From positions 1 through 35,749 of IMG/VR virus record IMGVR_UViG_3300036845_000341: DNA of 35,749 nt, one strand, 5' to 3'. Position numbers and translations under genes: made by a program. The stretch is from a virus. Below the pieces are notes generated by a model, which worked only from the letters and a program-made list of their open reading frames with translations, made no database searches and had not been told where the DNA came from. The stretch's first letter is position 1, and each line of letters starts with the position of its first letter. Shown in pieces: positions 1 to 35,749 of this stretch.

Positions 1-1
1 A

Positions 2-232
2 TCATGCCAATCTCATCTTCGCCGCCGATCCGGTCGGCGTCGCATCGTACACAACGGGGTCTGGATCAGGCGGCGGAACGAAATCGTTGCCGTCCCAAGG
101 CGTCCCGATGCCAACCCACGAAGGCGGGTTAGCCTTGAGCAGGTAGTCGGTTTCAACCGGGTCGGTTTCTTCGGCAACGATCATGTTCTCGACCAAGCCC
201 GTCGAAAGATTGATGTGTGCGCACACGGTCAT
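2..232 (-). CDS. Small protein at the distal end of the tail-fibre module
   Basis: This 76-residue protein has no recognised domain. Its start is chosen because the ATG overlaps the stop of the preceding tail-fibre gene as ATGA; a longer frame reading exists upstream but it is only the complement of the fibre gene. It is rich in acidic residues and prolines, including a PPPDPDP stretch near residue 52. Small proteins of this kind often follow tail-fibre genes in prophages and may be fibre-assembly or lysis-adjacent proteins, but nothing here proves a role. Confidence 0.7.
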   Translation of the reverse strand: MTVCAHINLSTGLVENMIVAEETDPVETDYLLKANPPSWVGIGTPWDGNDFVPPPDPDPVVYDATPTGSAAKMRLA

Positions 233-1833
233 TGCAGCGCCTTGATGGTGTAGGTGGCGACGGCGTTGATGCGCCGGATCGAAACGATGAATTTGTTGCC
301 GCTCGTGGTCGTCAGGCTGTCGCCGACGCTCGCGCCGATGGTGAAGCCCGAAAACGTGATCGCGCCCGCAGCCGCGCCGTTGGTAATCAGGATGTCCATC
401 GCGCAATCGCTTGCCGGTGCGGCGAGCGTGAACGCGGCGTTGTTGGTGCCATACTGATAGTTGCCGCTCAAAGGGGCCGGGGTGAAGGTGCCCGCGAAGG
501 TGCCCGCGTTGAACGGCGTGAGGTTAAATCCCCCGGTGATGGTCTGACCGCCCGCTGTCGCCATCCGCGTGGTGTCGGTCGGGTGGACGTGATCCTGTCG
601 CGAATAGAGCAACGATGCGCCCACCGCGACCGCGCCATTGACCAGCGGGTTTGCGGTGCCCGCCTGCCCCACGACAAACGCCGTCGTCGCAAGCTTGGTG
701 CTGTTGTCGTTGGCGGCCTGTGTCGGCGCGGTCGGGTTGCCGGTGAATGCAGGCGAAGCGAGCAACGCGAGCGTGCCGCTGACCGTGGGGAAGTTGATCG
801 TTGAAGCGCCGCCGCCAGGAACCCAACTCTGCGCCGCGCCTGCGCCGTTATAGACATTTAACGCATTGAGGCCGTTGCTTGGACCGGCGATGTTGACCGT
901 GACGCCGCCGCCAGCCGGGCCGCAAAGGTTGATGACGCTGGCGGCGTTGAGCGCATTGCCGATGTTGACTGTCGCACCAAACAGATTGGCGATGGCACCC
1001 GTGATTTGATAGCCGCAAGAAACCGTCTTGAGGGACGCGCTCGCTTGAAAAGGTGCCGTCGCGTTGACGACATCGTAAAGCATCCACTCATTCGTGGTCT
1101 GCTTGAAGGTCTGCCACTTGAGCGAGGCCCCGTCGAAATAATTGATCGCGGCCTGTTGCCCTGCGGGCGCGGTAATATCGAGCACCGCCGCGCCACTCGC
1201 TGGCGTGATGACAAGAAGGCCGGTAAACGTCGCGGTGCCGGTGAAGGTCGGGTTATTCGTCGGCGCGCGCGTTGTGTCGGTCGGGTGAATGTGATCGGCG
1301 CGCGTCCAGTGCGTCGAGACACCACGGGCCGCGACGCCATCCATTTGCGGCGTACCGTCGCCTGCCGACGATCCTTGCCCCAAGACAAAAGCGGTCGTCG
1401 CAACCAAAGTTGAATTGGTGTCAACCGGCGCGGTCGGTGCCGTCACCGTCGAGGTGAATGTCGCGGTGCCGTTGAAGGTGACGTTGCCGGTGATGGTGCC
1501 GCCATCGGCAAGATTGAACACCTTGGCCCACGCGGCATTTTTCCGCCCGTAGGTCGCGCCGTCCGCTGGCGCTTCCGGCACGCTGAAAAGGTTCATCGGC
1601 AACAGCGTATAGTGCTGCGTCGTGCTGTCCCAAAACAGCGAATAGAGCGTCGGCGAAGGCGGGTTCGGCAGGAAATTGCTCGGCGGGAATTGGCTGTAAT
1701 CGAGGTTCGGATAAATAACGCCGTTGCTCTTTTCGACGGTGACGCCGACGCCGCTGCGCAGATCGAGCGGGAATTGCGGCAACACCTTAACCTTGACCGC
1801 CCTTGGCCGCACCGAGAGGAACGGGATGCTCAT
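229..1833 (-). CDS. Tail fibre / receptor-binding protein with internal repeats
   Basis: The 534-residue product is a probable trimeric tail-fibre protein. Residues 1-80 form a module homologous to the next upstream gene (shared pattern VKVLPxFP, YxNLDxSQFP, LFWDS). The rest is Gly/Thr/Ala-rich, with a repeated unit seen twice: a TNSTLVATTAFVLGQ-type segment (about 139-153 and 377-390) followed by a WTRADHIHPTDTTR or YSRQDHVHPTDTTR segment (about 177-189 and 410-423). TFTGT/NVTFNGT beta-type repeats lie around 117-205. The C-terminus (from about 440) looks like a small beta-rich tip domain. Start and stop overlap their neighbours by four bases, so translation is coupled. Host-range function is inferred from family resemblance. 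Confidence 0.8.
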   Translation of the reverse strand: MSIPFLSVRPRAVKVKVLPQFPLDLRSGVGVTVEKSNGVIYPNLDYSQFPPSNFLPNPPSPTLYSLFWDSTTQHYTLLPMNLFSVPEAPADGATYGRKNAAWAKVFNLADGGTITGNVTFNGTATFTSTVTAPTAPVDTNSTLVATTAFVLGQGSSAGDGTPQMDGVAARGVSTHWTRADHIHPTDTTRAPTNNPTFTGTATFTGLLVITPASGAAVLDITAPAGQQAAINYFDGASLKWQTFKQTTNEWMLYDVVNATAPFQASASLKTVSCGYQITGAIANLFGATVNIGNALNAASVINLCGPAGGGVTVNIAGPSNGLNALNVYNGAGAAQSWVPGGGASTINFPTVSGTLALLASPAFTGNPTAPTQAANDNSTKLATTAFVVGQAGTANPLVNGAVAVGASLLYSRQDHVHPTDTTRMATAGGQTITGGFNLTPFNAGTFAGTFTPAPLSGNYQYGTNNAAFTLAAPASDCAMDILITNGAAAGAITFSGFTIGASVGDSLTTTSGNKFIVSIRRINAVATYTIKALQ

Positions 1834-2117
1834 TTTAGCCGTTGCTCTAGATCGGCGATCCGCTGTTCAAGTTCGCTGATCTTGCTTTCCGCCATTACCG
1901 GCACCGAGGTCGGCACCAGATAGTAGACATTGGCGAGGCTGTCCCACAGCAACACTTTCAAATTCGGATTTGATCCGAGCGAGCCGAGCAACGGGAATTG
2001 CGATACATCGAGATTGAAATAAAAATTGCCGTTCGCCGTGCTGACATCGATGCCAACCTCGCCGATCACCTGCGCCGGGAATTTCGGCAACACCTTGAGC
2101 TTGATGCCGCTGCTCAT
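1830..2117 (-). CDS. Short fibre-associated protein paralogous to the N-terminus of the tail fibre
   Basis: A 95-residue protein whose first 75 residues match residues 12-80 of the following tail-fibre gene in layout: KVLPKFP, a GVxVxxxNGxxYxNLDxSQFP-like segment, then LLWDS and a tyrosine-rich end. The last 20 residues (MAESKISELEQRIADLEQRL) are a heptad coiled coil, the usual trimerisation device of fibre proteins. The ATG overlaps the stop of the preceding gene (ATGA). It may be a fibre adaptor or a chaperone-like partner of the fibre; which one is not decidable here. Confidence 0.75.
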   Translation of the reverse strand: MSSGIKLKVLPKFPAQVIGEVGIDVSTANGNFYFNLDVSQFPLLGSLGSNPNLKVLLWDSLANVYYLVPTSVPVMAESKISELEQRIADLEQRLK

Positions 2118-2521
2118 TGCATATCAATCCCTTCGACGATGTTGACCGTGCAAACGATCAATTGAACGATGCGGGTGTCCTGCGAAATGCGAACACCGAT
2201 TTCATACTCGCCCTCGATGAGGCCAAACATGGTTGTTGCCGGGAACAGCCATTGAAAGGTGCCGACATCGGGCAAGGTGATTTCGCCGGTGTCCGTCGAG
2301 CCGGTAAGAGCGATGCAGCCCGGATCAACAGCGCCATAGCCAGATGCGCCGTAACCTGACGAATTGCGATTGACGCCAGGATTGCGCGTCAGCTTGCGCA
2401 CCGTCATGGTGATCCGGCACAGCGAAATGTCGATGGTGTCGCCCGTGTCGCTGTCGGTCAGCACAAAGGCTTCTTCCCAATCGGCCTTGTTGGATTGGGT
2501 TTCGAGCGCGCCGAAATACAT
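2114..2521 (-). CDS. Phage baseplate/tail-appendage protein, unknown
   Basis: This 135-residue protein has a beta-sandwich-like composition: LTDSDTGDTIDISLCRITMTVRK near the N-terminus and FGLIEGEYEIGVRI near residues 99-112. Such proteins (a description of a DSDTGxxID strand followed by EGEYE) are common beside tail-fibre genes and are reminiscent of BppU-type N-terminal domains, which is a weak comparison. It lies two bases after the stop of the collar-fibre gene and overlaps the next gene as ATGA. No catalytic motif is seen. Confidence 0.7.
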   Translation of the reverse strand: MYFGALETQSNKADWEEAFVLTDSDTGDTIDISLCRITMTVRKLTRNPGVNRNSSGYGASGYGAVDPGCIALTGSTDTGEITLPDVGTFQWLFPATTMFGLIEGEYEIGVRISQDTRIVQLIVCTVNIVEGIDMQ

Positions 2522-2523
2522 GG

Positions 2524-3516
2524 CTACAACTTCATGTAAACTGTGATTAGGAGGATCGGGTTCGTCATGTCCATCGCAACGCCGCCGCCCGCATTCGCGG
2601 TCTGATTGTCGTTAGCGACGCCCGACACCGAACCGATGGTGATGTTTGAGGTGTTGGTGCTGGTGTTGCCGGAACCGGCCAACGGGAAGGTGCCCGCTGG
2701 ATGCACAGCGTCGTTAGAGGCCAACTGGTTGGAGTTCTGCGCGTTGCTGGTGTGAAAGTGTCCGTTGTCCTTGAGAAAAACCGGGTGCTGGTGCGGCGGG
2801 AGCGCCGTCACCGGAATAAGTTTCGAGGCTGCGCCGAGCAACGATCCGAGCGTGGTTTGATTGCCCTTGGTAAAGGTGAGGCCCGCCAAAAATCCGACAT
2901 CGGTATTGCCCATGTCGGCGAGCGCCATCAGCAAGCGGTTGCGGCCGTCCGGCAACGCCAATTGTTTGTTGGCGGTCCAATCCGCTGCCGCGCTCGCGCC
3001 ACGGCCGCCCGGCGTCACCACCAGCGTCGGGTCTTTCAGCCAAAGGAAATTGAACAGGGCTTGCGCCGTAGGATCGGCCAACTCGGTCGCGCCCGACGAC
3101 GCCGATCCGATGGTTTTGCCGTTGACGCGCACAAAGCCGGAAATGATCGCAGTGTCGTATCGGATTTTGACATCGCCGGTCTGCAATACCGTCGTTGGAT
3201 CGACCGAACCACCGCCACCGCCGCCACCGGCCGAGGGGCCGATCACCAACAGATTGTCGGCCGTAAATTTTACGATGCCGAGACTGTCTTGCAGCCGCAC
3301 CTTGATCTGGCCGTCCGCGAGAAAAAATTGCGGAATGCGACCGGCCGCATCGAGCGGGATCGGGTTGGGCAACGGGATCGTCAACGCCGTATCCTGAAAG
3401 GCGTTCTGCGGCGTCGAGATCGTCCCGGCTTGAATGATGTAAAGCTGGCCGCCCGAGAGCGGTTCGCCGTATTCGTCTAGCTGTTGCGTCAAAGACAGGT
3501 TGATGGTGCCAACCAT
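2524..3516 (-). CDS. Tail fibre protein with collar domain
   Basis: The 330-residue product starts with a segment typical of fibre N-termini (LSGGQLYIIQAGT, then QNAFQDTALTIPLPNPIPLDAAGRIPQFFLADG, about residues 20-70), which mediates virion attachment. A run of eight glycines (about 97-103) links to a C-terminal phage tail collar-type domain with LFNFLWLKDPTLVV (154-167) and ALPDGRNRLLMA (187-199). A PHQHPVFLKDNGHFHTS segment (241-257) holds a HxH pair of the kind that coordinates metal in trimeric fibre tips. The gene follows an intrinsic terminator, so its transcription relies on read-through or an unseen promoter. Confidence 0.85.
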   Translation of the reverse strand: MVGTINLSLTQQLDEYGEPLSGGQLYIIQAGTISTPQNAFQDTALTIPLPNPIPLDAAGRIPQFFLADGQIKVRLQDSLGIVKFTADNLLVIGPSAGGGGGGGSVDPTTVLQTGDVKIRYDTAIISGFVRVNGKTIGSASSGATELADPTAQALFNFLWLKDPTLVVTPGGRGASAAADWTANKQLALPDGRNRLLMALADMGNTDVGFLAGLTFTKGNQTTLGSLLGAASKLIPVTALPPHQHPVFLKDNGHFHTSNAQNSNQLASNDAVHPAGTFPLAGSGNTSTNTSNITIGSVSGVANDNQTANAGGGVAMDMTNPILLITVYMKL

Positions 3517-3527
3517 TTGGTTGCCCC

Positions 3528-3555
3528 AATAAAAAAACCCGCCAGAGGCGGGTTA
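3528..3555 (-). terminator. Intrinsic terminator containing the stop codon of the large ejection gene
   Basis: On the minus strand the eight-base arms AACCCGCC and GGCGGGTT enclose a three-base loop and are followed by a run of seven T. The TAA stop of the upstream gene lies at the base of the stem. It separates the ejection-protein genes from the tail-fibre module. Confidence 0.85.
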
Positions 3556-6219
3556 CTGTGACTGTGTGCTTTGGAGAGTTCGCGTTGCGGTCTGCAACAG
3601 ATTGAGCGTGTTCGCGCTTGGCGTCTTGTCATAGGCCCGCGCGAGGCGCGTCCATCGATTGATCTGCCGTGGACCTTCCGGCTTTGCCAGGATCGTCGCG
3701 ACCTTCCGCAGGCCAAGCCCGGCCATCGCAGTGCCGATAGGATGAAGTGCAGCCGCGCCACCTGCCGCAAGCGCCGCACCGCCTTTAAGCACGCCGGACG
3801 CCAGCTTGTGCCATGCCGTGACTTGCGCGGTGCCCGAGGGATTGCCGTATTTCTTGATTGTGTCGGCGTACTGCTTGAGCGAGGTGTGGAAATCTTCCAT
3901 CGCCTCGCGGTGCGGCCTGTCGAGCATGATCGACTTGGCTTGCTTTGAATAATCGTCCCAATTTTTGACGAAGGCGCTGACGTTAAATTCTTCGCCGCCG
4001 CCGCCCATGTTGCGCAGCCACGCGCCGCGCAATTCGTTGCGGTTGGCTTCGGGCATCTTGCCCCACGTCCGCGCAAAGTTCTTGATGTCGCCGCCCTCGC
4101 GCATCATGCGATCAACGGTGTTGAACACCTGTTCGTCGCTGCGATTGCGCCCGAGAATTTTCCCGGCCAACTGTTCTGACTTGCCCGCTTCGGGCTTAAT
4201 CAGCTTCGGCTCATTTTCCTTGGCGATCCGCGCGGCATCCCGTAATTGGGCGGGCGTGTCCTGCGAGAGGCGCGAATAGCCGCGCATCAGATCATGCTCT
4301 TGCGGCTCGAATAGATGCGACCCCATGCGCGTCGGCGTGAAAGCATCGACATTGCGCGCAATGGCTGCCGGGCTGCCTTCGCTCATCGCATTCCAGTACG
4401 CGCCGCGCATCCGGTTGCGAAACTCGCCAGCGTTCGGAACGGCGTTGCTGATCGCTTCATAGAGCGGGGCGGAAACACGCCGGTTGCCGGGCTTCGCGCC
4501 GATCAGATTGTCGCGCAGCCCTTCCGGGCCGATGCCTCCGGTCACGATCTGGTTGAGCATCTTCGCGGCGTTGCGCGGCTCGCCTTCCGGCAAGCGGCGG
4601 TAGTTGTAACCAAACCGCTCCATCAGATCGCGGTGCGCCGCCCTCGCCGCGTCGATCACCGGCCCTGCGTTGGCTTCGCTGTCGGCGGTCAGATGTGAGC
4701 CGAGCGCGTCATTGCGCCAGTCGTCGAATGCACCTTTGATGGTGCGCGACGCGAAGCGATCTTCCGGGGTGTCGGCCTGCATCCCCATGCGACCGATGCG
4801 CTTGCTCAAATGCTCCAAGCCTTGAACCGAAACGGCATCGGCACCGGGCGCGGGAGCGTGGCGGCCGAGCATGCGGAAATCGGACGGCACTGCATCGGTG
4901 CCGCCAGGAAAACCCAATTGCTCAAGAACGCTTGCCGGGACGTTTGCGCCGTACTCCCGTTGCAACGCCTGCATCATGCGCGGCGGCACATTGGGAGGTA
5001 GTTCGCCCGGCTGGCCCGAAAGGCGGTCCAGTTCGCGCAGCATCGTCGATGCGTTCGATCCGGGGTCATCGATGCTGATACCCGCGTCGGAAAGTGCTTG
5101 CTCTGCACGCTGGCGCAGGGCTGGAAAAGCCGAAGTGTGAACGCGGGCGTCGAGATTGTTCACATCCGAATAAAGCGCATCCTTGCGCGTCCGCGCCTGC
5201 CGCGCCGCGCTCTGCACATCGTTGATAGTGTCTTGAGCCACCTCCATCGGAGCGGCGTTGCCAAAGGCGCGCTCTGCGGCGTTGTTGGCTTCTGCCTGCC
5301 GTGCCGTGATTGCCTGCTCGCGTGCGGCGTTTTCGGCCTCCCATGCCTGCACGCGCTTGGCGTGGTCAGCTTCCGCTGCGGCCTGTCCTTCGGCGGTCTC
5401 TTGCCCGGCCGCGCGCGACAGATTTCGCTCAATGCCGCCGCCGATGACGTTTTCCGGCAATTCCGGGCTGTATTGCGCGGCGATATTTTCGATATGCCCG
5501 CCAACCTGTTTCGGCACGGCCTGCACCGCTTCGCGCAACGGCGTCCCGACAATCGGCGCGACCGAAAGCGCCTGCCCGCCCGCCCTGACGGCAGGGCTGT
5601 CGCTGGTGATCGCGCGCGGCACATCGACCGGCATGCCTGCCTGACGCAGCCGCTCTAGCGCGGTCTGCGCTTCGGGCGCTGGCAGGGGCGGCGGTGTCGC
5701 GGGCGGACGCGGGATTTCAAAGAACGGCCTTGAGACATCGGCGGCTTTGCCAATCTCGCTGACGGTGCGCCCCACGCGCCCGGCGACTGATACGCCGCCG
5801 CCGATGAGCGTGGCGACATCGAGCGCAATTTTTGCCGGATGATTTGCAATCGTGTGCTTTAGGGCGTCCTCGCTGCCATAGCTTTCAACGAGGTCGTCAT
5901 AAACCGCTTTCGGAATTTTTTTGAGGATGGACGGATCGTCATAGATCGTTTTGCCGATGTCCTTTGCCATCGCTGCGCCAGCGAAAGGGCCATACTTCAA
6001 ATAAGGCGCTGCGGCGTGGGCGGCGCTGACTGCCGTTCCGACCACCCCTTTCGCGGTGTCGTAAGCATCCGGCAAAAAATGCTTCACCGCCTGTAGCGGG
6101 ACATCGGACCAATCCAACGGCCCTGCTTGATCGGTTTTCTTTTCCCCACTCCCGAACGGATCGACAAAATCTTTCCGGCCTTGATTTTCAAACGGATCGA
6201 CAAATTCAACTTGGGCCAT
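3553..6219 (-). CDS. Large internal virion / DNA-ejection protein
   Basis: An 888-residue, Ala/Arg/Glu-rich protein. The N-terminus carries a repeated short motif (VEFVDPFE then DFVDPFG, about residues 3-24) followed by LDWSDVPLQAVKHFLPDAYD, a pattern seen at the start of large ejection proteins of podoviruses and prophages. Residues around 60-125 are hydrophobic and glycine/alanine-rich, compatible with membrane insertion during DNA delivery; residues 230-330 are long helices. No peptidase or transglycosylase motif is recognised. The start used here gives a TGATG overlap with the upstream gene; an ATG nine codons earlier has no better ribosome site. Role inferred from size, composition and position after two other ejection-type genes. 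Confidence 0.7.
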   Translation of the reverse strand: MAQVEFVDPFENQGRKDFVDPFGSGEKKTDQAGPLDWSDVPLQAVKHFLPDAYDTAKGVVGTAVSAAHAAAPYLKYGPFAGAAMAKDIGKTIYDDPSILKKIPKAVYDDLVESYGSEDALKHTIANHPAKIALDVATLIGGGVSVAGRVGRTVSEIGKAADVSRPFFEIPRPPATPPPLPAPEAQTALERLRQAGMPVDVPRAITSDSPAVRAGGQALSVAPIVGTPLREAVQAVPKQVGGHIENIAAQYSPELPENVIGGGIERNLSRAAGQETAEGQAAAEADHAKRVQAWEAENAAREQAITARQAEANNAAERAFGNAAPMEVAQDTINDVQSAARQARTRKDALYSDVNNLDARVHTSAFPALRQRAEQALSDAGISIDDPGSNASTMLRELDRLSGQPGELPPNVPPRMMQALQREYGANVPASVLEQLGFPGGTDAVPSDFRMLGRHAPAPGADAVSVQGLEHLSKRIGRMGMQADTPEDRFASRTIKGAFDDWRNDALGSHLTADSEANAGPVIDAARAAHRDLMERFGYNYRRLPEGEPRNAAKMLNQIVTGGIGPEGLRDNLIGAKPGNRRVSAPLYEAISNAVPNAGEFRNRMRGAYWNAMSEGSPAAIARNVDAFTPTRMGSHLFEPQEHDLMRGYSRLSQDTPAQLRDAARIAKENEPKLIKPEAGKSEQLAGKILGRNRSDEQVFNTVDRMMREGGDIKNFARTWGKMPEANRNELRGAWLRNMGGGGEEFNVSAFVKNWDDYSKQAKSIMLDRPHREAMEDFHTSLKQYADTIKKYGNPSGTAQVTAWHKLASGVLKGGAALAAGGAAALHPIGTAMAGLGLRKVATILAKPEGPRQINRWTRLARAYDKTPSANTLNLLQTATRTLQSTQSQ

Positions 6220-7403
6220 CAACTGCCGCCGTATCTCTCTTTCCATTTGGTCGCGAGTTCACTGTCGCTCCACCCCGGATTTGCGGCACGCGCCTTGTCC
6301 ATAAATTCTTTCAAGGAAGGCTTCGCGGTTGTCGCTGCCGGTGCCGCCGCCGCTGGTGCGGCGGTTGCGGCTGGTGCCCCGGTTGGTGCTGCTGGCGTCG
6401 AGCCGCCCGGCTTATAGAATGTCTTGTTGCGAATGCCTTCCGCTTCGGCCGTCGATTGTTCGCTCAATCGTTTGAACATGGCATCCGCGCGGGTATAAAT
6501 CCGCTGCCGCACTTCGTCGGGCTGGTTTGCCGAGCTTTCCAACTCCTTCAACAATTGCAGATCGGTGTTGGTCACGCGCTGCGGGAAGATCGTCTTGGCA
6601 ACGTTGGCGACATTCGAGTGCGCCGCGTTAATGAGGTCTTGGGTATCAACCGCGCCCTTGCCGCCTGCCCAACTCGGGAGGAACGTCGCGGCATACTCCG
6701 AAGCTGTACCCGCGCCAGGAAAGCCCCACGCGGTTTTCGACAGTTCCTTGAGTTGCGCAATATTTTCGCGCGTGCGCTCTGCGGTGCTGGCCTGATCGGT
6801 CAGCGTGTTGACGCGCTTTTCCTCGCCCGCCGACAAATCCGCTTTCGGCATCTTGCCGCCGTTGGCAGCAAACGCCGTCGCCTGTTCGTCGGTCATTCCA
6901 AGGCTCTTGCCTGCTTGGAAATAGCCCTGCACTTCGCGCATCGGCGCGTTGATCTTGTTCGGGTCGGGCAGGTTTTGGCCGGTGACAATGTAACCACGAT
7001 ACATCGGGTCGTTGGGATCGAGGCCAGCGGCTTTGAGTTTTTGCGCGCGGCCGGTCGCGCTGTCCTCATCAAACGTTTCTTGCGCGCGCTTCTCTTGCGC
7101 CTGTCGAATGCGCTGCTGCGCTTCAAACTCGCGCACCGCTTCGGCATGCTGTGACTGTTGTTCGGCGCGCGTGGCCTGCTGGCCTTGCAACGTCAATCCC
7201 TGCGTCGCGAGCGTCGGATCGCCGGACTGGATCAGTGCTTGCGCGTTGGCGGTCGGATCGCTGCCCAATTGCGAGAGCGCCGACAATTGCCGTTGGCGGG
7301 CCTGCGCCGCCTGATAGACATCGCCGAGCTTCGCTAGCGGCGCAAAATCCGCGCCGCCGCTATAGGCTTGCGGCGTCGGAAACGAAATGCCCGCGACCGC
7401 CAT
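6219..7403 (-). CDS. Internal virion / ejection protein
   Basis: The 394-residue product is Gln/Ala-rich and strongly helical (about residues 20-125 contain repeated RQ, EQQ and QEKRAQE blocks). It opens with a TPQAYSGGADFAPLAKLG motif, part of which recurs in the ejection-type protein encoded two genes upstream. An Ala/Pro-rich linker (about 340-365) precedes a short C-terminal helix. It sits between the transglycosylase and the 888-residue protein, overlapping both by one to a few bases, as ejection genes of podoviruses usually do. Function is inferred from context. Confidence 0.65.
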   Translation of the reverse strand: MAVAGISFPTPQAYSGGADFAPLAKLGDVYQAAQARQRQLSALSQLGSDPTANAQALIQSGDPTLATQGLTLQGQQATRAEQQSQHAEAVREFEAQQRIRQAQEKRAQETFDEDSATGRAQKLKAAGLDPNDPMYRGYIVTGQNLPDPNKINAPMREVQGYFQAGKSLGMTDEQATAFAANGGKMPKADLSAGEEKRVNTLTDQASTAERTRENIAQLKELSKTAWGFPGAGTASEYAATFLPSWAGGKGAVDTQDLINAAHSNVANVAKTIFPQRVTNTDLQLLKELESSANQPDEVRQRIYTRADAMFKRLSEQSTAEAEGIRNKTFYKPGGSTPAAPTGAPAATAAPAAAAPAATTAKPSLKEFMDKARAANPGWSDSELATKWKERYGGS

Positions 7404-7960
7404 TACTTCCCTCCCAAGCTTGCTTCAAAGCGCCGCGCATAATCGTCAACGCTGGTGCCGAGAACGTCCTTTGCGTTCGGGTTGTTCATGCCGCCCTCGC
7501 CCGCGAACCATGCTTTCGCCGCGCCGGCCGGGCCGTACTTGTCCACGTAGCTGCCGAATTGAGAATTGAACACCGCATCCTGCGCGGCCGGGCTTGCCAG
7601 GAATTGATCGGGCGTCATCGCCTTGCCGAATACCTTTTCGGTCCACAGCGGAATGTTTCCGCCCATGATCTGATATTTTCCATAAGCGCGATCACCGCTC
7701 TTGGTGACAGGGCCGAGTTGATCGTATTTGCCGCCGCTTTCGATATTGGAGATCGCGGCGGCATAGGGTGACGACGACGGCGCGGCGGCTTGTGGCGTCG
7801 CCGCTTGCGGTGCCTGCGCTTGCGACGGATCGAACCGCGCACCGAGATCGGCGAGCGTTGCAGGTTTCGCCAGTGCCTTGCCGACGTTGCCAAGCGACGG
7901 CATCAGACCGAGATCGCTATAGGCTTGCGCTGACTGGAATTGCAGCGGCGTGGTCGCCAT
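7403..7960 (-). CDS. Virion-associated lytic transglycosylase
   Basis: The 185-residue protein has an N-terminal helical part, an Ala/Gln/Pro-rich linker (about 46-64) and a transglycosylase-type domain. The domain shows AAISNIESGGKYDQLGP with the probable catalytic glutamate at residue 74, followed by GDRAYGKYQIMGGNIPLW (about 89-106). This order (ESGG then YGxYQ) is that of SLT-like muramidases. In phages with such enzymes in the virion they open the peptidoglycan locally for genome ejection. The gene overlaps its neighbours on both sides by one base. It is the only cell-wall hydrolase in the window. Confidence 0.8.
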   Translation of the reverse strand: MATTPLQFQSAQAYSDLGLMPSLGNVGKALAKPATLADLGARFDPSQAQAPQAATPQAAAPSSSPYAAAISNIESGGKYDQLGPVTKSGDRAYGKYQIMGGNIPLWTEKVFGKAMTPDQFLASPAAQDAVFNSQFGSYVDKYGPAGAAKAWFAGEGGMNNPNAKDVLGTSVDDYARRFEASLGGK

Positions 7961-8760
7961 TAGCCGTAACCTGTCGGGCTACCGCCGCCCATGAACGAAT
8001 TGCCGAGGCGAAGGCTGGATGACAGGCTTGCCAGCGGCGACGATGCGAGGCTTGAGCCGCCGCCCATTAGCGAGCCGCCGAACGGATTGCCGCCGAGCGC
8101 GAGCGTGCCGAGCGACAGACCAGCACCGAGCAGATTTTTTGCGCCAGCGGCTTCGCCAGCGGCTTGCAGATTATTCGCGCCGATGGTGCCGGTCGCAACG
8201 TTGCTGGCGACGCCGGACTGATCCTCGCCGTACTGTGTCGCCAGATTGGCGAGCGAGCCGTAACCCGAAGCCTGCCCCTGCGCCGCCGCGCCGGTCGCCT
8301 GCACGCCGGTATTGCCAGCGGCTTGCAGGTTTTGAATATATTGCTGGTACTGATTACTGGTGACGCCCGCCGCGCCCAAGATCGAAGCAATATCGGCATT
8401 GCCGCTCGCACCCATGCCGCCAGCGGCTTGTTGCCGTGACACCGCTTGCGACGTGCTGTCGAGCAAAGCCTGATAGCCGGGCGTGTTCTGGAACGTGCTT
8501 TGCGCCTGTGCGACTTCCTGCGGCGTGCCGCTGCCGAGCGCGGCCATCAATGTCGGGGCGGCCTGCGAATAGGTCTGCCCAAGCTTGGCGAGCGGCGAGT
8601 AAGCACCGACCGCCGAATTGAGCGCCTGCGAGCCGGTCGTGTAGCCCTGTTGAAGCGCAGGCAGTGCAGTGTTTTGATATGTGCCGAGCGCAGCCTTGTC
8701 CGCATTGGCCGCATCGGTTTCGGCCCCGCCGCCGAACAGCGTGGAGAGAAAACTTGCCAT
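7960..8760 (-). CDS. Internal virion / DNA-injection protein
   Basis: A 266-residue Ala/Gly/Ser/Gln-rich protein. Residues 20-170 are amphipathic helices with few charges. The segment AYSPLAKLGQTYSQAA (about 53-68) resembles a motif near the N-terminus of the 394-residue protein downstream. The last 60 residues are a low-complexity Gly/Ser/Leu tail. This fits P22 gp7/gp20-like injection proteins in size and composition, though no specific similarity can be claimed. It is the first of three consecutive ejection-type genes. Confidence 0.65.
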   Translation of the reverse strand: MASFLSTLFGGGAETDAANADKAALGTYQNTALPALQQGYTTGSQALNSAVGAYSPLAKLGQTYSQAAPTLMAALGSGTPQEVAQAQSTFQNTPGYQALLDSTSQAVSRQQAAGGMGASGNADIASILGAAGVTSNQYQQYIQNLQAAGNTGVQATGAAAQGQASGYGSLANLATQYGEDQSGVASNVATGTIGANNLQAAGEAAGAKNLLGAGLSLGTLALGGNPFGGSLMGGGSSLASSPLASLSSSLRLGNSFMGGGSPTGYG

Positions 8761-8772
8761 AGGCTTTCGCCT

Positions 8773-9348
8773 TCAATTTGTTGGGTAGTAGAAAACGAAG
8801 TTGACCGAGCGACTGACGTTGTTGAGATCGGCGCAATTCAGCGCGACTTCGCTGGTGCTGCTGGTCAGTTTGTAGAGGTTGACGACGGATGCGCCGGGCG
8901 CTCCATCAGCAAACGCCAAGTTGCCGATGCCGCCGTTGAAGTAGGTGCCAGCGTTCAAGCGAGCCGCAATCGACGATGAAGCGACCGGGAACGGCAGCGA
9001 CATTTGAAGCTGGTTGGCCCCGGCACCGGCAACGCCGCCTGCGGTGTTGATGCCGCCAACCCGCAAGAAGCAAACGCGACCGATCTTGAAGCAATTGCCG
9101 AATAGCGGTGTTGCCGTAAAAGTCGGGACGGTGCCGCCGCCGATGGACGTCAGCACCGGGGTATAAGTGCTTTCGCTGTAAGCGCCATGCTGGATGAACG
9201 AGGCCAGCGCGGTTTCGAGCGTCGTGACGCGGCTATCGAGCGTCGCGATCTGCGCGACCATCGTTCTGAATTTTTCGTACCAGATCGGATCAACGCCGGT
9301 CGGCTGATCGACAACAATGTTTTGTGCGGGCAGCACAATCGGTTTCAC
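8773..9348 (-). CDS. Tail appendage / needle-type structural protein
   Basis: The 191-residue product begins at a GTG that overlaps the stop of the hub gene as GTGA. Residues 22-55 form a short coiled coil (KFRTMVAQIATLDSRVTTLE). The C-terminal 130 residues are rich in Gly, Thr, Ser and Asn with alternating hydrophobics, ending in RSVNFVFYYPTN, which suggests a beta-sandwich or jelly-roll tip like those of tailspike and needle proteins. Directly after the gp10-like hub, a tail-needle or fibre role is plausible but not proven. Confidence 0.65.
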   Translation of the reverse strand: MKPIVLPAQNIVVDQPTGVDPIWYEKFRTMVAQIATLDSRVTTLETALASFIQHGAYSESTYTPVLTSIGGGTVPTFTATPLFGNCFKIGRVCFLRVGGINTAGGVAGAGANQLQMSLPFPVASSSIAARLNAGTYFNGGIGNLAFADGAPGASVVNLYKLTSSTSEVALNCADLNNVSRSVNFVFYYPTN

Positions 9349-10772
9349 CGCAGCGTGTCCGATGCCATGTCAGCGCCCATGAACGCGAAGTTGAGGCCCG
9401 CGCTTTCATCGAAGCGCCAGCGCACACCTTGATTGTCGGCCTGCCCCCACACCGAGGATCGCGCGCGCGGCGAGGTTGCTTGCACGCCAATCGCCACTTG
9501 CCGGGCGTTGCCCCAAGACAACCCGCCATCGCGCGACATCGAGATTTCGACCATCGCATTGGTTTCGTCGGGATCGTGACCAAGGGCGTTGCTCGCGCCC
9601 TTGGTCAGATAGAGTTCGATGGTGTTCACCCGGACTTTTTGCGGGAAGGCACCGAGCGGCCCGGTCTCAAGCCGCATGCGAAGCGGGTTGCCGACTTCCT
9701 TGCTCACGGTGCCGTCGATCTTCAACAGCGACGGCGACAACAGATCGCCGCACAGCCAGGTATTGAACACAAAGATCGGACGGTAAGCGCGCCAGTAGGT
9801 TTGCAGGTACGATTGCCGCTCATGCCACGATTGCAGTGTGGTGTCGTATTCCCAACACCATGCCGGGCCGGACACCACGACAAAGCCGTGACCGCGCGAC
9901 ACGTAGACGCCAACGCTGATCTTGGTTTTGTCCGGTTCTTTTTCGATCAGTTGATCGATGTCGGGGATCGAGATCGGCGTCGGCGTGTAGGTCGTCAGCG
10001 TCGAGACCTTGTTGTCGTCACCGACAAAGAAAATTCCCTTGCCCCAACCATCTTCATCGCCCGCAATGGCCTGCGGGCCGGGAATGCCGCGAAAGATCGT
10101 CGAGATATAGGAGAACGGATAGCCGGTCACGTTGACCGTGCCGCCCCACACTTCCATCGTGTTCGCGCCGCAAAGCAAAAGCTGACCGTTGCCGAGCGGC
10201 ATCGGCCGATAGAGCGCATCGGCCTTGCTCTGCGCATAGGCGAAGGCTTGCGTGACCGCGAGGTTGATCGCGGTCGAATTGACCAGCGAGGCAATGGTTT
10301 CGCCGCTGCCATAGGTGAAGATGAAAAACCCGAAAAAGAAAATGACGCAGTTCGGTGAACCGACACTGGCATCGGGATAGTTGGCGACGCCGCCCGGATT
10401 GGTGACGACGAAGGCCCCGACGCCGGGCGACACTGCGGCGATGTCAGGCGGGGTGTTTTGATTGGCGGCAAACCAGCAAAACTGCGTGCCGGGGATCGAG
10501 CCGGGCAACGCGACGCCTGCCCCGCCCGCCGCCGTGAAGGTGTAAACCGTGGTGCCAAACAGCGCGTAGAAGGTGCCTGCAACGAGCACGCCGCCCCTGT
10601 AGATGCCGCTTGGCGCGGTCGCGTACACATTGAGGCCCGGCACGCGCCAATAACCGTAGGGCCTCCCTGCGGTCGCTGGCTGCGTCTCCGGGTAGCAGTT
10701 AACCAGCCGTCCGCCCGCGACTTGCGGATGTTGCCCCGGTGCGGAGAGAAGCGGAAACGGAACATCGGTCAT
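9345..10772 (-). CDS. P22 gp10-like tail hub / packaged-DNA stabilisation protein
   Basis: The 475-residue protein matches the P22 gp10 family in length (about 470) and in layout: an early RLVNCYPE segment (22-29), a beta-propeller-like body with repeated FYALFGTTVYTF, GQLLLCGANTMEVW and GKGIFFVGDD strands, and a C-terminal MSRDGGLSWGNAR-type segment (about 418-430). In P22 the hub plugs the portal channel and carries the tail needle. Its position after the small adaptor-like gene is the same as in P22-type phages. It overlaps the upstream gene by one base (TGATG). Confidence 0.8.
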   Translation of the reverse strand: MTDVPFPLLSAPGQHPQVAGGRLVNCYPETQPATAGRPYGYWRVPGLNVYATAPSGIYRGGVLVAGTFYALFGTTVYTFTAAGGAGVALPGSIPGTQFCWFAANQNTPPDIAAVSPGVGAFVVTNPGGVANYPDASVGSPNCVIFFFGFFIFTYGSGETIASLVNSTAINLAVTQAFAYAQSKADALYRPMPLGNGQLLLCGANTMEVWGGTVNVTGYPFSYISTIFRGIPGPQAIAGDEDGWGKGIFFVGDDNKVSTLTTYTPTPISIPDIDQLIEKEPDKTKISVGVYVSRGHGFVVVSGPAWCWEYDTTLQSWHERQSYLQTYWRAYRPIFVFNTWLCGDLLSPSLLKIDGTVSKEVGNPLRMRLETGPLGAFPQKVRVNTIELYLTKGASNALGHDPDETNAMVEISMSRDGGLSWGNARQVAIGVQATSPRARSSVWGQADNQGVRWRFDESAGLNFAFMGADMASDTLR

Positions 10773-11113
10773 CAGAAGTAATTCGGTGCGAGCGGTTCAT
10801 AGGTCGGGGTTTGCGCGACCAGATAGCGCAGCCGCGCTTCGACGCGTTCGACGGCATCCTCGTTGACTGGCGTGTTGGAAAATTCCGAGGCCGCGAACAT
10901 CGCCGTCAGCACCGCAATGCTTTCAAAGGCGATGGCCGGGATTTCGTCGCGGTCGCCGATGGCGATGATCTTTGAAATTTCGTCGAGCACGTTGTCGAGG
11001 CGGCCGGAAATGATGTCATGCTCAACCGACCCCAACGCCTCGCCAGGAACCAGTTTGCCGAGGTCGGAGGCGGCCTTGTTGATGACCTGTTCGGACGTGT
11101 AGGTCTGCGGCAT
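10772..11113 (-). CDS. Head-tail adaptor / tail accessory protein
   Basis: A 113-residue mostly helical protein (TYTSEQVINKAASDLGKL at the start; DNVLDEISKIIAIGDRDE near 40-57). Its size, helical content and place immediately before the gp10-like hub correspond to the gp4-like adaptor of P22-type phages, which extends the portal. P22 gp4 also has a muramidase activity; no such motif is visible here. The identification rests mainly on gene order. Confidence 0.6.
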   Translation of the reverse strand: MPQTYTSEQVINKAASDLGKLVPGEALGSVEHDIISGRLDNVLDEISKIIAIGDRDEIPAIAFESIAVLTAMFAASEFSNTPVNEDAVERVEARLRYLVAQTPTYEPLAPNYF

Positions 11114-11115
11114 CG

Positions 11116-11457
11116 CTACGGCCCCGTTTCAATCGCGATGGCAAATTCGCGAAGGTCGGACTGCGCGACAGGTTCATCGCGCGTGCCGGATCGGAATTTG
11201 ATGAACACCGCCGAGGCCAGCCAGTCGGGCGGCACGATGATGCCGACGCCGGGCACCACGACAACCTCAATCTCGTTGCCGTTGTGATCGAACAGATCAT
11301 TGAACATCTTGTTGTCGGTCGAGACCTGAAACGTCAGCGGCGCATCGTCCCAATTGCCGGGCATCGTCAAGCGCACCGGCTGACCGGCGAGTTCGATGGC
11401 GTCCGACAAATCCTCGCCCGGTTGGATGAACGGGCCGATCACAACCTTGACCGTCAT
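11116..11457 (-). CDS. Phage structural protein, unknown
   Basis: This 113-residue protein starts at an ATG preceded by a clear GGAGG about six bases upstream; a longer frame reading upstream runs into the terminator and is not used. It is beta-rich, with EIEVVVVPGVGIIVPPDWL near residues 67-85. Proteins with this PGVGIxVPPDWL-like centre are common between capsid and tail genes of rhizobial prophages, perhaps as head-completion or minor tail components. Confidence 0.7.
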   Translation of the reverse strand: MTVKVVIGPFIQPGEDLSDAIELAGQPVRLTMPGNWDDAPLTFQVSTDNKMFNDLFDHNGNEIEVVVVPGVGIIVPPDWLASAVFIKFRSGTRDEPVAQSDLREFAIAIETGP

Positions 11458-11466
11458 GGCATTCCT

Positions 11467-11495
11467 CCAAAAAGAGAGGGCCGCGTTAGCGGCCC
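11467..11495 (-). terminator. Intrinsic terminator with the stop codon of the 83-codon gene in its loop
   Basis: On the minus strand GGGCCGC and GCGGCCC pair around a TAAC loop, followed by TCTCTTTTT. The TAA of the loop is the stop codon of the upstream gene. The next gene's GGAGG lies just beyond the T-run. Confidence 0.75.
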
Positions 11496-11737
11496 TTGTG
11501 GTCCTTGTGATCGTGTTCGTCGTTTTTCGCCTTCGGCGGTTCGTGCTTCGGCGGCTCGGGCTTGTGATCCGTTGCCTCGCCGCATTCAAACAGCTTGTTG
11601 CCCTGCCACTTCGCCAAGCGGGCTTCGTCGATCACGATCTTTTCCGGCTTGCCATCCATGAAGGTGTGACCGGCCATTTCGACGACTTTGCTGTCGCCCT
11701 TGGGCGCGTGATAGGTGACGGTGAGTTCTTTGAGCAT
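11486..11737 (-). CDS. Small phage protein with a His/Lys-rich tail
   Basis: An 83-residue protein with a folded-looking N-terminal half (LTVTYHAPKGDSKVVEMAGHTF) and a disordered C-terminal tail rich in His, Lys, Asp and Pro (HDHKDHKGR at the end). An AAGGGG lies about eight bases before the ATG. The family is unknown to me; small proteins of this type next to the capsid gene are often minor head or chaperone proteins. A metal-binding role for the HDHKDH tail is possible but untested. Confidence 0.7.
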   Translation of the reverse strand: MLKELTVTYHAPKGDSKVVEMAGHTFMDGKPEKIVIDEARLAKWQGNKLFECGEATDHKPEPPKHEPPKAKNDEHDHKDHKGR

Positions 11738-11777
11738 GGGATAACCCCTTGATTTGCGGGAGTATTGGTTAGGAACC

Positions 11778-11797
11778 GTTTCACATGAAACAGTTTT
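11778..11797 (+). terminator. Possible antisense terminator hairpin between two late genes
   Basis: On the plus strand GTTTC and GAAAC enclose ACAT and are followed by AG and six T. It would act on antisense transcripts only, as no plus-strand gene is near. The short stem makes this weak. Confidence 0.3.
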
Positions 11798-12220
11798 TTA
11801 CGGGCCGATGTAGCCCTCCAAAAGGCAGCTAAGTGCGCCTGCAACTGGCGTCGCCGAGCCAGCGGGGAAGGTCATCCAGATTTCGGTGTCGGCCGGGAAT
11901 TGATAGCCGACTGCGCCAGCCGCGAGCGTGGTGATGCTGCCACCGGGGGACCGCCCCACGGTCGAAGCACTGACGAAACGCGCGTTGTTGGCCGCGTCAC
12001 CGATTGAGATCGTCAGCGCCGCACCGCTGTCCAAGCTTGGAATGACGGCGTTGATGCCGGTGACGACGAAATCTTTCGGTGCCATAAAAATTGCGACTTG
12101 ACCGGCCGTCACGAGGTCCGTGGTCTTGAGCGCGGCGTTGACGTTGCCGATCACCTTGCGGGTGCGAGCAAAGCCCTGCCCACCGCTCTGCGGCTGCGAA
12201 TATACTTTTCGGGGTGCCAT
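11798..12220 (-). CDS. Probable head decoration / head-fibre protein
   Basis: The 140-residue product is beta-rich, with alternating Gly, Ala, Ser and Thr (GAALTISIGDAANNARFVSAS near 68-88; GAVGYQFPADTEIWMTFPAGSA near 102-123) and no catalytic signature. It is the first gene after the major capsid and its terminator. A decoration or head-fibre protein is the best guess from size, composition and location. AAGGA lies about nine bases before the ATG. Confidence 0.6.
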   Translation of the reverse strand: MAPRKVYSQPQSGGQGFARTRKVIGNVNAALKTTDLVTAGQVAIFMAPKDFVVTGINAVIPSLDSGAALTISIGDAANNARFVSASTVGRSPGGSITTLAAGAVGYQFPADTEIWMTFPAGSATPVAGALSCLLEGYIGP

Positions 12221-12242
12221 CTGATTTGATCCTTGGGTTTCG

Positions 12243-12276
12243 AGAAAAACGAAAAGCGCCGGGTTGCCCCGGCGCT
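12243..12276 (-). terminator. Intrinsic terminator after the capsid gene
   Basis: On the minus strand AGCGCCGGG and CCCGGCGCT pair around a four-base loop and are followed by TTTCGTTTTT. It lies 8 bases after the capsid stop. Incomplete termination here would give high capsid and lower downstream expression. Confidence 0.9.
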
Positions 12277-12283
12277 GATGTTC

Positions 12284-13477
12284 TTAGGTGTGTGCCGGTG
12301 CGGCCATGAAGCCCGTCACCATGCCCCAATCAACGAGGTCGCCCGTGGTCGCGCCCGAAACGCTTTGCGGCGCTTTCGCAATTTTTGCGACGCCGTACTG
12401 CGTCTCGATGCCGATGCCATAGACAAACTCATAGTCGCCATCTTCCAACTGCGTCGGGCGCGGCATCTGACCCATCGCATAGGCCATTGCCGCCTGACCG
12501 CAGAGGAAAACGGGTTCGACATCGACGCCAGCCGCGCCAGCACCCGACAACAACAGCCGCGAAGTGATTTCGGGAATGTTCTTGTAGAGGATGCCGTCAT
12601 AGAGCAACGCGCCGCCCGTGAAGATCGGATTGTTTGCGGTCGGGTTGCCCTCGCGCGCACGAGCATCGCGGTTGGCTTGGTACATGGTCGGATCGCTCTG
12701 CAACTGCTGGAACGAGCGATCACCGACGAAGCACACAAACATTTCTTCGTCGAGTTCTTCGATTTCCCAAGGCGTGATTTTGGGACGGCCGTTGTAGACG
12801 CCGGGGTTGGTCGGATCGACGCCGGACTGCTTGGCAAGCTGTTTCATCAGCGAGCCGTTGGCCGCCGTCATCAGATCGTTGGTGGCGTCCACATTGGCAA
12901 TCGCGGTCGCAAAGGTGGACGAATAGTTCGCCATATCCTTGCCGAACAGCAAGCGATCATAGTTGGCTGCGGTCCACGAGTTCTTTTGCGCGGTCGTCGC
13001 CGCACCGAACCGGACACCGTTGACGCGGTTGCCCGGTGTCGTGAAGCGGCCGGGCTGGATCGAAGCGGTCGGCAGCGTCAACAGCGCATCCGTGAGGTCG
13101 TCACGCACGATGCGGCGCGACCAGCCACGCAACAGATTGCGTGCCGTCGAGCGAACGTCGAACGAGCTTTCCTTGTTGGTGGCGCGGTTGTTGGCAATCG
13201 CGTTGCGGCCCCAATCGGCCCACACCGGATAGCCGTAGCTGTCCATCATTTCCTCATTGCCGCGCAGCGTGCCGACGCCCACACCGAGGCCGGTCATCTG
13301 GTTGACAAGCGGAATGTTGATTTCCTTGCCGTTGGCTTCGAGGTCCGCCATGCGGACGATCACCGACGTTGACGTGTCCCCCATGAAGGGATCGAAACGC
13401 GAGCGTCGCAGAAAATCCGAAATGACCTGACGGCGGAATTTGATGAGTTCGTTATTGACGTGATTGCTAGTGAGCAT
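12284..13477 (-). CDS. Major capsid protein, N4-gp56-like
   Basis: The 397-residue protein shows a segment KEINIPLVNQMTGLGV followed by GTLRGNEEMMDSYGY (about 51-84), which corresponds to the conserved GxGVxGxGTLxGNEE region of the N4-gp56/DUF4043 capsid family (HK97 fold). Length and position (directly after the scaffold gene) agree. Residues 110-120 (RNLLRGWSRR) and several later FVGD and GALLYDGILYKN segments fit the E-loop and A-domain order of these proteins, as far as reading allows. The start codon directly follows a strong hairpin (see the separate regulatory entry). Confidence 0.85.
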   Translation of the reverse strand: MLTSNHVNNELIKFRRQVISDFLRRSRFDPFMGDTSTSVIVRMADLEANGKEINIPLVNQMTGLGVGVGTLRGNEEMMDSYGYPVWADWGRNAIANNRATNKESSFDVRSTARNLLRGWSRRIVRDDLTDALLTLPTASIQPGRFTTPGNRVNGVRFGAATTAQKNSWTAANYDRLLFGKDMANYSSTFATAIANVDATNDLMTAANGSLMKQLAKQSGVDPTNPGVYNGRPKITPWEIEELDEEMFVCFVGDRSFQQLQSDPTMYQANRDARAREGNPTANNPIFTGGALLYDGILYKNIPEITSRLLLSGAGAAGVDVEPVFLCGQAAMAYAMGQMPRPTQLEDGDYEFVYGIGIETQYGVAKIAKAPQSVSGATTGDLVDWGMVTGFMAAPAHT

Positions 13478-13517
13478 TGCCGTAACCCCACGGGGTTAAG
13501 CGGCACGCGTTCTCCTA
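13475..13517 (-). promoter_or_regulatory. Hairpin-spaced ribosome binding site of the capsid gene
   Basis: On the minus strand the order is AGGAGA (13516-13511, overlapping the scaffold TAG stop), ACGCG, then a hairpin at 13505-13478 and the capsid ATG at 13477. The hairpin arms are TGCCG + TAACCCC and GGGGTTA + CGGCA, with a two-base loop and a two-base bulge. In linear form the AGGAG lies over 30 bases from the ATG; with the hairpin folded the effective spacing is about six bases. A second, weaker GGGG lies inside the stem. The same arrangement is known for phage T4 genes 25 and 38. Confidence 0.65.
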
Positions 13518-14444
13518 ACCGCGCCGCTTGGCTGAAACGGCTGCCCGGAATAGAGCTTCGTCGGACGGCTCCATGTGCTGTTCGTCCGGCCCCGCTGCTC
13601 CGATGTCCGAGAGCGATGGAAGGGTGGGGACTTTCGGTTGAACGACACCGCCAGCGGGACGATTGATCTGCTGACCATTCGCCGCTGCTTGGCCCTTGGC
13701 TGCCTGGATGACCTGTTTGTGAAACTCCGGGTCTTTCAGAGCATCTTCCAAAATACGCTTCTTGTAGGTTTCGAGATCGCCGCCGATCTGCGTCAACGTC
13801 TCGCGATCCAGATGCCATCGGGTGATGACACCATAGGGATCGTGCGACGCCATCGCGCGGTTATAGGTGGCCCAAGCATTCGGATCGTGCCGCGCCATCC
13901 CTTGTTCAAGGGCAGCGCGTGCCGCTCCAACCCGTTCGTCGCCATACACCCTGACCGCGTTGTCGGCGCTCATGGCCTCACGCGTCATTTGCATTTCTTG
14001 GCGGAATTGGTTGAACAGCGGTTCGACTTCCTGCTTCACAAAGCCGGAAGGATTGTCGAACACGTCCAGCTTTTTCGGCTGCTCCTGCTGTTGCGGTTGC
14101 TGCCGGGGCTGTGCCTCATACGCGGCGAGCCGCGCCCGATATTCGTCCCGCTCCCGCTCGGCCCGAGTTCGCGCCTCTGTGACTTCGCGCAAGCGCCCCG
14201 AGGGGACCATTGCGTCGTCTTGCTGTTGCGTCTCGGTCTTGGCGGGCTGTTGTCCCGGCTGTTGCCCCGCTGGCCGCTGCTGCTGCTGGCTTTCGGGTTT
14301 TAGCTCGGGCGGGTTCTCGAATTTTTCGAGCGTCGGCGCATCCAGCGCCTCTCGAAACAGCGACGCATCATTTTGCGGCGACTGTTGCGTGTCTTGGCCT
14401 TGGGTCGTGTCAGTCAATGTCAGTCTCCCCGAATGTGTCGTCAT
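13515..14444 (-). CDS. Capsid scaffolding protein
   Basis: The 309-residue protein is highly charged and Gln-rich, with an EARTRAERERDEYRARLAAYE coiled-coil segment around 90-110 and Gln/Pro-rich linkers on either side. The C-terminus ends in basic residues (AAVSAKRRG), like the capsid-binding helix-loop-helix of scaffolds. It sits between portal and capsid. The start is uncertain: the ATG at 14444 has no clear ribosome site, while an in-frame TTG at 14417 has GGGGAGA six bases before it and would overlap by eight bases the stop of the open frame at 14410-14575. Confidence 0.8.
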   Translation of the reverse strand: MTTHSGRLTLTDTTQGQDTQQSPQNDASLFREALDAPTLEKFENPPELKPESQQQQRPAGQQPGQQPAKTETQQQDDAMVPSGRLREVTEARTRAERERDEYRARLAAYEAQPRQQPQQQEQPKKLDVFDNPSGFVKQEVEPLFNQFRQEMQMTREAMSADNAVRVYGDERVGAARAALEQGMARHDPNAWATYNRAMASHDPYGVITRWHLDRETLTQIGGDLETYKKRILEDALKDPEFHKQVIQAAKGQAAANGQQINRPAGGVVQPKVPTLPSLSDIGAAGPDEQHMEPSDEALFRAAVSAKRRG

Positions 14445-14575
14445 TCGGCAACGTGGCCGTCATGTCGCTGATGGCAGGCGTGATGAACCGTTCCCCGTTC
14501 ACAGGGGCGCATCGTGTCGTCGGTGCGGGACGTGGTGCAGCGATGTCGTTCGCTGCGGACGAAAGGCTATCGGGG
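14410..14575 (-). other. Open frame without a start codon; possible extension of the upstream small gene
   Basis: From the TAG of the small gene at 14576 down to the TGA at 14410 the +1 frame is open for about 54 codons and reads like a real acidic C-terminus (INGERFITPAISD-like residues, then LPNDDTFGETDID). It has no ATG; only an internal GTG about 30 codons before the stop and an ATG 17 codons before it. Its stop overlaps the likely TTG start of the scaffold gene. A one-base shift in the GGGGCC run near 14585 would fuse it to the upstream gene. Confidence 0.4.
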
Positions 14576-14731
14576 CTAGAGGTTCGGCCCCGGCATGAAT
14601 TGTTCGTAGTCGCGAAACTTGTTCCAATCCGGCACGACGTTTCCCGTTTTCGGACCTACCGGAGGGTTCTTGTGGCCCTTCTGTTCGGGGGCCGCTGCTT
14701 GTTCTTCTGCTTCTTCTGGCTTGTCGGTCAT
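14576..14731 (-). CDS. Small acidic protein between portal and scaffold
   Basis: A 51-residue protein beginning TDKPEEAEEQAAAPEQKG, with WNKFRDYEQFMPGPNL at the end. The ATG at 14731 has GGAG eight bases upstream; an upstream ATG 13 codons earlier has no such site. Unknown family. The frame may be prematurely stopped: the +1 frame after its stop stays open for another 54 codons (see the adjacent entry). Confidence 0.6.
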   Translation of the reverse strand: MTDKPEEAEEQAAAPEQKGHKNPPVGPKTGNVVPDWNKFRDYEQFMPGPNL

Positions 14732-14820
14732 GCTCGCACTCCATTGTTGGCCGTTACCCGATTTCTTCACGCGACGGTTAAGACCAGTCGTCGGGACGCG
14801 GGCCGCGTGCGCCTTGCGGC

Positions 14821-16875
14821 TTACTCGGGAATAGATCGCTGCATCATCTGACGCGCGGCCTGCGCGCGATCCGCATTGCGATGTGCGCTATCGGTCAAGC
14901 GGTCGGTGTTGCGATGGAAATGATCGACGGCGCGATCCGCGTTGCGCTGCGCATGATCGGCCAGCAATTGCAGCGGCGAGATCAGCGCCTTGTGATAAAG
15001 CCCGGTCGCCGACGCGCGCTTGTGCATGGCGGTCGCGTTGGTTTCGTTGATGTCGGCGAGTTGCTGCGCCACATCGAGCGGCGATTTCGGCGGCGGCGGG
15101 GTGCCGGGCTGGCCTTCGGTGCGCGCCTTGGCGATGTTGAGCATGGTCTGTGAACCGGCTTTTTGGGTTTCGGCCTGCGTCTTGCCGATGTCGGCTTGAC
15201 CCTTCTGCAACATCAATTGCTGCGCCTGTTCCTTCATCGGATCGGGCTGCGAGACCATCTGTTGCAGCTTCTTCTTTTCCGAGAGCGGCAGGCCCGAGGC
15301 TTCGATGATCGCCTGCGGCGGCACCGGAACGTTGTTCTGCGCCAGCGCCATCAACAGATCGAAGATGTCGCCCATCACCGTCTCGTTGTCCGGGCCTTCA
15401 TCGATCTTGATTTCAACGTCGATGTTGCCGAGGTAGTTCACCAGCGTCGGAATGCCGTATTCGTTCAGAGTGACGCCGTTGATCTGCAAGAATTGCGCGA
15501 TCCCCTGATCCTCGCTGACGCGCAACATGCGGTCGGCGGTCCAGAATTTCTGCGCGGCCAGCCAGCAAGCCCGATACCGCTCAAGCTTCCACATTCGGAA
15601 ATTTTTCAGGAAGGGGCCGAGTTCGGCCAACCCTGCCTGTTGCAGCATGTTGGCCGCACGCCCCGAGACGTTCTGACCGAATTGCTGAATGAGTTGCTGA
15701 TTGGGGCCGAAGCTGTCGATTTCGGATTTGGCGTCGGTGTAATAATTCGTCTGTTGAATAAATTCCTGTTCGGGCTGGATGATTTCTAAATCCTTGCTCT
15801 CGCCACGGTAGACGATAGTGCCATCGGGCCGCGCCACCTCGCGGCGGGTCACTTCAATATCGTCAACCGAACCTTCCTTGAGCTTCACCTGACGGGTGTT
15901 CATGATGTGCATCGCCTTGGAGCGATGCTGGTTCATGGCATCCTGCGGGCCACGCAAGCGACGCACCAAGCCATAATGATCGCCGTGAATGTCGATGTAG
16001 GCCGCGAACGCATTGAATTTGGAAATCGACTGGCCGCGCTCATTGACGAACGGGCTTTCGCCCGACATCAGATCGACGATGCCCGTGTGCAGGCACCACT
16101 TCCAAATATTGCCTTCCTTGTACCAATGATCGACCAGCCGCACCCGATGATAGATGTCGATCCACATCGGTTCGCGATCCGTATCGAACGCGGTCCAATA
16201 ACCGCCGTCGTTGTTGATCGATTGGCGGATCAAATCGTTTTTTTCGGGGAACACATCTTCCAGTTCGTCGGCGTCGGCCCACTTATAGACGCCGTGAAAC
16301 CGGGTGTCGTTGAAGTTGGTTTTGGTTGATCGCGGGTCATAAAACCACGTTCGCGGGTCGGTGTAGCCAAAGCGCAGATCGGGATCGGCCTTGTCGCCCT
16401 TGCTCATCATCAACTCGGAAACGCCGATGCCGTGGATCAATGCGTCACGGCAGCATTCGACTTCCAAATCTTCTGCCATCGAGGCATCGTTGATGGTGCG
16501 AATGACTTGGGTGGCGACTTCCGCGCCGTTCTCGCCGCGCGGCGTGTTCGGATAGGCTTTCGGATCGGTGCGCAGGCGGCGGATCGTGCCCGACAGACTG
16601 TCGATCTTGCGGCCGGTGCGATCAAAGGTGATCGCGGGCTGTGATCGCCGTTTCAGAATGCGAAGCTGATCCTGTGTCCACTGATCGATGTGATAATAGC
16701 GCCAGGACAATCGCTGTTCATCGACTTCGCGGCCCTTGGCGAAGGCGTAGTTTTCAAATTCGCGGCGACGCTTCACAACCGAAGTTGTCTGGTTGCCATT
16801 CGCGTCAAAGCCGTCGTACTTTTTCACGCCTTGGTCGTACTGGCCTGCGCTGCCGACATCATCGAGTGAGATCAT
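14821..16875 (-). CDS. P22-like portal protein
   Basis: The 684-residue product matches P22-like portals in length and layout: an N-terminal YYHIDQWTQDQLRILKRR segment (about 60-77), an ITFDRTGRKIDSLSG segment (82-96), DPRTWFYDPRS (about 173-183) in the wing region, and a long Gln-rich C-terminal helical barrel (about 550-684) with repeated HRNADRA and HRNTDRL units. The dodecameric portal is the DNA entry channel and docks the terminase. The ATG overlaps the stop of the large terminase gene as ATGA. Confidence 0.9.
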   Translation of the reverse strand: MISLDDVGSAGQYDQGVKKYDGFDANGNQTTSVVKRRREFENYAFAKGREVDEQRLSWRYYHIDQWTQDQLRILKRRSQPAITFDRTGRKIDSLSGTIRRLRTDPKAYPNTPRGENGAEVATQVIRTINDASMAEDLEVECCRDALIHGIGVSELMMSKGDKADPDLRFGYTDPRTWFYDPRSTKTNFNDTRFHGVYKWADADELEDVFPEKNDLIRQSINNDGGYWTAFDTDREPMWIDIYHRVRLVDHWYKEGNIWKWCLHTGIVDLMSGESPFVNERGQSISKFNAFAAYIDIHGDHYGLVRRLRGPQDAMNQHRSKAMHIMNTRQVKLKEGSVDDIEVTRREVARPDGTIVYRGESKDLEIIQPEQEFIQQTNYYTDAKSEIDSFGPNQQLIQQFGQNVSGRAANMLQQAGLAELGPFLKNFRMWKLERYRACWLAAQKFWTADRMLRVSEDQGIAQFLQINGVTLNEYGIPTLVNYLGNIDVEIKIDEGPDNETVMGDIFDLLMALAQNNVPVPPQAIIEASGLPLSEKKKLQQMVSQPDPMKEQAQQLMLQKGQADIGKTQAETQKAGSQTMLNIAKARTEGQPGTPPPPKSPLDVAQQLADINETNATAMHKRASATGLYHKALISPLQLLADHAQRNADRAVDHFHRNTDRLTDSAHRNADRAQAARQMMQRSIPE

Positions 16876-18317
16876 AGCGTCATGTGATCTATCGTTTTGG
16901 GTTTGCGGGGCTGGTAGCCGTCATCGGGAAGCTTCGGAGTTTTCTTTTCGGCGAGCTTGCCGATCACCATCTTGTCGAGCAGTTGCCCGACCAGCGACAT
17001 CGCGTCCACTTGGTCATCGTGCTTCGATGCCGGGAAATTCAGAATTTCTGCGAGCCAATCCGCGACCCAATTGGCATTTTTCGGATAGTAGAGGCCGTCA
17101 AGCGCCATGCGGCCTTGGATCGAACGGGCGCGCACGCCCTTGTCTCCGCGCGTCGGAAACTGCGTGCGGCTCACGTAGAGCCGACGCTGGCGCATGCGCT
17201 TTTCGAGGAACGGACCAACGCCGGACTTGATCTGTCCCGTTTCCTCTGCCCATTCGAGCGGTCGATATTTCTGCACGAGATCGCAGAAGGCTTCGACCCA
17301 CACATCCGACGACGCTTGACGCCGCCAGATGTCCAACAGGTGCATGTTATTCAGGTGATCGATGCCGACCACTGCATGCACTGTGTAGTCGCCGCCGTCA
17401 GCGGTGACGGCGTAGTCCGAGCCGCCATAGACGCGTAGCGTCGAGGCGTGCGGAACGATGTCGCGCGGTTTCAGCCATTCCTCTTTGAAGAAATCGCCTT
17501 CGTCCGGGGCCGGTGATTGCTGATAGAGCGCCGACCAAACGCGCGGCGGTGTGGTGTCGCGCAAGTAAAGCAGTTGCGCGCCATAACCATAATCGTCATC
17601 CGCCCACAGCGGTTCATCGACGGCGCGGCCGAGCGCGTCATCCTGTTTCGCCATCGCGGGCAGCGAAAGCACTTCCCAATGCTCATGATTGAGCGCGCGA
17701 CCGGCCAAATCATCTTCGTGCCAGCGTGTCTGAATAAGTACGACGCGGGCGTGAGGCACCAAGCGCGGCCGGAAATCGTTCAAATACCAATCCCATGTCC
17801 GGTCACGCATCAACAGGCTGTCGGCGTCAGCCCTTGACCGGATCGGGTCATCGATCAGGCCGAACAGCGCGCGGAAACCGGCGATGCCGACGTTGGCACC
17901 GGCAGCCAGGTATTCGCCGCCCTCTTGCAGCGCCCACCGATAGGCGGCTTGATTGTCCTCGACCAGATTGACGCCGAGATCGCGGGCATTTTCCGCGATC
18001 AGATTGCGAACCCGCCTGCCCCAACGCTCGGCGAGTTCGGTCGTGTGCGAGGCCGCCAGCACCAAGGCTTTCGGATGCTGCGACATCAGCCACGGCGGGA
18101 ACAGGATCGAGGTATAGGTCGATTTTGCCGAGCCGGGCGGCATGAACACCGCAAGGCGGGTGATTTCGCCGCGTGAGACCGCCTCAAGTTTTTCGATCAA
18201 GAGCCGATGATGCCGGGCCGGACGAAATCCTTGCGCTTCGCACCAGTTTTGCAGACGCGAGCGGAGTTGCTTGCGCCGGATGATTTCCGTCGCAGCATCT
18301 TCCGCCGAGATCAGCAT
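16872..18317 (-). CDS. terL: Terminase large subunit
   Basis: The 481-residue protein is a packaging ATPase-nuclease. The ATPase part has a deviant Walker A, MPPGSAKST (about 59-67), a Walker B-like LFGLIDDPI (151-159) and a coupling-type segment LIQTRWHEDDLAGR (194-207). The RNase H-type nuclease part has GGSDYAVT with the first acidic residue at 301 and HDDQVDAM (433-440) with the last acidic residues. It starts directly after the stop of a zinc-motif gene and is coupled to the portal gene. The small subunit lies about 3.4 kb upstream, which is an unusual separation. Confidence 0.95.
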   Translation of the reverse strand: MLISAEDAATEIIRRKQLRSRLQNWCEAQGFRPARHHRLLIEKLEAVSRGEITRLAVFMPPGSAKSTYTSILFPPWLMSQHPKALVLAASHTTELAERWGRRVRNLIAENARDLGVNLVEDNQAAYRWALQEGGEYLAAGANVGIAGFRALFGLIDDPIRSRADADSLLMRDRTWDWYLNDFRPRLVPHARVVLIQTRWHEDDLAGRALNHEHWEVLSLPAMAKQDDALGRAVDEPLWADDDYGYGAQLLYLRDTTPPRVWSALYQQSPAPDEGDFFKEEWLKPRDIVPHASTLRVYGGSDYAVTADGGDYTVHAVVGIDHLNNMHLLDIWRRQASSDVWVEAFCDLVQKYRPLEWAEETGQIKSGVGPFLEKRMRQRRLYVSRTQFPTRGDKGVRARSIQGRMALDGLYYPKNANWVADWLAEILNFPASKHDDQVDAMSLVGQLLDKMVIGKLAEKKTPKLPDDGYQPRKPKTIDHMTL

Positions 18318-18560
18318 TTAGTCGCCTTTGTCTTTCGACTCCATCGGCTCATGTTCCGCGCCCGGCGCGAGCGCGGTGATGTCGGCGGGCGATCTGCAAA
18401 CCTGACAGACCACGACGATGCCGGGGTTCTCTCGCATCGCGCGCTGCCCGGACGGATAGATGCCGACAACGTGGTTGCACTTGGCGCAACGGCCCTCGAT
18501 CTGACCGGGATGAACGCGGCGCATGTCGGCCAATCGCATCGTGATTAATTGAACCGGCAT
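18318..18560 (-). CDS. Small zinc-ribbon protein
   Basis: An 80-residue protein with two CxxC pairs, CAKC (25-28) and CQVC (52-55), spaced as in a zinc ribbon. The start is fixed by the stop of the previous gene, one base upstream; earlier codons in frame belong to that gene. The tail is acidic (EHEPMESKDKGD). The gene is directly upstream of the large terminase and may modulate packaging or late expression, which is speculation. Confidence 0.7.
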   Translation of the reverse strand: MPVQLITMRLADMRRVHPGQIEGRCAKCNHVVGIYPSGQRAMRENPGIVVVCQVCRSPADITALAPGAEHEPMESKDKGD

Positions 18561-18561
18561 A

Positions 18562-18858
18562 TCAGCCTTTGCTTTTCGGTTTTTCGCGCCGCTCGTAATC
18601 AATCCCCAAGCCGTCAAGGATGTCGCCCAAGGCGCGATGAATGGCGTGTTCGTCGGAGAGCCGCTTGCCGTTCTTGTCCTTCAAGCCGTCCTGCAACACT
18701 TCGGCGGCCCCGCGTATCATGGCAATCGCGAGCATGATGGAAAGCACATAGACTTGCGGGCCGTCGTCCATCAATTGCGTCACGCGGCGCACTTCGCTTT
18801 CGCAGCGTGACTGCGCGAGCTTTATCAAATCATCCAATTGGCGTTGATCGAGCTTCAT
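18562..18858 (-). CDS. Small helical phage protein, unknown
   Basis: The 98-residue product is mostly helical, with KLDQRQLDDLIKLAQSRCESE at the start and a hydrophobic YVLSIMLAIAMIRGAA segment (about 43-58). The ATG overlaps the previous stop as ATGA, which decides the start over an ATG 26 codons earlier. The hydrophobic segment could be a buried helix or a short membrane segment. No family recognised. Confidence 0.65.
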   Translation of the reverse strand: MKLDQRQLDDLIKLAQSRCESEVRRVTQLMDDGPQVYVLSIMLAIAMIRGAAEVLQDGLKDKNGKRLSDEHAIHRALGDILDGLGIDYERREKPKSKG

Positions 18859-19235
18859 CGTCGCGGATGCCAAATCGTGTGATAAAAACGGCCCCGGCCA
18901 ATGGTGCGTGTTTTGTAGTTTCGCCGCTTGGCCCAATCGACAAGCGACTGCCCCGGCTCAACAAGGACCGGCACAAGCCCGGCCGCCGTAATTCTTTCGA
19001 TCAGCCGCGTGAACGCGCCCGTTCCCGGCTTCACAGCTTCCAACGCCACGAGCCGGACGTGTCGGCCGTCCGTCGAAATGATCGTCCACTTGGTCCAGTC
19101 GTCCCAATCGAGCCAGGACGCTTCCCTGACGATCTTGTATCCCTGCGCGAGTTCGGCAGTACGCATCCGGTCTCCGATGTCGGAGCGCGACATCGAGAAC
19201 AGCGAACGCACATACATGCCGGTCGCAAAATTCAT
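18855..19235 (-). CDS. Phage protein, possibly GNAT-like
   Basis: A 126-residue protein with alternating strands and helices: WTKWTIISTDGRHVRLVALE (about 47-66), then GAFTRLIERITAAGLVPVLVEPGQSLVDWAKRRNYKTR (73-110). The last part, a helix followed by LVPVLVEPG and WAKRRNY, resembles the end of N-acetyltransferases, but the acetyl-CoA loop is not clear. The ATGA overlap with the next gene and a start four bases before the preceding stop place it in the same operon. Confidence 0.6.
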   Translation of the reverse strand: MNFATGMYVRSLFSMSRSDIGDRMRTAELAQGYKIVREASWLDWDDWTKWTIISTDGRHVRLVALEAVKPGTGAFTRLIERITAAGLVPVLVEPGQSLVDWAKRRNYKTRTIGRGRFYHTIWHPRR

Positions 19236-19576
19236 TCGACCACCTGCACTTCAACACCGGCCTTTTTGGCGATGCTGACCATGTGGTCGGTGCCATGCTT
19301 GCCGGGAAAGGCGACCACCAGATCTGGCCTGCCATCAACCAACATCTGGCGATTACGGATCGGACCAGCGGCGTTGCCGTAGCGGTCCCAATCGGCGGGA
19401 TACGGCTGCACGGGGACATCGTTGACCGAGGCCCACAAGTCGGCCAAGCGATCCGCACCATAGGCGTCGCCGTGGATCACGACGGCAACGGGCGTTTTCT
19501 TGTGAAGTGCGTCGAGCACCTGCACGAGCCGCACCGCATCGGTATATTGCCGACCGCCACAAACCAGAATACGCAT
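19232..19576 (-). CDS. SLOG-family (DUF2493 / YspA-like) nucleotide-binding protein
   Basis: The 114-residue product begins MRILVCGGR, the Rossmann-like first strand and glycine loop of the DUF2493/YspA-related SLOG family. HGDAYGADRLADLWA (about 36-50) and GPIRNRQMLVDGRPDLVVAFPG (70-91) are the other family segments: GADxxA and RNxxM followed by a strand. Such proteins are predicted to bind nucleotides or nucleotide-derived ligands; several SLOG proteins act in stress or defence signalling. The ATG used gives TGATG with the previous stop. Its presence in a late operon between the two terminase genes is unusual. Confidence 0.85.
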   Translation of the reverse strand: MRILVCGGRQYTDAVRLVQVLDALHKKTPVAVVIHGDAYGADRLADLWASVNDVPVQPYPADWDRYGNAAGPIRNRQMLVDGRPDLVVAFPGKHGTDHMVSIAKKAGVEVQVVE

Positions 19577-19755
19577 CACCAAGCCCGAAACGCGTTGCAG
19601 AGTTTTTCAAAATCGTCGCCGGTCCACGCGCCCTTGCGAAACGAGAACGCCCTTCGGTAGTCGCGCCAGTCGAGCGCGATGCCATAGAGGCTTTCACTGT
19701 CCGCGATCAGGAGCGTTGGCTTGCCGAGGCTGTGACGCTGCGCGTAGTTGCGCAT
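19576..19755 (-). CDS. Small phage protein, unknown
   Basis: A 59-residue reading from the ATG at 19755, ending KLCNAFRAW, coupled to the SLOG gene by TGATG. The frame is open further upstream to 19917, but those codons overlap the zinc-motif gene in another frame and look like its shadow (very Arg-rich). The start is therefore uncertain, and no good ribosome site is seen at 19755. Composition (LLIADSESLYGIALDWRDYRRAF) is that of a real small protein. Confidence 0.5.
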   Translation of the reverse strand: MRNYAQRHSLGKPTLLIADSESLYGIALDWRDYRRAFSFRKGAWTGDDFEKLCNAFRAW

Positions 19756-19772
19756 CGAGCCGACAAACTCGC

Positions 19773-19958
19773 TTATCTCCCGATCTGAAATATGACGGGT
19801 AGTCGCTTCGCGTGTTCGATGGCGCGATGGACCCTTAACGCTTCGTCGCGTTTGGCCTTTAATTGGGAGGCGCTGCATCCGAATGGGCATTTTGTTTTGT
19901 TCAACCGCATCGAGCAACGAAAGCAGGCGTTGCGCTTTAGGATTTGGTCACGCGTCAT
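19773..19958 (-). CDS. Small zinc-finger protein
   Basis: This 61-residue protein carries CFRC (12-15) and CPFGC (24-28), a compact four-cysteine zinc site, followed by a basic helix (KAKRDEALRVHRAIEHAKR). The ATG lies within the last codons of the previous gene (11-base overlap), supporting translation. One of four zinc-motif mini-proteins between the two terminase genes; it could bind nucleic acid, judging from the basic helix. Confidence 0.65.
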   Translation of the reverse strand: MTRDQILKRNACFRCSMRLNKTKCPFGCSASQLKAKRDEALRVHRAIEHAKRLPVIFQIGR

Positions 19959-20160
19959 GTTTCTTGGTGAAGTGCAAATGATATTCCCGGTAGCGGACGC
20001 GCAAGGCTTCCTCTGCCATGTCGAGCGGGACGTCGAGATCGACGCAAAGGTGCGCGGCGATGCCGAGCGTCACCATGACTTTTTTCGACGGGTCGTCGAA
20101 GCCGCTTTCCAGCGCCTTGAAAATCACATCGAGCGCGACTTTTTCGGCCGGTGTCGTCAT
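19948..20160 (-). CDS. Small helical phage protein, unknown
   Basis: A 70-residue protein, mostly helical (EKVALDVIFKALESGFDD; DVPLDMAEEALRVRYREY). Its ATG lies one base after the stop of the zinc-ribbon reading frame upstream and its end overlaps the next gene by 11 bases. No family recognised. Confidence 0.65.
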   Translation of the reverse strand: MTTPAEKVALDVIFKALESGFDDPSKKVMVTLGIAAHLCVDLDVPLDMAEEALRVRYREYHLHFTKKHDA

Positions 20161-20161
20161 G

Positions 20162-20408
20162 TCAGTGCCGGGTCTTGGACCAGATCGATTTGAGCGTGTT
20201 GACGCCAGGATGTTTCGCCATCGCGGCGCGCTCGGTCACGTTCGCTTTGCGCAGCTTGGTGCCACGGGCGGTGAACACCGACCAATCGCCGCAAAATTTG
20301 CACATGGCATAGTCGCCATTTTTTGGAACGCGGTCGCCCCACGGATCGCTTGCCGTCACCGTTGGGCCGAAAGCAATTCGGGCAAGTCGTCGAAAGCGGG
20401 ATTTTCAT
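20162..20408 (-). pseudogene. Zinc-ribbon protein split by an apparent one-base frameshift
   Basis: Reading from the ATG at 20408 (coupled by ATGA to the previous stop) gives MKIPLSTTCPNCFRP, then an Arg-rich stretch that looks like out-of-frame sequence. Moving to the +1 frame at the CGG CCC A site (20364-20366) gives TVTASDPWGDRVPKNGDYAMCKFCGDW and a sensible C-terminus ending SIWSKTRH at 20162, one base before the next gene. The joined product has CPNC and CKFC pairs, a complete zinc ribbon of about 81 residues. Either a base was gained (mutation or assembly error) or a +1 shift is used. Without the shift a 65-residue product from 20359 is possible. Confidence 0.6.
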
Positions 20409-20635
20409 CGCATCCTCATGTGAACCATGAAGTTGCAGCCCTGCTTTTGGATGTCGGTGATGACGTTGCACTTGTCGCAACTGCCGGTGACGTGAAACGT
20501 GTTCGGCTCGCCCATCGTCAGGCGCGCGCCGCAACCCGCACAAGTGAATTTCTGGTAAACCTCATGCCCGGCAGCGGCGAGCGCATCGGCCTTGGCGGCA
20601 CAATCCTCAAACGGAAAATCGCGGAACATACTCAT
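20405..20635 (-). CDS. Small zinc-ribbon protein
   Basis: The 76-residue product has CAGC (32-35) and CDKC (53-56), a zinc ribbon. The start at 20635 overlaps the previous stop as ATGA; a longer reading to 20692 is complementary to the end of the upstream gene. The C-terminus is Met/aromatic-rich (NFMVHMRMR). Function unknown. Confidence 0.7.
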   Translation of the reverse strand: MSMFRDFPFEDCAAKADALAAAGHEVYQKFTCAGCGARLTMGEPNTFHVTGSCDKCNVITDIQKQGCNFMVHMRMR

Positions 20636-21033
20636 CGCTTCCGTCTCCGAAACCACGTCCGCCTTGAGATCGGCGGGTCGCATTCTTTCCACGGCTCGTG
20701 TGGCTTGTAGCCCAAACTTTTCAGCGGTCGCCCTCGTGGCCGAACCGGGAAGGTTTCACCACGAGGGCCAACAGGGGCTACGTCACCACCCTGTCGTTCG
20801 CCGCCGATAGGGCCGACCCTATCAACCGTCCCCTCCGTCGAACTTATGCCGGTCCCGTCTCCCCGCCCGGTCGGATCGACGGCGGGACCGGCGAGGCTTG
20901 CCCGTTCGGGACCGCTGCTGACGGTCGGGTTTGCCTCACTCGTGCGAGCTTCCCTGAAAGCCCGCAACTGCGCTTCCTTGGTTCCCATCTTTTGCAGCCA
21001 TTCACTGCGCGAGGTGGGAACGATCCGTGACAC
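20632..21033 (-). CDS. Phage protein with a basic C-terminus, unknown
   Basis: A 133-residue protein from a GTG start that has CGGAG ten bases upstream. The first 30 residues look folded (SRSEWLQKMGTKEAQLRAFREA), the middle (35-95) is Gly/Pro/Thr-rich and disordered, and the end is basic (PRGRPLKSLGYKP, then ISRRTWFRRRKR), a possible DNA-binding tail with an AT-hook-like RGRP. It is the first gene after a repressor-type palindrome at 21058 and so may begin a transcription unit. Confidence 0.6.
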   Translation of the reverse strand: MSRIVPTSRSEWLQKMGTKEAQLRAFREARTSEANPTVSSGPERASLAGPAVDPTGRGDGTGISSTEGTVDRVGPIGGERQGGDVAPVGPRGETFPVRPRGRPLKSLGYKPHEPWKECDPPISRRTWFRRRKR

Positions 21034-21057
21034 CTATTTGGCACTCCGAATTGCGGC

Positions 21058-21068
21058 GTAATTATTAC
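21058..21068 (-). promoter_or_regulatory. Repressor-type operator GTAATTATTAC upstream of a late gene
   Basis: A perfect 11-bp palindrome matching the operators near the repressor gene. On the minus strand TAATTA inside it could be a -10, with a poor TTCCGA at 17 bases upstream (21085-21090). The site lies 25 bases before the GTG at 21033. Confidence 0.55.
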
Positions 21069-21150
21069 TCCCGCATTGCATTTGTCGGAATTTTTGCGTC
21101 AGCACCCCTTGCAGATCGAGGGAGGCGCGGGCGGGAACGGCGGCAACGCA

Positions 21151-21399
21151 TCAACGGCCGAGCCTTGGAAACCCAAGCGTGCCCGGCCCTCCGAGCACGC
21201 AACTCAAGAGGCCGAACACGATCACCACCAGCGCAATCGCGACCACGGCCCACAGGATAATCATCAAAATCCGGCCGATGATCGGCATGCCGGTCAGGCC
21301 GTCGATGAACGGGATCACGAGCTTGATGACGGCAATGATCGCCGAGATCACGATCAGCCAGATCACCAATTGCTCAAGCCAAGCGAGCGAGAAGCACAT
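21151..21399 (-). CDS. Small membrane protein with two transmembrane segments
   Basis: The 82-residue product has hydrophobic segments at about 9-30 (QLVIWLIVISAIIAVIKLVI) and 44-69 (ILMIILWAVVAIALVVIVFG) joined by a short loop. GGAGAG lies about seven bases before the ATG. The topology and size would suit a holin or pinholin, but position far from any endolysin and the lack of other evidence leave this open. It may instead be a superinfection-related membrane protein. Confidence 0.65.
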   Translation of the reverse strand: MCFSLAWLEQLVIWLIVISAIIAVIKLVIPFIDGLTGMPIIGRILMIILWAVVAIALVVIVFGLLSCVLGGPGTLGFPRLGR

Positions 21400-21411
21400 G
21401 GGCGCTCTCCG

Positions 21412-21600
21412 TTAGGCGACGGTCCATTGGTATTGCGTGTTTCCGACCGCATCGACCTTGGTGTAAGGCGTCGCTGGCGTTCCGACCGACGCCATATTCA
21501 CCAATTGGTCCGCAGCGTTTCTTAGCGCCTCGCTCACGCGCGGGTGCATTTGCTTCAGATCACTGGTGTTCAACGCTACGGTCAGTGTGAACGTCGCCAT
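21412..21600 (-). CDS. Small phage protein, unknown
   Basis: A 62-residue protein with AGGAGAG seven bases before the ATG and close spacing to the next gene. It has a strand-helix-strand look (FTLTVALNTSDL, EALRNAADQLVNMAS, VDAVGNTQYQWTVA). No known domain. A 175-base gap with poly-G runs and a hairpin lies before it. Confidence 0.6.
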   Translation of the reverse strand: MATFTLTVALNTSDLKQMHPRVSEALRNAADQLVNMASVGTPATPYTKVDAVGNTQYQWTVA

Positions 21601-21742
21601 GTAACTCTCCTGGTCAAAAGGGGGGTGGAGTTGTGGGGAGTGGCGAAAAAAGGGGGGGTGTTTAAAATTAAAGCATGCTTACGCCGGGAATTTTTCCCCT
21701 CCCCGGTCGAGATCGGCCGCGCATGCCCCTACCCGGCCCCGT

Positions 21743-21772
21743 GTCACATGCTATCGCTCGTTAGCGTGTGAC
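21743..21772. repeat. Inverted repeat just after the small terminase gene
   Basis: GTCACATGCTA and TAGCGTGTGAC form 11-bp arms with one mismatch around an eight-base loop. It begins three bases after the small terminase stop on the minus strand. No T-run follows, so it is not a standard terminator. The rest of 21601-21775 holds poly-G tracts and a GGGAATTTTTCCC palindrome and no gene. Confidence 0.6.
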
Positions 21773-21775
21773 GTT

Positions 21776-22249
21776 TCAGCCCTTCACGCGGTCGAATGTG
21801 GCATCGATCACCGACGCGTCACCGACATGCGCGCCGCTCGCAATGGCGTATAGCTGCGCATCCGTCAGCGTCTCAACGGCAAGCCGGTGACTGTGCTCGG
21901 TATGCTTCACGTCGCGCCACTCGGTCGGATCAGCGTTGCGCAAGGCAAAGATCGCCGCAGTAGTTTCCGCGCCCTTGCGCGACCGCAGAAGCTTCGCCTC
22001 TAGCCATTGAACGCGGGTAGCACGCGCGCGAGACACAGCGTCCGAAAAGTCGCTGTACGTTTTAATCCACGCATAAACCGTTTCCCGCGCAACCCGGATC
22101 GAACCGGCGAAGGCCGTTAGGCTGTATCCCTGCGCCATGAAGTCAATCACCGCTTCGCAGTATTCCGGCCGGTAGTCTGTCGGCCTGCCTGTCGTGTAGT
22201 TCGGATCGCGCCAATGGGCCGGAACCGTGGTCTGCTTAAATGGTGCCAT
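21776..22249 (-). CDS. terS: Terminase small subunit
   Basis: The 157-residue protein has GRPTDYRPEYCEAVIDFMAQG (about 21-41) followed by SLTAFAGSIRVARETVYAWIKTYSDF (43-68), the helix-turn-helix layout of small terminases of the GRPTxYxPE type. EAKLLRSRKGAETTAAIFALRNADPTEWRD (about 82-112) is the usual oligomerisation region with the NxxPxxWxD ending. It recognises the packaging site and activates the large subunit. It is preceded by a small basic reading frame four bases upstream. Confidence 0.85.
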   Translation of the reverse strand: MAPFKQTTVPAHWRDPNYTTGRPTDYRPEYCEAVIDFMAQGYSLTAFAGSIRVARETVYAWIKTYSDFSDAVSRARATRVQWLEAKLLRSRKGAETTAAIFALRNADPTEWRDVKHTEHSHRLAVETLTDAQLYAIASGAHVGDASVIDATFDRVKG

Positions 22250-22253
22250 TGCT

Positions 22254-22457
22254 CTAGCTTCGCTGTTGCGGTGCCAAAGAGGCTTGGCAATGGGAACTAG
22301 ATGCGAAACCCGCGCAAGCCTGCATCAGCGCGGATTGGGCGCGCTCTATTTCATGTTCCCGCAACATCCGGCCGCGCCGCGCTCGCTTGTCGGTGCGTCG
22401 CGCGATGTCCCGAAAGAACGCTTGCCGGTCACTGCGCCGTCGCTTGGTTCCTGCCAT
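22254..22457 (-). CDS. Small very basic protein, doubtful
   Basis: A 67-residue reading frame rich in Arg and Lys (GTKRRRSDRQAFFRDIARRTDKRARRGRM), ending four bases before the small terminase ATG. A GAGGCAGG lies before the ATG. It would be the first gene after the divergent promoter at 22504-22532. The composition could reflect a real nucleic-acid-binding peptide or chance; I lean weakly towards real because of its spacing. Confidence 0.4.
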   Translation of the reverse strand: MAGTKRRRSDRQAFFRDIARRTDKRARRGRMLREHEIERAQSALMQACAGFASSSHCQASLAPQQRS

Positions 22458-22503
22458 TGCCTGCCTCGCTTGATCGTCCCGAAAATAAATTCACAAATCC
22501 CCT

Positions 22504-22532
22504 TGTATAGGTCTTGACGGCCTAGGCCGTAA
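22504..22532 (-). promoter_or_regulatory. Candidate leftward promoter for the terminase side
   Basis: On the minus strand TTACGG (22532-22527), 17 bases, TATACA (22509-22504). It overlaps the rightward promoter and its operator, so both directions could be shut by one regulator. Confidence 0.45.
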
Positions 22533-22542
22533 CTGCCTAATG
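22514..22542 (+). promoter_or_regulatory. Cassette 1 promoter with 17-bp operator
   Basis: TTGACG at 22514 and TAATGT/CTAATG at 22537-22543 form the promoter. The operator TAGGCCGTAACTGCCTA spans 22523-22539 and reaches into the -10. Preceded by AAAATAAAT-like and CTTGTATAGGTC sequences shared with cassette 2. The leader carries AAGGGGAAAA at 22567. Confidence 0.75.
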
Positions 22543-22582
22543 TCCGGCATTGGTCAACGCCAACGCAAGGGGAAAACTTCAG

Positions 22583-23461
22583 ATGGCAACCAACCTTTAC
22601 CAGAACGTCACCGCTCGCATTCTCTCTCAACTCGAAAACGGCTTTGCACCGTGGGTTAAGCCGTGGTCGGCAACGCCCGGCCAGAACGTGCCGCACAATG
22701 CCGCGACTGGTCGTCCCTATTCCGGCTGCAACGTCGTTCTGTTGTGGATGTCGCAAGGCGCGTATCGGTCGCCGCGCTTCCTGACATTCAAGCAAGCGTT
22801 GGATTTGGGCGGCAATGTCAAAAAGGGCGAGCACGGCTTTAAGGTCTATTTCGTCAAGACCGTGACCGGCAAAAAAGCCAAGTCGGAAGGCGAGGAAGAT
22901 CAGCGCGGCTACACCATGTTGAAAGAGTACACCGTTTTCAACGTTGACCAGTGCGAGGGCTTGCCGGATCGGATCGTCACGCCGTCGCCGATCAAGCCGC
23001 GCCACAACGATGAGCGCGACGCCACGATTGACGAATTTCTAGGCGTGTCCGGTGCCGACATCCGCGAGGGCTTCGGCGAGGCTTACTATTCACCCGGTCA
23101 AGACTTCGTTTCGCTGCCCGCTTTCGCCGCGTTCAAATCCGCCGCGCATTTCTACGGCGTCACGTTCCACGAATTGGCGCATTGGACCGGCCACAAGTCG
23201 CGGCTTGATCGCGATCTGAAAAACCGCTTCGGCACGCGCGCCTATGCCGCCGAGGAATTGGTCGCCGAGCTAACCGCCGCGTTCCTCTGCGCAGAGTTCA
23301 ACATCGATGGCGAGTTGCGCCATGCGGCCTATATCGCGTCGTGGATCGAACTACTCAAGGATGACGCCAAGGCGTTTTTCACTGCGGCCAGCGCCGCGCA
23401 AAAGGCCGCTGACTTCCTGCGGTCGCGCGCGCTCGCTGACGAAATCCCGCTCGCTGCCTAA
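22583..23461 (+). CDS. ardC: ArdC-type antirestriction protein
   Basis: The 292-residue protein has the two-part structure of ArdC. The N-terminal ssDNA-binding domain shows NVTARILSQLENGFAPWVKPW (near 7-27), GRPYSGCNVVLLW (about 40-52) and EYTVFNVDQCEGLP (about 115-128). The C-terminal zincin-like domain has HELAHWTGH (about 196-204), containing the HExxH zinc motif, and a downstream EELVAELTAAFLC helix supplying the third ligand. ArdC-family proteins protect incoming DNA from restriction. The ATG used follows AAGGGGAAAA by six bases; an upstream GTG/ATG reading is rejected. Alone in cassette 1, between a dedicated promoter and terminator. Confidence 0.9.
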   Translation: MATNLYQNVTARILSQLENGFAPWVKPWSATPGQNVPHNAATGRPYSGCNVVLLWMSQGAYRSPRFLTFKQALDLGGNVKKGEHGFKVYFVKTVTGKKAKSEGEEDQRGYTMLKEYTVFNVDQCEGLPDRIVTPSPIKPRHNDERDATIDEFLGVSGADIREGFGEAYYSPGQDFVSLPAFAAFKSAAHFYGVTFHELAHWTGHKSRLDRDLKNRFGTRAYAAEELVAELTAAFLCAEFNIDGELRHAAYIASWIELLKDDAKAFFTAASAAQKAADFLRSRALADEIPLAA

Positions 23462-23482
23462 GCCCGGCGACGCCTTCCCAAT

Positions 23483-23514
23483 AAAGCCCGGCCTCGCAAG
23501 CCGGGCTTTTTCTT
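23483..23514 (+). terminator. Cassette 1 terminator
   Basis: AAAGCCCGGC and GCCGGGCTTT pair around a seven-base loop and are followed by a T-rich run. The core GCCCGGC/GCCGGGC is repeated in the terminators of cassettes 2 and 3. Confidence 0.9.
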
Positions 23515-23542
23515 TGCCTTGAAAATAAATCCCCTATAGGTC

Positions 23543-23571
23543 TTGACTGCCTAGGCCGTAACTGCCTAAAT
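23543..23571 (+). promoter_or_regulatory. Cassette 2 promoter with 17-bp operator
   Basis: TTGACT at 23543 and CTAAAT/TAAATC at 23566-23572 form the promoter. The operator TAGGCCGTAACTGCCTA at 23552-23568 is identical to that of cassette 1. The AAGGGGAAAA leader lies at 23596. Confidence 0.75.
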
Positions 23572-23611
23572 CGGAATTGCGCAATCCAGCGCAGCAAGGG
23601 GAAAACTTGGA

Positions 23612-23881
23612 ATGTTCGATCACAACCAAATGCGCGAACTAGCGGCGGTCTCTGCCGACCGCTACCAGCGCAACGGCGGCGGCGGGGCGCATAAGGTCTA
23701 TGCGTCGTCGAAAGCCTTTCACGACGCGCGCGGCTACAAAGAAATGTCACCGTTTCGTCGCGCGGCCTATGAGGCTTCGATCATGTTCCGGCAAGCCGCA
23801 AACAACGCGGCGGCCGGTTTCCGTTTCGATTGCCTCGCGCCGTCGCTTGATACCGATGCGAGCGGTTATGTCCCGTTCTAA
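23612..23881 (+). CDS. Cassette 2 small protein, unknown
   Basis: An 89-residue protein, the first gene of cassette 2, with AAGGGGAAAA six bases before the ATG. Sequence features: a Gly-rich loop (NGGGGAHKVYASSKAFHDARGYKE, about 21-44), then a helix with PFRRAAYEASIMFRQAANNAAAG. It resembles small uncharacterised prophage proteins; no motif gives a function. Its end overlaps the next gene by 14 bases. Confidence 0.7.
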   Translation: MFDHNQMRELAAVSADRYQRNGGGGAHKVYASSKAFHDARGYKEMSPFRRAAYEASIMFRQAANNAAAGFRFDCLAPSLDTDASGYVPF

Positions 23882-24029
23882 TCAATCAGAAATGCCCGGT
23901 ACGTCGCCCGATGTCGGCGGCCTTCTCAAGATCAAGGCCGCCGCGCCAATCAAACCAGCAAAGCCGCAAGCGCCCTGTGACGCGGGTTTGTTTTCCGATA
24001 CAGCAAAGCAAAAGGAATTATTCCGATGA
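23868..24029 (+). CDS. Cassette 2 small linker-like protein
   Basis: A 53-residue protein with Lys/Pro/Ala-rich composition (KIKAAAPIKPAKPQAPCDAG), likely disordered. Overlaps the previous gene by 14 bases and the next as ATGA, which supports translation. Function unknown. Confidence 0.6.
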   Translation: MSRSNQSEMPGTSPDVGGLLKIKAAAPIKPAKPQAPCDAGLFSDTAKQKELFR

Positions 24030-24496
24030 ACCTCACGACGCCCGAACTACTCAAGGCCGTTCAACACGCGTTGAATACCATCCCGCGCAAATCGCTTCCC
24101 GGCTGCCCGCACGGGATCAAGGATAGCTATCAGCTTGCCTCGCTGATCGATGAAGCGGTGAAGCGCCCCGACGAAACCACAGAGGCCGCGTGTTGCCTTT
24201 GGGAAGCCGTGCTTGCGGTCAGGCAGTGCGAAAAAAATCCGCCTTGGCAAAAGCGCCTATTGGCCGATTGGGAAAGTCACGGCACGTCGTCGATGCGAAT
24301 TTCTGCGATCCATGCCGCGCCGCAAATGGATCAGGTTTGGAACGCGTTGACCGATGCCGAGCGCGACGAATTTGGCTGTTTCGATTGGGATTTCGTCCCG
24401 GTCTATCTCGCTTGCGTGCTCTACCACGAAACCAATCCCGGCATGGGCCGCGATGAGGCGTTGACGATCATGCGAGCGCGTCTCCATGAGCGATGA
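24026..24496 (+). CDS. Cassette 2 protein, unknown
   Basis: The 156-residue product is helical and acidic, with NLTTPELLKAVQHALNTIPRKSL at the start and LTDAERDEFGCFDWDFVPVYLACVLYHE near 112-138. No catalytic or binding motif was recognised. It is coupled by ATGA to the preceding gene and overlaps the next by 11 bases. As part of a cassette array led by an antirestriction gene, an anti-defence role is a hypothesis only. Confidence 0.7.
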   Translation: MNLTTPELLKAVQHALNTIPRKSLPGCPHGIKDSYQLASLIDEAVKRPDETTEAACCLWEAVLAVRQCEKNPPWQKRLLADWESHGTSSMRISAIHAAPQMDQVWNALTDAERDEFGCFDWDFVPVYLACVLYHETNPGMGRDEALTIMRARLHER

Positions 24497-24596
24497 GCGC
24501 GAACAGATCAAGCGCCGCCTCGCCGAAATCGAGCGCATGCGGAAATGGCTGGATGAATTTCTAAAACGCATCCAGCCAAGCCAAACCCTTCACTAA
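24486..24596 (+). CDS. Cassette 2 terminal micro-protein
   Basis: A 36-residue protein (MSDEREQIKRRLAEIERMRK at the start) forming one amphipathic, probably coiled-coil helix. It starts 11 bases before the end of the previous gene and stops just before the terminator, which argues that it is real despite its length. Confidence 0.55.
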   Translation: MSDEREQIKRRLAEIERMRKWLDEFLKRIQPSQTLH

Positions 24597-24597
24597 C

Positions 24598-24630
24598 AGC
24601 AAGCCCGGCCATCGTGCCGGGCTTTTTGCT
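24598..24630 (+). terminator. Cassette 2 terminator
   Basis: AAGCCCGGC and GCCGGGCTT pair around a six-base loop, followed by T-rich sequence; outer AGC/GCT may extend the stem. Confidence 0.9.
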
Positions 24631-24656
24631 GCCTGAAAATAATTTCGCTGTAGGGC

Positions 24657-24686
24657 TTGACGGCCTAGGCTGTTACGGCCTAGAAC
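24657..24686 (+). promoter_or_regulatory. Cassette 3 promoter with 17-bp operator
   Basis: TTGACG at 24657 and CTAGAA/TAGAAC at 24680-24686. The operator TAGGCTGTTACGGCCTA at 24666-24682 has complete palindromic arms. AAGGGGAAAA leader at 24703. Confidence 0.7.
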
Positions 24687-24717
24687 AGGGCATTCGCAAC
24701 GCAAGGGGAAAATCGCG

Positions 24718-24930
24718 ATGTACGATCTAAGCCAACCGAACGACAAGCCGGGTATCTGCCGCAAGTGCAAGGGCAAAGGCATTTACGGATGGGGCGCAAG
24801 CGTCAACGGCAAGATGACGCATTCCGGCCCGTGCTTTTCCTGCCGTGGCACCGGCAAGCAATCCGTCCGCCAGATCATGAGGAACCAAACCTATAACCGG
24901 CATAAGATCGCCACCATCGCCCGGCTTTAG
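24718..24930 (+). CDS. DnaJ-type zinc-finger mini-protein
   Basis: A 70-residue protein with CRKCKGKG (14-21) and CFSCRGTG (39-46), the two half-sites of the DnaJ central zinc finger (CxxCxGxG) without any J domain. The C-terminus is basic (VRQIMRNQTYNRHKIATIARL). Such stand-alone fingers may bind unfolded proteins or nucleic acid. It is the only gene of cassette 3. Confidence 0.8.
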   Translation: MYDLSQPNDKPGICRKCKGKGIYGWGASVNGKMTHSGPCFSCRGTGKQSVRQIMRNQTYNRHKIATIARL

Positions 24931-24952
24931 GTAGCCTCTCAATCAAGTCAGG

Positions 24953-24979
24953 AAGCCCGGCCATTGCGCCGGGCTTTTT
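24953..24979 (+). terminator. Cassette 3 terminator
   Basis: AAGCCCGGC and GCCGGGCTT pair around a six-base loop, followed by five T. It lies 22 bases after the preceding stop. Confidence 0.9.
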
Positions 24980-24989
24980 GTTTGGGCTA

Positions 24990-25018
24990 TTGCGGCCTAG
25001 GCCGTTACCGCCTATGCT
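24990..25018 (+). promoter_or_regulatory. Cassette 4 promoter with 17-bp operator
   Basis: TTGCGG at 24990, 17 bases, TATGCT at 25013. The operator TAGGCCGTTACCGCCTA spans 24998-25014. AAGGGGAAA leader at 25042. The -35 is weaker than in the other cassettes. Confidence 0.7.
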
Positions 25019-25053
25019 AGGGCCGCGCAATCAAGCGCAGCAAGGGGAAATAA

Positions 25054-25086
25054 ATGCGAAAATCGAAAAAGAGGCCAAAGCAATGA
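25054..25086 (+). CDS. Ten-residue basic leader peptide
   Basis: The ATG right after the cassette leader opens [10 protein letters not shown] and stops with TGA that overlaps the ATG of the next gene (ATGA). The cassette ribosome site therefore belongs to this peptide, and the membrane protein downstream is probably translated by coupling. Six of ten residues are basic. Confidence 0.5.
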   Translation: MRKSKKRPKQ

Positions 25087-25286
25087 TCGGGTTCATTCGC
25101 TTTTGCTTTGCCGTGATCGTTGGCTGTATCGCGCTTTATTGCGTGATCGCGATCCTGTTCATTTTTGGGTATGCCGGTTTCATGGGCTGGCTACTTAGCA
25201 CAAGCCTCACAAGCCAAGACAAACCCACGCCCGTCAAAATCGAGCGCCCGTTAAAGCTACATCCAACAAAGGGACCGAAAGAGTGA
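25083..25286 (+). CDS. Cassette 4 small membrane protein
   Basis: The 67-residue product has a long hydrophobic stretch at about 4-40 ([20 protein letters not shown], then [11 protein letters not shown]), one long or two short membrane segments, followed by a basic/Pro-rich soluble tail ([16 protein letters not shown]). The ATG overlaps the leader-peptide stop; the stop overlaps the GTG of the recombinase as GTGA. Function unknown; superinfection exclusion is one possibility for such phage membrane proteins. Confidence 0.65.
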
Positions 25287-25942
25287 AAACCGCAATCAGC
25301 TATCGGCGCTTGTCGAAAGAGCGCAAGGGCAAGCCAAACTTCGGACTGGATGCGCAGCAAGCCGCAATTGCCGCGTTTTGCAATCTTGAGGGTTACGAGA
25401 TCGTGCAAGACTTCGCCGAGATCGAAACCGGCAAGGGATCGGACGCGCTGGAACGTCGGCCGCAACTCGACGCGGCGTTGAAGGCCGCCAAGAAACTGAA
25501 AGCGCCGGTCATCATCGCAAAGCTAGATCGGCTGTCGCGTGATGTCGCGTTCATCGCCGGTCTAATGTCGCAGCGCGTGCCGTTCATCGTGTGCGAGTTA
25601 GGGCCAAACGTCGATCCGTTCATGCTGCACATCTATGCGGCGGTCGCCGAGAAAGAGCGGCGCATGATCGCACAGCGCACCGTTGACGCGCTCGCGGCGG
25701 CCAAGGCGCGCGGCGTCAAGCTTGGCAATCCCGAACAAGCGCAGAAAAATTGCGAGATCGCCGACGCGTTCGCAGAAAGTCTGCGCGCGGAAGTGTGGCC
25801 GTATCGCAATCTTTCATCGCGACGGTTGGCCGCGTTCCTCAACGCGCGGGACATCAAGACGCCGCAGGGCAAAAGCTGGAAGCCGGGCAATGTCGCGCGG
25901 CTGGTTGAACGTCTCATTGCCAACGCAAAGGAAGCCGCATGA
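25283..25942 (+). CDS. Small serine recombinase / resolvase
   Basis: A 219-residue protein with a resolvase catalytic domain: ISYRRLSKE with the probable nucleophile Ser at residue 11, [17 protein letters not shown] (about 73-89) with the conserved Arg pair, and [23 protein letters not shown] (about 120-142), the long dimer helix. The C-terminus ([35 protein letters not shown]) is the short DNA-binding part of this family. It starts at GTG, coupled to the preceding gene. It is distinct from the 559-residue integrase; it could drive excision control, inversion or cassette exchange. Confidence 0.85.
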
Positions 25943-26172
25943 CGAAAGCGCCTAAGAAAAAAATCGATGATAGCGGCATGTCCGGCGCAGAGTTGTGGAC
26001 CAAACTGCAAAAACTCGGTTTCTCGCAAGTCGGCTTTGCCCGCACCATCAATGTCGGAGATCGCACCGTTCGCAGTTGGATCGCAGAGGTCTACCCGGTG
26101 CCGACCGCGATTGCGATGCTGGTTAACCTGATGCTGAAAACCAAAACAACCGCAGAGGACTTGAAAGTATGA
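25939..26172 (+). CDS. HTH DNA-binding protein, Cro/C1-type
   Basis: The 77-residue protein has an [31 protein letters not shown] segment (about 18-48), an XRE-like helix-turn-helix ([20 protein letters not shown]). It is the penultimate gene of cassette 4 and could be the regulator of the 17-bp cassette operators; that link is inferred only from location. It overlaps its neighbours by four bases. Confidence 0.7.
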
Positions 26173-26282
26173 TCCATTATTTTCTTTTGGGAGCGTTCGT
26201 GTTGGGCGGCATCGCGTGGTTTCTGCATTTCCTCAACCTTTGGAGTGCAGAAAAGCGCCGCCAAAATAAACACGACGCCTAA
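26169..26282 (+). CDS. Single-pass membrane micro-protein
   Basis: A 37-residue protein, [20 protein letters not shown] at the start (one membrane helix) and a basic end (EKRRQNKHDA). Its ATG overlaps the previous stop as ATGA and a terminator follows within 30 bases. Function unknown. Confidence 0.55.
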   Translation: MIHYFLLGAFVLGGIAWFLHFLNLWSAEKRRQNKHDA

Positions 26283-26312
26283 GCGCCGCGCCAAGTCAGG
26301 GGGAGGAACAAG

Positions 26313-26345
26313 AAAGGCCGGGAGTGACCCCGGCCTTTCCGTTTT
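26313..26345 (+). terminator. Cassette 4 terminator
   Basis: AAAGGCCGGG and CCCGGCCTTT pair around a six-base loop, followed by CCGTTTT. A relic of the cassette leader (GCAAGGGGAAAC at 26361) follows without a gene. Confidence 0.85.
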
Positions 26346-26427
26346 CATGAGTGCGTGACCGCAAGGGGAAACTCGCTATCTCACAGATCACGAAACTAGC
26401 CGATTTGGATGCCGAAACGCCCTTTTG

Positions 26428-26949
26428 TCAATGGGCCTTGGCGATGTCGTCCCAAAATTTCCCGAGCCGGTATCCGGCATCCGACAGAATTTCGGCCGCC
26501 TTGGTCCGCGCTCGGTAGGCAGATCGGTAGCCGAGCAACACACCAACTGCCCCTAGCGACGTGTCAAAACAGGCGACGTGATCGGCGACCATCGCGGGCC
26601 GCGTCCCAAGCTGATCGCGCGCGGCGTGGTATAGCATCCGGTGATCCGCTTGCGCTTCGGTCTTGGCGAGGCCGGACATTGAGCCGGGATCAAATGCCAG
26701 GATGCGGTTTAGATCAACGCTGCCCAAATGCCCCTGTAAACCGCCAGCCAGCCAGTGCAGCGCGTATTTGCGCAAGGCCGAGTATTCGGGCGCGGAAATT
26801 TTTTGACGCATCCACGCGCGTCCTAGAGCGTCATCGAGCAAGGTAATTCGGCGGGATGATCTGGCGCGACCGGCGACGGTGAAAAAGCCGCGAGCGTGTG
26901 CGAGCCGTTCGGCTGTTGGTCCTGCGCTGTCGTCGTAATTTTGCGGCAT
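26428..26949 (-). CDS. Phage protein, possible late regulator
   Basis: The 173-residue product is helical: ITLLDDALGRAWMRQKISAPEYSALRKYALHW (about 35-66), then HRMLYHAARDQLGTRP and VADHVACFDTSLGAVGVLLGYRSAYRARTKAAEIL (about 118-156). The last segment loosely recalls the DUF6456-type C-terminal domain of alphaproteobacterial prophage regulators; this is a weak resemblance. It stands alone after a terminator at the end of the early operon, the place where late-gene activators or antiterminators often lie. The ATG at 26949 is preferred to a TTG four codons earlier. Confidence 0.6.
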   Translation of the reverse strand: MPQNYDDSAGPTAERLAHARGFFTVAGRARSSRRITLLDDALGRAWMRQKISAPEYSALRKYALHWLAGGLQGHLGSVDLNRILAFDPGSMSGLAKTEAQADHRMLYHAARDQLGTRPAMVADHVACFDTSLGAVGVLLGYRSAYRARTKAAEILSDAGYRLGKFWDDIAKAH

Positions 26950-27109
26950 CAGCGAACCCAAGCGCCAGAAAATTACGCATACTCCCGACGCAACCCCATT
27001 GGCAAGCCCTCGCGCGCGCGGCTACATACACAGACAGAAGTAAGGGAAAAGAATTGTTGTTGTTATTGGTGCAGCCGGGCTACAGCAAACCACATAGCAA
27101 ACGAGCAGC
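26950..27109 (-). promoter_or_regulatory. Intergenic region with a candidate promoter for the 26949 gene
   Basis: The stretch has no gene on either strand. On the minus strand TTGCCA (about 27003-26998) is followed after 18 bases by TATGCG, a possible promoter 15-25 bases before the start codon region. A CGTAAT half-site of the repressor motif is adjacent. Weak evidence. Confidence 0.3.
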
Positions 27110-27129
27110 AAAAAAGTAGCACTTGCTAC
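27110..27129 (-). terminator. Terminator of the early minus-strand operon
   Basis: On the minus strand GTAGC and GCTAC pair around AAGT and are followed by six T. It lies about 45 bases after the DUF1376 gene stop. Confidence 0.65.
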
Positions 27130-27174
27130 CAACGTGCTGATTTCGTTGATGCCGATTTTTTCGATGAATGCGGA

Positions 27175-27516
27175 TTATTTGCGGTTTCGGAACCGATTGA
27201 TCGATGTGACGGTGCCGCCCTTCGATCCGGCGCGCGCGCGCTTTCCCCGTAATTCTTCGTTACGCACAATTTCGGCGTCGAGCCGTCGATGCTTCCAGCC
27301 CTCATAAAAGAACGCCTGCAACACCGTGCGATGTTGCAGCCACTCGTTGAGCGGCAAGCGCGTGATATTGGCAAGTTGCTGGTCGTCGTCGGGCAATTTG
27401 CCCATCGCCCAATAGTGCATAATCAGAAGGAAATAAGCGCCGTGCTGCACCGTCGATAGGTGGCCGGTGTCTGCGGTATAGCTGCCGACATCGAGCGGCA
27501 TCCACCATCGGCGCAT
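27175..27516 (-). CDS. DUF1376 (YdaU-type) replication-associated protein
   Basis: The 113-residue product begins MRRWWMPLDVGSYTADTGHL and continues with STVQHGAYFLLIMHYWAMGKLPDDDQQLANITRLPLNEW, the DUF1376 signature (WMPLYIGDYLADTxHLxxxxHGAYLLLLxxYW). Such domains occur at the N-terminus of phage replication proteins in the slot of a helicase loader or replisome organiser. This copy ends soon after the domain with a basic tail (GSKGGTVTSINRFRNRK). The start is four bases after the previous stop; a longer frame reading is not used. Confidence 0.85.
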   Translation of the reverse strand: MRRWWMPLDVGSYTADTGHLSTVQHGAYFLLIMHYWAMGKLPDDDQQLANITRLPLNEWLQHRTVLQAFFYEGWKHRRLDAEIVRNEELRGKRARAGSKGGTVTSINRFRNRK

Positions 27517-27520
27517 CGCG

Positions 27521-28030
27521 TCACCCCGCCAATGCTTGAGGCTCAAAGATGATCCGTTCCAGTTCGGCAATAGGACGCAGCGGCGGCAAGGTTGCCGGGA
27601 CCGCGCGCACACCAAAATTCAGCATCGGTGTGCCGATGTCCCAAGCTCTTTGACCGTAGAGCCAGCCAACGAGAAAAAATTTGTCCGGTGGCTGCGCGCG
27701 GACAAGCACATAAGGTTTGTCTGGCCGGTAGTTTGGACGGATCGATAAACCAAAACCGCGACCGACGCGCTGACATTTAACTTCGATCACGCCGCCGACA
27801 TCGCAAGCGTCTACTCTGCCAACCGCCGCATCCCAATAAAGATTGAACGCCTTCGCGACGGCAAGCTCGCCCATCGCGCCATAAATATGATTGTCAAAAC
27901 TGTGCGCAGCATCGGCCTCGCCGACATGATGCTTGCGGCCCAACGCCATGCCGCTCATGTGACGGCGAAACCCGATCATGCCCGCCGTTGTCATGTCCTC
28001 AATCGAGAGTGTGATTTCAGTCGGCACCAT
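27521..28030 (-). CDS. PD-(D/E)XK-like phage nuclease
   Basis: The 169-residue protein has GAMGELAVAKAF (51-62), then VDACDVGGVIEVKCQRV (73-89). The glutamate at 55, the aspartates at 74/77 and the ExK at 83-85 form a plausible PD-(D/E)XK nuclease core in the right order, with PDKPYVLVRAQPP as the next strand. Phage enzymes of this kind resolve junctions or trim DNA in recombination modules. The ATG at 28030 overlaps the upstream gene by 14 bases; another Met six codons earlier exists. Confidence 0.7.
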   Translation of the reverse strand: MVPTEITLSIEDMTTAGMIGFRRHMSGMALGRKHHVGEADAAHSFDNHIYGAMGELAVAKAFNLYWDAAVGRVDACDVGGVIEVKCQRVGRGFGLSIRPNYRPDKPYVLVRAQPPDKFFLVGWLYGQRAWDIGTPMLNFGVRAVPATLPPLRPIAELERIIFEPQALAG

Positions 28031-28226
28031 TATCGACCACTTGCACAAACGAGTATTTCGGAATTTTTACCTTGCGCTTGCCCGGCTCGAAAATGCTGCG
28101 ACTGGTCGTCAGCATTTTTTTGTGCAGCCCGGCGACGATGGCTTCGGGGTTGCCGTTGACTTCCATCAACAGAACATTGTGATCGCTGCCATGCTCGCGG
28201 ACCCATATCGAATAGCGCGCTGTCAT
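28017..28226 (-). CDS. Small phage protein, unknown
   Basis: A 69-residue protein with a strand-rich N-terminus (ARYSIWVREHGSDHNVLLMEV) and a basic segment (FEPGKRKVKIPKYSFVQVVD). The ATG overlaps the HNH gene stop as ATGA, which sets the start. No family recognised. Confidence 0.65.
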   Translation of the reverse strand: MTARYSIWVREHGSDHNVLLMEVNGNPEAIVAGLHKKMLTTSRSIFEPGKRKVKIPKYSFVQVVDNGAD

Positions 28227-28525
28227 CGTGGCCTCGCCCTGTAGTGCATCGCCAGCGCAAACGGATCGATGCCGTAAGAAAACCAAAACTCAAGTTCGTT
28301 CATGGTGTGCTGTTCACGGTGATGCCGACCGCACAGCGGCAGCGCCCATTTGTCGGATGATTTTTCGGCCATGCCCGCGCCGCGCTTGTCGTCGTTGATC
28401 GAACCGACCTTCAAGTGTGCGGCCTCAACAGCAACGTTGTCGCCGCAGATGCAGCACGGCAACGCGCGAATGTAATCGAGATATTTTTCGTCGTGCTGGC
28501 GCGGATCGCGGAAGGTGTCAGGCAT
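28223..28525 (-). CDS. HNH-type nuclease, DUF968/Ref-like
   Basis: The 100-residue product has LPCCICGDNVAVEAAHLK (22-39), then LPLCGRHHREQH (62-73) and ELEFWFSYGIDP. The Cys pair, the AAH before a variable loop and the CxxHHxxxH are the layout of DUF968/Ref-type HNH nucleases found in phage recombination operons. It overlaps the preceding gene by eight bases and the following one by four. Confidence 0.85.
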   Translation of the reverse strand: MPDTFRDPRQHDEKYLDYIRALPCCICGDNVAVEAAHLKVGSINDDKRGAGMAEKSSDKWALPLCGRHHREQHTMNELEFWFSYGIDPFALAMHYRARPR

Positions 28526-28994
28526 GCTCGCGCGCCTTCCATGCCTGATAGGCCATGTCGAGGCCGTGCCAGAGCGTGCGCTGGCGGTGATTGCCGGGAT
28601 GGCCTAGCTCGCTGCGTGACGTGACGCCGCAATGATTGCGAACGGCGTCGGCCGCGCGCTGTTCGTTCGTGATGTTGGGAAAGTGCATATCCTCGCCGAG
28701 GAACGCCCAAAAGATCGGTTCCTTGCAGCGGATGCCCGCCTGCTTGGCCGGGCCGAGGTCGCGCCACTTGTCGCGGTCTAGCGCGCGGTGATCGACCGGG
28801 GTTTCGTCGTCATTGACTTCAACCAGCACGCACGCAAACCGCGTCCCCATCGGCGCGCTGGAAAGTCGCTGGTCCATATCGACGGCGGCCACGGTGAAAC
28901 GTAGCTGCCAGTCGCCGGACTGGCGTTGCTGCAATCCGTCCTTTTTGACTTCAAAGGAGATCGCATTAGCTCGCGCCGTCTCCGCTTCCCTCAT
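28518..28994 (-). CDS. Phage recombination-operon protein, unknown
   Basis: A 158-residue protein with ISFEVKKDGLQQRQSGDWQLRFTVAAVDMDQRLSSAPMGTRFACVLVEV (about 11-59), a beta-rich first part that could be OB-like, and a helical end (NEQRAADAVRNHCGV, then LDMAYQAWKAREHA). No motif is decisive. The ATG at 28994 overlaps the upstream gene by about 29 bases; an extension to 29078 is the complement of that gene. Confidence 0.65.
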   Translation of the reverse strand: MREAETARANAISFEVKKDGLQQRQSGDWQLRFTVAAVDMDQRLSSAPMGTRFACVLVEVNDDETPVDHRALDRDKWRDLGPAKQAGIRCKEPIFWAFLGEDMHFPNITNEQRAADAVRNHCGVTSRSELGHPGNHRQRTLWHGLDMAYQAWKAREHA

Positions 28995-29166
28995 CGAACA
29001 AATCCGCCTGTTTTTCGGCCGGTGGTTTTTTGCGTCCGGTAAAGTCGGTTCGGATAGTGGATCGCCGCACGCCGACAATTTCGTACTGATCCTTGCCGAC
29101 CGTCATAAAGCCGGTGACGAACGGCTCATCCTTCCAAAAATAGATCGCGCCAACCGCGTCGCTCAT
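28966..29166 (-). CDS. Small phage protein downstream of the Rad52-type gene
   Basis: The 66-residue product (DAVGAIYFWKDEPFVTGFMT, then VGVRRSTIRTDFTGRKKPPA) ends with a KQADLFDEGSG tail; QADLFDE resembles a beta-clamp or SSB-type short linear motif, which is speculative. Coupled by ATGA to the Rad52-type gene. Confidence 0.65.
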   Translation of the reverse strand: MSDAVGAIYFWKDEPFVTGFMTVGKDQYEIVGVRRSTIRTDFTGRKKPPAEKQADLFDEGSGDGAS

Positions 29167-29813
29167 GCCGCCTCCAATTTGTTGAGCAAGTGCTTGCGCA
29201 TCGCGGGCGCTAACTGCGCGATCTTCTCCGAGTGGTGATCGATGAAGCCGGTACGCGCTAGAGGCGTCAGGGTTTCGATTTCGGCGACTAGCAAGCGATA
29301 GGCCGCAATGCCCGCGCCCTCGCCCCATCCCGAGCGCCGCGCGAAGTCGTCATGAAGCTTGTCGAGGTTGGCAAGTTGGGCATCGGGGATGAAGCCCGAC
29401 TTGCCGCGCACCTCTAATTCGATCCACGGAGCTTTGATGTCGTACAAATACCGCCCGATGCCAAAGCGCACTGCCGCACGCTTGAACGCATCCGACAGTG
29501 CGCCCTTGTCGGCCTCCATGTCGGACGGCCCTGCGCCATCCGCCTTCCAAATCCACTGGCCGATGTTGATGCCGATGTTGCAGACAATCGACGTGCCGAC
29601 GCCCGGCGTATAGTTGCATTGCCAGTTGTTGAACCCGACCACGCTGTCAAGCCGGTCCATCACATCGCGCGCGTCGATGTAGCAGAGCGGCTGCCCGCGC
29701 AATGGCTGATCCTCGCGGCGCGACCGCTCGTTGGTCGGGCCGACACGCCAAGAGATTGTTTCGCCGGGGAACGGCGCGGCGAGCAGATCAAAGATGTCTT
29801 GGGCTTCGCTCAT
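29163..29813 (-). CDS. Rad52/22-type single-strand annealing protein
   Basis: The 216-residue product has the Rad52-family core: CYIDARDVMDRLDSVVGFNNWQC (about 44-66), VCNIGINIGQWIWKADG (about 77-93), and KGALSDAFKRAAVRFGIGRYLY (103-124), the last being the family's most conserved helix (AlkRAarxFGiGxYLY). It would anneal complementary strands during phage recombination with the nearby nucleases. Its ends overlap the Gp157-like gene and the small gene by four bases each. Confidence 0.9.
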   Translation of the reverse strand: MSEAQDIFDLLAAPFPGETISWRVGPTNERSRREDQPLRGQPLCYIDARDVMDRLDSVVGFNNWQCNYTPGVGTSIVCNIGINIGQWIWKADGAGPSDMEADKGALSDAFKRAAVRFGIGRYLYDIKAPWIELEVRGKSGFIPDAQLANLDKLHDDFARRSGWGEGAGIAAYRLLVAEIETLTPLARTGFIDHHSEKIAQLAPAMRKHLLNKLEAA

Positions 29814-30310
29814 TTTACCCTCAAGGTCAGCGACGGCGGTGCGTTCGACAACACGCAGCCAGGTACATCGTCGCCGCGTTCTAGCGCCTCGCGGATTTTC
29901 TTGCGGTCGGCGGTGCGGCTGATCTTCACGAGATCGTCAGGCAGCGCGAGCGGATCGGGATCGCCGAGCAAGGCTTTGGGATTGTTCTTGAGCGAGGCCG
30001 TGACTTCCGGCAGTTCAAGCTTGGCGATCTGCGCGGCTTCCAAAATCTTGAGAATGAGATCGCGCCCGAAATCGATCCGCTTGCCGAAGCGCGCCTTGCG
30101 TGACGTGAGGTCATCGATCCGCCCTTGCGTGCCGTCGCGCAACGCCTTGGCGTCCTCGATCATGCGGTGAATGCTGGTCACGACTTCGCCGAGGTCGGTT
30201 TCGCCCTCAAGCATGTCGGCGCGCAAAATGTCGTCATCGGCGAGGTCGGGATATTCCCGCAACAGCGCCTCGATCTGGCTGCGTAGTTCGTCGGTTTGCG
30301 TTTCAAGCAT
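29810..30310 (-). CDS. Gp157-like phage protein
   Basis: The 166-residue product begins LETQTDELRSQIEALLREYPDLADDD and continues with EVVTSIHRMIEDAKALRDGTQGRIDDLTSRKARFGKR, the long charged coiled coil of the siphovirus Gp157 family, ending with the TVSLKNNPK/ LPEVTASLKNNPKAL segment. Gp157 proteins accompany phage recombinases and have been linked to phage resistance in Streptococcus. The start at 30310 is chosen because the preceding 59-codon gene ends eight bases inside it; three earlier Met codons lie within that gene's frame shadow. Confidence 0.85.
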   Translation of the reverse strand: MLETQTDELRSQIEALLREYPDLADDDILRADMLEGETDLGEVVTSIHRMIEDAKALRDGTQGRIDDLTSRKARFGKRIDFGRDLILKILEAAQIAKLELPEVTASLKNNPKALLGDPDPLALPDDLVKISRTADRKKIREALERGDDVPGCVLSNAPPSLTLRVK

Positions 30311-30482
30311 CTTTGCCGTCCGCATGATCCAGTAGTCTTGAGAGAGCATCGCGCGCCCGTTCGATCCGGTCATAGTTGGCGCGGACTTCAAGCATCGGCC
30401 GTTGGCTCAACACCAGCGCGTCGGCCGCGATCCGAAGGCAACGCCGCTCGGTGTCCTCGCGATAGACAAGCTCAACTGACAT
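30303..30482 (-). CDS. Small phage protein, unknown
   Basis: A 59-residue protein starting MSVELVYREDTERRCLRIAA and ending RLLDHADGKDA. It is helical and charged. The start overlaps the previous gene by 11 bases and the end overlaps the next by eight, filling an otherwise empty stretch of the operon. No family recognised. Confidence 0.65.
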   Translation of the reverse strand: MSVELVYREDTERRCLRIAADALVLSQRPMLEVRANYDRIERARDALSRLLDHADGKDA

Positions 30483-30723
30483 GCGGCTTGCGCTCCATGT
30501 GCTGCCGGGCCTGCGCCAATCGTGTCAGTGCGTGACTGACCAGTTTTTCCGCCACCATCAGCTTGGACAAAGCGCGGGTTTCCCATTCGGGGATGCCCAT
30601 CAATTGCTTGGCGTGGCTTTCGCAGATTTCCGCGCCCGCTTCGATCATGTGAAGGTGGCGGCCGATCAGGTCGTCCCATTCCTCAAGCGTCAAATGCGGG
30701 TTCGGCGGCGGCCTTGTCGTCAT
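30472..30723 (-). CDS. Small helical phage protein, unknown
   Basis: An 83-residue protein, helical after a Pro-rich start (TTRPPPNPHLTLEEWDDLIGRH), with ALSKLMVAEKLVSHALTRLAQARQHMERK at the end. Its ATG overlaps the DnaA-like gene stop as ATGA. No function can be assigned. Confidence 0.65.
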   Translation of the reverse strand: MTTRPPPNPHLTLEEWDDLIGRHLHMIEAGAEICESHAKQLMGIPEWETRALSKLMVAEKLVSHALTRLAQARQHMERKPHVS

Positions 30724-31106
30724 CGGCGCGCTCGCTTTCTCATCAAGACCCGTTCGGCGATCCTGATCGCCAACAGATCGATGTCATCGCGCAGGATGTC
30801 GTTTTGCCGCCGCAGCACCATGACGCTGCGCGAGGCGCTGTTGACCATCATGTGGTCGATGCCGACATGCGCACCAATGTCGATGAACGGCTCGCCTGAC
30901 CAGCGCGTGGCGAAATAGCAATAAGCGCGGATCGCGGGCGCGGCCCAAGCTTCGTCGATTTCGTCGGGATCGATGCAGTAGAGTTCGCAGGCCGCGCCAA
31001 GGATGTCGTCAAGCGTTGGCCGGTTCGACCGCTCGCACATGAACGTGCTGACGCTCTGCATCAGACATTCATCGTCAGGAACGGTGACGAACACGTTCAT
31101 CGGCAT
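30720..31106 (-). CDS. DnaA domain IV-like protein
   Basis: The 128-residue product has TLDDILGAACELYCIDPDEIDEAW, then PAIRAYCYFATRWSGEPFIDIGAHVGIDHMMVNSA (about 57-91). This is the layout of DnaA domain IV: the first two helices, an AR(x)4YxxR-like helix and the IGxxxGxDHxxV signature (77-88). There is no ATPase domain. It could bind DnaA-box-like sequences at the phage origin or interfere with host initiation. A Met two codons later is an alternative start; the CGGGG before the first ATG supports 31106. Confidence 0.75.
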   Translation of the reverse strand: MPMNVFVTVPDDECLMQSVSTFMCERSNRPTLDDILGAACELYCIDPDEIDEAWAAPAIRAYCYFATRWSGEPFIDIGAHVGIDHMMVNSASRSVMVLRRQNDILRDDIDLLAIRIAERVLMRKRARR

Positions 31107-31117
31107 CCCCGAAAGGG

Positions 31118-31342
31118 TTAGGCCGCGTCTTTGACGCCTTTTTGGTTCCAAAGACGCGCGGGCGCTTCATAGCCGCGACGGCGCAATGAGCGCGTCATCA
31201 CGACGTAATATTGTGCGGGGAATTGCCCGGCGCGGCCGACCCAATGCCAAGCCTGTTTCAGATTGGCTTCGGTCAGTTCGCAGACGCCATCAAGGCCGCC
31301 GAGGACTTCGACCACTTCATCGACTGTTCGTAATCGTTTCAT
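31118..31342 (-). CDS. Cro-like regulator (carph-isopro / YdaS-like HTH)
   Basis: The 74-residue product reads RTVDEVVEVLGGLDGVCELTEANLKQAWHWVGRAGQFPAQYYVVMTRSLRRRGYE, the layout of small Cro-type HTH proteins of alphaproteobacterial prophages (LGGxxxVxxLxxxxxxxVxxWxxxGxxPxxYxxxL). It is the first gene of the early operon and divergent from the repressor. The promoter -10 lies only nine bases from the ATG and no Shine-Dalgarno is present, so the transcript is probably leaderless or nearly so. Confidence 0.7.
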   Translation of the reverse strand: MKRLRTVDEVVEVLGGLDGVCELTEANLKQAWHWVGRAGQFPAQYYVVMTRSLRRRGYEAPARLWNQKGVKDAA

Positions 31343-31350
31343 GGCGTGGC

Positions 31351-31379
31351 AGATTATGAGTAATAGTTACGACTGACAA
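31351..31379 (-). promoter_or_regulatory. Early leftward promoter with repressor operator in the spacer
   Basis: On the minus strand TTGTCA (31379-31374), a 17-base spacer, TAATCT (31356-31351). Spacer bases 4-14 are GTAACTATTAC, the operator, identical in sequence and position to that of the promoter at 32282. Confidence 0.8.
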
Positions 31380-31489
31380 GACACAAGGCTGTTGATAACG
31401 GGCGAAATTTTTGCGATGTCTTGCAACCTTGAGCATGCCCCATGCGTATTTCATGCTAGGGTTTTGAAACTGCCGGATGTGTTAGAAAT

Positions 31490-31518
31490 TGGACACACTT
31501 AATTATTACGCCAAGCTT
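31490..31518 (+). promoter_or_regulatory. Repressor promoter region with operator-like site
   Basis: TTAATTATTAC (31499-31509) matches the operator with one change. TGGACA at 31490 is a candidate -35 in the same geometry, but the -10 (AAGCTT or TTACAA further on) is poor, as for a weak, regulated maintenance promoter. Confidence 0.45.
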
Positions 31519-31543
31519 ACAATTGCGGAGGGGGAGTTTAGCC

Positions 31544-31936
31544 GTGGCGAAGATTGAGGGCTTTGATGTCGCCGCCTATCGGACACGCTTGCGGCTGCTG
31601 CGCGAGATCGTATCAGGCGAGAACCAAGTTGAATTTTCGCAGCGGTTAGGCATTCCGTTCAAGCGGTGGAGTAATTACGAACGCGGTTATCCGGTGCCGC
31701 GCGAGACCGCTTTTCTTCTGATGAAAAAATTTCCGGGGATTTCGGTTGAATGGCTTTGGTTCGGAATGACAGGCAACCTGTCCCATTTTTATCTGGAAAA
31801 AATAAAAACCGCCGAGGGATTTGAAAAAGAACGAATTGCCGCCGAGAAGGCCGCGACCAAGGCCACGGCCAAGCTCAAGGAGGTCACGAGCAAGCGCAAG
31901 CGGGCGATCTATCCAGGTTCCCCGCGCTCGCGCTGA
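31544..31936 (+). CDS. Phage repressor, XRE-family HTH
   Basis: The 130-residue protein starts at GTG with GGAGGGGGAG just upstream; a TTG seven codons earlier is inside that ribosome site. Residues about 8-62 form an XRE helix-turn-helix: YRTRLRLLREIVSGENQVEFSQRLGIPFKRWSNYERGYPVPRETAFLL. Then VEWLWFGMTG, frequent after XRE domains in prophage repressors. The C-terminus (85-130) is a Lys/Ala-rich coiled coil. There is no LexA/CI-type peptidase, so induction cannot be by RecA-stimulated self-cleavage of this protein. Its probable operators are the GTAAnnnTTAC sites. Confidence 0.8.
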   Translation: MAKIEGFDVAAYRTRLRLLREIVSGENQVEFSQRLGIPFKRWSNYERGYPVPRETAFLLMKKFPGISVEWLWFGMTGNLSHFYLEKIKTAEGFEKERIAAEKAATKATAKLKEVTSKRKRAIYPGSPRSR

Positions 31937-32103
31937 ACCTCGCAGGGTTGCGGATGTTCACCCTTGCTTGCCACCAAAAGCGGCAATAACCGGCCGCAGA
32001 GATCAAGCACGGCCTGCCCCTCATCGGGGTCAATCGGCAATAAGCCTGTCACATAGAGGGCCAATCGTTCGCGGTCATATTCGCTGTCGCACTGCACTGA
32101 CAT
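31909..32103 (-). CDS. Small protein convergent with the repressor, unknown
   Basis: A 64-residue protein (SVQCDSEYDRERLALYVTGL, then LPIDPDEGQAVLDLCGRLLPLLVASKGE). GGGGAAGTG lies just before the ATG. Its 3' end overlaps that of the repressor by 28 bases on the opposite strand, so transcripts of one may lower the other. Codon use looks genuine. Function unknown. Confidence 0.55.
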   Translation of the reverse strand: MSVQCDSEYDRERLALYVTGLLPIDPDEGQAVLDLCGRLLPLLVASKGEHPQPCEVQRERGEPG

Positions 32104-32281
32104 GGGCACTTCCCCGTTTACTTGGCGGTTCCTTTTTGTTGTGTCCCGGCACTATTCGGGCGTCCCGTCAACTCCACCCGACCGGGGATTAACAGCTTAT
32201 CCCAAAGGCGTACTGACTTGCATCAATTTTGTGGCAGCGGGCGACTTGTGCCCGCCATTCGCAAAAAATCTTTTTTTACGA

Positions 32282-32310
32282 TTTTAATTCGTAACTATTA
32301 CGCCTAGACT
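32282..32310 (+). promoter_or_regulatory. Rightward promoter with repressor operator in the spacer
   Basis: TTTTAA (32282-32287), a 17-base spacer, TAGACT (32305-32310). GTAACTATTAC (32291-32301) occupies spacer bases 4-14, exactly as in the early leftward promoter. The rest of 32104-32281 holds no gene. Confidence 0.7.
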
Positions 32311-32340
32311 TCCCGCCTTCCACAGCAAGGGAGACGGTCG

Positions 32341-32658
32341 ATGACGAAGGTACACCACCTAGCCGACGAAGCCCGCACGCCACTGCCGGATAGCCCGCTG
32401 TTTGCTCCCTCCTATGGAGCGCCGCAGCGTGACGCCATCAATTCGGTGATCGACGGCATCGTGTCCGATCTGTGCAAGGACATCGGCGAGCTACGCCGCA
32501 CGTTGGACGACATCGAGCAACAGGTTTTGGAAGGTGCCGCGAAAGCCAAAGAGCATCTGACCGATCAGGTCCGCGTCTGTGTCAGCGTCAAAGACGAAAT
32601 CAGCCACATGAAGCGCGTCGTCGCCGACATCAAAGAGCGTGGCGAGGCGATGCTATGA
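32341..32658 (+). CDS. Coiled-coil phage protein, unknown
   Basis: The 105-residue product has a short N-terminal loop and a long helical part (NSVIDGIVSDLCKDIGELRRTLDDIEQQVLEGAAKAKEHL, then MKRVVADIKERGEAML). AAGGGAGA lies before the ATG. First gene after an operator-controlled promoter and coupled to the next gene by ATGA. No function can be given. Confidence 0.7.
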   Translation: MTKVHHLADEARTPLPDSPLFAPSYGAPQRDAINSVIDGIVSDLCKDIGELRRTLDDIEQQVLEGAAKAKEHLTDQVRVCVSVKDEISHMKRVVADIKERGEAML

Positions 32659-33221
32659 GCGGGGATTATGAGTTCATCCGCGCGCCGTGGTCATCCGAAC
32701 AGGTTGACGCGCTCAACCGTTTCCAGCGCCGTGGCGACGTTCACGAGTTCACCTGTCCCGAGGATCACGGCGGTTCGGATCGGACCCTGATCGCCACCAA
32801 GGAAGGCTGGCTGTGTCCGCACTGCGCCTACCGTCAGGATTGGGCGCACCCCGCCATGATTGCCGCTGCGGAATATGTCACGCGGCTGCCCTGCGACGTG
32901 ATGTTGCCGCCCGCAACGATCATCCGCAAGGGCTGCGACTACGCCACGCTGTTTGTCGGACTGAAGGCCCGCGAAGGCATTGAGCCGGAACTATGCCGGT
33001 TCGACGATCCGGCCGACAAGCTCACCTTCAAGCGGATGTCGGGCGAGGTTCCGATCCGGGTTCGGTCGGCCGACTACGCCTATGACGGGCGGCTGGCCGG
33101 GTTCGCGGTCAAGAAATCCGGCGCGGTGCGCTACGTCGTCGAGGACGCCAACCGACGCCTGTTCATTCACAACCACATTCAGATCGGCGTCGCCGAGGGC
33201 TGGCTACCTGAAAAGTCGTAA
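32655..33221 (+). CDS. Zinc-motif phage protein, unknown
   Basis: A 188-residue protein with an N-terminal segment of a known uncharacterised type: RAPWSSEQVDALNRFQ (9-24), HEFTCPEDHGG (30-40) and GWLCPHCAYRQDWAHP (51-66), in which C34, H38, C54 and C57 could bind zinc. The C-terminal part is mixed alpha/beta (GEVPIRVRSADYAYDGRLAGFAVKKSGAVRYVVED). Coupled to the preceding coiled-coil gene. Role unknown. Confidence 0.7.
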   Translation: MSGDYEFIRAPWSSEQVDALNRFQRRGDVHEFTCPEDHGGSDRTLIATKEGWLCPHCAYRQDWAHPAMIAAAEYVTRLPCDVMLPPATIIRKGCDYATLFVGLKAREGIEPELCRFDDPADKLTFKRMSGEVPIRVRSADYAYDGRLAGFAVKKSGAVRYVVEDANRRLFIHNHIQIGVAEGWLPEKS

Positions 33222-33278
33222 AAATTACGAACACTATCGTAAATCGTAATTGTTCGTTGATGTGGAACCCTCTATAAG
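33217..33278 (+). promoter_or_regulatory. Integrase-operon promoter with two operator-type sites
   Basis: TTGTTC (33250-33255), 17 bases, TATAAG (33273-33278). CGTAAAAATTACG (33217-33229) is a palindrome of the repressor type, and CGTAATTGTTCG (33245-33256) is a half-matching second site over the -35. Confidence 0.7.
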
Positions 33279-33287
33279 AGTGATTTG

Positions 33288-33509
33288 ATGCGTGGGCGAA
33301 AGGGTATCGTTCATCGGCTTCCAGCCGATAACCCGCAAAGCCCGGACCACTCTAGCCAAGATGCAAAATGGCTAGAGTTGGCCCGAGCCCTTGGCCGCGC
33401 ATTAGCAGATCGGGACTTTGATCGATCACACTCCGAGGGGGAACCGGATGAAAAGGGCCGTAATTTACGCGAGGTATTCGAGCGACCTTCAAAAAGACCG
33501 CTCGATTGA
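33288..33509 (+). CDS. Small protein preceding the integrase, unknown
   Basis: The 73-residue product (MRGRKGIVHRLPADNPQSPD, then KWLELARALGRALADRDFDR) ends 62 bases inside the integrase frame. The middle helix looks genuine; the last third overlaps the integrase and may be constrained by it. Small genes in this position could encode a recombination directionality factor, but no motif supports that here. Confidence 0.55.
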   Translation: MRGRKGIVHRLPADNPQSPDHSSQDAKWLELARALGRALADRDFDRSHSEGEPDEKGRNLREVFERPSKRPLD

Positions 33510-35127
33510 TGACCAGATTGCGCTTTGCGAACAGATAGCCGCTCGCAATGGCTGCAACGTCATCAATGTTTATTCGGATCGCGCCAAATCCGGGGCCAGC
33601 ATGTTCGAGCGCGATAACCTTCTCGCGCTGATGAACGCCGCTAAAAAATGCGACTTTGACGTTGTGATCGCCGAAAGCCTCTCGCGTCTGTCGCGAGACC
33701 AAGAAGATACTGCCGCGATTTTTAAGCGGCTCAAATTCAACAATGTCACAATCATCGATACCAACGGCATCGTCTCGGATGTTCACATCGGCGTCGGTGG
33801 CATTGTCAATTCGATGTTTCTTAAAAACCTCGCCGTTTCGGTTAAGCGGTCACTTGGCGGTCGTGTCCGCGAAGGTCTGGTGCCCGGTCGTATCGCCTTT
33901 GGCTATCGTGGCACTGGCAAGCCATGCGAGCGTGAAATCGACCCGGAAAATGGGAAGATCGTTCAACGGATTTTTGAGGAATACGCGGACGGCAAATCGA
34001 TGCGTGACATCGCCGATGAGCTTGCGCGCGACGGCATCGCTACGCCCGGCCTAATCAACGGCGATATGCTTCGCAATCAAATTTACATCGGAAAGGTTGT
34101 TTGGAACGCAACGAGTTCGGTGAAGAACCCCGACACGGGCCGACGCCTTTACCGGCGTGGAGCGGAACAAGATAAGATAATCGTTGATGCCCCTCACCTG
34201 CGAATTATTCCGCAAGACCTTTGGGACCGAGTTGAGACCATCCGTGCTTCACGCCGCGAGGCTCAAGGTTGGTATGGTCCGCGCGAGCGTAAGGTCGTTA
34301 ACAAGGATCATCTTTTGCTTGGCCTGCTCACCTGTAGCAAGTGCAACGGCTCGATGATTGTCGGTCAGAACAACCCCGATGGCTCCCCGCGTGTCGTTTG
34401 TTCCGTTGCCTATCGTCACAAGGGCTGCGATCACAAAAGGAGCTACTGCCTCAAAACGATCCAGACAACGATCCTGACCGGCATCAAAGACAAGCTGACG
34501 GATCGCAACGCGTTGCTCGAAATGACGCGGGCCTATCATGGGCGGTGGGCCGAACGTCAAAAGGAAACCCGCACAGAGGCCGACGTTGCCAGGAAACAAC
34601 TCAATCGCGTGACGGTTCAAATCGACCGCATCGTGACGGCGATCAGCGATAGTGACGCCCCTGTGAAGGCACTTGTCGATAAACTGAAAACTTTGGAGTT
34701 CGAGCGCGCCGGGCTCGTCGAGAAGGTCCGCCTGATCGAAGCCGAGGGGAACGTTGTCACCCTGCATCCGGCAGCGATTGACAGGTTTAGCGACGCGATG
34801 GAGGAAATGCACACCGCCCTCACCAGCGACATCGACATTAAGCAGCTTGCGCCGTTCCGCGCTGCCTTCCGCAACACGTTTGAGCGCATCGTTGTCCACC
34901 CCACGGCCAAAATGAAGCCGGTCGAAGTCACGCCGTACACCCGGATTTCGGCGATTATGGGCTTGGAGCTTTTCCCAAAAATGCGCAGCACGGCAGAAAT
35001 GCTTGCAGAACAAGGTGTTGCAGCCAACGGCGAAAATAAAATTCTGCCCGGTTCACCAACCCGAAACGGGCAGGATCGTAATTGCGACGGCCTGATTTCC
35101 TTGGGCTGTTGGAGGCAGGCAGCCTGA
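33448..35127 (+). CDS. int: Large serine integrase
   Basis: The 559-residue protein is a large serine recombinase. Catalytic domain: VIYARYSSDLQ with the nucleophile Ser at 11 (or 12), then DVVIAESLSRLSRDQEDTA (about 72-90), and MFLKNLAVSVKRSLGGRVREGLVPGRIAFGYR (about 126-157), the long helix and hinge. A recombinase domain follows (MRDIADELARDGIATPG near 186-202). A zinc ribbon shows CSKCNGS (about 299-305) and CSVAYRHKGCDHKRSYC (about 321-337), then a coiled coil (about 370-430). It integrates and, with a directionality factor, excises the prophage. GAGGGGGAACCGG precedes the ATG at 33448. Confidence 0.95.
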   Translation: MKRAVIYARYSSDLQKDRSIDDQIALCEQIAARNGCNVINVYSDRAKSGASMFERDNLLALMNAAKKCDFDVVIAESLSRLSRDQEDTAAIFKRLKFNNVTIIDTNGIVSDVHIGVGGIVNSMFLKNLAVSVKRSLGGRVREGLVPGRIAFGYRGTGKPCEREIDPENGKIVQRIFEEYADGKSMRDIADELARDGIATPGLINGDMLRNQIYIGKVVWNATSSVKNPDTGRRLYRRGAEQDKIIVDAPHLRIIPQDLWDRVETIRASRREAQGWYGPRERKVVNKDHLLLGLLTCSKCNGSMIVGQNNPDGSPRVVCSVAYRHKGCDHKRSYCLKTIQTTILTGIKDKLTDRNALLEMTRAYHGRWAERQKETRTEADVARKQLNRVTVQIDRIVTAISDSDAPVKALVDKLKTLEFERAGLVEKVRLIEAEGNVVTLHPAAIDRFSDAMEEMHTALTSDIDIKQLAPFRAAFRNTFERIVVHPTAKMKPVEVTPYTRISAIMGLELFPKMRSTAEMLAEQGVAANGENKILPGSPTRNGQDRNCDGLISLGCWRQAA

Positions 35128-35206
35128 CAACATCAACGGACGCGACGCCCCGGCTGGACCCGTGACGCCGCGCCACTAACCACCGAAACCTCATGGAGCG
35201 ATTTCA

Positions 35207-35749
35207 ATGGCTGACACTATCTCTGCATCGATCATCCCCCTGCATCAACCCCGCGCTAAGACACCCGCCGAGCGCGCCGCCGCCTACCGGGCGCGCAAGC
35301 GCTCAAAGGGCGAAGGGGTGGCGTCAGTTCCACCCGTGGCCGCCAAGCCACCCGTGGCGTCCGCTCCACCCGTCACGTCACGCGTCACGCGTCACGTCAC
35401 GCCGTCACGGCCCGCCGCCTCGATGCTGCTCATGGTCGCCGCCTTCGGCCTCGCATCGGTCGGCGTTACCATGAACGCATGGTTCGCCCGCTCGCTTGGT
35501 TCCACCGATTACGCGGGCTGGCTGTTTCTCGCCGTTGGCGTGGCCGCTGATCTGGCCGCGCTCGCAGTGCCCTCTTGTGCCGCCCGGCTTTGGGAAACCC
35601 ATCGGCGCGGCGCTGCGGCCACCGGCTGGCTGGTGTGGCTTGCCACCTTCGCCTTTGCCGTCACGGCCGGGATTGGCTTTGCATCGGTCAACATCAGTGA
35701 CGTGACGCTGGCGAGAGCGTCACGCATCACGCCCGCCGTGACGCAAGCC
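35207..35749 (+). CDS. Membrane protein, partial (runs off the right edge)
   Basis: At least 181 residues are encoded. A basic N-terminus (AKTPAERAAAYRARKRSKG) and a Pro/Val/Thr-rich linker, PPVAAKPPVASAPPVTSR (from a GTCACG-repeat stretch), lead to three or four membrane segments: about 72-92 (MLLMVAAFGLASVGVTMNAW), 103-122 (WLFLAVGVAADLAALAVP) and 140-160 (WLVWLATFAFAVTAGIGFAS). The lack of phage-like features puts it in flanking host DNA or another element. Confidence 0.65.
   Translation, partial: MADTISASIIPLHQPRAKTPAERAAAYRARKRSKGEGVASVPPVAAKPPVASAPPVTSRVTRHVTPSRPAASMLLMVAAFGLASVGVTMNAWFARSLGSTDYAGWLFLAVGVAADLAALAVPSCAARLWETHRRGAAATGWLVWLATFAFAVTAGIGFASVNISDVTLARASRITPAVTQA
35371..35410. 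repeat. GTCACG hexamer array
   Basis: Six GTCACG units occur within 40 bases, with spacings of 5 to 8 bases, in the linker-coding part of the flanking membrane-protein gene. More isolated copies follow near the window end. Confidence 0.6.

Follow-up and report, generated by a model that had tools for sequence, protein, structure and literature searches.

The 35,749-nt viral record analysed here (the window, meaning the whole stretch of DNA) carries four consecutive gene units with repeated promoters, leaders and terminators and different cargo. We think it likely that an Aca-like repressor controls this array as a regulon, and that the units are exchangeable early cassettes of accessory, at least partly anti-defence, genes in a temperate alphaproteobacterial phage, the host of which is probably Bradyrhizobium. 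About 26 related arrays were recovered, with differing cargo in a common slot that is fixed, as in the window, between the terminase-small and replication genes; almost all of them end with a small serine recombinase and an HTH protein of 70–80 aa. DNA comparison with known phages gave as its sole match a short piece of ardC (≤126 bp), mostly in Caulobacter phages.

Each unit starts at a promoter overlaid by two palindromes. Perfect copies of TAGGCnGTnACnGCCTA begin at 22523, 23552, 24666 and 24998, with no other copy in the 35.7-kb record, and each is overlapped by a second, degenerate 17-mer (2–3 mismatches) that begins 15 bp upstream, at 22508, 23537, 24651 and 24983, and contains the −35 box. 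Lying between and over the −35 and −10 boxes, the tandem 17-mers form an inverted repeat inside the core promoter, as is found at Aca loci.

22508–22542, + strand: promoter P1 with tandem putative operator (17-mers at 22508–22524, 2 mismatches, and 22523–22539, perfect; −35 TTGACG at 22514–22519; −10 CTAATG at 22537–22542)
23537–23571, + strand: promoter P2 with tandem putative operator (−35 TTGACT; −10 CTAAAT)
24651–24685, + strand: promoter P3 with tandem putative operator (−35 TTGACG; −10 CTAGAA)
24983–25018, + strand: promoter P4 with tandem putative operator (−35 TTGCGG; −10 TATGCT)

With up to three mismatches allowed, the 17-mer matched the window 10 times against 0.55 expected from shuffles (0 of 100 shuffles reached 10); in unrelated viral contigs matches were many, all of them single copies. 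The −10 boxes CTAATG, CTAAAT and CTAGAA are weak, and a promoter scanner run on the window did not flag them. An earlier note on this DNA had described four blocks sharing operator-promoter, leader and terminator, and this layout is confirmed, every unit having its perfect 17-mer, AAGGGGAAA leader and terminator. The single palindrome that the note saw at each promoter is present, but the overlapping degenerate copy 15 bp upstream had been missed; likewise, its TTGACG-like −35 is found in units 1–3 (TTGACG or TTGACT) but not in unit 4 (TTGCGG).

The leaders and terminators of the window are near-copies of each other.

22567–22575, + strand: AAGGGGAAA leader 1, of ardC, an extended Shine–Dalgarno sequence
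23596–23604, + strand: AAGGGGAAA leader 2 (GCGC hairpin upstream)
24703–24711, + strand: AAGGGGAAA leader 3
25042–25050, + strand: AAGGGGAAA leader 4 (GCGC hairpin upstream)
26363–26372, + strand: orphan AAGGGGAAAC that closes the array on the right, after unit 4, with no start codon or gene behind it; conserved in relatives
23483–23515, + strand: intrinsic terminator 1 (stem 23483–23509; −16.7 kcal/mol, z −4.0)
24597–24628, + strand: intrinsic terminator 2, GCCCGGC stem (24601–24624)
24949–24980, + strand: intrinsic terminator 3 (stem 24953–24976)
26312–26345, + strand: intrinsic terminator 4 (stem 26312–26339)

The leaders precede the first ATG by 3–7 nt, not by the 4–6 first reported; in unit 4 this ATG (25054) opens a 10-codon ORF overlapping, or coupled to, the real start of the membrane gene at 25083. 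In 18 related loci, too, an orphan leader (AAGGGGAAA) stands at the right end. A simple terminator scanner applied to the window listed the first and last stems only, its T-tail rule probably being the reason that terminators 2 and 3 were skipped.

The first unit carries an anti-defence gene, a further feature of Aca loci, recognised by sequence alone from its ArdC domains; most of the remaining cargo has no family match.

22583–23461, + strand: ArdC-type antirestriction protein (ArdcN and MPTase-PolyVal; Pfam 2.3e-37 and 7.8e-47; phrog_7245 4e-90)
23612–23881, + strand: 89-aa protein, the commonest family-less P-cassette cargo (9 of 26 arrays)
23868–24029, + strand: 53-aa protein without family match, overlapping both neighbours
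24026–24496, + strand: 156-aa protein without family match
24486–24596, + strand: 36-aa protein without family match
24718–24930, + strand: DnaJ-type zinc-finger protein, 70 aa (Pfam PF00684 4.2e-05, below the curated cut-off)
25083–25286, + strand: small membrane protein; almost every relative has a different gene here
25283–25942, + strand: small serine recombinase with Resolvase domain, 219 aa (Pfam PF00239 7.9e-22; family in 23 of 26 arrays)
25939–26172, + strand: XRE-type HTH protein of 77 aa; putative Aca-like repressor acting on P1–P4
26169–26282, + strand: micro membrane protein, 37 aa, variable among relatives

Domain and family searches agreed with the cargo calls made earlier (ArdC, small unknowns, a DnaJ-type finger, and a membrane protein, serine recombinase, HTH protein and micro membrane protein). 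The 89-aa protein had no match in phages, and structure prediction gave a poor model of it (pLDDT 61). PADLOC and NCBIfam made no defence assignment among the cargo. The suggestion that the other genes do the same job as ardC gains from the recurrence of ArdC (9 arrays) and ArdA (4 arrays; ArdA domain in relative L005, 4.7e-42), but since most cargo lacks a family match, an anti-defence role beyond ArdC and ArdA is proposed through guilt by association.

The small HTH regulator gene lies downstream within the locus, again as at Aca loci. The model of its product (pLDDT 85.5) is all-helical with a confident HTH, and its best structural matches were Aca2 (Z 9.7), MqsA (8.9), HigA2 (8.9), Aca10 (8.2) and Aca1 (8.1), Aca proteins and antitoxin HTH domains being tied; XRE folds are common. 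By sequence, nothing in NCBIfam scored above cut-off, a profile search of PDB sequences gave hits at E>0.08 only, with no significant match to a solved Aca protein, and phage and plasmid proteins matched weakly, among them one of Bradyrhizobium phage ppBeUSDA76-2. The palindromes look like repressor operators and not recombination flanks, with the Aca-like HTH gene in the last unit. We infer that the HTH protein binds the 17-mers and represses P1–P4, and the putative operator at P4 suggests that it regulates its own gene. HTH similarity and operator similarity were correlated (r 0.44, p 0.0016), but not once phage relatedness was controlled (partial r −0.14); co-variation is confounded with relatedness, was rejected as proof of binding and cannot by itself show that the operator is that of the HTH protein.

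Operators are alike within a phage and different between phages. P-type promoters of relatives also hold their operators in the −35/−10 spacer. For 9 phages, a reduced set, the 5-mer similarity of spacers was 0.25 within and 0.06 between phages, a result that none of 5000 permutations reached. A divergent type of HTH is common to L059 and the Bradyrhizobium prophage L078, as is an operator resembling GGYCTTAAAGGCCTA. L060 and L068 lack an HTH gene downstream of the recombinase, and an unrelated operator, TCCAAATwATTTGGA, occupies the same position in their promoters, a difference that counts in favour of the proposed regulon; at the same time, operators in arrays with no HTH gene mean that a regulator can sit elsewhere than in the array.

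Cargo turnover among the relatives is extensive: the arrays hold 177 genes, which fall into 73 families, and 50 of these families are singletons. Other genes occupy the same slot between near-identical flanks, one leader precedes seven different first genes, and a 54-aa gene (F2) occurs in 10 arrays with differing neighbours. The 156-aa gene of the window is replaced by an unrelated 75-aa gene in L005 and L008 and is missing in L036, where the DnaJ-type finger gene is present without a promoter of its own. The earlier note had proposed a modular array with cargo exchange, to be sought in related phages; gene content was not identical throughout, and different genes were found in the common slot. 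Its account of exchange between repeated flanks needs changing, in that the palindromes do not look like such flanks: junctions in relatives fall at different points in the leader and hairpin modules, inside AAGGGGAAA, in the hairpin linker or in the loop of the second hairpin. Together with cargo families found under different operators, this indicates that promoters mostly stay resident.

In the relatives, promoterless cassettes start at a covarying double-hairpin RNA module, its hairpin 6–10 nt past most upstream stops, with Shine–Dalgarno sequence and ATG about 36 nt further on and TTNNGGCANTAG as its conserved core. The module was absent from the window, where single leaders and terminators are found, and neither the window nor six relatives, when scanned against Rfam, gave a match at the curated threshold. 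The module might alternatively consist of RNase III sites like those of T7, or of antiterminators like the put sites of HK022.

We propose the following course of events. Four sigma-70-type promoters, each with its −35/−10 spacer filled by tandem palindromic operators, would be bound and repressed by the 77-aa Aca-like HTH protein from the last, autoregulated unit. On entry into a repressor-free cell, all units would fire together, presumably early, making ArdC and the other products; as the HTH protein builds up it would close the set and, in a lysogen, keep it closed. Relatives would retain promoters, leaders and end unit while coding cargo is swapped by short-homology recombination between the leaders, hairpins and terminators that are repeated along the array; a good candidate for the agent of this exchange is the Erf-like annealase encoded by the phage itself.

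29163–29813, − strand: Erf-like single-strand annealing protein, which may carry out cassette exchange (phrog_1097 7.5e-41)

Other accounts of the shared promoters were considered. The operators could belong to the main immunity repressor, making the array a set of ordinary prophage-silenced early or lytic operons and giving the HTH protein some other role. L060 and L068, with uniform operators and no HTH gene, speak for this, as does a palindrome, CGTAATNATTACG, found upstream of the first array promoter in the L047–L057 group and related to sites adjoining a repressor-like gene (31523–31936) in the window. However, CGTAATNATTACG is a different site from the 17-mer, whose perfect copies are confined to the array with none near that gene, and an operator heads the unit with the HTH gene, as autoregulation would predict; we regard this account as unlikely. 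That the units are morons without relation to one another, each bringing a promoter and terminator of its own, alike through duplication and with no common regulation or special function, is more improbable still. Moron-like genes are common in temperate phages, and terminators and leaders are near-copies as well as promoters, but operators are uniform in each phage and differ between phages, and one cargo family (the 89-aa family, in the window, L060 and L068) stands under different operators, which argues for maintained co-regulation and not simple duplication.

Cassette movement might instead be integron-like, the end-unit serine recombinase inserting and excising cassettes at a repeated element (operator, leader or hairpin) as attachment site. 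The recombinase is nearly universal and usually adjoins the HTH gene, cassettes of relatives are bounded on both sides by a uniform module at fixed spacing, and on the right the array finishes with the orphan AAGGGGAAAC. Against this, L005, L008 and L046 exchanged cargo without a recombinase, recombinase copies are broken in the Bradyrhizobium prophages L085 and L086, operator type is independent of the recombinase and no tyrosine integrase is encoded in the window; we give this explanation little credence. The 17-mer was rejected as the recombinase site, as operators are still there in arrays that lack a recombinase and differ among arrays that have one, and site-specific exchange was rejected because junctions do not fall at one point, the scatter fitting short-homology recombination better than a site-specific integron. 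Equally doubtful is a dedicated gene-capture platform, with the double-hairpin/leader module as a purpose-built boundary, read by the serine recombinase or by an RNA- or ssDNA-level mechanism, and promoterless anti-defence cassettes plugged integron-like into a resident repressor-controlled promoter. A mobile integron would have an IntI-type tyrosine recombinase and attC sites (GTTRRRY core, one fixed crossover). The window record had no PF00589 match (search controls matched), its recombinases being serine-type; no GTTRRRY stood at the expected place in the alignment, read by eye, and the array differs further in its module core, its scattered junctions and the absence of the module from the window.

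The earlier note knew of no described system of this form, but there are close functional analogues: the p576 Reg regulon, the SIRV2 Aca8 regulon, the SAS/ESAS of cluster K mycobacteriophages and the PeSLs of T4-type phages, reportedly treated in Arbiol 2010 and Comeau 2014. According to excerpts of PMC8708921, the establishment regulon of p576 (clade II pLS20 family) has ardC and the repressor Reg as constants among variable operons; operators flank the promoters, Reg is autoregulated, expression on entry is brief and operon-wise cargo shuffling has been proposed. The array resembles it, as there described, in combining ardC, a repressor and variable operons under common operators, with autoregulation suggested by the P4 operator. 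It differs in belonging to a tailed phage and not to conjugative Bacillus plasmids, in the all-helical HTH model of its regulator (Reg is a predicted ribbon-helix-helix protein), and in the end-unit recombinase and double-hairpin module, which those excerpts do not describe for p576.

Known Aca promoters have one or two inverted repeats, always one in the core promoter (PMC9410906). The array shares with acr–aca operons (Aca1–Aca10, PMC9410906) this arrangement and a small HTH protein encoded last, with the same structural neighbours (HigA2, MqsA), but no acr gene was recognised in it, several separately promoted units replace one operon and its HTH sequence was not placed in any known Aca family. 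In the archaeal rudivirus SIRV2, small variable early anti-defence genes each follow a regulatory sequence that varies by virus, and a single Aca (Aca8) is proposed to shut them off (PMC11065993). The common virus-specific upstream sequence, the variable early genes and the one proposed Aca are points of likeness; archaeal promoters and viruses, and the lack of a tandem terminator-bounded array with recombinase, are points of difference.

PeSLs are composite early promoter/stem-loop elements between accessory genes, through which modules are shuffled (excerpts of PMC4503421); by description, not sequence, they resemble the array in repeated elements at cassette borders and cargo exchange, and as described there they have no tie to an array-encoded repressor or antirestriction genes. 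The SAS/ESAS are repeated start-associated leaders, about half with upstream 17-bp inverted repeats, of which the consensus differs by subcluster (PMC3203893). They are similar in these respects, but the leader is a 13-bp GGGATAGGAGCCC and not AAGGGGAAA, and the sites are scattered over half the genome with no antirestriction array.

The array would thus extend to tailed phages the repressor-controlled multi-promoter anti-defence regulon known in Bacillus plasmids and archaeal viruses, adding a covarying RNA module unmatched by Rfam families at the curated threshold. The shared operator, AAGGGGAAA leader, hairpin module, recombinase–HTH end unit and fixed slot offer a genomic signature by which candidate anti-defence genes could be gathered from alphaproteobacterial phages of soil; the majority of the cargo families collected so far are confined to one array.

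The cassette array of the window is built from four units that carry the same regulatory flanks around different cargo. A search of the window, an IMG/VR virus record of 35,749 bases, found the palindromic 17-mer TAGGCnGTnACnGCCTA perfectly matched at four positions, and allowing up to three mismatches gave 10 matches against 0.55 expected, a number reached in 0 of 100 shuffles. Some of the additional matches are degenerate copies, one lying 15 bp upstream of each perfect site. Every promoter therefore has a pair of overlapping palindromes (TAGGTCTTGACGGCCTAGGCCGTAACTGCCTA), the first of which contains the −35 and the second of which extends into the −10. The leader AAGGGGAAA is followed by an ATG 3–7 nt downstream, and each unit is closed by a terminator-like hairpin. 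The units are as follows.

Unit 1 (17-mer at 22523, leader at 22567): ArdC, with ArdcN and MPTase-PolyVal domains
Unit 2 (23552, 23596): four overlapping small genes, none with a confident family match
Unit 3 (24666, 24703): a 70-aa protein with a DnaJ-type zinc finger (PF00684, 4.2e-05, under the curated cut-off)
Unit 4 (24998, 25042): small membrane protein, small serine recombinase (PF00239, 7.9e-22), HTH protein (25939–26172) and micro membrane protein

Directly 3′ of the fourth leader, a 10-codon ORF (25054–25086) overlaps the start of the membrane gene and looks like a translational coupler. At the right end of the array, AAGGGGAAAC (26363–26372) stands without a start codon and is kept in 18 related loci despite differing flanks; translation does not explain this orphan copy. 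The remainder of the record resembles a temperate phage, with long structural-type ORFs running leftward in its left part, a leftward Erf-like annealase and Gam-like protein in its right part and, at the right end, a repressor-like gene and a large serine integrase.

Related arrays were collected by searching viral contigs for the 17-mer plus leader (L005–L008) and through the HTH protein (20 loci); a hairpin pattern described below brought in more. In most relatives the array sits in the same position, between a terminase-small-like gene, or adjacent leftward genes, and the convergent family cl2. The 26 arrays compared hold 177 genes, which group into 73 families; 50 families have a single member. 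Of these arrays, 23 have the serine recombinase and 23 the HTH protein, which also occurs in L036, counted separately as the gene caller had overlooked it; ArdC is found in nine and ArdA in four. The earlier note had read the cassettes as units added by recombination, a reading at odds with identical content in all relatives. No such uniformity was seen, because even close relatives of the window differ from it by whole genes. L005 and L008 have an unrelated 75-aa gene in place of the 156-aa gene, ArdA inserted behind the zinc-finger gene (with one more gene there in L008) and no serine recombinase. In the L007/L036 phage, the zinc-finger gene follows unit 2 directly and lacks a promoter of its own. 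In several phages a short overlapping hydrophobic ORF of about 22 aa (MVIDF...) follows a 54-aa gene (for example, L053:2836–2910).

A related array or its remnant was also found in Bradyrhizobium genomes, and these copies make Bradyrhizobium, or a genus close to it, the probable host of the window phage. In L070 the recombinase and HTH genes are preceded by a promoter with TAGGCCATGATGGCCTA; L085 and L086, whose source genomes were searched as the genus of L070, have the end unit only, in the same slot.

Many cassettes of the relatives begin without a promoter, at a module in which two hairpins precede a conserved TTNNGGCANTAG core, AAGGGGAAA and an ATG. Across 32 sequences, hairpin 1 shows both-side changes at 12 of 15 pairs, and 93.9% of its cells are paired compared with 76.4% in shuffles and at most 52% in sliding controls; G-U pairs are frequent in the outer stem, which points to selection at the level of the transcript. 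With a covariance model, 48 copies of this covarying, intercistronic module with a GNRA-like loop were found in relatives (L005–L068), and none in the window. None of the 48 lies in a called gene; for 46 of them a Shine–Dalgarno sequence and a start codon occur within 80 nt, and most start 6–10 nt past the upstream stop codon. Rfam 15 at gathering thresholds gave no match to the module in the loci tested. L069, the contig of another phage, has five weaker copies (6841–8887) with a different Shine–Dalgarno sequence (GGAGA), so the module may extend beyond the present phage family.

Exchange of cargo shows in the relatives. Seven relatives have a near-identical promoter and leader ahead of different first genes, with identity stopping at the Shine–Dalgarno sequence. 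The 54-aa gene (F2), found in ten arrays, has eight different upstream genes, lies once directly behind a promoter and once at a contig edge, and follows both promoter-type and hairpin-type leaders; an 89-aa family occurs under differing operators. Junctions fall within AAGGGGAAA, at the inter-hairpin linker or in the second loop. This scatter argues against a single fixed site and fits recombination between short stretches of repeated homology, with the Erf-like protein as a plausible agent. Three arrays (L005, L008 and L046) show exchange though they lack the serine recombinase, and the recombinase is broken in the Bradyrhizobium prophages L085 (frameshifted) and L086 (split, apparently by a transposase gene, at about 4233–6865 in reverse-complement orientation). 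The HTH gene stays open in both.

Repressor-controlled, separately promoted early anti-defence genes are already described for p576-type plasmids (PMC8708921) and for SIRV2 with Aca8 (PMC11065993). T4-type phages have PeSLs, repeated regulatory cassettes that aid accessory-gene shuffling (as cited in PMC4503421), and cluster K mycobacteriophages have recurring leaders at gene starts, accompanied by 17-bp inverted repeats (PMC3203893). The array appears to combine these known features in tailed alphaproteobacterial phages; its end unit pairs an Aca-like HTH protein with a serine recombinase, and the relatives add the structured module.

P-type promoters of the relatives carry a palindrome in the spacer that separates −35 from −10; it is common to the promoters of one phage and differs from phage to phage (operator similarity 0.25 within and 0.06 between nine representative phages; 0 of 5,000 permutations as high). 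The structure model of the HTH protein (pLDDT 85.5) matched Aca2 (Z 9.7), MqsA and HigA2 (8.9), Aca10 (8.2) and Aca1 (8.1), with little to separate these scores. Aca proteins in the literature share these structural neighbours, and their promoters contain one or two inverted repeats (PMC9410906). By analogy with Aca and p576 work (PMC8708921), the array would burst on in a repressor-free cell and then be shut off. HTH and operator similarity were correlated (Mantel r 0.44, p 0.0016), but this is no proof of binding, since the positive signal was gone once cl2 was used to control for relatedness (partial r −0.14). L059 and the Bradyrhizobium prophage L078 share an operator resembling GGYCTTAAAGGCCTA, together with a divergent type of HTH protein. 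In the L060 and L068 arrays, an unrelated operator (TCCAAATwATTTGGA) occupies the equivalent promoter position, and the recombinase has no HTH gene behind it.

A further palindrome, CGTAATNATTACG, has window sites at one mismatch at 31498, 32290, 33217 and 21057, and one such site lies immediately upstream of the repressor-like gene (31523–31936). In relatives L047–L057 it lies at the promoter of a 44-aa gene as well as at the first promoter of the array; sites of this type may serve the phage immunity repressor as operators.
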